Below, in pieces: positions 1 through 41,332 of a DNA stretch of 41,332 bases (positions are counted from its first letter, which is position 1; each line of letters begins with the position of its first letter). Source of the DNA: Spirochaetales bacterium Spiro_03 (GTDB taxonomy: Bacteria; Spirochaetota; Spirochaetia; Sphaerochaetales; Sphaerochaetaceae). The stretch covers positions 1 through 41,332 of the forward strand of contig LVBE01000050.1 in the NCBI GenBank assembly GCA_001603105.1. Direction: 5' to 3'. The notes under the pieces were generated by a model. It was given only the letters and a program-made list of their open reading frames with translations. It ran no database searches and was not told where the DNA came from. A program made the position numbers and the translations under genes.

Positions 1-37
1 GCGTTCGTTCTGAGCCAGGATCAAACTCTCCGTCATA
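1..37 (-). rRNA. rrs: 16S rRNA, 5' end only
   Basis: Read on the minus strand, this stretch contains the conserved 16S start AGAGTTTGATCCTGGCTCAG followed by AACGAACGC at the window edge. The gene runs out of the window to the left, so only about 37 bases are present. The mature 5' end is placed about 8 bases before AGAGTTTG by analogy with other bacteria and is uncertain by several bases. Confidence 0.95.
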
Positions 38-44
38 TCAATCC

Positions 45-60
45 CGGTCCCGAAGGACCG
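45..60 (-). promoter_or_regulatory. UUCG-tetraloop hairpin in the 16S leader
   Basis: On the minus strand this reads CGGTCC-TTCG-GGACCG, a perfect 6-bp stem closed by the very stable cUUCGg tetraloop, about 8 bases upstream of the mature 16S end. It lies in the precursor part of the rRNA transcript and could act in processing or early folding of pre-16S; that role is inferred. The rest of 61-243 is leader with no credible gene. Confidence 0.6.
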
Positions 61-243
61 GTCTCAATTGCGTTCGTTCGCCCCAGCAATGCGACATAGC
101 AGGCTGGCCCCGCTATGCCAGAATTGACTAGGAAGCCCTCTGTGGATGCTTCCTTCTCGTAACTCTCTCTTCCCTACGCTCTATTTTCATAAATCAGTGA
201 AGCGTCTTCGCTTCTGCTCCCCCTCTCTTGGAGGCGCTCGGAC

Positions 244-273
244 AAGTTACCCGATTTGGTATCTCCGAGTCAA
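244..273 (-). promoter_or_regulatory. candidate rRNA operon promoter
   Basis: On the minus strand TTGACT (273-268) and TAACTT (249-244) are separated by 18 bases, and the sequence upstream of the -35 is rich in A/T tracts, as an UP element would be. The start would fall near 237 and give a leader of about 200 bases before 16S. The -35 is good and the -10 weak, so this is the best candidate by eye and not a certain call. Confidence 0.45.
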
Positions 274-372
274 GGCCCTTTTTGCAAAATTCGATAACAA
301 GCCGCAAAAAGCACTCTCCACCAGGCTAAAGTCTCGGCTATACAATTAATTACGTTGTACCCCCAAGAGGAG

Positions 373-402
373 TTGACACCACTTATTATTCCTTGCTATA
401 GT
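373..402 (+). promoter_or_regulatory. promoter of the tRNA-Lys/tRNA-Glu unit
   Basis: TTGACA (373-378) and TATAGT (397-402) are separated by 18 bases and end 13 bases before tRNA-Lys. This is a near-consensus sigma-70 type promoter, and it diverges from the rRNA promoter on the other strand. Confidence 0.8.
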
Positions 403-415
403 CCAATACGTCGTC

Positions 416-488
416 GGGCCGCTAGCTCAGTTGGTAGAGCAACGCCCTTTTAAGGCGTGGGTCACAGGTCCGAATCCTGTGCGGCTCA
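416..488 (+). tRNA. tRNA-Lys (anticodon TTT)
   Basis: A 73-base cloverleaf can be drawn. The acceptor arm GGGCCGC pairs with GCGGCTC (one G-U), the D arm has the usual TAGCTCAGTTGGTAGAGCA form, the anticodon loop is CTTTTAA with anticodon TTT, and the T arm is ACAGGTCCGAATCCTGT. The discriminator base is A and CCA is not encoded. It is the first gene of a two-tRNA transcript. Confidence 0.96.
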
Positions 489-523
489 TTCCGGTACAGG
501 TTTTTTACTACCTTGACCACCAT

Positions 524-595
524 GTCTCCTTCGTCTAGTGGTTAGGACAACGGGTTTTCATCCCGTCAACAGGGGTTCAATTCCCCTAGGAGATG
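524..595 (+). tRNA. tRNA-Glu (anticodon TTC)
   Basis: A 72-base cloverleaf with acceptor GTCTCCT pairing with AGGAGAT (G-U at the first pair), anticodon stem ACGGG/CCCGT, loop TTTTCAT (anticodon TTC) and T arm AGGGG-TTCAATT-CCCCT. The discriminator is G and CCA is not encoded. It follows tRNA-Lys after 35 bases and is itself followed at once by a terminator. Confidence 0.96.
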
Positions 596-598
596 CTT

Positions 599-630
599 GG
601 GGCTGTTTCGAATCGAAACAGCCCCTTTTC
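599..630 (+). terminator. Rho-independent terminator of the tRNA unit
   Basis: GGGGCTGTTTCG (599-610) and CGAAACAGCCCC (614-625) form a perfect 12-bp stem with the loop AAT, followed by TTTTCTCTCTT. It starts 4 bases after tRNA-Glu. It also shows that an upstream extension of the next gene back to 597 is not real. Confidence 0.92.
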
Positions 631-642
631 TCTCTTCCCATG

Positions 643-670
643 TTGCACGAGCGCCAAAAGCATGGATAAT
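643..670 (+). promoter_or_regulatory. candidate promoter of the M42 peptidase gene
   Basis: TTGCAC (643-648) and GATAAT (665-670) are 16 bases apart, just downstream of the tRNA terminator. The start would fall near 677, leaving a short leader that contains the AAGGAG ribosome site at 681-686. Confidence 0.5.
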
Positions 671-692
671 GAGAGAATCCAAGGAGTTCACC

Positions 693-1754
693 ATGAGCCA
701 CTATAACCGAATCAAACGTCTCTGTGATGCCAACGGCATCTCAGGCTTCGAAGATGATGTGCTTTCGATCATCAGGGATGAGGGGGCCGGACTCGGCCAC
801 TTTGAAGAGGATGCGCTGAGAAATCTCTATCTATATAGAGAAGGCAATACCGGCGATCGGCCAATAGTGCACCTCGATGCCCACACCGATGAAGTGGGTT
901 TCATGGTAAAGGCGATCAGAGACGATGGCATGCTGGAGTTCATCCCCATCGGCGGCTGGGTGACGAGCAACGTACCTGCCCATCTGGTGCGCGTCATCAC
1001 CCGCTTTGGCACCTCCATCATTGGCGTGGTAGGCAGCAAGCCGCCGCACTATGCCAGTGAGTCCGAGCGAAAACAAGCCCCTGAGTTCTCATCCTTATAT
1101 ATAGACATCGGATCTACAAGTCGCGAGGAGACGATACAGTGGGGCGTTGGCGTCGCCAGCCCCATCATCCCCGAGGCGACGCTGCAAACGATGCACAGCG
1201 GCCTATTGCTCGGCAAAGCCTTTGATTGTCGTCTTGGTTGCGCCGCCATGCTCGATGTGCTGGACCAGCTGAAGGATGAGCGCCTTTGTGTCGATGTGGT
1301 CGCCGGCTTTGCAAGCCAGGAAGAAGTTGGCCTCAGAGGAGCTGGGCTTTCAGCGAACCGCATCAAAGCCGATGTGGCCATTTGCTTTGAAGGCAGCCCT
1401 GCCGACGATACGTTTTTGCCTTCTTATCAGCAGCAAACCCGCGTAGGCTGCGGCCCGATGCTGCGCCACATCGACCGGACAATGATCACCAACCCTCGAT
1501 TCCAGCGCCTCGCCCTCGATGTGGCCGCTGAGGCAGGCATCCCTGTCCAAGAGGGGGTGCGCGAGGGAGGGGGTACCAACGCCGGGGCGATCCACCTCGC
1601 CGGCCAGGGAATCCCGACCATCGTCATCGGTATCCCGGTGCGCTACGCCCACACCCACTGGGGTGTTGCCAGCCAGAGCGACATCGACAGTTCGATCAAG
1701 CTTGCCCTGGCGATCATAGCAAAACTTGATCGCTCGCTCATCGCTTCATTTTGA
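693..1754 (+). CDS. M42 family metallopeptidase (glutamyl/deblocking aminopeptidase)
   Basis: The protein of 353 residues is a cytoplasmic di-metal aminopeptidase of family M42 (FrvX/PepA/YsdC type), which trims peptides from the N-terminus, usually as a dodecamer. The ligand and catalytic residues can be seen in order: H64 and D66 in AHTDEVGF, D178 in FDCRLGC, the E210-E211 pair in ASQEEVGLRGA, E233 in CFEGSP, and the final histidine region RYAHTHWG near 318-324. The length matches the family. The start at 693 is set by AAGGAG six bases upstream; longer starts run into the tRNA terminator. Metal and peptide preference cannot be read from the sequence. E233 stands where many members have Asp. 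Confidence 0.9.
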   Translation: MSHYNRIKRLCDANGISGFEDDVLSIIRDEGAGLGHFEEDALRNLYLYREGNTGDRPIVHLDAHTDEVGFMVKAIRDDGMLEFIPIGGWVTSNVPAHLVRVITRFGTSIIGVVGSKPPHYASESERKQAPEFSSLYIDIGSTSREETIQWGVGVASPIIPEATLQTMHSGLLLGKAFDCRLGCAAMLDVLDQLKDERLCVDVVAGFASQEEVGLRGAGLSANRIKADVAICFEGSPADDTFLPSYQQQTRVGCGPMLRHIDRTMITNPRFQRLALDVAAEAGIPVQEGVREGGGTNAGAIHLAGQGIPTIVIGIPVRYAHTHWGVASQSDIDSSIKLALAIIAKLDRSLIASF

Positions 1755-1779
1755 CAATTGAGGGGGCAAGTGTCATACT
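1751..1779 (+). promoter_or_regulatory. strong promoter of the aldehyde dehydrogenase gene, predicted leaderless
   Basis: TTGACA (1751-1756) and CATACT (1774-1779) are separated by 17 bases. The -35 overlaps the stop codon of the peptidase gene. A start seven bases after the -10 falls on 1786, the A of the next ATG, and no ribosome site lies at a useful distance from that ATG. Confidence 0.65.
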
Positions 1780-1785
1780 ACTGCT

Positions 1786-3129
1786 ATGAGCAAGAGCGAC
1801 CAGATGCGAGCATACTTTGACAGTCAGCGAACGCTGGACCTCGACTTCAGGCTTGAGCAGCTGAAGCGGCTGCGTCGCGGCATCGAAGAGCGTGAAGAAC
1901 AAATCCTCGGCGCCCTGGCCGCCGACCTGGGGAAAAGCCACTATGAGGCGTACTTCACCGAGATTGGCATCGTCTATCACGAGATCTCCTACTACCTGGC
2001 CCACCTTAGCCGGTGGGTAGGCAAGAAGCGGGTTCGCCCATCGCTTGCGTCCATTCCGTCGTGTAGCTACACCATCGCCCAGCCCCTGGGCGTAGTGTTG
2101 ATCATCAGTCCCTGGAACTACCCCTTCCAACTGTCGATCCTGCCCCTGATCAGCGCCATCGCCGCTGGCAACTGTGTGCTGCTCAAACCATCATCGCGCA
2201 GTAGCGCTACCTTTTCCGTCCTCAAGGACCTGATCACATCGCTCTATGACCCATCGTATATCTCTCTATCCAACGATCGTTCGGTCGTCGAAGAGCAGTG
2301 GGACCATATCTTCTTCACCGGAGGGACGCAAACCGGCCGCCTAATCGCCTCAAGCGCGGCCCGTCGCCTGATCCCCACGACCCTCGAGCTCGGAGGCAAA
2401 AGCCCGGCTATCGTGACCGAGAGCGCACATATCCGCCTCGCCGCACGCAAGATCATCTGGGGCAAGTGTCTCAACAGCGGACAGACCTGTGTCGCCCCCG
2501 ATTACGTACTGGTCGATGCACGACAAAAGGGATTGCTGGTAGAAGCGATGAAGAGCGAGGTGGTGGCGATGTTCGGCACCGATCCACTGAGCAGCCCAGA
2601 CCTAGCATCCATCATCGACAGCGATCACTTCAATCGCCTCATCTCACTCTTCGACGGCGGTACACTGCTCTGGGGTGGACAGATCGACCCTAAGCGCCTG
2701 CGCATCGCCCCGACCTTGATCGGAGCTGTAGACCTCACATCGCCATTGATGCAAGAGGAGATCTTCGGCCCGATTTTGCCGATCATCGAGTTCCACGACT
2801 TCGATGAAGCCCTCGCCTTCGTAAAAGCTCGAGCCCATCCACTGGCCGCATACCTCTTTTCGGGTGATGTACACCAGCAGCGGCGTTTTGAGCGGGAACT
2901 CTCCTTTGGTGGGGGATGCATCAACGACGTGGTGGTCCACCTCTCCAACTCTCGCCTACCCTTCGGTGGCGTCGGTGAAAGCGGGATGGGCTCCTACCAC
3001 GGCAAAGCGGGCTTTCTGGCCTTCAGCCACACCAAGGCGATCGTCAAAGGCTCTTCTATCATCGATATCCCGGTGCGGTATGCACCCTTTCCCAACGCCC
3101 TTGGCGTGTTGAAGAAAATCTTGCGCTAG
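1786..3129 (+). CDS. NAD(P)-dependent aldehyde dehydrogenase, class 3-like
   Basis: The 447-residue protein oxidises aldehydes to carboxylic acids through a thiohemiacetal on a cysteine. Landmarks are the SPWNYPF motif (N111, oxyanion), the cofactor turn FFTGGTQTGR near 177-186, the general base E201 in LELGGKSP and the catalytic C235 in NSGQTC, then EEIFGP and LPFGGVGESGMG near the C-terminus. The short length, with no N-terminal extension, fits the ALDH3/long-chain aldehyde branch. The substrate is unknown. Start ATG 1786 coincides with the predicted transcription start. The TPR-like gene follows after 14 bases and is probably cotranscribed. Confidence 0.9.
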   Translation: MSKSDQMRAYFDSQRTLDLDFRLEQLKRLRRGIEEREEQILGALAADLGKSHYEAYFTEIGIVYHEISYYLAHLSRWVGKKRVRPSLASIPSCSYTIAQPLGVVLIISPWNYPFQLSILPLISAIAAGNCVLLKPSSRSSATFSVLKDLITSLYDPSYISLSNDRSVVEEQWDHIFFTGGTQTGRLIASSAARRLIPTTLELGGKSPAIVTESAHIRLAARKIIWGKCLNSGQTCVAPDYVLVDARQKGLLVEAMKSEVVAMFGTDPLSSPDLASIIDSDHFNRLISLFDGGTLLWGGQIDPKRLRIAPTLIGAVDLTSPLMQEEIFGPILPIIEFHDFDEALAFVKARAHPLAAYLFSGDVHQQRRFERELSFGGGCINDVVVHLSNSRLPFGGVGESGMGSYHGKAGFLAFSHTKAIVKGSSIIDIPVRYAPFPNALGVLKKILR

Positions 3130-3143
3130 TATGGAGGAGCTCT

Positions 3144-4043
3144 ATGCTTCGGAACATTCTTGTAGTCATCTGTATAGTCGCCTTGGCCAGCGCTTCGGCC
3201 AGTGCAGCCTTCGATCCAACACAGGCTGACCACCTCTTCGATACCGACCAATTCATCCAAGCGCGGCTTTTGCTGCTCTCAGAGCTAAAGGAAGCAACAT
3301 CAGCGAAGGAAGAGAGCGCCATCCTCTGGCGCCTTGCCCGGGTGATGGTCTCCATCGGAGATGACCTGGACAAAAAGGACAAGGATGGGCGCTTTGCCGC
3401 CTATGAAGAGGGCGAGTCATACGCCCTACGCTCGATCGACCTTGCACCAAGCAGCGAAGGTTACCTGTGGAAGGCATCCAACATCGGACGATGGGGGCAG
3501 ACCAAAGGGCCGTTGAACGCCTTGGGCAAGGCCAAGGGGATGCTTGAGGACCTGACTGTCATCGTCAATGATTTTGGCACCCTCGACTCGACCGAGACGT
3601 GGTACGTGCTCAGTGCCCTGTACAATGAGCTGCCGGCGGTGATCTCATTTGGCAACAACGACTGGGCGATCAGCTACGGGCGCAAATCTCTTGAGCATAT
3701 TCCTTCTCACCTGCTCTACCCCGGCCACTACCAGAAGGTTGCCGAAGCGCTCTGGGCGCGCAACTGGAGTGCCTCAAAGCGTGCCAAGGAGCTGAAGAAG
3801 ATGCAGAAGAACTGGGAGAAGGCGACGACCAACCTTGAGCAGTACCGCTACTACGAAGGCAAGGATGGTGGGGCCAACACCCCCTTCTACTCCTCGGTCC
3901 CCCTCGCTGCGATGAGCGATCGCCAGGAGGCGGAGATGCTGCTCTCCTACATCCTTGCCAAGGGAGCTGTCTTCAAGCCGCTGAAGCGAGCCGATGAACG
4001 TGACCTCGCTGAAATCGAGGCGCTTCGTACCACCATGCGCTAA
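3144..4043 (+). CDS. exported TPR-like protein, RMDN-type helical repeats
   Basis: The protein has 299 residues. Residues 1-21 form a signal peptide (MLRN, a hydrophobic core, then ASA|AF); there is no lipobox at the right distance, so it is probably periplasmic. The rest is helical. The stretch ILWRLARVMVSIGDDL followed by a paired YALRSIDLAPSSEGYLWKA helix resembles the tetratricopeptide domain of the RMDN (regulator of microtubule dynamics) family, which also occurs in bacteria. That assignment is from memory of the pattern and is tentative. GGAGGAG lies just before ATG 3144. It follows the aldehyde dehydrogenase closely and has no known function; it would serve as a binding scaffold. Confidence 0.6.
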   Translation: MLRNILVVICIVALASASASAAFDPTQADHLFDTDQFIQARLLLLSELKEATSAKEESAILWRLARVMVSIGDDLDKKDKDGRFAAYEEGESYALRSIDLAPSSEGYLWKASNIGRWGQTKGPLNALGKAKGMLEDLTVIVNDFGTLDSTETWYVLSALYNELPAVISFGNNDWAISYGRKSLEHIPSHLLYPGHYQKVAEALWARNWSASKRAKELKKMQKNWEKATTNLEQYRYYEGKDGGANTPFYSSVPLAAMSDRQEAEMLLSYILAKGAVFKPLKRADERDLAEIEALRTTMR

Positions 4044-4076
4044 CACTCATCCACCAAGGAACGAATAGCGGCGATT

Positions 4077-4106
4077 TTGGTTCTCAAATCTGCTCCGTTG
4101 TTCTAA
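4077..4106 (+). promoter_or_regulatory. candidate promoter of the CLC transporter gene
   Basis: TTGGTT (4077-4082) and TTCTAA (4101-4106) are separated by 18 bases. The transcript would start near 4113, leaving almost no leader before ATG 4117. Both boxes are imperfect. No fluoride riboswitch fold was found in 4044-4107. Confidence 0.4.
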
Positions 4107-4116
4107 GATGGGTGGT

Positions 4117-5397
4117 ATGGCTACTTCGTGGAAAGAACATATCAGAGAGACGCTCGGCTGGACAAGCCGAGCACTCGTAGTCGGTCTGCTCACCGGACCT
4201 GTGATCACCTTGCTCGCTGCGATGATCACTGCCGCAAGCCAAACCCGTCACGCCAATCCGTGGCTGATCCTCACCATCCCCATCGGGGCAGTATTCACCA
4301 CCTACCTCTTCTATACTCTCGGACCGCACCTACAGCAAGGCAGCATCCGTATCATGAGCCTGATCGCAAAGAGCGAGAATGAAATCGATCAGGCACGTCT
4401 GCGAACCTTTACCGAAGATGTCGCCAATGAAGAAAAACCGATCTCCACGACCCTAGCTCCCCTGTTGATGATCACCACCTTCATCACCCATCTCGTCGGG
4501 GCATCCGGCGGCAAAGAGGGTGTCGGGGTTCAGGTAGGCAGCTCGATCGCCTCATACGTCGGAGAGGCGGAGAGCCGGCTGCGCAGGCGCTCTTTTGGCC
4601 TGCACCACCAAGGCTTATACTTGATCAGCGGTGCTTCTGCGGGCTTTGGTGCGCTCTTCAACGCTCCGGTGGCCGGAGTGCTCTTCGGCCTGCAGTTTAC
4701 CAATCCGCGAATCAACCGCATCGATGCCTTCCTTCCCGCCCTCGTCGCCTCCTATACGGCAACATTCGTCTCCCAGAAGCTGAACATTCCCATCATTGAG
4801 ACTGCACTGTGCGATGCACTCCCCTTCACCCTCTCCAACATCCTGCTCGTCCTTGTCGTCTCAATTATCTTTGGCCTCATCTCCCGCCTCTTCTGTACGT
4901 CTATCCACCACGTGCGCCATCTAGTGGCAACGCTTACGCCCAACCCCTACCTTCGCGCGCTCTTCTCCTCGACGCTCCTCTTGGCTGCCTCATTGGCTAT
5001 CTATCTGGCCACCGGCTCCTTTGAATACAATGGCCTATCCACCCACCTCATCAAAGCGGCAGGGTTGGGCACAACCGGGGCGCTTGGTCCCCTGTTCAAG
5101 CTCATACTCACCATCCTGACCATCGCCAGTGGGTTCATTGGAGGAGAGGTGGTGCCGATCCTCGTTATCGGAGCGACGACCGGCTCTCTATTGGCTACGA
5201 CCTTTGGCGCTTCTACGGCAACCATGGCGATGCTTGGAGCGGTTGGTATGCTCAGCGGTGCGACCAAGCTTCCCCTTGCCTGCTTTGCCCTCGGCCTCGA
5301 GCTCTTTGGCTTCACCAGCCCCTCGATGCTCTTCTTTGCCTGTGCAGTCAGCTACTTCATCAGCGGTCCTGCCTCCATCTACAAAGCCGAGGCGTAG
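4117..5397 (+). CDS. CLC-family anion transporter, likely CLC(F) fluoride/proton antiporter
   Basis: This inner-membrane protein of 426 residues (429 from ATG 4108) has about ten hydrophobic segments and CLC signatures. THLVGASGGKEGVGVQVG contains the gating/proton glutamate (E134), GASAGFGALFNAPVAGVLFGLQF is the second pore motif, and GGEVVPILVIGATTG the third. The form G(K/R)EG followed by a small residue and VQ, preceded by LAPLLMITTFITHL, is what I recall for the fluoride-exporting CLC(F) branch; chloride EriC proteins have GREGP. Fluoride selectivity is therefore likely but inferred. No ribosome site precedes either ATG; 4117 is chosen because the predicted transcript starts near 4113. 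Confidence 0.8.
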   Translation: MATSWKEHIRETLGWTSRALVVGLLTGPVITLLAAMITAASQTRHANPWLILTIPIGAVFTTYLFYTLGPHLQQGSIRIMSLIAKSENEIDQARLRTFTEDVANEEKPISTTLAPLLMITTFITHLVGASGGKEGVGVQVGSSIASYVGEAESRLRRRSFGLHHQGLYLISGASAGFGALFNAPVAGVLFGLQFTNPRINRIDAFLPALVASYTATFVSQKLNIPIIETALCDALPFTLSNILLVLVVSIIFGLISRLFCTSIHHVRHLVATLTPNPYLRALFSSTLLLAASLAIYLATGSFEYNGLSTHLIKAAGLGTTGALGPLFKLILTILTIASGFIGGEVVPILVIGATTGSLLATTFGASTATMAMLGAVGMLSGATKLPLACFALGLELFGFTSPSMLFFACAVSYFISGPASIYKAEA

Positions 5398-5411
5398 CAG
5401 TGCTATTGGCC

Positions 5412-5441
5412 TTGACAGTGGATGGGTGTTTTCTCTATTAT
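5412..5441 (+). promoter_or_regulatory. promoter of the metal ATPase gene
   Basis: TTGACA (5412-5417) and TATTAT (5436-5441) are separated by 18 bases, a strong promoter about 40 bases before the start codon. Its -10 lies inside the inverted repeat described next. Confidence 0.8.
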
Positions 5442-5463
5442 ATGAATACATCATCATATAATG
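5436..5463. promoter_or_regulatory. palindromic operator over the metal ATPase promoter
   Basis: TATTATATGA (5436-5445) and TCATATAATG (5454-5463) are inverted repeats matching at 9 of 10 positions around an 8-base spacer. The left arm covers the -10 and the right arm the early transcript, so bound protein would block transcription. The ATATGA-N8-TCATAT core resembles sites of ArsR/SmtB-type metal sensors (CadC, CzrA, SmtB). No such regulator gene is in the window, so it would act in trans. Confidence 0.7.
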
Positions 5464-5480
5464 ATATATAGGAGCCCATC

Positions 5481-7775
5481 ATGACCAAGACCCGTAGCTG
5501 GAGCGTAGAGAATCTCGATTGCGCCTCATGTGCCAATGAGCTAGAGCATGCGCTCTCGCGCCATGCGGGAGTCGCCTCCGCTACGATGAACTACCTAGGC
5601 AAAACATTGACGGTCGAAAGTGCGAACGCTGAGGCCGAAGCCTTCTGGCTCGGTGTCGAAGCGGCAGCACGGCGTGCTGAGCCGACGATCATGCTCACCA
5701 CCAAAGAGCAGGACAAGAGCGAGCGCACCTACTCGTTCAGCGGCCTCGATTGCCCTTCGTGTGCCCTTGAAATCGAGACCTTGCTCTCCAAAAGCGCCGA
5801 CGTAGCAAGTGCGCACGTCAATTACGGGGCCAAGACCATCCGTATCCGAAGCGTTGAGGCACAGGGTGATGAGTTCTTTGACCGCCTCATCGAACAAGCC
5901 CAAGCCGTTGAGCCGACATTGCGCGTCAGTGCGTATGCGAAAGCTGATACACGGTCCCCGTTTCTGCAGGTCCGTCTCGTTCGCATCGTCGCCGCACTGC
6001 TCTTCTTTGCCAGTGCGTTCTTCTTCGACCAGCCGCTGCTCTTCATCGCCAGCTACGTGATCGCAGGCTACGATGTCATCTACAAGGCGCTACGGAACCT
6101 TTTTGGCGGCAAGCTCTTTGATGAGTATTTTTTGATGAGTGTGGCTACCCTTGGAGCCTTGCTCATCGGAGAGCGTTCAGAGGCAAGCGCCGTCATGCTC
6201 TTCTACCTCATCGGTGAATACTTTCAGGAGAGCGCGGTCATCCAGAGTCGCCGCTCGGTCCTCGCGGCTTTGGCTCTGAAGGTCGACGAGGCACGTCTCA
6301 TCGACGGGGAGACGACCCGTCTTGTCCAAAGCGAGCAGGTTGCACCAGGGTCGGTCATCAGGGTATTGGCCGGAGAGAAGATCCCGTTGGACGGGATCAT
6401 CGTACGCGGGGTAAGCGAGCTTGATATGAAGAGCCTGACCGGCGAGTCCCTTCCCCAGTACAAAGGCCCAAACGATGAGGTGTTCAGCTCCTCGCTCAAC
6501 CTCTCCGGGACGCTGGATATCCGCACCACCAAAGCCTTTGAAGATTCGACGGCCACCAAGATCCTGCACCTAGTTGAGGAGTCCACAGCCAAGAAAGCTC
6601 AGAGTGAACGATTCATCACCACCTTTGCCCGATACTATACCCCTGTTGTCGTAGCCATGGCGTTGACCTTGGCGCTCGTCGGTGGGCTCGTCACTGGTCT
6701 ATGGCAGACTTGGGTCTACCGCGCCCTGGTCTTCTTGGTCGTCTCCTGTCCATGTGCCTTGGTCATCAGCGTCCCGCTTTCATACTTTGCTGGCATCGGA
6801 GTCAGTGCCCGAGGTGGCATCATCGTCAAGGGAGGCAACTACCTTGAGACGCTACGCCGCCTCGATGCAGTGGTCTTTGACAAGACCGGTACGCTGACTA
6901 GCGGTTCTTTCAGTATCGGCAGTAGCCTGATCGACGACACATCTGCCTATGATGAGGCGTATCTTAGTGCCCTCATCGCCTCCTTGGAGCGGATGAGTAC
7001 CCACCCCTTGGCCAAGGCTTTCGCTACCCTTCAGGCTCCCTACCACGCCAGCGATGTCACCGAGATCGCCGGCAAGGGATTGGTCGGTACCGTCGACGGG
7101 CACCGTCTCGCCGCCGGAAACGCCGCACTCTTTGCCCAAGAGGAGATCGAGATCTCTGATCGCATCGCCCTTGGCGCGACGATCATGCTGGCCGTCGATA
7201 AAGTCCACCTTGCCTCCTTCATCCTCGTCGATGAACCCCGCCCACAGGCAAAGGCCCTGATCGATACACTCAGAGCCCAAGGCACCTCCCACTTGGTGAT
7301 GATCAGCGGCGACAGCGAAGAGAATGCAACAGCTGTGGCAACCCAACTGGGCCTAGACGAGGTACATGCCGCACTCTTGCCCCACCAAAAGCAAGAGGAG
7401 GTGCTGCGCCTCGCCACCCAGTGGCCGAACCTCGCCTTCATCGGTGATGGCATCAATGACGCCCCAAGCCTTGCAGCCAGCAAGGTCGGCATCTCACTGG
7501 GCTCAGGTGCCAGTGACCTTGCCATCGAGAGCGCCGATGTAGTGATCCTCAGCGAAGATCTCAGCCAGGTAAGCGCTTTGATCTCCATCGCCCGCAAGAC
7601 CGGACAGATCGTGCGCCAAAACATCGCCCTGGCTTTGTCGGTCAAAGCCTTCGCCCTCCTCTTTGGAGCCCTTGGCTTGGCATCGATGTGGATCGCTGTC
7701 ATCGCCGATACCGGTGTGACCATCCTCGCCGTTCTCAATGCGCTGCGGGTTTTGCTGATGCGCCCCTCTCGTTGA
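5481..7775 (+). CDS. P1B-type ATPase exporting Zn2+/Cd2+/Pb2+ (ZntA/CadA type)
   Basis: This 764-residue inner-membrane pump uses ATP to expel divalent heavy metals. Two N-terminal heavy-metal-binding domains carry CxxC (C14/C17 and C91/C94). The transport motif CPC is at 423-425, the phosphorylated DKTGTLT starts at D467, and GDGINDAP lies near 655. The last membrane segments have NIALALSVKAF and DTGVTILAVLNALR; the Lys and Asp are typical of the P1B-2 subgroup for Zn/Cd/Pb and differ from copper pumps. Translation starts at ATG 5481 after AGGAG. The upstream palindrome suggests derepression by metal. It is a single-gene transcript. Confidence 0.93.
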   Translation: MTKTRSWSVENLDCASCANELEHALSRHAGVASATMNYLGKTLTVESANAEAEAFWLGVEAAARRAEPTIMLTTKEQDKSERTYSFSGLDCPSCALEIETLLSKSADVASAHVNYGAKTIRIRSVEAQGDEFFDRLIEQAQAVEPTLRVSAYAKADTRSPFLQVRLVRIVAALLFFASAFFFDQPLLFIASYVIAGYDVIYKALRNLFGGKLFDEYFLMSVATLGALLIGERSEASAVMLFYLIGEYFQESAVIQSRRSVLAALALKVDEARLIDGETTRLVQSEQVAPGSVIRVLAGEKIPLDGIIVRGVSELDMKSLTGESLPQYKGPNDEVFSSSLNLSGTLDIRTTKAFEDSTATKILHLVEESTAKKAQSERFITTFARYYTPVVVAMALTLALVGGLVTGLWQTWVYRALVFLVVSCPCALVISVPLSYFAGIGVSARGGIIVKGGNYLETLRRLDAVVFDKTGTLTSGSFSIGSSLIDDTSAYDEAYLSALIASLERMSTHPLAKAFATLQAPYHASDVTEIAGKGLVGTVDGHRLAAGNAALFAQEEIEISDRIALGATIMLAVDKVHLASFILVDEPRPQAKALIDTLRAQGTSHLVMISGDSEENATAVATQLGLDEVHAALLPHQKQEEVLRLATQWPNLAFIGDGINDAPSLAASKVGISLGSGASDLAIESADVVILSEDLSQVSALISIARKTGQIVRQNIALALSVKAFALLFGALGLASMWIAVIADTGVTILAVLNALRVLLMRPSR

Positions 7776-7827
7776 TATTCGATGGTGGGTATGGTACGCT
7801 TGCCCCGATTGACGAAGGATAGTTGCA

Positions 7828-9858
7828 ATGAACGAACGAATGACACGAAATATTGGCATCATGGCCCACATCGATGCCGGAAAGACCACGACCACCGAAC
7901 GGATCCTCTTCTACACAGGAGCAAACCATCGCATCGGTGAGGTCGATAATGGCGAAGCGACGATGGACTTTCTAGAGCAGGAGCAGGACCGCGGCATCAC
8001 CATCGCCAGCGCTGCCACCACCTGCTACTGGAAAGAACATCAGATCAACATCATCGACACCCCCGGCCACGTGGACTTCACCGCTGAGGTGGAGCGCTCG
8101 CTCAGGGTCCTCGATGGAGCGGTCATGGTCGTGTGTGCCGTAGGCGGCGTGGAGCCACAGACCGAGACGGTCTGGCGTCAAGCCGACACCTACCGCGTAC
8201 CGCGCATCGCTTTCATCAACAAGATGGATCGCCTCGGGGCGAACTTTACCGAAGCGGTGGCCGAGATCACCGCCAAGCTTGGAGCCAACCCGATCCCACT
8301 CTACATCCCGGTAGGCACCGAGGGCGAGTTCAGTGGGATCATCGACCTCATCGACCAGCAGTATATCGTCTACAGCAAAGAGGACCAGGGAAAGACCTTC
8401 TCTGTCGAAGAGATCCCTGAATCGATGAAAGAGGAGGCTGCACACTGGACTGAGAAGCTCATCGACAGCGTCTCCTCTTTCAGCGATGAGATCACCGAGC
8501 TGTACTTCGACGGAGAGCCAATCCCTCCCGCGTTGATCAAGAGCGTCCTCAAAGAGGCGACCATCTCTCGCAAAGCCCTGCCGGTCTTCGTCGGCTCCTC
8601 ACTCAAGGATGTCGGCGTCCAGGCTCTTTTGGATGGGATCATCGACTACCTTCCCTCACCAAGTGAAGCCCCGCCGATCATGGGGCTGAAGATAAAGGGC
8701 GGGGAGCAGGTTGAGGTCTCCTACTCCAAGGAGAAGCCGCCGCTTGCCTTGATCTTCAAGATCCAGGTCGACCGCGAGGCAGGGCCGATGAGCTTCGTGC
8801 GCGTCTACAACGGGACGATCAGGAAGGCGAGCTCGATGTACAACATCAGCAAGAAGAAGCGTGAGCGGGTCAACAGGATATTACGCATGCACGCCAACCG
8901 CGCCGAGGAGGTGAATGAGCTCGAGGCCGGTGATATCGGTGTCATCATCGGCTTCAAGGAAGGAAGAACCGGCGATACGATCGCCAGTGAAGGATCACAG
9001 ATCCTCCTTGAACAGATCAAGTTCCCCAATCCGGTGATCTCGATCGCCATCGAGCCGTCAACCCAAAGTGACGGAGACAAGTTGCGCCAAGCTCTGGCAA
9101 CCCTCGCCCAGGAAGATCCGACCTTCAGTTACAAAGATGATGAGCAGACCGGTCAATTGGTCATCAGCGGGATGGGGGAGCTGCACCTTGACGTGCTGGT
9201 CACCCGTCTGACGCGTGAAATGAAGATCAAAGCCCGGGTCGGCAAGCCGCAGGTCACTTACCGCGAATCGGTTACCACAACGGCAACGGCGAGCGAACGC
9301 TTCTCCAAGGTCCTTGCAGGTAAGGAGAACGAGGCTGCCCTGACGATGACGATCCGCCCACGGGCCCAGGGGGCAGGCAATCGATACCTTTGCTCCGCCA
9401 AGGTCAGGGGGATGGATGACTCCTTCTATGAGGCGATCGAGCGGGGGGTGACCAACTCCTTCAAGGGGGGCATCCAATACGGCTATGAGGTCTGTGACCT
9501 CGAAGTGGAGGTCACTGCCATTGAGTACAACGAGCTGAATGCCTCTCTGTTCGCCTTTGAGGCGTGCGCAGCCCTTTGTTTTGACAAAGTTGCCCGCCAA
9601 GCCTCCCCGACCTTGATGGAGCCGGTGATGAAGGTCATCGTCGTCGTTCCCTCCCAGTATGTCGGTGAGGCGATCAGCAGCCTCACCAGCCGCAGCGGGA
9701 TCGTCACCTCCATCGAAAGCCGTACGGCGACCGAGCAGATCAACGCCCAGGCGCCGCTTGAGCAGCTCTTCGGATATACGACCGTGCTGCGCTCAGCGAC
9801 CCAGGGTCGAGGCACCTTTTCGATGGAATTCGACCATTATGAACAAAAAATACACTGA
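7828..9858 (+). CDS. fusA2: elongation factor G2, ribosome-recycling type
   Basis: The protein of 676 residues is a translational GTPase. Its G domain is canonical: AHIDAGKTT at 13-21, switch [13 protein letters not shown] near 54-65, DTPGH at 77-81 and NKMD at 131-134. Domain IV is not: the SGGxGQY and HDVDSSE tip motifs of translocating EF-G are absent (RAQGAGNRY and ELNASLFAF stand there). This pattern is that of mitochondrial EFG2 and Borrelia EF-G2, which split ribosomes with RRF and do not translocate; the assignment by motif is an inference. RRF is encoded in this window at 32783. AAGGAT lies seven bases before ATG 7828. Confidence 0.85.
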
Positions 9859-9885
9859 TAGTAAGGAATTGACAGAAAATAAACC

Positions 9886-9915
9886 TTGCGGTGAGACAAT
9901 AAACGTTGGTAGTAT
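9886..9915 (+). promoter_or_regulatory. possible promoter of the XRE regulator gene
   Basis: TTGCGG (9886-9891) and TAGTAT (9910-9915) are separated by 18 bases. A better -35, TTGACA at 9869-9874, has no matching -10 at the usual distance. About 70 bases of untranslated leader would follow. Confidence 0.35.
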
Positions 9916-9988
9916 GTATTGGAAGCAGTGTGAAAGCTAGACTAAAGGGGATCACACCCCAAATGGATTTACTTACGAGGAGTACAAC

Positions 9989-10312
9989 ATGGCTAGGACT
10001 TACAATTTGCAAGACATCTTTGCAAGGAACCTGAAAGAACGGAGGCGCAAGCTCGCCCTCACCCAAGCCCAGCTTGCCCGCAAGATTGGCGTCTCCACTT
10101 CTTTTGTCACCGAGATCGAGACCTCGCGCAAGGCCCCATCTTTTGCGACAATCGAAAAGATCAGCAATGCGCTCGACGTCCCCTGCTGGACGTTCTTCTG
10201 CGAAGACGGCGACAAGCTTCCCAACGATGTCTCTGCAATGGACCAGTTCGCCTATAAACTTAAGCAGGACATTAGCCACATCATCGATGTGAATATCAGC
10301 CAAACTCGCTGA
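9989..10312 (+). CDS. XRE-family DNA-binding regulator
   Basis: The protein has 107 residues. Residues about 14-68 are an HTH_XRE (Cro/cI-like) domain: NLKERRRKLALTQAQLARKIG, then the recognition helix region VSTSFVTEIETSRKAPS and ATIEKISNALDV. The remaining 40 residues are a short helical tail that may mediate dimerisation. It lies between the two EF-G genes with its own promoter region, a GAGGAG ribosome site and a clear terminator, so it is probably an independent unit and may repress itself. Targets are unknown. Confidence 0.85.
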   Translation: MARTYNLQDIFARNLKERRRKLALTQAQLARKIGVSTSFVTEIETSRKAPSFATIEKISNALDVPCWTFFCEDGDKLPNDVSAMDQFAYKLKQDISHIIDVNISQTR

Positions 10313-10347
10313 ATCGTCCCAACCAAACCGTCTCGATTTGAACAAAG

Positions 10348-10379
10348 GCAGCTACCAGCCCTTGGTGGTTGCTTTTTTT
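10348..10379 (+). terminator. Rho-independent terminator after the XRE gene
   Basis: GCAGCTACCA (10348-10357) and TGGTGGTTGC (10363-10372) form a 10-bp stem with two G-U pairs and the loop GCCCT, followed by seven T. It ends the short XRE transcript and separates it from the next EF-G gene. Confidence 0.88.
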
Positions 10380-10403
10380 ATGGTGCATCCAAAAATAATT
10401 CTT

Positions 10404-10432
10404 TTGACTTATGAAGCTACAGAGCGTACCAT
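10404..10432 (+). promoter_or_regulatory. promoter of the EF-G II gene
   Basis: TTGACT (10404-10409) and TACCAT (10427-10432) are separated by 17 bases, downstream of the XRE terminator. The leader would be about 50 bases and ends with the strong GAGGAGG site at 10477-10483. Confidence 0.55.
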
Positions 10433-10487
10433 TGTTGCATGCGTTTATGATCATCGCACCAGATTGTTGCGGATCAGAGGAGGATTT

Positions 10488-12566
10488 ATGAGCGTTGTCA
10501 GCAGTATGCTAAGGAATGTCGCCATCATCGGCCACAACGAAACCGGGAAAACCACCTTGGTGGAACAGATGTTGTTCTACGCAGATGTGATTTCCCGGGT
10601 AGAAACAATTGCAAGTGGCAAGACCACCAGTGACTACACCGAAGAGGAGATCGCCAACCAGATCTCCATCCACGCCTCCCTCGCTTCCATGGAGTGGCAG
10701 GGCAAACGTCTGAATATCGTCGATACCCCGGGTACCAGCGGGTTCATCGGCGAGACCATCGCAGCATTCAGGGCTACCGAAGCCGCATTGATGCTCGTCG
10801 ATGGACGTGTCGGGCCTCAGATCGAAACAATCAAACTCTGGCGCCGACTTGATGATTCGAATACCCCGCGTGCGCTCTTCATCAACAAGATGGATCGGGA
10901 CCACGCCGACTATACCAAGGTGCTCGATGAACTGAAGGAGTCCTTCAAGGCAACCCTCGTGCCCGTAGCCATCCCGATGGGCAGTGGCAAGGATTTCAAG
11001 GGCATCATCAACCTCATTGAGAACAAGGCGTACTTCGCCAACCCCGATGGCAAGGAGACCAGCGGCGACATTCCCGCTGAGTTTGCAGACCTGGCCGAAG
11101 AGTACCGGACCCTGCTCATCGAGAGCGCCGCCGAAGGTGCCGATGACCTGATCGAAAAGTACTTTGAAGAGATGACCCTCGATGTCGGCGACATCCGCCG
11201 CGGCCTGCAGGAGGGTCTGCATGACAACCGGGTCGTGCCGGTGCTCTGTGGCGCATCCGCCCAAGGTTCCGGGCTCTTGAGCCTCTTGAACTTCATCGGC
11301 AACAACTTCCCCAATCCCATTGGCTATACCGATGCCATCATCACCGAAGATGGCCGCGAAGAGCAGTTTCCCATCACCGATGAGGGGCTTGCCGCAGCGC
11401 TTGTCTTCAAAACCACCATCGACCAATTCAGCGGCAAGCTGAGCTTTGTCAAGGTCATGCGTGGCACCATAAAGGGTGAGACTGAGCTCTACAACAGCGT
11501 CGTCTCCCGCAAGGAGCGGGCAAACAAGGTCTATCGCCTCATCGGCAAGAAGCTGGTGGAGACCAGCGCCTTGACAGCCGGTGACGTCGGTGTCATCGCC
11601 AAGAGCAATATCTCGGCGACCAACTACACCCTTGTGGAAGGAGGAGACCAGAAGTTCTCCTTCAAGCCGATCGACTTCGGCCAGCCGACGTACAGCCTTG
11701 CGATCTCCAGCGACGACAAGAAGAGCGAGGAGAAGATGAATGAGGCCCTGCACCGCGTCAGCGAGGAGGACCTCACCTTCCAGATCAAGTTCAACGAGGA
11801 GACGAAGGAGAACGTGGTCGCCGGCATGGGAGACCTGCACCTGAACATGATCTTGGACAAGGTGCGTGAAAAGCAAAAAATCAACATCAACACCAAGCTG
11901 CCACGCGTTGCCTACCGTGAGACGATCCGGGGCAAGAGCGGGGTTGTCGAGTATACCCACAAAAAGCAGAGCGGTGGTCACGGCCAGTATGGGCGCGTCC
12001 TCATCGAGATCGAACCGCTTGAGCGGGGGCAGTACTACTCCTTCACCAACGCCATCAAGGGTGTGGCCATCAGCAAGGGGTACATCCCAGGCATCGAGAA
12101 GGGCCTACACGAGCAGATGGAAGAGGGATTCTTGGCCGGCTATCCGATGATGGACATCGGTATCAGCCTTGTCGACGGCAAGGAGCACTCGGTCGACTCA
12201 AGTGAGATGGCCTTCAAGCTCGCCGCAAAGGGGGCGATGAAGCTCGCCATCGCCAAGGCAGGGCCGGTGTTGCTTGAGCCGATCGTCAAATTGAACGTCT
12301 ATATCGAAGAGGAGTATCTCGGTGATATCCTCAGCGATCTCTCGGGCAAGCGTGGACGGGTCCTCGGCCAAGAGGATATCGGACACCTGCAGATGGTGCG
12401 GGCATTGGTACCCCAGTCAGAGCTGCTCAACTACGCCATTGACCTGAAGTCGATGACCAGTGGAACCGGTAGCTTTGAGATGGAGTTCGACCACTATGAA
12501 CCACTGGTCGGCAAGGGAGCCGACGAGGTGGTGAAGGCCTACAAGGACTCACTTGAGGAGGCGTAG
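10488..12566 (+). CDS. EF-G II / EF-G-like translational GTPase
   Basis: The protein of 692 residues has all EF-G domains but a divergent G domain. The P loop is GHNETGKT (15-22), switch I is YTEEEIANQISIHAS in place of ERGITI, and the third motif is DTPGT, with T83 where EF-G has the catalytic His. NKMD (133-136) is normal. Domain IV keeps the translocase motifs KQSGGHGQYG and GKEHSVDSSEMAF. This fits the EFG II subfamily (the Thermus EF-G-2 type), whose function is poorly known; it is probably not the only translocase. Start ATG 10488 follows a strong ribosome site; in-frame codons upstream to 10338 lie in the terminator. Confidence 0.85.
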   Translation: MSVVSSMLRNVAIIGHNETGKTTLVEQMLFYADVISRVETIASGKTTSDYTEEEIANQISIHASLASMEWQGKRLNIVDTPGTSGFIGETIAAFRATEAALMLVDGRVGPQIETIKLWRRLDDSNTPRALFINKMDRDHADYTKVLDELKESFKATLVPVAIPMGSGKDFKGIINLIENKAYFANPDGKETSGDIPAEFADLAEEYRTLLIESAAEGADDLIEKYFEEMTLDVGDIRRGLQEGLHDNRVVPVLCGASAQGSGLLSLLNFIGNNFPNPIGYTDAIITEDGREEQFPITDEGLAAALVFKTTIDQFSGKLSFVKVMRGTIKGETELYNSVVSRKERANKVYRLIGKKLVETSALTAGDVGVIAKSNISATNYTLVEGGDQKFSFKPIDFGQPTYSLAISSDDKKSEEKMNEALHRVSEEDLTFQIKFNEETKENVVAGMGDLHLNMILDKVREKQKININTKLPRVAYRETIRGKSGVVEYTHKKQSGGHGQYGRVLIEIEPLERGQYYSFTNAIKGVAISKGYIPGIEKGLHEQMEEGFLAGYPMMDIGISLVDGKEHSVDSSEMAFKLAAKGAMKLAIAKAGPVLLEPIVKLNVYIEEEYLGDILSDLSGKRGRVLGQEDIGHLQMVRALVPQSELLNYAIDLKSMTSGTGSFEMEFDHYEPLVGKGADEVVKAYKDSLEEA

Positions 12567-12574
12567 GCACAGTG

Positions 12575-12653
12575 GCAATCAGAAAAGGCCTGATTGCATG
12601 GGAGTGAGTTTGTAGAACCTTGGAGGGGGGGCCGCGGCGGCGGTCCCCCCTCC
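12575..12653. terminator. two hairpins between convergent EF-G II and trmB genes
   Basis: GCAATCAG (12575-12582) pairs with CTGATTGC (12590-12597). A second, very stable hairpin has the arms GGAGGGGGG (12622-12630) and CCCCCCTCC (12645-12653), extended inward by five further pairs around a GGCG loop. Neither has a clear T tract on either strand. Their position between convergent genes suggests a two-way transcription or exonuclease barrier. Confidence 0.5.
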
Positions 12654-12658
12654 CTCAT

Positions 12659-13390
12659 CTACCGCTGCTTCTCAACCCACACCTCATTGATCGGGTGTTC
12701 TTTCTCCCTACCCTTTTGTTCAAATCGGGTCTCCGGTCTCCAGGCTACCGGTGGGGCAAAACCGCCATGGGGGTTGACCAAGCCAAAGGTCGCATCAAAG
12801 ACTGCGAGCATCTGCTCGGCATACTCCTGCCAGTCTGTGACGGCATAGATATAGCCTCCAGGGGCGAGCTTTTGGGCCAAGAGCTGGGCAAACGGCGCCT
12901 GGATGAGCCGTCTTTTGTGTTGGCGCTTCTTCGGCCAGGGATCAGGGAAGAAGATATGAAAGCCGCTGACCGAGCCGTCGGCGACCATCTGTGACAGGAC
13001 GGCAACCGCATCAAAGCGCATCAGGCGCACATTGGTCAGATTCTCCTTGCCTACCTTGTCCAACAGTTTGGTGAATCCACTGAGAAAGACCTCGATGGCC
13101 AGGTAGTTGTACTGGCTACGGTCGCGGGCGATGAGGCCGGTTGCCACGCCCATGCCGAAGCCGATTTCGATGACCAAGGGTTTCCCGTTGGCAAAGATCG
13201 CATCAAAGTCAGTCACTTTGCCGGTGTAGGGGATCACGTAGTCGTTGTAGTAGGCGCGGACCGCCTCAATCTGGAAGGGCTTGAGTCGGGTGCCACGCAG
13301 CACAAAGCTCTTGATTGAGTGCGCATCGTCACGTTCGACGATACGCAACTCGGGAATATCGCGATAGATGGTATCCTGTTTCTCTCTCAT
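12659..13390 (-). CDS. trmB: tRNA (guanine-N7-)-methyltransferase
   Basis: The 243-residue SAM-dependent enzyme makes m7G46 in the variable loop of tRNAs. The SAM site is EIGFGMGVATG near residue 74, and the family signature FPDPWPKKRQHKRRLI follows near 150-165; the C-terminus has the TDWQEYAEQM and RPETRFE motifs. ATG 13390 is chosen because AGGAG lies five bases upstream; a GTG two codons earlier abuts that site. The ribosome site overlaps the 3' end of mfd, 8 bases away, so the gene is probably cotranscribed with mfd. Confidence 0.95.
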   Translation of the reverse strand: MREKQDTIYRDIPELRIVERDDAHSIKSFVLRGTRLKPFQIEAVRAYYNDYVIPYTGKVTDFDAIFANGKPLVIEIGFGMGVATGLIARDRSQYNYLAIEVFLSGFTKLLDKVGKENLTNVRLMRFDAVAVLSQMVADGSVSGFHIFFPDPWPKKRQHKRRLIQAPFAQLLAQKLAPGGYIYAVTDWQEYAEQMLAVFDATFGLVNPHGGFAPPVAWRPETRFEQKGREKEHPINEVWVEKQR

Positions 13391-13398
13391 GAACACTC

Positions 13399-16300
13399 CT
13401 ACAGCAGTCTGGCAAGCTTCTCCATCAAATAGAGGGCCTTGTCCTTCAACTCGACGCTGTTCATCTTCATATACATCACATTCATTCGCCTCGGGTCAAG
13501 CCAGACCGACTTCGCCGACAAGGCGATGAGGTTCATCACCTTGTTCACGTTCAGGTCAGCTACCTTGCCGAATTCAACCGATACGACCTGCTGGCGCTCG
13601 GTGAGGCGAATGATCGAGAGCTTGCGACAGATGATCTTGATCTGGGCGATATAGAGCAGGTTCGCTACCTCCACCGGCGGGGGGCCGTAGCGGTCACTGA
13701 GCTCGGTGGTCAACGCGTGCAGCTCTTCCTCGCCCTGGATCGAGGCGATCTTGCGGTAGATCTCAAACTTCACCGATGGGGCTTTGATGTAGCTCTCCGG
13801 AATGAAGCCGGTATACTCAAGCTCCAGGAAGACTTCGCGATCTTCCTCCTTCAGGCCCCCCTCCTGCAGACTCTTGATCGCCTCGTCGAGGATCCTGATG
13901 TACATATCCAATCCCACGGTGGCGAGGTGGCCGCTCTGCTCGCGCCCGAGGAGGTTGCCGGCTCCCCGGATCTCCATATCCTTGAGGGCGACCTTGAAGC
14001 CCGAGCCAAGGCTCGTGTGCTCACTGAGGATCTTCAGGCGCTTGATGGCGACCTCACTGAGGGCGCTGTCTTGAGGATAGAACAGATAGGCGTGGGCCTG
14101 TCGGTCCCCCCGCCCCACCCTGCCACGCAGCTGGTAGAGCTGGGAGAGTCCATAGCGGTCTGCGCGGTCGATGATGATCGTATTCACATTGGGGATGTCG
14201 ATACCATTTTCGATGATGGTGGTCGAGACGAGGACTTGGATGCCCTCCTGGATGAAACGACGCATCGTATCCTCCAGAACGATCGGGTTCATCTGACCGT
14301 GGGCACTGGCGATGACCACATCCGGCAAGAAGGAGCAGAGACGCTGGACGACCTCCTCAAGGGTCTCGATGCGGTTATGTAGGAAGAAGACCTGCCCACC
14401 ACGGCTCACCTCCTCCCTGATCGCCCGCACTACCGTCGCGTCTTCATACTCGCCGATGATCGTGCGGATTGAGCGGCGGGCGATGGGTGGGGTTGCCAAT
14501 AGGCTCATGTCGCGAATCTTGAGCAAGGACATGTACAGGGTGCGGGGGATCGGGGTGGCTGAGAGCGAGAGGCTGTCGATGGAGGCGCGTAGGCTCTTGA
14601 TGCGCTCCTTGTCCTTGACACCGAAGCGCTGCTCCTCATCGACGATCAAGAGGCCGAGGTCACGAAAGATGATGTCATTCTGCAAGATCCGATGGGTGCC
14701 AAAGAGGACATCAACGGTCCCCTCAGCTACGCCAAGGCGCGTTTTCTTCTGCTCTTTTGCCCCGACGATCCGGCTCATCAGGCCACTTCTGACCGGGAAG
14801 GAGCCCAGGCGGGCATTGAACGTCCGCCAGTGTTGCTCGGCAAGGATCGTCGTAGGGGCCAAAAAGGCGACCTGCTTGCCGCTCATCACCGCCTTGAAAG
14901 CGGCTCGGAACGCGATTTCCGTCTTGCCATAGCCGACATCACCGCAGACCAGGCGGTCCATGACCGACGGCTTCTCCATATCTTCCTTGATCTCATCGAT
15001 GCACTGCAGCTGGTCAGCGGTCTCATCGAAGGGGAAGGAGGCCTCAAACTGCACCTGCCAGTCCGTGTCCTTGGCAAAGGGGAAGCCTACGCTCTGTTGG
15101 CGTTTGGCATACAGGTCAATGAGGTGACGAGCCAGGTCTTCGGCGTTCTTTCGTGCCCGCGCTTTTTTGTTCTCCCAGCCTTGGCCGCCGAGCTTGTCCT
15201 TCTTCACCAGAGCGCCATCGCTGCCGATGTAGCGCTGCACCAAGTTGGCCTGCTCGATGGGAACATAGAGCATCTCACCATCAGCGTAGGCTATCTTGAT
15301 GAAGTCACGTTCACGACCAAAGGAGCTGACGCGGTCGATCTTGATGAACTGGCCTACCCCATAGTTGACGTGGACGACATAGTCTCCCTCATTCAGGTCG
15401 ACGAATGACTCAAGCGGAGAGCTCTGGGTATGTTCCAACGTCTTGATGACTTGACGGCGGCGGCCGAAGATCTCCCCTTCGGCGATGGCTATTACCTTCA
15501 GATCTGGGATGGCGAAGCCGGCAGAAAGCGGACGGTCATCCCAGCGGATGAAGTCAAAGGCCCCGAGCATCTGTGACAAGCGCTGTTTTTGCAGTGGATT
15601 GTCGCAGAAGATATGCACCTCCCACCCTTGGGCCTTGAGGCTGGTCAGATCTTCCTTCAAGAGGGTGAAGTTGCCAAAGTACGAGCGTGGGCCCTCAATG
15701 TCAAAGCGATGGGCCTGTGGATCTTGGCCGGCGATATCCAAGACAGTGATCGTGCGCAGGTGGCCTGTCTTGAAGACTTCCAGGTCCAAGAGCAGCTGAT
15801 CAGGCTTGGGGGCGTTGCGGTCGTCGAGGAACGCCTGACGGTAGAGGGTGCGTGCCTCGCTTTGTAGGCTCTTGTAGCTGGTGGCGATGCGCTGGTCTCC
15901 GATGAAGCAGACCACGTCCTTGGCCCGGACATACGACTTGATCGAGCTGCGCAACAGCGCCTCATCCTGGTCCAGAAGCGAGAGGGTAAGTGCCCCCACC
16001 GCCTTCTTGGTCTGCTGGGTGATCGGGTCATAGCCGCTGATCTTGCCCACCACATCCCAGTCGGCATAGATCCGATACGGGCCATCGCTCTCAAAGGGGT
16101 AGATGTCCACAACCTCACCGCGGACTGTGAACTCCCCCTCCGACTGTGTCGATGGGGTGTTAAGGTAACCGGCCTGAGAGAGGCGGCTAGACAGCGACTC
16201 AGGATCGAAGCGATCGTTGACCTTGATGGTCAACGACGAAGCCTTCAGCGCCTCGATCGAAGGCAGGAGGCTGACAAATGGCCTGAGGTGAGTGATGATC

Positions 16301-16650
16301 AGCGCATCGGCTCTCGCCTCGATCTCATTGAGGCTTCTCAGCTGTTCATACTCAGAGATATCGATGGCCGGATGTGAGTAGAGCTGCCGTCCGGTCGACG
16401 GCAGGTAGATGATCTTCAAGCCGAGATCGGCTTTCTCATAGTCTGTGTAGAGGGCTCGGGCGCTCTCTTCGGTGGGACAGAGGGCCCAGAGCCGGCCTTG
16501 GTTTTTTGCCCTGAGGGCTACCAAAAACCGAGAGAGGGGGTAGCCTTCCAATCCCTCGATGACAAGCTTGTAGTCCGGGTTTCCCCACGCCTTGTATGCG
16601 CTGCTTGTTTTACTATAGGATTGGACGAGGGTAGAGATGGGCGTTTGCAT
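13399..16650 (-). CDS. mfd: transcription-repair coupling factor Mfd
   Basis: The 1083-residue ATP-dependent translocase removes RNA polymerase stalled at DNA damage and recruits UvrA. Order of domains: a UvrB-like N-terminal region (to about 330), the CarD-like RNA polymerase interaction domain (GDYVVHVNYGVGQF to LVQRYIG, about 450-510), the helicase core with GDVGYGKTEIAFRA and DEEQRFG, the translocation motif RGRVGRGDRQAHAY, and the C-terminal TRCF domain. MQTPIST at 16650 is taken as the start since the in-frame extension upstream has no homology-like sequence. No ribosome site precedes it; the predicted transcript starts only about 4 bases upstream. trmB follows. Confidence 0.96.
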   Translation of the reverse strand: MQTPISTLVQSYSKTSSAYKAWGNPDYKLVIEGLEGYPLSRFLVALRAKNQGRLWALCPTEESARALYTDYEKADLGLKIIYLPSTGRQLYSHPAIDISEYEQLRSLNEIEARADALIITHLRPFVSLLPSIEALKASSLTIKVNDRFDPESLSSRLSQAGYLNTPSTQSEGEFTVRGEVVDIYPFESDGPYRIYADWDVVGKISGYDPITQQTKKAVGALTLSLLDQDEALLRSSIKSYVRAKDVVCFIGDQRIATSYKSLQSEARTLYRQAFLDDRNAPKPDQLLLDLEVFKTGHLRTITVLDIAGQDPQAHRFDIEGPRSYFGNFTLLKEDLTSLKAQGWEVHIFCDNPLQKQRLSQMLGAFDFIRWDDRPLSAGFAIPDLKVIAIAEGEIFGRRRQVIKTLEHTQSSPLESFVDLNEGDYVVHVNYGVGQFIKIDRVSSFGRERDFIKIAYADGEMLYVPIEQANLVQRYIGSDGALVKKDKLGGQGWENKKARARKNAEDLARHLIDLYAKRQQSVGFPFAKDTDWQVQFEASFPFDETADQLQCIDEIKEDMEKPSVMDRLVCGDVGYGKTEIAFRAAFKAVMSGKQVAFLAPTTILAEQHWRTFNARLGSFPVRSGLMSRIVGAKEQKKTRLGVAEGTVDVLFGTHRILQNDIIFRDLGLLIVDEEQRFGVKDKERIKSLRASIDSLSLSATPIPRTLYMSLLKIRDMSLLATPPIARRSIRTIIGEYEDATVVRAIREEVSRGGQVFFLHNRIETLEEVVQRLCSFLPDVVIASAHGQMNPIVLEDTMRRFIQEGIQVLVSTTIIENGIDIPNVNTIIIDRADRYGLSQLYQLRGRVGRGDRQAHAYLFYPQDSALSEVAIKRLKILSEHTSLGSGFKVALKDMEIRGAGNLLGREQSGHLATVGLDMYIRILDEAIKSLQEGGLKEEDREVFLELEYTGFIPESYIKAPSVKFEIYRKIASIQGEEELHALTTELSDRYGPPPVEVANLLYIAQIKIICRKLSIIRLTERQQVVSVEFGKVADLNVNKVMNLIALSAKSVWLDPRRMNVMYMKMNSVELKDKALYLMEKLARLL

Positions 16651-16689
16651 AAACGCCACTACCCTAACACGAGAGAAAAGGTTATGCAA
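16645..16689. repeat. inverted repeat flanking the mfd promoter
   Basis: TTGCATAA (16645-16652) and TTATGCAA (16682-16689) are perfect inverted copies, centred 37 bases apart. The right copy supplies the mfd -35 and the left one covers its start codon. In addition GGCGTTT (16640-16646) and AAACGCC (16651-16657) form a 7-bp hairpin whose loop holds the mfd ATG. Possible operator half-sites; no regulator is known. Confidence 0.5.
16661..16689 (-). promoter_or_regulatory. candidate mfd promoter
   Basis: On the minus strand TTGCAT (16689-16684) and TAGGGT (16666-16661) are separated by 17 bases. The start would be near 16654, four bases before the mfd ATG. Confidence 0.45.
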
Positions 16690-16693
16690 GAGA

Positions 16694-17503
16694 ATGGACG
16701 TACATCTGGACCAACACCACCTCGATGAGCTCGCACACGTCGTCGCCGATTGCGGCAGGTGGGCCAAGGCTATGCAGGCATCGGTGCACCGCTCCTACAA
16801 GAGTGACGGAACTCCGGTCACCGAGGTGGACCTTGAGATATCGAGGCGCATCGTAGAGCACATCGAAGCGCAGCTGCCGATGTGCAATATCGTCAGTGAG
16901 GAGAGCCTATCATCTTTTGAAGCTGACGCCCCATGGACCTTCATCCTCGACCCAATCGATGGTACGGATGTCTACTCACAGGGTATGCCGTGCTGGGCGG
17001 TCGCGCTAGGAATCCTCGATGACAAGCGTAACCCAGTCGGGGCGATGATCAGCTGCCCCCGATGGGGCCTTGGAGAGGAGGACCTCTTCATCCGCCTCGA
17101 TCCTGGCAAAGAGCTGCTGATCAACGGCGAGAGGTTTGCCGGCTACGGCGCCAAGGATGAGCCGCATCAGATCACGATGGGCTCCAGTGGTCAGCGCCAC
17201 TTTGATTTCAGTGCCTTCGATGGCAAGATCCGCATTTTCGGATCGGCGATCCTGCACCTGTTGGCGCCGGTCATCTACCCACATGTGCAGGGAGCGATCG
17301 TCCAATCGTGCTACGCCTGGGATGTGGCGGCCTCCCATGCGGTGATGCGCGCTGTCTCAATGGATTTGGAGTATGTCGATGGCAGGCCATTTGTCTATGA
17401 TGATGGGCTGCTCATCGAACGCAATAGTTTTGAACCAGCGCTCTACGGCGGCAACGAAGCGTGCATCACGGCTCTTCGTCGTCTCGTGCCTCCCAAACGG
17501 TGA
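16694..17503 (+). CDS. inositol monophosphatase family phosphatase
   Basis: The 269-residue protein belongs to the Mg-dependent, lithium-sensitive phosphatase superfamily (SuhB, CysQ, HisN). The metal sites are visible: KSDGTPVTEVDLEIS, the acidic pair in IVSEES, the hallmark LDPIDGTDVY near 90-100, and YAWDVAASHAVM near 205-215, a variant of WDxAAG. Substrate (inositol phosphate, PAP or histidinol phosphate) cannot be told. ATG 16694 lacks a good ribosome site; in-frame codons back to 16637 overlap the mfd promoter. The last 38 bases overlap the 3' end of the transporter gene on the other strand. Confidence 0.85.
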   Translation: MDVHLDQHHLDELAHVVADCGRWAKAMQASVHRSYKSDGTPVTEVDLEISRRIVEHIEAQLPMCNIVSEESLSSFEADAPWTFILDPIDGTDVYSQGMPCWAVALGILDDKRNPVGAMISCPRWGLGEEDLFIRLDPGKELLINGERFAGYGAKDEPHQITMGSSGQRHFDFSAFDGKIRIFGSAILHLLAPVIYPHVQGAIVQSCYAWDVAASHAVMRAVSMDLEYVDGRPFVYDDGLLIERNSFEPALYGGNEACITALRRLVPPKR

Positions 17504-18188
17504 TGTCGTCGACCTTGCCCTTCTCAGCCCAGTGGCGGGCAAGGTACATGAACGGGGTATCGAAAAGAGCGACAACCCACTTCAATAGATAGGTGGAGAG
17601 CGCGATCTCTACCAATACGGGTGTCGGATAGAGGCCCCAGAAGGCGATTGAGACAAAGATGAGGGTGTCGATGAGCTGGCTTACGAAGGTTGAGAGGTTG
17701 TTACGGACCCACAGCGTATGGTGTCCTGGCCTGCGTCGCCTCCAGTAGTCGAACGCCCACACATCGTGGAGATTGCTGACCAGGTAGGCGACCAGGCTAG
17801 CGAGGGCAATGCGTGGCATCAGTGAGAAGATCGTCGACAGGCTCATCTGGGCGATATCGCTGGACGAAGGGTTGAAGAGCAACGCCGCCTGCATCAGCAG
17901 CGTCATAGCCACCAAACTGAAGAAGCCGATGCCTACCGCCCGGTAGGAGTCGCGCTTACCGTAGAGCTCGCTGAGGATATCAGTGGCCAGAAACCCGGTT
18001 GCATAGACAATGTTGCCCAGTGTCGCCTCAAGGCCAAAGAGGGTGACGTTCTTCGTCACCTGGATATTGGCCACAATGACGCTGATCGGCACCCAAACGT
18101 AGAGGCCCACCTTCCCCCAGAGGCGGAAGGCACCCATGATCAGGGCAAAGTTCAAAACCAACATCAAGACCCAATATAGTTCATTCAC
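17466..18188 (-). CDS. queuosine precursor transporter (YhhQ/VUT family)
   Basis: The 240-residue inner-membrane protein has about six hydrophobic segments and the family features NIVYATGFLATDILSELYGKRDSYRAVGIGF and, further on, RNNLSTFVSQLIDTLIFVSIAF. Members take up queuine or preQ bases for tRNA modification. GTG 18188 is chosen because GGGAG lies seven bases upstream; TTG 18194 is too close to it. The start overlaps the NTPase gene by 8 bases, so translation is probably coupled. No queuosine synthesis gene is in the window, which fits salvage. Its 3' end overlaps the phosphatase gene tail to tail. Confidence 0.85.
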   Translation of the reverse strand: MNELYWVLMLVLNFALIMGAFRLWGKVGLYVWVPISVIVANIQVTKNVTLFGLEATLGNIVYATGFLATDILSELYGKRDSYRAVGIGFFSLVAMTLLMQAALLFNPSSSDIAQMSLSTIFSLMPRIALASLVAYLVSNLHDVWAFDYWRRRRPGHHTLWVRNNLSTFVSQLIDTLIFVSIAFWGLYPTPVLVEIALSTYLLKWVVALFDTPFMYLARHWAEKGKVDDITVWEARDDEEP

Positions 18189-18669
18189 AGCCAAACTCCC
18201 TTGTGTGCACCACCGCTATCTCAGCGATGCCATAGCGGTCCTTCACCGCATCGACGAACGGGGCGCGTACCGCCGCCACTACAGAAAGGCCATCGGTCTG
18301 TAGGGCAGCGGAAAACGATGGACCCAACCCCTTGCCATCGAGCTCAAGGCGCCCGATCTCATCGAAGATTGCCAGCTCAGCCTGCGCCAAGGCACCCAAG
18401 ATGCGCCCATTGGCCCATGCAAAGGCTGTCGGGTCGTAGAAGAAGCGTCCGAGCGCCAGCCACCCCGGTGATGCGATCGTACTCACCGCCAGACGCGTCT
18501 CTCGCGTTGTGAGGTCTTGAAGGGTATACTGATTTTTCTCCCCTTGTGCAAGGGTGAGGATGCCACAGCGGCGCATCTGGCAGTACGGTGGTAGGGCGAT
18601 CAGGCGCCTGAGGGTCGTACTTTTGCCCTCATTGCGCTCACCGACGACGAAGAGCAGCCTAGGAGCCAT
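18181..18669 (-). CDS. P-loop NTPase, THEP1-like
   Basis: The 162-residue protein has a Walker A motif GERNEGKST at residues 9-17 and a Walker B LAIFDEIGRLEL near 103-114. The size and the Walker B followed by an acidic-Gly-Arg turn resemble the THEP1 nucleoside-triphosphatase family, which is widespread but without a settled role. ATG 18669 places the P loop at the very N-terminus, as usual; an in-frame ATG at 18690 is possible. It overlaps the ACT-domain gene by 11 bases and the transporter gene by 8, so the three products are probably made in step. Confidence 0.7.
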   Translation of the reverse strand: MAPRLLFVVGERNEGKSTTLRRLIALPPYCQMRRCGILTLAQGEKNQYTLQDLTTRETRLAVSTIASPGWLALGRFFYDPTAFAWANGRILGALAQAELAIFDEIGRLELDGKGLGPSFSAALQTDGLSVVAAVRAPFVDAVKDRYGIAEIAVVHTREFGCE

Positions 18670-19318
18670 TGAAGAGGCCCTGCAGCACATCGAATGCGCG
18701 CATCGAGTCCTCTCGCTTGATTACAAACGTCAGCTCATTCATCGTGGAGACAATCTCGATCACGTTGATCTGCTCCCAGGCAAGGCGCCTGACTGCCTCG
18801 TAGACTACCCCGGGGGTCTGGAGGAACTCACCGGTGAAGACCAAGGTCAGCGCCACCAGGTCATCCATCTGGTTGAGCACCTCCTCCCCTTCGGCCAGGG
18901 TGCTTACCAGGTCGCGGTACTTCTCACTGACGGCGATGCTTACCTCGTGGCTTCCGAGGGTAATATTCAAAAAATCCCCCTTCTCCACCGAGACCTGGCT
19001 GTATAGGGACGCGAGCTTTGCGATGAACTGGTCGCGCCTGACAAGATTGAGGTCGAAGATGTTGGTCTTCATGACAATGCCGTAGTCGACCGCATTTTTG
19101 CTACGCTTCTCACTGCCGCGCCTCAGCTCATCGGCGTAGCGGCGCAGCGCCATGACGATAGCGCTGCTCTTCACCTCTTTTGCATACAGGCGCTCGACCT
19201 CGCTGTGGATGGAGGCAGCGTAGTTGCTGTAACTGAGGATGCCGTTGATCAACATTTCATGGATGAATGGGGATTTGTCAACGATACGTTTCACACAACT
19301 GCTTACTGTTTCAGCCAT
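18659..19318 (-). CDS. ACT-domain protein with helical N-terminal domain
   Basis: The 219-residue protein is not an enzyme that I recognise. Residues 1-70 are helical (PFIHEMLINGILSYSNYAASIHSEVERLY, then SAIVMALRRYADELRR) and look like a winged-helix-type unit. The C-terminal third (VVYEAVRRLAWEQINVIEIVSTMNELTFVIKREDSMRAFDVLQ) has the pattern of an ACT domain as found at the end of aspartate kinases, and the middle may hold a second one. Similar proteins, as I recall, occur in archaea. ACT domains bind small ligands such as amino acids, so it may be a sensor or regulator. GGAGG lies five bases before ATG 19318. First gene of a three-gene operon. Confidence 0.65.
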   Translation of the reverse strand: MAETVSSCVKRIVDKSPFIHEMLINGILSYSNYAASIHSEVERLYAKEVKSSAIVMALRRYADELRRGSEKRSKNAVDYGIVMKTNIFDLNLVRRDQFIAKLASLYSQVSVEKGDFLNITLGSHEVSIAVSEKYRDLVSTLAEGEEVLNQMDDLVALTLVFTGEFLQTPGVVYEAVRRLAWEQINVIEIVSTMNELTFVIKREDSMRAFDVLQGLFNGS

Positions 19319-19338
19319 TTCTGCCTCCGATACTGTTA

Positions 19339-19367
19339 TTACTACCACAATCTAAGAATATTCACAA
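19339..19367 (-). promoter_or_regulatory. promoter of the ACT-NTPase-transporter operon
   Basis: On the minus strand TTGTGA (19367-19362) and TAGTAA (19344-19339) are separated by 17 bases. A dyad ATATG-CT-CATAT at 19373-19384 lies just upstream, between this promoter and that of nrdR. Confidence 0.5.
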
Positions 19368-19421
19368 CAAAAATATGCTCATATGTTGCTCATTGTACAC
19401 CAAGATTCAACCTCTGTAGAG

Positions 19422-19450
19422 TTGCCAGAGTTACACCACACGCCTATACT
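19422..19450 (+). promoter_or_regulatory. promoter of nrdR
   Basis: TTGCCA (19422-19427) and TATACT (19445-19450) are separated by 17 bases. The short leader carries TGGAGG six bases before the nrdR ATG. No clear NrdR box was seen nearby. Confidence 0.7.
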
Positions 19451-19467
19451 GCAGATGGAGGTACCCG

Positions 19468-19932
19468 ATGCGTTGTCCCCACTGCTCATCAATTGACGAC
19501 AAGGTCCTTGAATCCCGACAGAACGCCAGCGGCTCGTCGATCAGGAGGCGCAGAGAGTGCAATGTCTGCCACTACCGCTTTACCAGTTACGAGCGGATCG
19601 AGGATAAGCCGCTGATGGTCATCAAACGCGATGGCAGACGGGAGGTCTTTGATCTGAACAAGATCGGACGTGGCATCCGCTCGTGCACCGAGAAGCTGAA
19701 CATCACCGAAGCCCAGCTCGACCAACTTTTGCAGAACATCGAGGATGCCATCATGCTCAAGGTCGGCGGCAGACGAGAGATCCACAGCTCGGCAATCGGC
19801 GAGGAGGCGCTTAAGCAACTGCGCGAGGTGGACTTGGTCGCCTACGTGCGCTTCGCCGCCGTCTACAAGGCGTTCAACGACCTAGGCCAATTCATCCTAG
19901 AGATTCAGAAGCTCGGCAGCGAGCTCACCTAG
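19468..19932 (+). CDS. nrdR: transcriptional repressor NrdR
   Basis: The 154-residue repressor controls ribonucleotide reductase genes in response to ATP/dATP. The N-terminal zinc ribbon has CPHC (3-6) and CNVC (31-34), followed by the RRRECNVCHYRFTSYERIE signature region and an ATP-cone domain from about 46 on (VIKRDGRREVFDLNKI). Length is standard. The last 8 bases overlap the 3' end of the dGTPase-like gene on the other strand, which also acts on the dNTP pool. Whether the shared function and the overlap are linked is not known. Confidence 0.96.
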   Translation: MRCPHCSSIDDKVLESRQNASGSSIRRRRECNVCHYRFTSYERIEDKPLMVIKRDGRREVFDLNKIGRGIRSCTEKLNITEAQLDQLLQNIEDAIMLKVGGRREIHSSAIGEEALKQLREVDLVAYVRFAAVYKAFNDLGQFILEIQKLGSELT

Positions 19933-21079
19933 GGGCGTCAAACCACTTGCCCGTCATTGCCTGGGTGATCTCGTCATTGAGGTGCTCGGGCTTGAGGATC
20001 TCATTGGCGCAGTCGAGACAGAAGGTATCGCTCATACCGGCGACATAATCGAAGATGAGGCGGTCGAGCGACCCATCATGGTCCAGATACGCACCCTTCA
20101 TCTCGCTGTAATGGCGGTAAAAGCCTGCTGCGAGCATATTGCGCTCATCGCGATAGCGCCCCTCATCATCGCCACACGTATCGACAAGGTAGCGCAGGTA
20201 GTCGACAATCAGGTGCAACAAGCGGCTGAAGTAGCGCTCATAGCCCTCCAACAGTCGGCTTTTATAGATACGCTGGTAGTTGGAGCGTACCATCGCCTCG
20301 ACGGCGAAAAACCGTTCATCACTGAAGGCGATGCCCCGCTCTTCTGAGGATGAGCGGATGAGGTCGATGACCAGCGTATCGATGATCTGGGCATTGGATG
20401 AGCCAAGGGCCCTACGCACCCCTTCATCGAGATCGCCCCACTCAACAAGCGCGAGGCGGGTGGCGTCCTCCCAGTCTCGACCGATATAGGCAATGGTGTC
20501 GCTTTGGCGCACCACCGCAGCCTCCCACGTCGAGGGCATCAGGCCATGGCGGCTTGCGACCGCCTCCAACTCCTTGATGGTGAAGGTTGGCAGGACGGAC
20601 TGGGAGAGCTGCTCGCCATTGTGGCTGACGATACCATCACGCACCGCGTAGGTGAGGTTCAGACCCTTGCCGCCACCTGAGAGGAAGTCGACGACCCTGA
20701 GGCTATGTAGCTCGTGCTCAAAGGGAGGCAGACCCGAATCGACCATCATCGCCGAGATGATCTTCTCACCGGTGTGACCGAAGGGCGTGTGGCCCAAATC
20801 GTGGCCCATCCCGATGGCCCAGGCGAGTTCGCTGTCCAGCCCCAGGCCCCGGCAGATCGTCGTGGCTATGGAGGCAACGTGCAACGAGTGCTCGATGCGG
20901 GTGCAGATGTGGTCATTAGAGGGGGCGAAGAAGACCTGTGTCTTGTGCTTCAGCCTCCTGAAGGCGGAGCTGTGGATGATGGCTGTGGTATCGCGATAGT
21001 AGGGTCCGCGAACATCCTCGTCCTTCGGCCTTGAGCGCGCCATCAATAGGGGTAATGAAATTTTATTATCCATGCTCAT
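19925..21079 (-). CDS. dgt: deoxyguanosinetriphosphate triphosphohydrolase-like protein
   Basis: The 384-residue HD-domain enzyme hydrolyses dNTPs to the nucleoside and triphosphate. Visible motifs are YYRDTTAIIHSSAFRRLKHKTQVF, the first metal histidine H64 in TRIEHSLHVA, and the HD pair H93-D94 in MGHDLGHTPFGHTGE; the last Asp of the metal site is probably in the DTIAYIGRDWEDA region. The length fits the short class of Dgt-like proteins, which often act on several dNTPs. Two in-frame starts (21079 and 21073) follow a weak GGGA site. Divergent from the membrane-protein gene at 21147. Confidence 0.93.
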   Translation of the reverse strand: MSMDNKISLPLLMARSRPKDEDVRGPYYRDTTAIIHSSAFRRLKHKTQVFFAPSNDHICTRIEHSLHVASIATTICRGLGLDSELAWAIGMGHDLGHTPFGHTGEKIISAMMVDSGLPPFEHELHSLRVVDFLSGGGKGLNLTYAVRDGIVSHNGEQLSQSVLPTFTIKELEAVASRHGLMPSTWEAAVVRQSDTIAYIGRDWEDATRLALVEWGDLDEGVRRALGSSNAQIIDTLVIDLIRSSSEERGIAFSDERFFAVEAMVRSNYQRIYKSRLLEGYERYFSRLLHLIVDYLRYLVDTCGDDEGRYRDERNMLAAGFYRHYSEMKGAYLDHDGSLDRLIFDYVAGMSDTFCLDCANEILKPEHLNDEITQAMTGKWFDAPR

Positions 21080-21146
21080 CGTTGTTTCCCAAATGTTCGC
21101 CTCTATGGTATCATGTCAAAAGAGTCCTTGGATAGCGGAGGTTGTC

Positions 21147-21617
21147 ATGGTTGAGATCTATCTACTGCCCCTGGCGTGCTTGTTGTTGAATTTTCTGGCC
21201 TTTGCCGCGTGTCTACGCTTTCTCTTCTCCCGCCAAGGCCTCTACTGGATCATTCCGCTTGCGCTGACCCTCTTCATGGCCTGGCCCCACGCCCTCACCC
21301 TCTACACCGTGGCAAGCGCCGCCAAAGCCCCACCATCGTCATGGGCGTACCTTGATCTGCAACCGCTTCTGCTCTCGTTACTGTGGTACGCCATGATCGT
21401 CACATTCCACTACGCCTTGAAGAAGACGATCCGGGTCAACCTCTACGCCGAAGGGGTGAAGAAGAACCTCCATGAGGCACGCTATCTGGCATCCGGTGAT
21501 GAGGCAGAGCGCCTACGCCGCGATCGACGCTGGCGCACTCACCTGGCCAACCGAGCCGTTCCGGCTAGGCTCGGCCTCTATCCCAGCGGATGGACTGACC
21601 TCTTCGATGAAGCCTAG
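21147..21617 (+). CDS. hypothetical membrane protein upstream of aroK
   Basis: The 156-residue protein is not recognised. Residues 1-100 hold three hydrophobic segments (about 4-24, 32-54 and 71-90, the last near LQPLLLSLLWYAMIVTF), and residues 100-156 form a basic, cytoplasmic tail rich in Arg (GDEAERLRRDRRWRTHLANRA). GGAGG lies six bases before ATG 21147; a longer in-frame reading from 21072 would overlap the dgt start and has no ribosome site. The stop codon is immediately followed by the aroK ATG, so it is cotranscribed and translationally coupled with the shikimate genes. A candidate promoter TTCCCA-17-TATCAT lies at 21086-21114. Confidence 0.7.
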   Translation: MVEIYLLPLACLLLNFLAFAACLRFLFSRQGLYWIIPLALTLFMAWPHALTLYTVASAAKAPPSSWAYLDLQPLLLSLLWYAMIVTFHYALKKTIRVNLYAEGVKKNLHEARYLASGDEAERLRRDRRWRTHLANRAVPARLGLYPSGWTDLFDEA

Positions 21618-22148
21618 ATGAGAGGACATCTCTACCTCAGCGGCATCAAGCATAGCGGCAAGACAACCTTGGCCGCCCTCATCGCCCCAGCGCTTGACAT
21701 GCCCTGGGTCGACCTGGACGCCCTGGTGCTCACCACGATCGGCGCCTTCCCATCGATTAGGTCGTTCTATCGCGAAATGGGGCAGATCGCCTTCCAGGCC
21801 AAGGAAGTCGAAGCACTTGAGGCCCTTCTCTCAGAGGCGAGTGCACCGCACCTCATCGCCCTCGGCGGGGGGGCGTGTGACAACGAGGATTTGATGACCT
21901 TGGTCAAGGGCAGCGGCACGCTCATCTACCTCCAAGTCGATGAAGAGGTACTCTACCGGCGCATCATGGGCGCGGGCATCCCCCCCTTCCTTGACGGCCC
22001 TGACCCGCGCCATGCATTCTCACTGCTCTACCAACGGCGCCATGAGCGCTATTCCCAGGCTTGCGATCTTCTGGTAGAATTGTCCGATGGCCCTGCTGAT
22101 GAGCAGGCAGAGACCGTGCTGCTCGCCCTGGAGGGCCAGGAGGTTTGA
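21618..22148 (+). CDS. aroK: shikimate kinase
   Basis: The 176-residue cytoplasmic enzyme phosphorylates shikimate at O3 with ATP. The P loop is SGIKHSGKTTLA at 8-19, the shikimate-binding DLDALV follows at 32-37, and the Walker-B-like ALGGGACDN lies near 75-83; the RR in VLYRRIMG is near the lid. Length is typical. The ATG directly follows the TAG of the membrane-protein gene, and the stop TGA is followed directly by the aroC ATG, so the three are one unit. Confidence 0.92.
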   Translation: MRGHLYLSGIKHSGKTTLAALIAPALDMPWVDLDALVLTTIGAFPSIRSFYREMGQIAFQAKEVEALEALLSEASAPHLIALGGGACDNEDLMTLVKGSGTLIYLQVDEEVLYRRIMGAGIPPFLDGPDPRHAFSLLYQRRHERYSQACDLLVELSDGPADEQAETVLLALEGQEV

Positions 22149-23201
22149 ATGGCATACAACACCTTTGGCACCGCGTTCTCGATCACGACCTTCGGCGAAT
22201 CCCATGGAGAGGCCCTGGGGGTCATCATCGACGGCGTCGAGTCCAACTTCCCCATTGATGAAGCGGCCTTGCAAGCGGAGATGAACCGCCGCCGACCGGG
22301 ATCAAACCCCGCCGGCACCGAACGAAACGAAATCGACAAGCTCTCCATCCTCAGCGGGGTCTATGAGGGCAAGACCACCGGCTCCCCCATTGCCATGATG
22401 CTGTGGTCGACCAACCAACGCAGCAGTGACTACGAACACCTGCGCTCTGTCTTCCGCCCCGGCCATGCTGACTGGACCTACTACAAGAAGTGGGGCAACC
22501 GTGACATCCGCGGCGGTGGGCGCTCAAGTGGCCGAGAGACGAGCGCTCGCGTAGCAGCTGGGGCCCTGGCCAAGCAGCTCTTGGCAAAACGGGGCATCAA
22601 CGTTTTTGCCGGCACCGTCCAAGTGGGCCCCATCGTGGCGACAAAGCGACAGTGGGAGAGCGTCGATCCAATCCTCCACTGCCCTGACCCCGATGTAGCA
22701 CCTGCGATGGTAGATCTCATCGATGAGGTGCGCCGCCAGCAGGACTCGATAGGTGGGGTCATCGAATGCAGGGCCACCGGCCTGATGGCTGGCCTAGGCG
22801 AGCCAGCCTTCGGCAAGATTGAGGCACTGCTGGGGCAGGCGATCCTCTCAATTGGTGCAGTGAAGGGTGTTCAATTCGGCGATGGCTTTGCGTGCGCCTC
22901 GATGCGGGGCAGCCAGTTCAACGACCAACGAACCGAAGCAGGGTTTCTCTCCAACCACGCCGGCGGGATGCTCGGAGGCATCTCAAGCGGCCAGGAGCTG
23001 GTTTTGCAGGCCGCCATCAAGCCGACCTCATCGATCGGACGGGCCCAGCAGACGGTGACCACAGACAATGAGACTATCACGCTCACCATCGAAGGACGCC
23101 ACGACCCATGCATCTGTGCCCGGGCGGTGGTGGTCGTAGAGGCGATGGTTGCCATTACGCTGCTGGACCTCTACTACACGGCATTTGGACGGCATGCATG
23201 A
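22149..23201 (+). CDS. aroC: chorismate synthase
   Basis: The 350-residue FMN-dependent enzyme converts EPSP to chorismate, the last common step of aromatic synthesis. Signatures are TFGESHGEALGVIIDG near the N-terminus, RRPG and the FRPGHADWTYYKKWGNRDIRGGGRSSGRETSARV block, and SNHAGGMLGGISSGQ in the C-terminal half. Length is normal. The stop overlaps the start of the XPB helicase gene in ATGA, so helicase and chorismate synthase are on one transcript. Confidence 0.97.
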   Translation: MAYNTFGTAFSITTFGESHGEALGVIIDGVESNFPIDEAALQAEMNRRRPGSNPAGTERNEIDKLSILSGVYEGKTTGSPIAMMLWSTNQRSSDYEHLRSVFRPGHADWTYYKKWGNRDIRGGGRSSGRETSARVAAGALAKQLLAKRGINVFAGTVQVGPIVATKRQWESVDPILHCPDPDVAPAMVDLIDEVRRQQDSIGGVIECRATGLMAGLGEPAFGKIEALLGQAILSIGAVKGVQFGDGFACASMRGSQFNDQRTEAGFLSNHAGGMLGGISSGQELVLQAAIKPTSSIGRAQQTVTTDNETITLTIEGRHDPCICARAVVVVEAMVAITLLDLYYTAFGRHA

Positions 23202-24859
23202 AGGATACCCCCCTGATCGTCCAAAGTGACCGCAGTCTCCTCTTGGATGTCCATCATCGCGACAGTGACGCGTGCCGCAGCGACCTGATCCGCTTCTGTG
23301 AACTGGTCAAGAGCCCTGAGCACATGCACACCTATACCATCACGGCCTTGAGCCTCTACAACGCCAGCGCCCTTGGCCTTACTGTCGAGGCGATCATGCA
23401 GACTCTAGAGAAGTGGTCACGCTTTCCCATCGCCGACAGCGTGCGCTTCTTTGTCCAAGACATGGCTAGCCGCTGGGGCAAGGTGACCCTCACCGAGGGC
23501 GACGATCGGTCATACTACATCCTCAAGATCGACAATGAGCGCATCAAGGCGGAGCTGGTACGCCGCCCCGCTATCGCTAAGCTGCTACAGCATCGTGACC
23601 AGCACAGCTTTCTCATCAACGCCTACCACCGCGGCGAGGTGAAGCTGCAACTGATCAAGGCAGGTTGGCCCGTCGATGACCGCATCCCGCTTACCGGCGG
23701 AGAGAAGATCACCATCTCACTGAGACAGCAGAGCGTCGCCGGCAAGAGCTTTGTCGTGCGCCCCTACCAAGAGATGGCGGCTAGGGCGCTGTTGGGGGAC
23801 ATGGGGCCGGGTACAGGATACGGTGTCATCGTCATGCCCTGCGGATCAGGCAAGACTGTGGTGGGGATGCGGATCATGGAAGAGCTGGGCATGCGCACCC
23901 TTATCGTGACGACCAACGTCGCAGCTGTGCGACAATGGAAAGATGAGCTGGTGGACAAGAGCTCATTGCGCTCCGATGAGATCGGTGAGTACAGCGGCGA
24001 GCGCAAGGAGGTCAAGGCTGTCACCATCTGCACCTATCAGGTGCTGACCTGGCGCAAGGAGAAGGATGGGCCCTTCCTCCACCTCGACTTGTTGACCGAG
24101 GGAGGCTGGGGGCTGGTGATCTACGACGAGGTGCACATGCTGCCGGCTCCGATCTTCAAGGTCACCGCCGAGCTGCAGGCGATCCATCGCCTCGGCTTGA
24201 CGGCGACACTGGTGCGTGAGGATGGGCGCGAGGATGAGGTCTTCAGCCTCGTCGGACCCAAACGCTATGATGTGCCGTGGAGTGAGTTGCAACAGCAGGG
24301 GTATATCGCCACCGCGTACTGCCATGAGATCCGCATCGATCTGCCTGAGGAGCTTGAGATTCCGTATGCCATCGCCAACAAACGACAAAAATACCGCATC
24401 GCCAGCGAGAATCCCCGCAAGATGGAGGTCATCCAGGCCCTGATCGAACACCATCCTGACGACTACATCCTCGTCATCGGCCAATACCTTGAGCAGCTAC
24501 AAGAGATTTCCGCACGCATCGGAGCGCCGATCATCACCGGCAGTACCCCCAATAGTCGCCGTGACGAGCTGTACAGCGCATTCCGTGACGGATCGCTGCG
24601 GATCTTGGTGGTCAGCAAGGTGGCAAACTTCGCCATTGACCTGCCGGACGCATCGGTGGCCATCCAGGTCTCCGGCTCCTTCGGCAGCCGCAGCGAGGAG
24701 GCTCAGCGCCTCGGGCGGATCCTCCGCCCCAAAAACCGCTCCTCGTTTTTCTATTCGATCATCACCCAGTATTCAAGCGAAGAGGAGTTTGCCGCAAACC
24801 GACAGAAGTTCCTTGCCGAGCAGGGCTATACGTATGAAGTGGAGGTGTGGCCCAATTGA
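23198..24859 (+). CDS. bacterial XPB-type DNA helicase (ERCC3/Ssl2 family)
   Basis: The 553-residue superfamily 2 helicase is a bacterial relative of the XPB subunit of TFIIH. Walker A is MPCGSGKTVVG (K219), the DEVH box lies at 310-313, LTATLVREDGREDEV follows and contains the RED motif specific to XPB, and the C-terminal helicase domain ends in QRLGRILRPKN. The N-terminal 190 residues match the damage-recognition-like/clutch region in size. Its role in bacteria is likely repair or 3'-5' DNA unwinding, but is not settled. Start ATG 23198 overlaps the aroC stop; the next gene overlaps its own stop by 4 bases. Confidence 0.92.
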   Translation: MKDTPLIVQSDRSLLLDVHHRDSDACRSDLIRFCELVKSPEHMHTYTITALSLYNASALGLTVEAIMQTLEKWSRFPIADSVRFFVQDMASRWGKVTLTEGDDRSYYILKIDNERIKAELVRRPAIAKLLQHRDQHSFLINAYHRGEVKLQLIKAGWPVDDRIPLTGGEKITISLRQQSVAGKSFVVRPYQEMAARALLGDMGPGTGYGVIVMPCGSGKTVVGMRIMEELGMRTLIVTTNVAAVRQWKDELVDKSSLRSDEIGEYSGERKEVKAVTICTYQVLTWRKEKDGPFLHLDLLTEGGWGLVIYDEVHMLPAPIFKVTAELQAIHRLGLTATLVREDGREDEVFSLVGPKRYDVPWSELQQQGYIATAYCHEIRIDLPEELEIPYAIANKRQKYRIASENPRKMEVIQALIEHHPDDYILVIGQYLEQLQEISARIGAPIITGSTPNSRRDELYSAFRDGSLRILVVSKVANFAIDLPDASVAIQVSGSFGSRSEEAQRLGRILRPKNRSSFFYSIITQYSSEEEFAANRQKFLAEQGYTYEVEVWPN

Positions 24860-26748
24860 GTGAGACAGCAGTGCAGCGCTTCGAACGAGCGGTGGGGCGA
24901 TACAGCGAGGAGAACTTCTTCTACATCGTCCACAACTACCTCGGCCCGATCAAAAGCCCATTTCACAAGCCTCAGCTGATCAGCCGCCTGAGTGGTTTCT
25001 TTGGCCAAGAGGAGATCCAGAAGCGGATGATCGAGCTGCTCGATGACCTTGACCGCGCCATCCTCTCCCTGCTGGTGCTCTCCGATGCGATCAAAGCCGA
25101 GGAGGTCATCGATCTGCTCAGCCCACGCTACGGGTATGCCACCCTCTTTTGGCGCCTCTCTGAGCTGCAGGTGCGCCTCATCCTGCTCAGCGAGGAGGGA
25201 CAGCTGTTCTTCAACCCCCTCATAGAGGAGCCGCTTCGGGCAAGTTGCTCCCTCACAAGCCTGTTCGGCGCTATGGACAGCGGTGGAGCCAAGCCTTCGT
25301 CTCTGAGCGTTGAACTGATTCGAGGCTACCTCTCACTGGCTCTTTCGGAACAGAGGCTGGGCTATCGCGACGTTCACGCTACCCTCTTTCCCTCCTTCGA
25401 TGAGCAGCAACTGAGGCCCCTGGTCGCCTTGCTGGGCGATCTACTGCAGCGCTTGGGGCTTATCATGCCAGGCAAAGGGGTACGGTTGGTCGACGAGCGC
25501 ATCGAGGCACTTTTGAAGCTCAGTGACCGGGCCTTGCATGCCTTGGTGATCGCCGCCTCCATCATTGGCCCTCCACCTGTCCAAAGCGCTGCCTTCGCCG
25601 CTACGTTAGTCGACCTGGTAAGTCGCTTTGAATCGATCGAGGGCGAGTCGCTGACCCTGCTGTGCGCCATCCTTGCCAAGCGCCACGGCATCGCCATAGA
25701 CAGGACAATCATCGAAACGATGCTCACCATCGGCTTGATCGGTGAGGGCGAGCCTCACCAGGTAGCTCGCTTTGATGGACAGGCGGAGGTTGGCCCCCTA
25801 TTGGTGGACAGCGACTTCAGCATCAACTACCTCGGCAAACGCAGTGACGACGATCTGCTGCACCGCTTCGCCACCCTCTCGCTCTATGACCGTCAGCGCC
25901 AGTGGCGGGTGACCAAGGAGAGTGTGGTGCGCGCCTTCGACAGCGGCCTTACGTTCAGAGAGATCGAGGCGTACCTTATGGCCAATACCAGCGGCTCCAG
26001 TGCTCAAAGCCTGATCAAGCAGATGGCGTTGCTCGATGAGCGCTACAGCCTCTTGACGATCTATGATGGGCTCGCGCTCGTCGCAGATGAGCGGGTGGCA
26101 CACCTGGTCGAACACCTGCCTGCCCTCGCTGAACACCGTATCAAAAAACTCGCTCCCACGATCTTTTTGATGAGACGGGACAGCGAGCAGCTGTGGCGCA
26201 AGATCCTCACCGATGCAGGACAGCTCGTCGGCTCCACCCACCGCCAGCCGGTCGTAGTGGCCAAGGAGGAGGCGATCAATCCGTACTTCTTCTCCTACAT
26301 CAGCATAGTAACAAGTCCAAATACTGTCTCGATCGCCCGTATAACGGAGGCAAGCGGCCCATTGATCGACGCCCACCTCTACAACGCCATCAAGGCGTCA
26401 CCGCTTCTGAACCCGGCCCAGCGCCAGGACCTCCTCGATCGCTTTGAGCAGCGCCTCATCCTTTCACCCTCACAGATCAAGGCCCAGGTGCTGGATGCAG
26501 TCATTGAGGCCGGCGGCTTTGATTATCAGGGCAAGCTCTCTCTCTGCCGCCAAGCCGTGGGCAAACAGCACATCACCCTCCTCATCCGTCTCGAGGAGGA
26601 GGAGCTCTTTGTGTGGGCACTGGAGATCTCGACCAGCAGCGAAGGCGATGCACTGCTCAAAGCCTTGGTGCTCTCCACCAAGACAGTGCGCATCATCCCG
26701 ATCCGCAAGATTTTTTCGGTGAGGATGCTACGCACCCAGCTCTTCTGA
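24856..26748 (+). CDS. XPB-associated protein (helicase-associated domain, winged-helix repeats)
   Basis: The protein of 630 residues has no enzyme motif. It is a chain of helical units, and near the N-terminus LDRAILSLLVLSDAIKAEEVIDLL followed by a basic turn and QLFFNPLIEEPL looks like a winged helix. As I recall, actinobacteria such as Mycobacterium carry a comparable large gene beside ercc3 with a Pfam helicase-associated domain. A partner that binds XPB, as p52 does in TFIIH and Bax1 in archaea, is the natural reading, but this is inference. TTG 24856 is preferred: it gives a 4-base overlap with the XPB stop and sits ten bases after GGAGG; GTG 24847 is the alternative. Confidence 0.7.
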   Translation: MSETAVQRFERAVGRYSEENFFYIVHNYLGPIKSPFHKPQLISRLSGFFGQEEIQKRMIELLDDLDRAILSLLVLSDAIKAEEVIDLLSPRYGYATLFWRLSELQVRLILLSEEGQLFFNPLIEEPLRASCSLTSLFGAMDSGGAKPSSLSVELIRGYLSLALSEQRLGYRDVHATLFPSFDEQQLRPLVALLGDLLQRLGLIMPGKGVRLVDERIEALLKLSDRALHALVIAASIIGPPPVQSAAFAATLVDLVSRFESIEGESLTLLCAILAKRHGIAIDRTIIETMLTIGLIGEGEPHQVARFDGQAEVGPLLVDSDFSINYLGKRSDDDLLHRFATLSLYDRQRQWRVTKESVVRAFDSGLTFREIEAYLMANTSGSSAQSLIKQMALLDERYSLLTIYDGLALVADERVAHLVEHLPALAEHRIKKLAPTIFLMRRDSEQLWRKILTDAGQLVGSTHRQPVVVAKEEAINPYFFSYISIVTSPNTVSIARITEASGPLIDAHLYNAIKASPLLNPAQRQDLLDRFEQRLILSPSQIKAQVLDAVIEAGGFDYQGKLSLCRQAVGKQHITLLIRLEEEELFVWALEISTSSEGDALLKALVLSTKTVRIIPIRKIFSVRMLRTQLF

Positions 26749-28227
26749 TCAGATGGAAACGGTGATCCAGTGGGGATAGTGGTAGCCACTGAACGCCTCA
26801 AACTGCAACTTGCCCTGCTCCATCAACATGTGAGAGCCGTCGACAGTGGCACAGCCGGCCTCTTTGGCACGGCGCAGGAAGGTCGTCTCTCGTGGCTCAT
26901 AGATCAGCTCGTAGGCGATCTCCGAACCGGTGAACACAAAGGATGGGATCGGGTCCTTGTCGCTGTCCATACCCACGGTCGTGGTCTGCACGACCAGGTC
27001 CACCGTCCCACTGTAGAGCGGGGCGTTTTCCAGGGTGTCGTAACTACTCATCGTCTGCTCGGCGAGGACGCGGGCAGCATCGATGGAACGATTGACGATG
27101 GTAATCTTCACCCCATGGTTATGCAAAGCCCATGCCACAGCCCTCGCTGCCCCGCCGGCGCCGACGATGAGGGCGCCCTTGATCGTCCCATCGCTGATAC
27201 GGTCAGCGATGGGTGCAAGAAAGCCGTAGTAGTCGGTGTTGATGCCCTTCCACATCCCCTTGATCCGCACCACGGTATTGCATGATCCGATCTGCTTGAC
27301 CTCTCGTGTAATCCTGCCCAGGTAGGGCTGTACGCTGCGTTTATGGGGGACAGTGACCGAGAACCCACGGATCTGCAGCATCTCGGCGATCTTGAAGAAG
27401 GTGCGTACTTGGTCGACCAAAAATGGGACATAGACCGCGTTGTAGCGGATGGCGGCAAAACCAGGGTTATGGATCTTCGGGCTCGCCGTATGGTAGACCG
27501 GGTTGCCAATGATGGCATAGATGTGGGTCTTTTCATCGAGGCGGTCGGCGCGATACAGCTCGCTCATCACCCGGGCTGTCAATTGGCCGGGGGCTGCCTC
27601 CCCGTCGCTGCAGTAACTGAGCATCGAGCCGGTACGGCGGTAGAGAATCCGGGTGGGAACACCCCACGCGCCCATGCCGACGATGATCTTATCTTCGATG
27701 GTGGCAAGTTCAGCCTCGATACGCAGAAGGCTGATGACGTCCATCAGATTCTGGGGCGTGACGGCGACCTTGGGAATGTCGCCTCTGGAGGCGAGGCGGC
27801 TGATACGAGCGTAGATATCGGCAGGAACTCCCTCAAAGTCGTGGTAGCTACGAATGATCTTGATGCCTCGCGCTTTCAGGTCTGCCTCCAAATCGATGCG
27901 CCCGTCCCCCTGTGGGGATTTGAACTTCAAATCACTCTTTTTCACATCCCCTTCAATATCGACATACGTCCAGGCTCCTCGGCTGGCGTCGAAGAGACTC
28001 TGAAGCCGCACCTTCTCAGCATCGGCGCATGCCCCTCCGTCGCTTGTGCGGCGATGGGTGAGGATCAGGGGGAGGTCGACCATGTCAGGAAAAGAGGCTG
28101 CAATGTGCCGTTCGGCCTCTGTGAGGTAGTCAAGGCGCAGTTCAGCGAGCGAGATCCAGGGGCGGTTGCGCTCAATCTGCAGCCGGTTCTCCTCCAAGGT
28201 AGAGCCGGTAAGGGTTAGGCAAAGCAC
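26749..28227 (-). CDS. aroDE: bifunctional 3-dehydroquinate dehydratase / shikimate dehydrogenase (AroD-AroE fusion)
   Basis: The 492-residue protein joins two consecutive steps. Residues 1 to about 228 are a type I dehydroquinate dehydratase with H129 (SYHDF) and the Schiff-base K153 (IPKVAVTP). Residues about 235-492 are a shikimate dehydrogenase with IIGNPVYHTASPKIHN, the catalytic K296 in VTVPHK, NTD at 330-332 and the NADP turn GAGGAARA near 357-363. The fusion is known from plants, chlamydiae and some other bacteria. GTG 28227 follows AGGAGG by six bases. It ends next to the XPB-partner gene, with no spacer, and lies on the opposite strand to aroK-aroC. Confidence 0.94.
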   Translation of the reverse strand: MLCLTLTGSTLEENRLQIERNRPWISLAELRLDYLTEAERHIAASFPDMVDLPLILTHRRTSDGGACADAEKVRLQSLFDASRGAWTYVDIEGDVKKSDLKFKSPQGDGRIDLEADLKARGIKIIRSYHDFEGVPADIYARISRLASRGDIPKVAVTPQNLMDVISLLRIEAELATIEDKIIVGMGAWGVPTRILYRRTGSMLSYCSDGEAAPGQLTARVMSELYRADRLDEKTHIYAIIGNPVYHTASPKIHNPGFAAIRYNAVYVPFLVDQVRTFFKIAEMLQIRGFSVTVPHKRSVQPYLGRITREVKQIGSCNTVVRIKGMWKGINTDYYGFLAPIADRISDGTIKGALIVGAGGAARAVAWALHNHGVKITIVNRSIDAARVLAEQTMSSYDTLENAPLYSGTVDLVVQTTTVGMDSDKDPIPSFVFTGSEIAYELIYEPRETTFLRRAKEAGCATVDGSHMLMEQGKLQFEAFSGYHYPHWITVSI

Positions 28228-28254
28228 TCTCGACCTCCTGTTGTTTTGGGTGGA

Positions 28255-28284
28255 TTGTCATCGAACACACGCGTATGTTAGGAT
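28255..28284 (+). promoter_or_regulatory. promoter of the ABC-F gene
   Basis: TTGTCA (28255-28260) and TAGGAT (28279-28284) are separated by 18 bases. A leader of about 50 bases would precede GTG 28341. The ATP-dependent ABC-F family is often controlled by leader attenuation, but no attenuator is evident here. Confidence 0.55.
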
Positions 28285-28340
28285 TATCATATCGTCTATC
28301 AACGGGGTTTACAACACCCGTTTCACAAAAGGAAGGGTGT

Positions 28341-30269
28341 GTGGCTACGCTTTTGGTGCAGGATATCAGCTTGGCATTTGGAGATCGGGATATCCTCGAT
28401 GGCGTCTCCTTCAGTCTTGATCACACCAGTCGCACTGCCCTGGCCGGGGCCAACGGCAGCGGCAAATCCACCTTGATGAAGATCCTCGCCGCCCAGATGA
28501 GCGCTGATGTCTACAACGTGGTCACCAGCGCTGACCTTCGCATCTCCTACCTTCCCCAAGGCGACATTGTCTTCAAAGAGGCTACGCTGTATGAGGAGAC
28601 CGAACGGGCCTTCGACCGCTTCCTTCCGTTGATCGCCGAGCAGCATGCACTTGAGGAGGACTTGCAGCATGAGGCAAGCCAATCGAAGATCCTGCGCCTG
28701 GGGACGATTCACGAGATTTTGGAAGAGCAGCACTACTACCGCCGTCGGCCGATCATCGAGGGGGTGCTCTATGGCCTAGGCTTTGGCCCGTCCGACCTCG
28801 ATCGGCGCTGTGAGACCTTCAGCGGCGGGTGGCAGATGCGCATCGCCTTGGCCAAGATCCTCATCGAAAAGCCTCAGATCATGCTCTTGGACGAGCCGAC
28901 CAACTACCTGGATATCGAAGCTCGGTTCTGGCTTAAGAACTACCTCAAAGTCTATGAGGGCGGGGTGATGCTCGTCAGCCACGACCAGGGATTCCTCGAT
29001 GAGACAGTCAACGAGGTCTTTGAACTCTTCGACGGCAAGCTGACGCGCTACAGCGGCAACTACAGCTCCTATCTCACACAGCGCCAGGCCCAGATCGCCG
29101 CCCTGGAGGCGGAGCAGCGCGCCCAGGCCCTGCTCTTTGAGAAGAATGAGCAGTTCATCGAGCGCTTCCGCTACAAGGCGAGCAAGAGCCGACAGGTCCA
29201 GAGCCGCATCAAGATGCTGCAGAAGATCGAACAGGTGAACATACCACCACACCTGCGCGAACTCTCCTTCTCCTTTAGCCCTGCCCCACCCAGTGGCCGT
29301 GATGTGGTGGTCATCGAAGATCTGTCCAAGCGCTATGGGCCGATCACGGTATATGACCACTTCTCACTGTGGATCAATCGTGGCGATCGCATAGCCGTCA
29401 CCGGTCGCAACGGGGTGGGCAAGAGTACGCTTTTACGGATCATCGCCGGTGAGGACCCCCACTACGAGGGTCGCCTAGTCCTTGGGTCGAAGGTCAGCAT
29501 CGGCTACTTCAGTCAGGAGACCGGCTCGACGCTCAACGACCGCAACACGATTCTTGAAGAGGCAAGCGAGGCGGCGTCGAGTGAGGACCAAAGCCGTGTG
29601 CGCAACCTGCTCGGCTCTTTCCTCTTCGAAGGTGACGATGTCTTCAAGCACGTCGGAGTGCTCAGCGGCGGAGAGAAAAGCCGCCTAGCCTTGTTGAAGG
29701 TCCTGCTCAAGCCCGTCAACCTTTTGATCCTCGATGAGCCGACCAACCACCTGGACATCAACGCCAAGCGGATGCTATTGAAGGCCCTCGCCTCCTGGGA
29801 TGGGACGATGATCTTTGTCAGCCACGACGCCTACTTCATCGAAGCTCTTGCAACGAAGGTCCTCTACCTCAACGAGGGTGAACAGCCGCTTTTGTATCCG
29901 GGAGGGTATCAAGAGCTGTTGACTATCTTGGAGCAGAAAGAGGCGATCTCCCCTACGCTGAGCAGCCAATCCATTGCCCCAAAGGAGGGCCTACTCTCCT
30001 ACAAGGAGGCAAACCAGCGCAAAAACCGGATCACGGTGCTGCGTCGTGAGGAGGAGGCGTGCCTTGCCAGCCATGAAAACCTTGCCAAAGCAATCGATGG
30101 TGTCCAGCAAGAGATGGCCTTGAAGGAGAATTACAGCGACGGGGAGCGGATCACCGCCTTGATCAAGGAGAAGGAGCGGCTTGAGCAGCAGCTACACCAA
30201 GCCGAATTAGCATGGCTTGCCTTAGTCGATGAGCGTGAGCTTCTTGAACGGGAGGTCGCCGGTGCTTAG
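28341..30269 (+). CDS. ABC-F family ATPase (ribosome-associated)
   Basis: The 642-residue soluble protein has two ABC domains and no membrane part. The first has GANGSGKST, FSGGWQMRIALAKIL and LLDEPTNYLD; the second GRNGVGKST, LSGGEKSRLALLKVL and ILDEPTNHLD. Between them lies the basic linker FRYKASKSRQVQSRIKML (P-site tRNA interaction motif), and a coiled-coil tail rich in Lys, Glu and Gln ends the protein, as in Uup. ABC-F proteins act in the ribosomal E site; whether this one is housekeeping or protective against antibiotics is open. GTG 28341 follows AAGGAAGG. It overlaps maf by 8 bases. Confidence 0.92.
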   Translation: MATLLVQDISLAFGDRDILDGVSFSLDHTSRTALAGANGSGKSTLMKILAAQMSADVYNVVTSADLRISYLPQGDIVFKEATLYEETERAFDRFLPLIAEQHALEEDLQHEASQSKILRLGTIHEILEEQHYYRRRPIIEGVLYGLGFGPSDLDRRCETFSGGWQMRIALAKILIEKPQIMLLDEPTNYLDIEARFWLKNYLKVYEGGVMLVSHDQGFLDETVNEVFELFDGKLTRYSGNYSSYLTQRQAQIAALEAEQRAQALLFEKNEQFIERFRYKASKSRQVQSRIKMLQKIEQVNIPPHLRELSFSFSPAPPSGRDVVVIEDLSKRYGPITVYDHFSLWINRGDRIAVTGRNGVGKSTLLRIIAGEDPHYEGRLVLGSKVSIGYFSQETGSTLNDRNTILEEASEAASSEDQSRVRNLLGSFLFEGDDVFKHVGVLSGGEKSRLALLKVLLKPVNLLILDEPTNHLDINAKRMLLKALASWDGTMIFVSHDAYFIEALATKVLYLNEGEQPLLYPGGYQELLTILEQKEAISPTLSSQSIAPKEGLLSYKEANQRKNRITVLRREEEACLASHENLAKAIDGVQQEMALKENYSDGERITALIKEKERLEQQLHQAELAWLALVDERELLEREVAGA

Positions 30270-30831
30270 AGACGTATTGCCCACACTCATTTTGGCAAGC
30301 CAATCCCCTGCACGACGCCAGCTACTCGAAGAGGCGGGGGTGCATGTCATTGTGCGCCCGACGTGGGCCAACGAGGAGCACACCCTCACCGAGGCACGCG
30401 ATGTCGTCTCCCTTCTGGCTCGGCGCAAGCTCGAGGCGGCCATCGAGCAGAATGGAGTGCTTACCCACCCGCTGCTGGCGTGCGACACCATCATCGCCAT
30501 CGATGGCGATCTGATGGGAAAGCCTACGTCGATCGAGGAGGCGCGCCTGCAGCTCAATAGACTCAGAGCCAGTGTCCAACAGGTGTGGTCAGCATGGGCG
30601 CTGTACAAGGATGGGTCGATTATCGGCGGCGCCGATGTGGCACACGTCAACTTCAGGGACTTCAGTGACCAGGAACTTGAGTCCTACCTATCCACCGGTG
30701 AGTGGATGGGAGCCGCTGGCTCATACCGGATCCAGGGCCAAGGCAAGAGATTGGTCGCCTCTATCGACGGTGATGTGAACGTCGTCATCGGCCTTGCGCT
30801 GCTGCAGATGGAGCGTGCATTGACAGCGTAG
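30262..30831 (+). CDS. maf: Maf-type nucleotide pyrophosphatase
   Basis: The 189-residue enzyme hydrolyses non-canonical or pyrimidine nucleoside triphosphates. Family motifs are LASQSPARRQLLEE near the N-terminus, the metal region CDTIIAIDG and MGKPTSIEEA, and YRIQGQGKRLVASIDGD near the C-terminus. GTG 30262 is set by GGAGG six bases upstream; it overlaps the end of the ABC-F gene by 8 bases and is probably coupled to it. Confidence 0.92.
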   Translation: MLRDVLPTLILASQSPARRQLLEEAGVHVIVRPTWANEEHTLTEARDVVSLLARRKLEAAIEQNGVLTHPLLACDTIIAIDGDLMGKPTSIEEARLQLNRLRASVQQVWSAWALYKDGSIIGGADVAHVNFRDFSDQELESYLSTGEWMGAAGSYRIQGQGKRLVASIDGDVNVVIGLALLQMERALTA

Positions 30832-30841
30832 ACCTCCGTAC

Positions 30842-30870
30842 TTGCCACATCTATGATTTTCTGAAATACT
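30842..30870 (+). promoter_or_regulatory. promoter of the rpsB operon
   Basis: TTGCCA (30842-30847) and AATACT (30865-30870) are separated by 17 bases, 11 bases after the maf stop. The transcript would start near 30877 and have a leader of about 94 bases. Confidence 0.6.
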
Positions 30871-30876
30871 AGGGTC

Positions 30877-30970
30877 ACCGTTTTCTGTACAGAAGGCGGA
30901 ATCTCCACCCCAGGGGTGTGTAAGAGCTATAGGGTGACGGATCGATGTTAGACCGTCAGACAGGAGGATT
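30877..30970 (+). promoter_or_regulatory. structured rpsB leader, candidate autoregulatory RNA
   Basis: Three hairpins fill the leader. The first (30878-30899) is a 9-bp stem CCGTTTTCT/AGAAGGCGG with loop GTAC and two G-U pairs. The second is CACCC/GGGTG (30906-30918). The third, TGACGG/CCGTCA (30935-30958), ends three bases before the AGGAGG ribosome site (30962-30967). Leaders of ribosomal protein operons often bind the encoded protein; that this one binds S2 is inferred. Confidence 0.55.
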
Positions 30971-31855
30971 ATGTCCGTTGTTACCATGAAAAGCCTGCTC
31001 GAGTCAGGCGTACACTTCGGCCACCAGACCAAACGGTGGAACCCAAAGATGGCCCGTTTCATCTTCAGTCAGAGAAACGGCATTCACATCATCGACTTGC
31101 AGAAGACCTCAGCGTGCATCATCGAGGCGTATGACGCAGCTCGTGCTGTCGTCAAGCAAGGCAAGACCATTCTATTCGTAGGCACCAAGAAGCAGGCACA
31201 GCAGGCCATCGAGACCGAGGCCAAGCGCTGCGGCATGCCGTATATCAACCACCGCTGGCTCGGTGGCATGCTCACCAACTTTTCCACGATCAAGCGTTCG
31301 ATCTCAACCTTGAAGAAGATTGAGAAGATGGAGCTTGATGGCACCTTTGAGTCCCTCACCAAGAAAGAGGTCAGCCTCCTCTCCAAGCAGAAGGAGAAGC
31401 TGGAGAAGAACCTCGGTGGCATCAAGGACATGAAGGAACTGCCCGGAGCTCTCTTTATCATCGATACCAAGAAGGAAGCGATCGCCGTCGCTGAGGCCAA
31501 GCGCTTAGGCATTCCGGTCATCGCAGTCGTCGACACCAACTGCGATCCCACCGACATCACCTACCCGATTCCGGGCAACGACGATGCCATCAGGGCGATC
31601 AGTCTCTTCGTTGAGATCATCGCCAACGCAGTCGTTGACGCCGACAACGAGGTCGGCATCCAGATCATCGAAACCCTCGGCGATGAGGATGAGATGGAGA
31701 GCGCCGCCCCGGCCAAGGACGAGGACGAAGAGATTGTCTTCTCCACCGACGAGGATGCTGACTACTCCACCTTCGAGGCTGTTGATGACAAGGCCGATGA
31801 TCGCACAGACGAGGAAGAGGACATCCTCGATGAAGAGACCCTATTCAAGGATTAA
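30971..31855 (+). CDS. rpsB: 30S ribosomal protein S2
   Basis: The 294-residue protein binds the platform side of the 30S subunit. Conserved blocks include [35 protein letters not shown], the [34 protein letters not shown] stretch and [29 protein letters not shown]. The first 240 residues match S2. About 55 further residues form a very acidic, low-complexity tail ([23 protein letters not shown]), which is unusual. AGGAGG precedes ATG. It leads the run of translation and lipid genes; tsf follows after 9 bases. Confidence 0.97.
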
Positions 31856-31864
31856 GGAGAGAAC

Positions 31865-32716
31865 ATGGCTATTACCGCTGATGTAGTAAAGAAACTGCGT
31901 GACCTCACCGGTGCGGGCATGATGGATTGCAAGAAGGCACTGGTACAAGCTAACGGTGACTTCGCAGCCGCTGAGCGCCTGCTCAAGGAGATGGGCCTCG
32001 CCGCCATTGCAAAGCGTCAGGATCGTGCAACCGACAACGGTCGCGTATTCGTCAAGGTCGAAGGCAACAAGGCCGTGCTGGTCGAACTCTCCTGTGAGAC
32101 CGATTTCGTCGCCGGCAACGAGCAGTTCATCGAGCTAGGAGAGAATATTTGCTCCATCGCCCTGAAGAAAGGGTACAGTGAAGTCAACGATGAGCTCAGT
32201 GCCATGGTCAATGACCTGATCACCATCATCAAAGAGAACATGGCACTGAAGAGTGTCTGCCTCTACGAGCTCGGGGAGAACGAGTACGCATCCTCGTACG
32301 TCCACGGCAACGGCAGCCTCGCCGTCCTGGTGATGTTCAAGGCCGACCGCAGCGACCTCTTTGACAACGCCCTCGTCAAGGAGTTCACCAACGACTGCGC
32401 CCTGCACGTGGCAGCGTACACTCCGGCATTTTTGGACATCAAGAGCGTCGATCCTGCCTACGTCAAGGAGCAGGAGGCGATCTTCGCGGTCCAGGCTTCG
32501 AAGCTTGACAAGCCTGAGAAAGTCCAGGCTGGCATCGTCAAGGGCAAGCTTGCCAAGCACCTCAGTGAGGTGTGCTTCCTCGAGCAGCCGTTCGTAAAGG
32601 ACGACTCGATGAACGTTGCCAAGAAGATGGCCGAGGTGGCAAAGGCAGCCGGTGGCAGTCTTTCGATCAAGGATTTTGCATTCCTGCGCGCAGGTGTTGC
32701 GTCCTGCAGCACATGA
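31865..32716 (+). CDS. tsf: translation elongation factor Ts
   Basis: The 283-residue guanine nucleotide exchange factor recycles EF-Tu-GDP. Visible are the N-terminal UBA-like start (TADVVKKLRDLTGAGMMDCKKAL), the conserved TDFVAGNEQF region, and the core with the IVKGKLAKHLSEVCFLEQPFVKD sequence. Length and position after rpsB are standard. AAGGAG lies upstream of ATG. Confidence 0.97.
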   Translation: MAITADVVKKLRDLTGAGMMDCKKALVQANGDFAAAERLLKEMGLAAIAKRQDRATDNGRVFVKVEGNKAVLVELSCETDFVAGNEQFIELGENICSIALKKGYSEVNDELSAMVNDLITIIKENMALKSVCLYELGENEYASSYVHGNGSLAVLVMFKADRSDLFDNALVKEFTNDCALHVAAYTPAFLDIKSVDPAYVKEQEAIFAVQASKLDKPEKVQAGIVKGKLAKHLSEVCFLEQPFVKDDSMNVAKKMAEVAKAAGGSLSIKDFAFLRAGVASCST

Positions 32717-32730
32717 GCCACTGAACGACA

Positions 32731-32770
32731 CGAATGCCGCTCACAGAAGTGGGCGGCACTCGTCTTTGTA
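32731..32770 (+). terminator. hairpin between tsf and frr, possible partial terminator
   Basis: CGAATGCCGCTCAC (32731-32744) and GTGGGCGGCACTCG (32749-32762) form a 14-bp stem with one A-C mismatch and one G-U, and the loop AGAA, followed by TCTTTGTATT. The T tract is interrupted, so it may let part of transcription pass, or act as an RNA processing site that sets different levels of EF-Ts and RRF. Confidence 0.6.
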
Positions 32771-32782
32771 TTGGAGAACAGC

Positions 32783-33337
32783 ATGCAACAAGTATTGGAA
32801 ACGTGCGAAAGCAAGATGCACAAAAGCCTTGAAAGCCTCTCTCGGGAGTTTGACGGGCTGAGGACCGGTCGGGCATCCACGAGCCTATTGGACAAAATCC
32901 GAGTGGACTACTACGGCGCAGAGACCCCGATCAATCAGGTCGCCACGATCAGCGTACCCGAGGCGCGGACCATTGTGATCCAACCCTGGGACAAGAGCGT
33001 GCTGGCGGCGATTGAGCGGGCAATCCTCAAAAGCGACCTCGGTTTGCCGCCGAACAACGATGGCAAACTCATCCGCCTCAACTTTCCACCGCTCAACGAG
33101 GATCGGCGCAAGCAGCTGGTGAAGGGCGCCAAGGCCACTGCTGAGCAGAGCCGTGTCGCCATCCGCAACATCCGCCGTGAAGCGATCGATGAGCTCAAGC
33201 GCCTTGAGAAGGCCAGTGAGATCAGCGAGGATGAGCGCAAGGATGGTGAGAACAAGGTCCAAAAACTGACCGATTCCTTCATTGAGAAGATCAACTCCGT
33301 CTCAGATGAGAAGGAGAAGGAAATCATGGAGATCTAA
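32783..33337 (+). CDS. frr: ribosome recycling factor
   Basis: The 184-residue protein splits post-termination ribosomes with EF-G. The conserved SLSREFDGLRTGRASTSLLD, the NQVATISVPEARTIVIQPWD and the RLNFPPLNEDRRKQLVK blocks are intact, and the length matches. ATG 32783, six bases after GGAG, is chosen over TTG 32771. uppS starts 1 base after its stop. Its expected partner, the EF-G2 at 7828, is also in this window. Confidence 0.97.
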   Translation: MQQVLETCESKMHKSLESLSREFDGLRTGRASTSLLDKIRVDYYGAETPINQVATISVPEARTIVIQPWDKSVLAAIERAILKSDLGLPPNNDGKLIRLNFPPLNEDRRKQLVKGAKATAEQSRVAIRNIRREAIDELKRLEKASEISEDERKDGENKVQKLTDSFIEKINSVSDEKEKEIMEI

Positions 33338-33338
33338 C

Positions 33339-34037
33339 ATGTCCAAGAGCGCCTCTGGACCCACACACCTGGGCATCATCATGGATGGCAATGGCCGCTG
33401 GGCGAAAAGGCGATCTCTTCCCCGTACCGCCGGACATGTCGAGGGCCTGAAGGCCCTCAAGCGAGTCATCATTGAAGCCAAGGAGCAGGGAATCGAGGTA
33501 GTCACCTTCTATACCTTCTCTACTGAGAACTGGAAACGCAGCGAGCAAGAGGTCTCCTACTTGATGCACCTCATAGTCTCCAAGCTCCACGGAGAGCTCG
33601 CGTTCTACAACCGCCACGGGATTCGCATCCGAGCCCGTGGCGATCTCTCTGCCCTACCGCAGCCCGTGCAAGAGGCGATAGCCAAGACAGAGGCAGCTAC
33701 CCAATCCAACAGCGCCATCACGGCAGTCATTGCGATCAACTATGGTGGACGTGACGAGATCTGCCGCGCTGTCGGCAAAGCCCTGGCCGCCAGCGGCAAA
33801 CAGTCGGTCACCGAGGAAGAAATCAGTCAGCATTTGGACTTGCCCGACCTCCCCCCTGTCGATATGATAGTGAGGAGTGCAGACGAACAGCGACTGAGTA
33901 ACTTCCTCTTATGGGAGAGCGCATACGCCGAGCTCGCGTTCTACGAAAAACTCTGGCCAGAGTGGGGAAGAGAAGAGATCCAGGCAATCTGTCAGGAGTA
34001 TCGCCTGCGCGTCAGAAAATTTGGAGGTGTTGAGTGA
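33339..34037 (+). CDS. uppS: undecaprenyl diphosphate synthase
   Basis: The 232-residue cis-prenyltransferase makes the C55 lipid carrier of peptidoglycan. The catalytic motif HLGIIMDGNGRWAKRR contains the metal-binding Asp, and further motifs are TFYTFSTENWKR and the C-terminal IVRSADEQRLSNFLLWESAYAELAF with the substrate-binding basic residues in the variant RSADEQRLSNF. The start ATG follows the frr stop by one base and GGAG by seven. The stop overlaps the GTG of cdsA. Confidence 0.95.
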   Translation: MSKSASGPTHLGIIMDGNGRWAKRRSLPRTAGHVEGLKALKRVIIEAKEQGIEVVTFYTFSTENWKRSEQEVSYLMHLIVSKLHGELAFYNRHGIRIRARGDLSALPQPVQEAIAKTEAATQSNSAITAVIAINYGGRDEICRAVGKALAASGKQSVTEEEISQHLDLPDLPPVDMIVRSADEQRLSNFLLWESAYAELAFYEKLWPEWGREEIQAICQEYRLRVRKFGGVE

Positions 34038-34876
34038 CATCAATGACAAAGCGGGTCCTGACCACTGCCATTACCCTCCCTGCCCTGTTCCTCATGATTT
34101 ACTACCTGCCACACCGCTCCTATCTGGCGCTCTCTCTGCTGGCGGTGCTGACGGCCATTGCATCGGCATACGAGATGCATGGCCTCTTTGCCAAAGCCGG
34201 CGTGCATCTCAATGGTGCGGTCCCCCTTCTCATCGGTCTCTTGCCGCTGGCCCAGTGGGCCCAGATCGCCTACAGCCCCGACTACCCGATCGTTGACCTT
34301 ACCATGATCGCCCTGGCGCTGGTCTTCTTCACCATTGAGATCATCAGCGGAGCCGCTGACCGCTTTCGCCTCTCGCTCTCTCGTATCGCCGCCAAGGCGA
34401 TGCTGGTCATCTATCCAGGCCTGTTGATCACCTACATCCAGCGACTGACCAGTCTCAGCTATGCCTCCGATGCACTGCTGCTCTTCTTTATCCTGATCTT
34501 CGGCAACGACGTCTTTGCCTTTGTCTTTGGGATGTGGCTGGGCAAGAATAACCGTGGGGTAGTTAAGGTCAGCCCCAACAAATCCATCGCAGGCTTTGTT
34601 GGCGGCACCCTCAGTGCAATGCTACTAGGCCTGATCGCCTGTCGCTTGACACCCGATCTCAGTGGCCTGCTCTCTACCGTCGCTGTCCTCATCATCGGCT
34701 TCTGCACAGCGACTGCCGCCAACATCGGAGACCTGATCGAAAGCGCCTTCAAACGCTCGGTTGACGTCAAGGATAGCGGCCACCTCATACCCGGCCGTGG
34801 AGGCCTTCTTGATTCAATCGATTCGATGCTTGTGGCAGCTCCACTCTTCTGGCTGTTGTTGACGATCCTATCATGA
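34034..34876 (+). CDS. cdsA: phosphatidate cytidylyltransferase
   Basis: The 280-residue membrane enzyme makes CDP-diacylglycerol. There are about seven to eight hydrophobic segments, and the C-terminal CDS signature is present as ESAFKRSVDVKDSGHLIPGRGGLLDSIDSM; the usual DRID is DSID here and the usual PGHGG is PGRGG. GTG 34034, seven bases after GGAGG, overlaps the uppS stop (GTGA). ATG 34043 is an alternative start. It shares an ATGA overlap with dxr. Confidence 0.93.
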   Translation: MTSMTKRVLTTAITLPALFLMIYYLPHRSYLALSLLAVLTAIASAYEMHGLFAKAGVHLNGAVPLLIGLLPLAQWAQIAYSPDYPIVDLTMIALALVFFTIEIISGAADRFRLSLSRIAAKAMLVIYPGLLITYIQRLTSLSYASDALLLFFILIFGNDVFAFVFGMWLGKNNRGVVKVSPNKSIAGFVGGTLSAMLLGLIACRLTPDLSGLLSTVAVLIIGFCTATAANIGDLIESAFKRSVDVKDSGHLIPGRGGLLDSIDSMLVAAPLFWLLLTILS

Positions 34877-35976
34877 GACGCATTGCCATCCTGGGCAGCA
34901 GTGGTTCCATCGGCCAACGTGCCCTCAGTGCCATCGCTGCCTTCAACCTCCCTCTTTCTGTCGTCGCCCTGTCATCGCACACCAATATCGACCAACTGAT
35001 CGCCGACGGCAAGCGCTTTGGAGCAAACGCGCTCTGTGTGACTTCACACGTAGTCGCCGACGGCATGTACCAAGGATTCGAAGGCCTTGAGGCGATGCTC
35101 GATGCTCATCCGGTGGACATCGTCCTCAATGCCATCAGTGGCTTTGCCGGCCTTCGTGCATCACTGGCTATCCTTGAGCGTGGCATCGACCTAGCCCTTG
35201 CCAACAAGGAGTCGGTGGTCTGTGGTGGCTCCCTGCTCTTCGATCGTGCGCGTGCGCATAACGCACAGATCATAGCGGTGGACAGCGAGCATGCAGCCCT
35301 CTCTGCCCTGCTGTCCGCCCATGATCGAAAGACCGTCGAATCCTTGATCATCACCGCAAGCGGCGGTCCCTTTAGACATGTTGCGAAAGAGCACTTCAAA
35401 GACTTGACGCCAAGGGATGCCTTGGCCCACCCCACCTGGCAGATGGGCAAGAAGATCACCATCGACAGCGCGACGCTAGCCAACAAGGCCTTGGAGGTCA
35501 TTGAAGCCTCATACCTCTTTGGCTTTGGTGCCGATGATATCGAGGTGGTCGTCCACCCCCAGTCGATCGTCCATTCGATGGTTCGCACTACCGATGGGGC
35601 AGTCTACGCCCAGCTGAGCAAACCCGATATGGGCCTTGCTATCATCGGTGCGCTGATGAGCACCCCACCGTCGGTCATAGAGCGCCTTGAGTTTGGTTCA
35701 CTCTCATTGAGCTTCGAAAACCCCGATGCCGATCGCTTCCCGCTTCTGGCCCTTGCCTTTGATATTCTCAGACGTGGAGACCGTAGCGCCATCGCCTTCA
35801 ATGCCGCCGATGAGGTGGCGGTCGCCGCCTTTTTGGATGGAGCGATCAGCTACCCTACCATGATCGATGTAATCCTGCGCACCGTCGATCTTCCTTGGGA
35901 CGGGACCTGCTCTTCCTACGAAGAGATCGTAGACAGTGACCGCCAGGGACGAGAGGCAGCACTGAGCATGCTATGA
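34873..35976 (+). CDS. dxr: 1-deoxy-D-xylulose 5-phosphate reductoisomerase
   Basis: The 367-residue enzyme carries out the first committed step of the MEP isoprenoid pathway with NADPH. Motifs are ILGSSGSIGQRAL, LANKESVVCGG, the metal Asp/Glu region AVDSEHAALSALL, SGGPF and HPTWQMGKKITIDSATLANKALEVIEA, all in order. Length is slightly short (about 380 is usual). It begins in the cdsA stop and its own stop overlaps rseP by 4 bases. It supplies precursors for the uppS product in the same transcript. Confidence 0.96.
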   Translation: MRRIAILGSSGSIGQRALSAIAAFNLPLSVVALSSHTNIDQLIADGKRFGANALCVTSHVVADGMYQGFEGLEAMLDAHPVDIVLNAISGFAGLRASLAILERGIDLALANKESVVCGGSLLFDRARAHNAQIIAVDSEHAALSALLSAHDRKTVESLIITASGGPFRHVAKEHFKDLTPRDALAHPTWQMGKKITIDSATLANKALEVIEASYLFGFGADDIEVVVHPQSIVHSMVRTTDGAVYAQLSKPDMGLAIIGALMSTPPSVIERLEFGSLSLSFENPDADRFPLLALAFDILRRGDRSAIAFNAADEVAVAAFLDGAISYPTMIDVILRTVDLPWDGTCSSYEEIVDSDRQGREAALSML

Positions 35977-37358
35977 GTACCCTTGGGATCCTGGTGGTCA
36001 AGTACCTCATCGGCCTTGCAGGCATCAGCGCTGTAGTGCTGATCCATGAGGCCGGACACCTGGTCTTTGCCCGTCTGTGTGGCATCGGTGTGGAGGTCTT
36101 CTCCTTTGGCTTCGGTCCAAAGCTGATCGGTTTTCAGCTAAGAGGCATCGAGGTGCGCCTGAGCATGCTGCCGGTGGGAGGATACTGCCGGCTCAAAGGA
36201 TCTGAGGACCTGAACCGGGCTCTACGGTACAAGAGCCGGTCGTTCAAGCACACCGAAGAGGGCTCCTACTTCGGCGCCCATCCTGCGAGGCGAATCCTCA
36301 CCTACCTCGGTGGTGTGCTCTTCAACATCACCTTCGCTGTACTGCTTTACGCCGCTCTGGCTACCTTGCCCTTCACCATCGTCTCAACCGCCGCTGTGGT
36401 GGCGACGACCAACGACTATGAGAGCCTCTTCGGCGAGAACACAAGCCCTGCATGGCAGGCAGGGCTGCGAAGCGGGGATCTGGTCACCGCCATCGGTGAT
36501 ACGCCGATCCATGACTGGGAAGAGCTTGAGGCGGTATTGGCCAACGCCTCGCCAGTTGAGCGCTTTTACGTCGATCGGGACGGACAGCCGCTCAACTTCC
36601 TCGTCCACGCCGAACAGCGCGATGACCGCTCGCTGCGCTGGGGCCTGGCAGTGCTGCAAGAGACTGTGGTGGGAAGCGTGCGAAGTGCAAGCCGAGAGGA
36701 GCGTGCCGGCCTCTTAAGCGGCGACCGCATCACAGGTGTCAATGGCATGGAAGTAGCCAACCACCTCGACCTATTGGCTCTTTTGCCCACCGATGGTCAG
36801 GCTGTCGCCCTCACTGTAGAGCGTGGTACAGAACTTCTGGACATCAGCTTCAGACCAGAGTTTGATGAGGGGGGCAAGAGCGACTATCGCTTCAGTCTTG
36901 CATCAGGACACCGTAGCGGCATTCCTGGGCGCTTCAAGCTCAGCCGTGGCATTGAACAGAGCGTCAGGGTCGCCGAGCAGACTGTGCAGTCACTCTCCCT
37001 GATCCCAAAGAACGGCAGTGGTGGCCTGCATAGCTCGGTGACCGGCATGACCCGCTCGGCGCTTTTAATCGGTGACATCGCGTCGCTGGGATTTGAACAA
37101 AGCCCATCGAGCGGCATCCATGGCCTTCTCTACCTGATGGGTATCGTCTCGATCTCACTGGCCATCATCAACCTTGCCCCACTGCCGGCCTTCGATGGTG
37201 GACAGGTAGCGATTGCCCTCTTTGAGTGGGTGGTAGGCAAGCCGATCAGGCCACGGGTCTATCTGGCGTTGCAAATAACCGGTCTGGTGATGATCGTCCT
37301 TTTCTTCTTGTTGTTGAGTTTCTCCGATTTCCGGTATATGGCGGCGATCAGGCGTTAG
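35973..37358 (+). CDS. rseP: site-2 intramembrane metalloprotease RseP
   Basis: The 461-residue inner-membrane zinc protease cleaves anti-sigma factors or signal-peptide remnants within the membrane. The HEAGH site lies at 25-29 in the first segment, the periplasmic part holds PDZ domains (SPAWQAGLRSGDLVTAIGDTPI and REERAGLLSGDRITGVNG), and the second metal motif is INLAPLPAFDGGQVA near the C-terminus, with Phe in place of the usual Leu. The last 11 bases overlap the 3' end of dnaB on the other strand. Confidence 0.94.
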   Translation: MSTLGILVVKYLIGLAGISAVVLIHEAGHLVFARLCGIGVEVFSFGFGPKLIGFQLRGIEVRLSMLPVGGYCRLKGSEDLNRALRYKSRSFKHTEEGSYFGAHPARRILTYLGGVLFNITFAVLLYAALATLPFTIVSTAAVVATTNDYESLFGENTSPAWQAGLRSGDLVTAIGDTPIHDWEELEAVLANASPVERFYVDRDGQPLNFLVHAEQRDDRSLRWGLAVLQETVVGSVRSASREERAGLLSGDRITGVNGMEVANHLDLLALLPTDGQAVALTVERGTELLDISFRPEFDEGGKSDYRFSLASGHRSGIPGRFKLSRGIEQSVRVAEQTVQSLSLIPKNGSGGLHSSVTGMTRSALLIGDIASLGFEQSPSSGIHGLLYLMGIVSISLAIINLAPLPAFDGGQVAIALFEWVVGKPIRPRVYLALQITGLVMIVLFFLLLSFSDFRYMAAIRR

Positions 37359-38733
37359 GATTTGAGGCAGCGACGTAGGGACGGCTGTACTCCATCTCCT
37401 CAAAGCGTACGATGTTGCTGACGAATGCGAGGGAGAAGACTCCGGTTTCACCGTTACGGTTCTTGGCCATGATGATCTTCGTCTCCTGGATGTTGTTACG
37501 TCGCTTCTCTTCTTCGTCATCGGTACGATTCTTCGTCACATCCCGATGCAGCAGGATGACCACGTCAGCGTCCTGCTCGATCGAGCCACTGTCGCGTAGG
37601 TCTGCGAGCTTGGGCTCAACCCCGTCGGCTTGCCGACCGACCTGGCTGAGACAGACCACCGGAATATCCAACTCCCGTGCCAGTTGCTTCAGGCTGCGGC
37701 TGATGATCGAGATTTGCTCATGGCGGGGGACACGGCTATCGGCCTCGGCGTCGATGAGGCCGATGTAGTCGATGAAGATGATCTGGATATCATGCTCCAG
37801 CTTCATCCGCCGGGCCTGGGCCCTGAGCTCCATGAGCTTCATGTTCGGCGTATCCTGGATGTAGAGTTCAGCGTCGTAGAGCGATGATGAGGCATCGATG
37901 ATCGCGCTCATCTCGCTGCCTTTGAGCGTCGCCTTGCGGATATGGGAGAAGTCTACCCGGCTATGGCCGGTCAAAAGGCGCTCCATCAAGCTGGTGGCGC
38001 TCATCTCAAGGGAGAAGAAGCCGACACGGTAGCGCTTTTTGATGATCATGTTCAACGTCATCGAGAGGGCGAATGCGGTCTTTCCGATCGACGGGCGCGC
38101 TCCGACAATGATGAACTCCTGCTTTTTGAATCCCCCGGTGATCGAGTCAAGGGAGTTGTAGCCAGTTTCAAAGCCGTTCTTGGCTCCGCTGACCGACCGC
38201 TCTTCCAGGTCCCTGATCGTCAGGCTAATCAAATCTTTGACTGAGTGGTAGTTATCGCTGCCTGCGCTCTCGTTCGAGAGTGCACTTAGGGCCTGTTCTC
38301 CCTCATCAATGACCTTCTGGATCTCCTGACTCTCATCCCAGGCGCTGTCGTTGAGCTTGCTGGCAAAGAGCGAGAGCTTGCGGCGCTGGCTGAGGGCCTT
38401 GAGAATCTTTGCGTAGTAGCCGGCGTTGGTGGTGGTGGGCACATCGCCGGTGAGGCCAGCGATGTAGGGAAGTCCCCCACATCGCTCTACCAATCCCTTG
38501 CGCTTCAAGAACGCGCTCAGGGTGATCAAATCAAGGGTCTCGCCACTCTCCTGACGGAAGGTGACGATGGCATCGAAGAGCTGTTGATGGGCAACTTTGT
38601 AGAAGTCGTTCTTGCTCAAATAGTCGGTGACCTCACCGAGGACCCGTTCATTGAGTAAAATCGCTCCTAGCACAGCACGCTCTGCCTCTTCATTGTGCGG
38701 CGGAACGCGGCCCAGGACCTCCTTCGATGCCAT
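37348..38733 (-). CDS. dnaB: replicative DNA helicase DnaB
   Basis: The 461-residue hexameric helicase unwinds DNA at the replication fork. The N-terminal domain starts VPPHNEEAERAVLGAILL; the RecA core has GARPSIGKTAFAL (211-223, K218), IIFIDYIGLID, and SRSLKQLARELDIPVVCLSQ, then the DSGSIEQDADVVILLHRD motif. No intein interrupts it. It is the last gene of the S6-SSB-S18-L9 transcript, 5 bases after rplI. It converges with and overlaps rseP. Confidence 0.97.
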   Translation of the reverse strand: MASKEVLGRVPPHNEEAERAVLGAILLNERVLGEVTDYLSKNDFYKVAHQQLFDAIVTFRQESGETLDLITLSAFLKRKGLVERCGGLPYIAGLTGDVPTTTNAGYYAKILKALSQRRKLSLFASKLNDSAWDESQEIQKVIDEGEQALSALSNESAGSDNYHSVKDLISLTIRDLEERSVSGAKNGFETGYNSLDSITGGFKKQEFIIVGARPSIGKTAFALSMTLNMIIKKRYRVGFFSLEMSATSLMERLLTGHSRVDFSHIRKATLKGSEMSAIIDASSSLYDAELYIQDTPNMKLMELRAQARRMKLEHDIQIIFIDYIGLIDAEADSRVPRHEQISIISRSLKQLARELDIPVVCLSQVGRQADGVEPKLADLRDSGSIEQDADVVILLHRDVTKNRTDDEEEKRRNNIQETKIIMAKNRNGETGVFSLAFVSNIVRFEEMEYSRPYVAASNPNA

Positions 38734-38738
38734 GGCGC

Positions 38739-39329
38739 TTACTCTGCCGACTGGTCGGCAACCTCAGCGTCGCTTGCAGCATTGAGCGCTGCGTTAGCGG
38801 CCGCAGCCTTTGCCTCAGCCTCAGCCTTTGCTGCTTCAAGCGCTGCGGCCTTCGCCTCTTCTGCCTTGCGGGCCTTGACCACAGCCTCACTCTCGACAAT
38901 GAGGGTGATCTCTGCAACCTCGCCCTCATAGAGGCGCACGCGTACCGGGTAGGTGCCAACCATCTTGATCATGTGGCTGGAAACTTCAATCTTCTTGCGC
39001 TCCACCTCATAGCCAAGCTTGGCCAACTCCTCCTGGACCATGGCGTTGGTGACCGAGCCAAAGAGCTTTCCGCTCTCACCGGCACTGAGGGTCAAGGTGA
39101 TCTCAACCTTCTCAAGCCGATCCTTCAACGAGGCGCTCTGCTTGCGCTTCTCTTCCTTTCGTTTCTCGATCGCAGCGGCGCGGGAGGCGAAGAGCGCTTC
39201 GTTTGCCTTGTTGAAACGCACAGCCTTGCCGCGGGGCAAGAGGAAGTTACGGGCATATCCCGGCTTCACTACGACAACATCACCCTCTTCACCGAGGTTG
39301 ATGACATCTTCATTCAGAATGACTTTCAT
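38739..39329 (-). CDS. rplI: 50S ribosomal protein L9 with Ala-rich extension
   Basis: The protein of 196 residues starts with the L9 N-terminal domain (MKVILNEDVINLGEEGDVVVV, then VKPGYARNFLLPRGKA), a long connecting helix and a C-terminal RNA-binding domain ending near 147. A further 45-50 residues, KAEEAKAAALEAAK and similar Ala/Glu/Lys repeats, form an extra helical tail that most L9 proteins lack. AAGGAG lies eight bases before the ATG. Confidence 0.96.
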   Translation of the reverse strand: MKVILNEDVINLGEEGDVVVVKPGYARNFLLPRGKAVRFNKANEALFASRAAAIEKRKEEKRKQSASLKDRLEKVEITLTLSAGESGKLFGSVTNAMVQEELAKLGYEVERKKIEVSSHMIKMVGTYPVRVRLYEGEVAEITLIVESEAVVKARKAEEAKAAALEAAKAEAEAKAAAANAALNAASDAEVADQSAE

Positions 39330-39341
39330 ATCTAGGACTCC

Positions 39342-40304
39342 TTACTCATAACGTCTATAGGTGAACCAACTCTCCGTCACTCCCAACAGCGGAAGGGCGA
39401 AGATGACCAATACATTCAGCCCAGGGACCACGAAGGCCAAGAGGAACAGATAGGTGACCAGTTTGCTGATCCGAACGGCAATACCCCGTCTGAGCATCAG
39501 GTGGACGATGATCGCCACCCCTTGCACTGCATAGAGCACGCCCATCGAGAGGGCGATCTGCAGCGTCAAGGCGCGCGCCAGATAAGGCGCTTTAGTGATC
39601 ATCAGCAGCAACACGACTGTCCAGGCACCCAGAAAGGGCCAGAGCAGGTGCTCGCTCACGCGCCATTTCGAGACGGAGACGACAAAATCCCCATCCTGAC
39701 GCTTTGTCCAACTCAGAGCCATGAAGCTCGAGAAGCCGACGAGGACCATGCATAGCGGCGCCAACATGGCGCCGGTGCTCATCACTGCCGTGCGATAGAG
39801 CTTTTTCATCGCAAATTCGCCGAAGCCTGGGGAGGCACCTTGGCCAAAGAGGCTGACGAACGTCTGATAAAAGAGCTCATCGATTCGTTGCAGTGCAGCA
39901 CTGGAGGCAGAGAACCAGGCAACCACGACCAGTGAGGCCACCACCCCAAAGAGGGAGGAGGCAAGGTAGCGATGCCGAATGGAGATGCCCTCCAGGGCGA
40001 TCCACACCGCCGAGGCAACCAGCAACACCGTGGGGATGAAGAGCGTGATCAAGAGCAGGATCCTGCCTTCGACCGTGCCCAGGGCTCCCCGAGCCCTATA
40101 CAGTTCCGTGACCATGATCAACAAGGCCAATAGCCCCACTGGGGCAAGGGCTTCCCGTCGATTGGAGAAGCGGGTGTGCAGGACCAACAAGGGGATGGTG
40201 AAGAGGATATTGCCCACCAACAGACGGGAGAGCGCGAAGCTTACCGCTGTCAAAACGAGCGTATCCTTTCTCAACTTGGTTTCCTTGAGGTCGGTGAACA
40301 CCAT
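39342..40304 (-). CDS. DUF2232-type membrane protein in the rpsR-rplI operon
   Basis: The 320-residue integral membrane protein has about eight hydrophobic segments and no catalytic motif that I recognise. Its place between rpsR and rplI, the segments TLFIPTVLLVASAVWIALEG and the final SKLVTYLFLLAFVVPGLNVLVIFALPLLGV resemble the DUF2232 (YybS-like) family, found next to rplI in Firmicutes and others. Function is unknown. The start lies 3 bases after the rpsR stop with a weak GAGAAG site, and rplI follows after 12 bases. Confidence 0.7.
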   Translation of the reverse strand: MVFTDLKETKLRKDTLVLTAVSFALSRLLVGNILFTIPLLVLHTRFSNRREALAPVGLLALLIMVTELYRARGALGTVEGRILLLITLFIPTVLLVASAVWIALEGISIRHRYLASSLFGVVASLVVVAWFSASSAALQRIDELFYQTFVSLFGQGASPGFGEFAMKKLYRTAVMSTGAMLAPLCMVLVGFSSFMALSWTKRQDGDFVVSVSKWRVSEHLLWPFLGAWTVVLLLMITKAPYLARALTLQIALSMGVLYAVQGVAIIVHLMLRRGIAVRISKLVTYLFLLAFVVPGLNVLVIFALPLLGVTESWFTYRRYE

Positions 40305-40307
40305 TGC

Positions 40308-40601
40308 TTACTTCTTCTCAAAGGGCAGGTATGCAAGCACCCGGGCTCGCTTGATCTCTGTGGTGACCGCTCTCTGGTGCTTTGCACAGCAGCCGGTGAT
40401 CCGGGCAGGCAGAATCTTGCCGCGCTCGGTTATATAGCGCCTCAAGAGGTCGGGGTTCTTGTAGTTGGGCAGGGTGTCCTGGGTGCAGAAGCGGCACACC
40501 TTCTTGCGAAAGGCCGGTCTCCGTCCGCCCATGCGCCGGTCGCCACGACCGGAGCGTCCGTCCATCTCGTTCATCATCGAATCTTTATCGTCATCGTGCA
40601 T
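40308..40601 (-). CDS. rpsR: 30S ribosomal protein S18
   Basis: The 97-residue protein binds the platform of the 30S subunit next to S6. The core [47 protein letters not shown] is intact, with four Cys (CRFC and GCC) that suggest a zinc-binding form. An N-terminal stretch of about 30 residues ([20 protein letters not shown]) precedes it and is longer than usual. AGGAG lies eight bases before ATG. It follows ssb by 24 bases. Confidence 0.95.
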
Positions 40602-40625
40602 TGAGTGTACTCCTATCGGTATTGT

Positions 40626-41126
40626 TTAGAATGGGATTTGGTCGTCATCAAACTGCTCAGGGCCAACCATGTCGAAGGCAGGTGGTACCTCCTCGCCTCT
40701 CGTTCGCCCTTGTCCTTGACTCTGACCACGTTGTGCAGCTTGCGGATCACTCCAGCTGCGTTGCTGCTGTCCACCCCGGTTGTCAGAACTACCTGCGGAA
40801 CTGGAGAGAAGCTGAAGCGAGTTGACGGCGATCTCGACCTTGCTGCGGCTCTGACCATCCTGTTCCCACCGGTTCTGGCGCAACTCTCCGATGATGGAGA
40901 CCTGCCTTCCCTTCTCCAGATACTGGTTCAGGCTCTCGGCGCTCTTGCCGAAGAGGGTACAGTCAAAGAAGTTGGCCTCATCCTCCCATCGATTGTCAGC
41001 CGTCCTCTTTCTCCGGTTGACTGCGATTGAAAAACGACAGATTGCCATGCCGCCGGCGGAGTAGCGAAGCTCGCTCTCCCTCGTCAGCCGGCCGACCAAC
41101 GCGACCACGTTCAAGTCATTAGCCAT
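40626..41126 (-). CDS. ssb: single-stranded DNA-binding protein
   Basis: The 166-residue protein coats single-stranded DNA in replication and repair. The OB fold covers residues 1-105 (DLNVVALVGRLTRESELRY, WEDEANFFDCTLFGKSAESL), then a Gln/Gly-rich linker and the acidic tip DDDQIPF that recruits partner proteins. GGAG lies seven bases before ATG. The place between rpsF and rpsR is the common bacterial order. Confidence 0.96.
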   Translation of the reverse strand: MANDLNVVALVGRLTRESELRYSAGGMAICRFSIAVNRRKRTADNRWEDEANFFDCTLFGKSAESLNQYLEKGRQVSIIGELRQNRWEQDGQSRSKVEIAVNSLQLLSSSAGSSDNRGGQQQRSWSDPQAAQRGQSQGQGRTRGEEVPPAFDMVGPEQFDDDQIPF

Positions 41127-41148
41127 GCTCTTGCTCCGTTTGTGTTAG

Positions 41149-41332
41149 TTATTTGTCAGCCTTGACAAACAAGAATTTCATGATGTTGTGATTCAGCAAA
41201 AATGCCTTCTCAAACTCAATGATCTTTGCAGGATCAGCACTCAGCTCAAAGTAGACATAGTGTCCCTTGTCTTGCTTGTTGATCTCATAGGCGAGGAATT
41301 TGACGCCCATGTCCTCCTGCTTGGTGATCTCC
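41149..41332 (-). CDS. rpsF: 30S ribosomal protein S6, C-terminal part
   Basis: The last 61 codons of S6 are present; the 5' part lies beyond the right edge. The translation reads EITKQEDMGVKFLAYEINKQ and continues to a KFLFVKADK end, with the DKGHYVYFELSADPAKI middle that marks S6. The stop is at 41149-41151, 22 bases upstream of the ssb start. It is the first gene seen of the rpsF-ssb-rpsR-rplI-dnaB transcript; its promoter lies outside the window. Confidence 0.9.
   Translation of the reverse strand, partial: EITKQEDMGVKFLAYEINKQDKGHYVYFELSADPAKIIEFEKAFLLNHNIMKFLFVKADK

Follow-up and report, generated by a model that had tools for sequence, protein, structure and literature searches.

The window (the whole 41,332-nt stretch of DNA analysed here) belongs to a draft spirochaete genome of 2.34 Mb, which is 93% complete and divided among 238 contigs. 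Four genes are arranged head to tail on its forward strand, namely aroK (21618–22148), aroC (22149–23201), a gene for an XPB helicase (23198–24859) and a gene for a second, larger protein, referred to here as the partner (24856–26748).

The XPB gene starts with the ATG at 23198 and terminates with the stop codon at 24857–24859. Its product, of 553 aa, matches PF16203, PF04851 and PF00271, and is a full-length member of the NCBIfam family repair_heli_XPB (NF045503), with a score of 813.7 bits (cut-off 610). The XPB motifs are intact: GSGKT at residue 216, DEVH at 310, LTAT at 334, RED at 340 and QRLGRILRPK at 503. Residues 6–133 (23213–23596, forward strand) represent the XPB N-terminal domain, or NTD (PF13625, E value 1.3e-27). 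This is the part of XPB that docks on p52 within TFIIH (PMC6422496).

The XPB and partner genes are translationally coupled. The XPB stop codon overlaps the TTG start of the partner in the sequence TTGA (24856–24859), just as the aroC stop codon overlaps the XPB start in ATGA (23198–23201), and an XTGA junction between XPB and the partner was also found in most relatives that belong to the window's genus. A GGAGG (24841–24845), situated 10 nt 5′ of the TTG, probably serves the partner as its ribosome-binding site, and translation could alternatively begin at an in-frame GTG at 24847. A preliminary description of this locus, in which an XPB helicase with RED and DEVH motifs was said to overlap by 4 bases with a 630-residue gene, was therefore borne out.

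Domains and fold of the partner protein

In human TFIIH, p52 is the subunit that holds and controls XPB, and p52 and p8 are mutated in xeroderma pigmentosum and trichothiodystrophy. The partner gene, of 630 codons with its stop at 26746–26748, was assigned as p52-like from profile comparisons, an AlphaFold2 model and Foldseek. The sole Pfam match of its product was to PF13625 (residues 332–432), with an E value of 6.6e-6 that falls under the cut-off. That family, which takes its name in InterPro from the N-terminal domain of XPB/Ssl2, is common to the partner, where it is weak, and to the NTD of the neighbouring XPB; existing database annotation may thus already point to some of the relations described here. 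The stretch PLIVQSDRSLLLDV of XPB and the stretch PLLVDSDFSINYLG of the partner are similar by eye.

Searches with the single sequence of the window partner gave no match in the PDB and, by tblastn, none among plasmids, and profiles were therefore built. Profile A1 comprised 41 relatives of the partner from the window's class, A5 included more lineages and A8 was a third set. With A1, the best six distinct PDB sequences were p52/Tfb2 from yeast, Chaetomium and human; these were followed by one unrelated entry and then by XPB NTDs. With A8, all 17 of the matches at E≤0.1 were to p52, XPB or TFB5. A family profile of the p8-like segment described below matched TFB5/p8 first (E value 8e-4), the next, unrelated match being at 0.17. 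The profile of the partner's N-terminal region alone gave no sequence match. The window partner itself does not match the Pfam Tfb2 family (PF03849) up to an E value of 0.1, so it is classed as a p52-like homologue and not as a Tfb2 member; PF03849 was matched weakly by 5 of 41 relatives in one set (best E value 6.8e-5) and by 2 of 25 in another (2e-6).

The AlphaFold2 model, built on the A1 alignment, had a mean pLDDT of 84.3 and a pTM of 0.74. All 18 Foldseek matches of this model at E≤1e-3 were p52/Tfb2 chains, and in VIA-align its residues 20–457 are collinear with residues 21–461 of p52. In the model, residues 18–300 (24907–25755) constitute a helical and winged-helix region, within which residues 62–131 resemble winged-helix regulators (Z about 8). 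Residues 311–400 (25786–26055) form a clutch domain that is homologous, as judged from PF13625 and from its fold, to the XPB NTD and to the clutch of p52; its comparison with the human XPB NTD in VIA-align gave a Z of 12.3 and an rmsd of 2.0 Å over 88 residues. Next is the p52 C-terminal or p8-like domain, residues 402–457 (26059–26226), delimited by the alignment to p52 up to residue 461 and by the segment profile. The protein ends in a WYL-like domain, residues 555–630 (26518–26745), recognized by fold comparison with the WYL domains of BrxR, PafBC and DriD (Z about 10, rmsd 2.0–2.8 over 71–75 residues). The window partner has no match to Pfam WYL; in actinobacterial relatives that family is found above cut-off.

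Superposition of the entire model on p52 is loose, with an rmsd of 16–20 Å, because the angles between domains differ along what is a chain of hinged domains. The likeness to p52 therefore rests on the identity and order of the domains. It is apparent that the preliminary description of the protein as helical, winged-helix-like and devoid of an enzyme motif is appropriate for residues 1–300, but the clutch, p8-like and WYL-like domains had been missed.

It might be argued that these similarities arose in parallel, through the copying of an XPB NTD onto a winged-helix protein within prokaryotes; the product would still bind XPB via the same pair of domains. The only Pfam family matched by most members is that of the XPB NTD, not Tfb2, and the N-terminal region has no sequence likeness to p52, both of which are consistent with such an origin. 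Two further results are not. The profiles favour p52 over XPB NTDs, with E values of 4e-7 versus 0.03 for A1 and, for A5, 2.1e-10 (human p52) versus 3.7e-6, so that p52/Tfb2, with which the preliminary description had suggested a comparison, is the best match among solved structures. In addition, the domain that follows the clutch also matches p8/TFB5, and the p52 order is kept. A parallel origin thus appears unlikely, although it deserves serious consideration.

Linkage and co-occurrence of the partner with XPB

A genome-wide scan with Paenibacillus XPB provided 80 named XPB loci, from Bacillota, Planctomycetota, Desulfobacterota, Sumerlaeota, Neomarinimicrobiota, Elusimicrobia, spirochaetes and methane-metabolising archaea. 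The partner was present in the flank at 65 of the 80 (46 downstream and 19 upstream), very frequently with the 4-base overlap, and XPB and the partner family were also found on plasmids of Deinococcus, Actinomyces, Nocardia, Nonomuraea and a cyanobacterium. The actinobacterial relatives tested were those of Nocardia, Nonomuraea and Actinomyces. No fusion of XPB and the partner was observed in 164 XPB frames. The proteins designated 'helicase-associated domain-containing protein' by NCBI that adjoin XPB in Deinococcus, Paenibacillus and Actinomyces are of the same family by profile; the designation carries no function and leaves the relation to p52 unstated.

Linkage is accompanied by co-occurrence. 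All seven of the genomes tested in which XPB has no adjacent partner (three of Brevibacillus, one of Ammoniphilus and three of ANME-1/Methanophagales) carry the partner elsewhere. Among 299 genomes from the phylum of Paenibacillus, both genes were detected in 21, the partner only in none, XPB only in 3 (divergent XPBs) and neither in 275, for a Fisher p of 2e-29 that is uncorrected for phylogeny. In the window's class, outside two small-genome families, 51 of the 52 genomes with the partner also contain XPB, the exception being a fragmented draft; in the two small-genome families both genes are missing from 17 of 17 genomes, and in family f5 they are absent together. The partner adjoins XPB in most genomes of the class and is unlinked in G019, G126, G149, G165, G173 and G238. 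The association is therefore more than one of linkage.

Exceptions were observed in both directions. In family f21, XPB is present and no partner was found with A1, a narrower profile. The partner was found and XPB was not detected in five genomes from other classes of the window's phylum that are 90–95% complete (G077, G100, G112, G127 and G139), and in several less complete ones. These cases may reflect assembly gaps, although the occurrence of three of them in one genus raises doubt; a partner that works alone is the alternative for the five genomes named. The preliminary description had held that widespread occurrence of the partner without XPB would speak against a dedicated pair. What was found is its presence in none of the 275 XPB-less genomes of one phylum, with a few exceptions in incomplete genomes of another.

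A natural in-frame read-through pair, from locus L087, was used as the input for a co-fold of XPB and the partner, with the stop codon read as Gly and the chain cut to 1200 residues. The XPB half of the resulting model matches TFIIH XPB, NTD included (3.9 Å over 575 columns). The pTM of the co-fold was 0.57, a value that two independently placed proteins would, by estimate, also reach. Mutual information for 134 XPB–partner pairs (Neff about 85) revealed no clear excess between the NTD and the clutch.

As the co-fold gave no demonstrable interface, and as the winged-helix and WYL folds are like those of PafBC, BrxR and DriD, which are transcription factors, it could be supposed that the partner is a WYL DNA-binding regulator merely co-transcribed with XPB (a damage-responsive transcription factor, for example), with a clutch that self-associates. 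The distribution data render this quite improbable. XPB and the partner co-occur even when unlinked, and the constant parts of the family are the clutch and the p8-like domain, not WYL. Outside the window's class, partners of p52 length (430–520 aa) abut or overlap XPB, and partners of 640–670 aa are unlinked; both kinds end soon after the p8-like domain and have no WYL domain. PafBC, DriD and BrxR are transcription factors, whereas the WYL domain of the window partner is an accessory element at the end of a protein whose main body is p52-like.

The sole prokaryotic XPB partner in the literature searched is archaeal Bax1 (a DUF790 nuclease), and the archaeal XPB–Bax1 system resembles the present pair in that XPB has a dedicated partner. 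Bax1, however, is a nuclease that binds the HD2 and thumb motif of XPB, and Archaeoglobus XPB, which belongs to that system, is without the standard N-terminal domain that the window XPB possesses. No nuclease family was matched by the window partner, or consistently by its relatives, and the window genome lacks DUF790/Bax1, as do those genomes of Paenibacillus, Brevibacillus, Methanoperedens and Treponema that were tested. Identity with a Bax1-like nuclease was accordingly rejected, a helicase–nuclease machine is very improbable, and the term 'nuclease-free' applied to the partner in the preliminary description is in keeping with these data.

Equally hard to credit is a functional tie between repair and aromatic synthesis, which the preliminary description had drawn from the position of the pair behind aroK and aroC: the window's genus and several further genera of its family share the order aroK-aroC-XPB-partner, but another genus of that family lacks it, as does every other family checked, and the partner family adjoins XPB in unrelated neighbourhoods. 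The aroK-aroC context is ordinary family-level synteny. Abutting the partner stop codon, in convergent orientation, is a 492-aa frame (26749–28227, reverse strand) that by eye resembles a fused 3-dehydroquinase and shikimate dehydrogenase; counting this frame, three shikimate genes flank the pair.

A proposed p52-type module

We conclude that an XPB–p52 module is present in many bacteria and some archaea, its genes usually touching. The partner is, with high probability, a prokaryotic homologue of p52/Tfb2, equipped in this instance with a C-terminal WYL domain, and a dedicated regulatory partner of an NTD-bearing XPB. The profiles, the fold, linkage across many phyla and co-occurrence thus support the suggestion, made in the preliminary description, that the pair is TFIIH-like and that XPB has a partner of the p52 type. 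As in the p52 (GTF2H4/Tfb2) and p8 (GTF2H5/TFB5) of TFIIH, winged helices, clutch and p8-like domain follow one another in the same order, and the XPB concerned bears an NTD. Unlike p52 of TFIIH, the window partner is prokaryotic, operonic with XPB and below the detection of Pfam Tfb2, and its family often has an extra WYL domain; neither a p34 nor a p8 gene was seen within the window.

No report of a prokaryotic p52 was found in the open-access literature. The one paper found that takes up the question, a study of Mycobacterium tuberculosis XPB, states that no bacterial homologues of p44 and p52 had been found and that a TFIIH-like complex is hence not expected (PMC3353954), and the 'TFIIH-like' family in a 2022 archaeal survey is related to RAD25, not to p52 (PMC9258230).

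A mechanism may be proposed by analogy with TFIIH. The partner would bind XPB physically, its clutch and the homologous XPB NTD pairing as a pseudo-symmetric dimer as they do in TFIIH. The p8-like domain would cradle RecA2 of XPB, thereby setting the ATPase rate, which would be on without DNA and limited with DNA; p52/p8 of Chaetomium both stimulate and limit the XPB ATPase (PMC7708078). By homology, the partner would then be an activator of XPB, possibly in DNA repair. The N-terminal winged helices could position the motor, either on DNA or on a different protein. In partners that have one, the WYL domain might signal the presence of single-stranded DNA or of a nucleotide ligand, a guess suggested by the ssDNA-bound structures of DriD.

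At three Deinococcus loci, a gene of 99–115 aa lies between XPB and the partner and overlaps the partner start (L142:7744-8043, L272:7741-8070 and L273:7737-8084). These genes were identified with a p8-domain profile; a p8-like profile built without Deinococcus matches them at 5e-10, 7e-5 and 1e-4 among 5,447 small frames, and shuffled small frames gave no match to it. The N terminus of the Deinococcus protein (KRRGRPPK) is AT-hook-like. From its sequence, the gene looks like one for a stand-alone p8-type subunit. Among the loci scanned, a separate p8-like gene was found only in Deinococcus, and Tfb5 above cut-off was found in none of five genomes, the window's included. A 99-aa neighbour gene in Actinomyces was considered as a p8 candidate and rejected, as it is not p8-like.

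It is tempting to speculate that the XPB-p52-p8 arm of eukaryotic TFIIH derives from a repair module of two or three prokaryotic genes, composed of an NTD-bearing XPB, a docking p52 homologue and, as in Deinococcus, a p8-like subunit. Bacteria and archaea would then possess a working minimal TFIIH motor, gated in some of them by a WYL sensor of ssDNA. We regard this proposal as plausible but evenly balanced. A prokaryotic XPB–p52 module is, in any event, relevant to the origin of TFIIH. The weak activity observed in the 2012 study of M. tuberculosis XPB would be accounted for if a p52-like partner had been missing; the role of XPB in bacteria is now open to testing, and the pair, as a bacterial system of only two proteins, is a simple one in which to study the control of XPB by p52/p8.

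Several loci depart from the usual arrangement. Two p52-like genes surround a single XPB at L201, L206 and L244, which hints that the partners may be duplicated or heteromeric. At three loci of the Desulfobacterota type (L189:1841-3277, L194:7653-9068 and L201:5233-6648), a gene of 471–478 aa that has no Pfam match is situated between XPB and the p52-like gene, and possibly encodes a further subunit. The partner seems to be split at L110:5116-7503, in the 1.14-Mb genome (G056) of a small-genome relative, where about 90 N-terminal codons lie in a different frame, which one stop codon interrupts; the cause could be decay, an error in sequencing or the use of a different start. Finally, a resistance plasmid of C. 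diphtheriae carries, beside an IS3 element, an XPB-like frame (L147:5983-7563) that matches XPB only over its first 65%.
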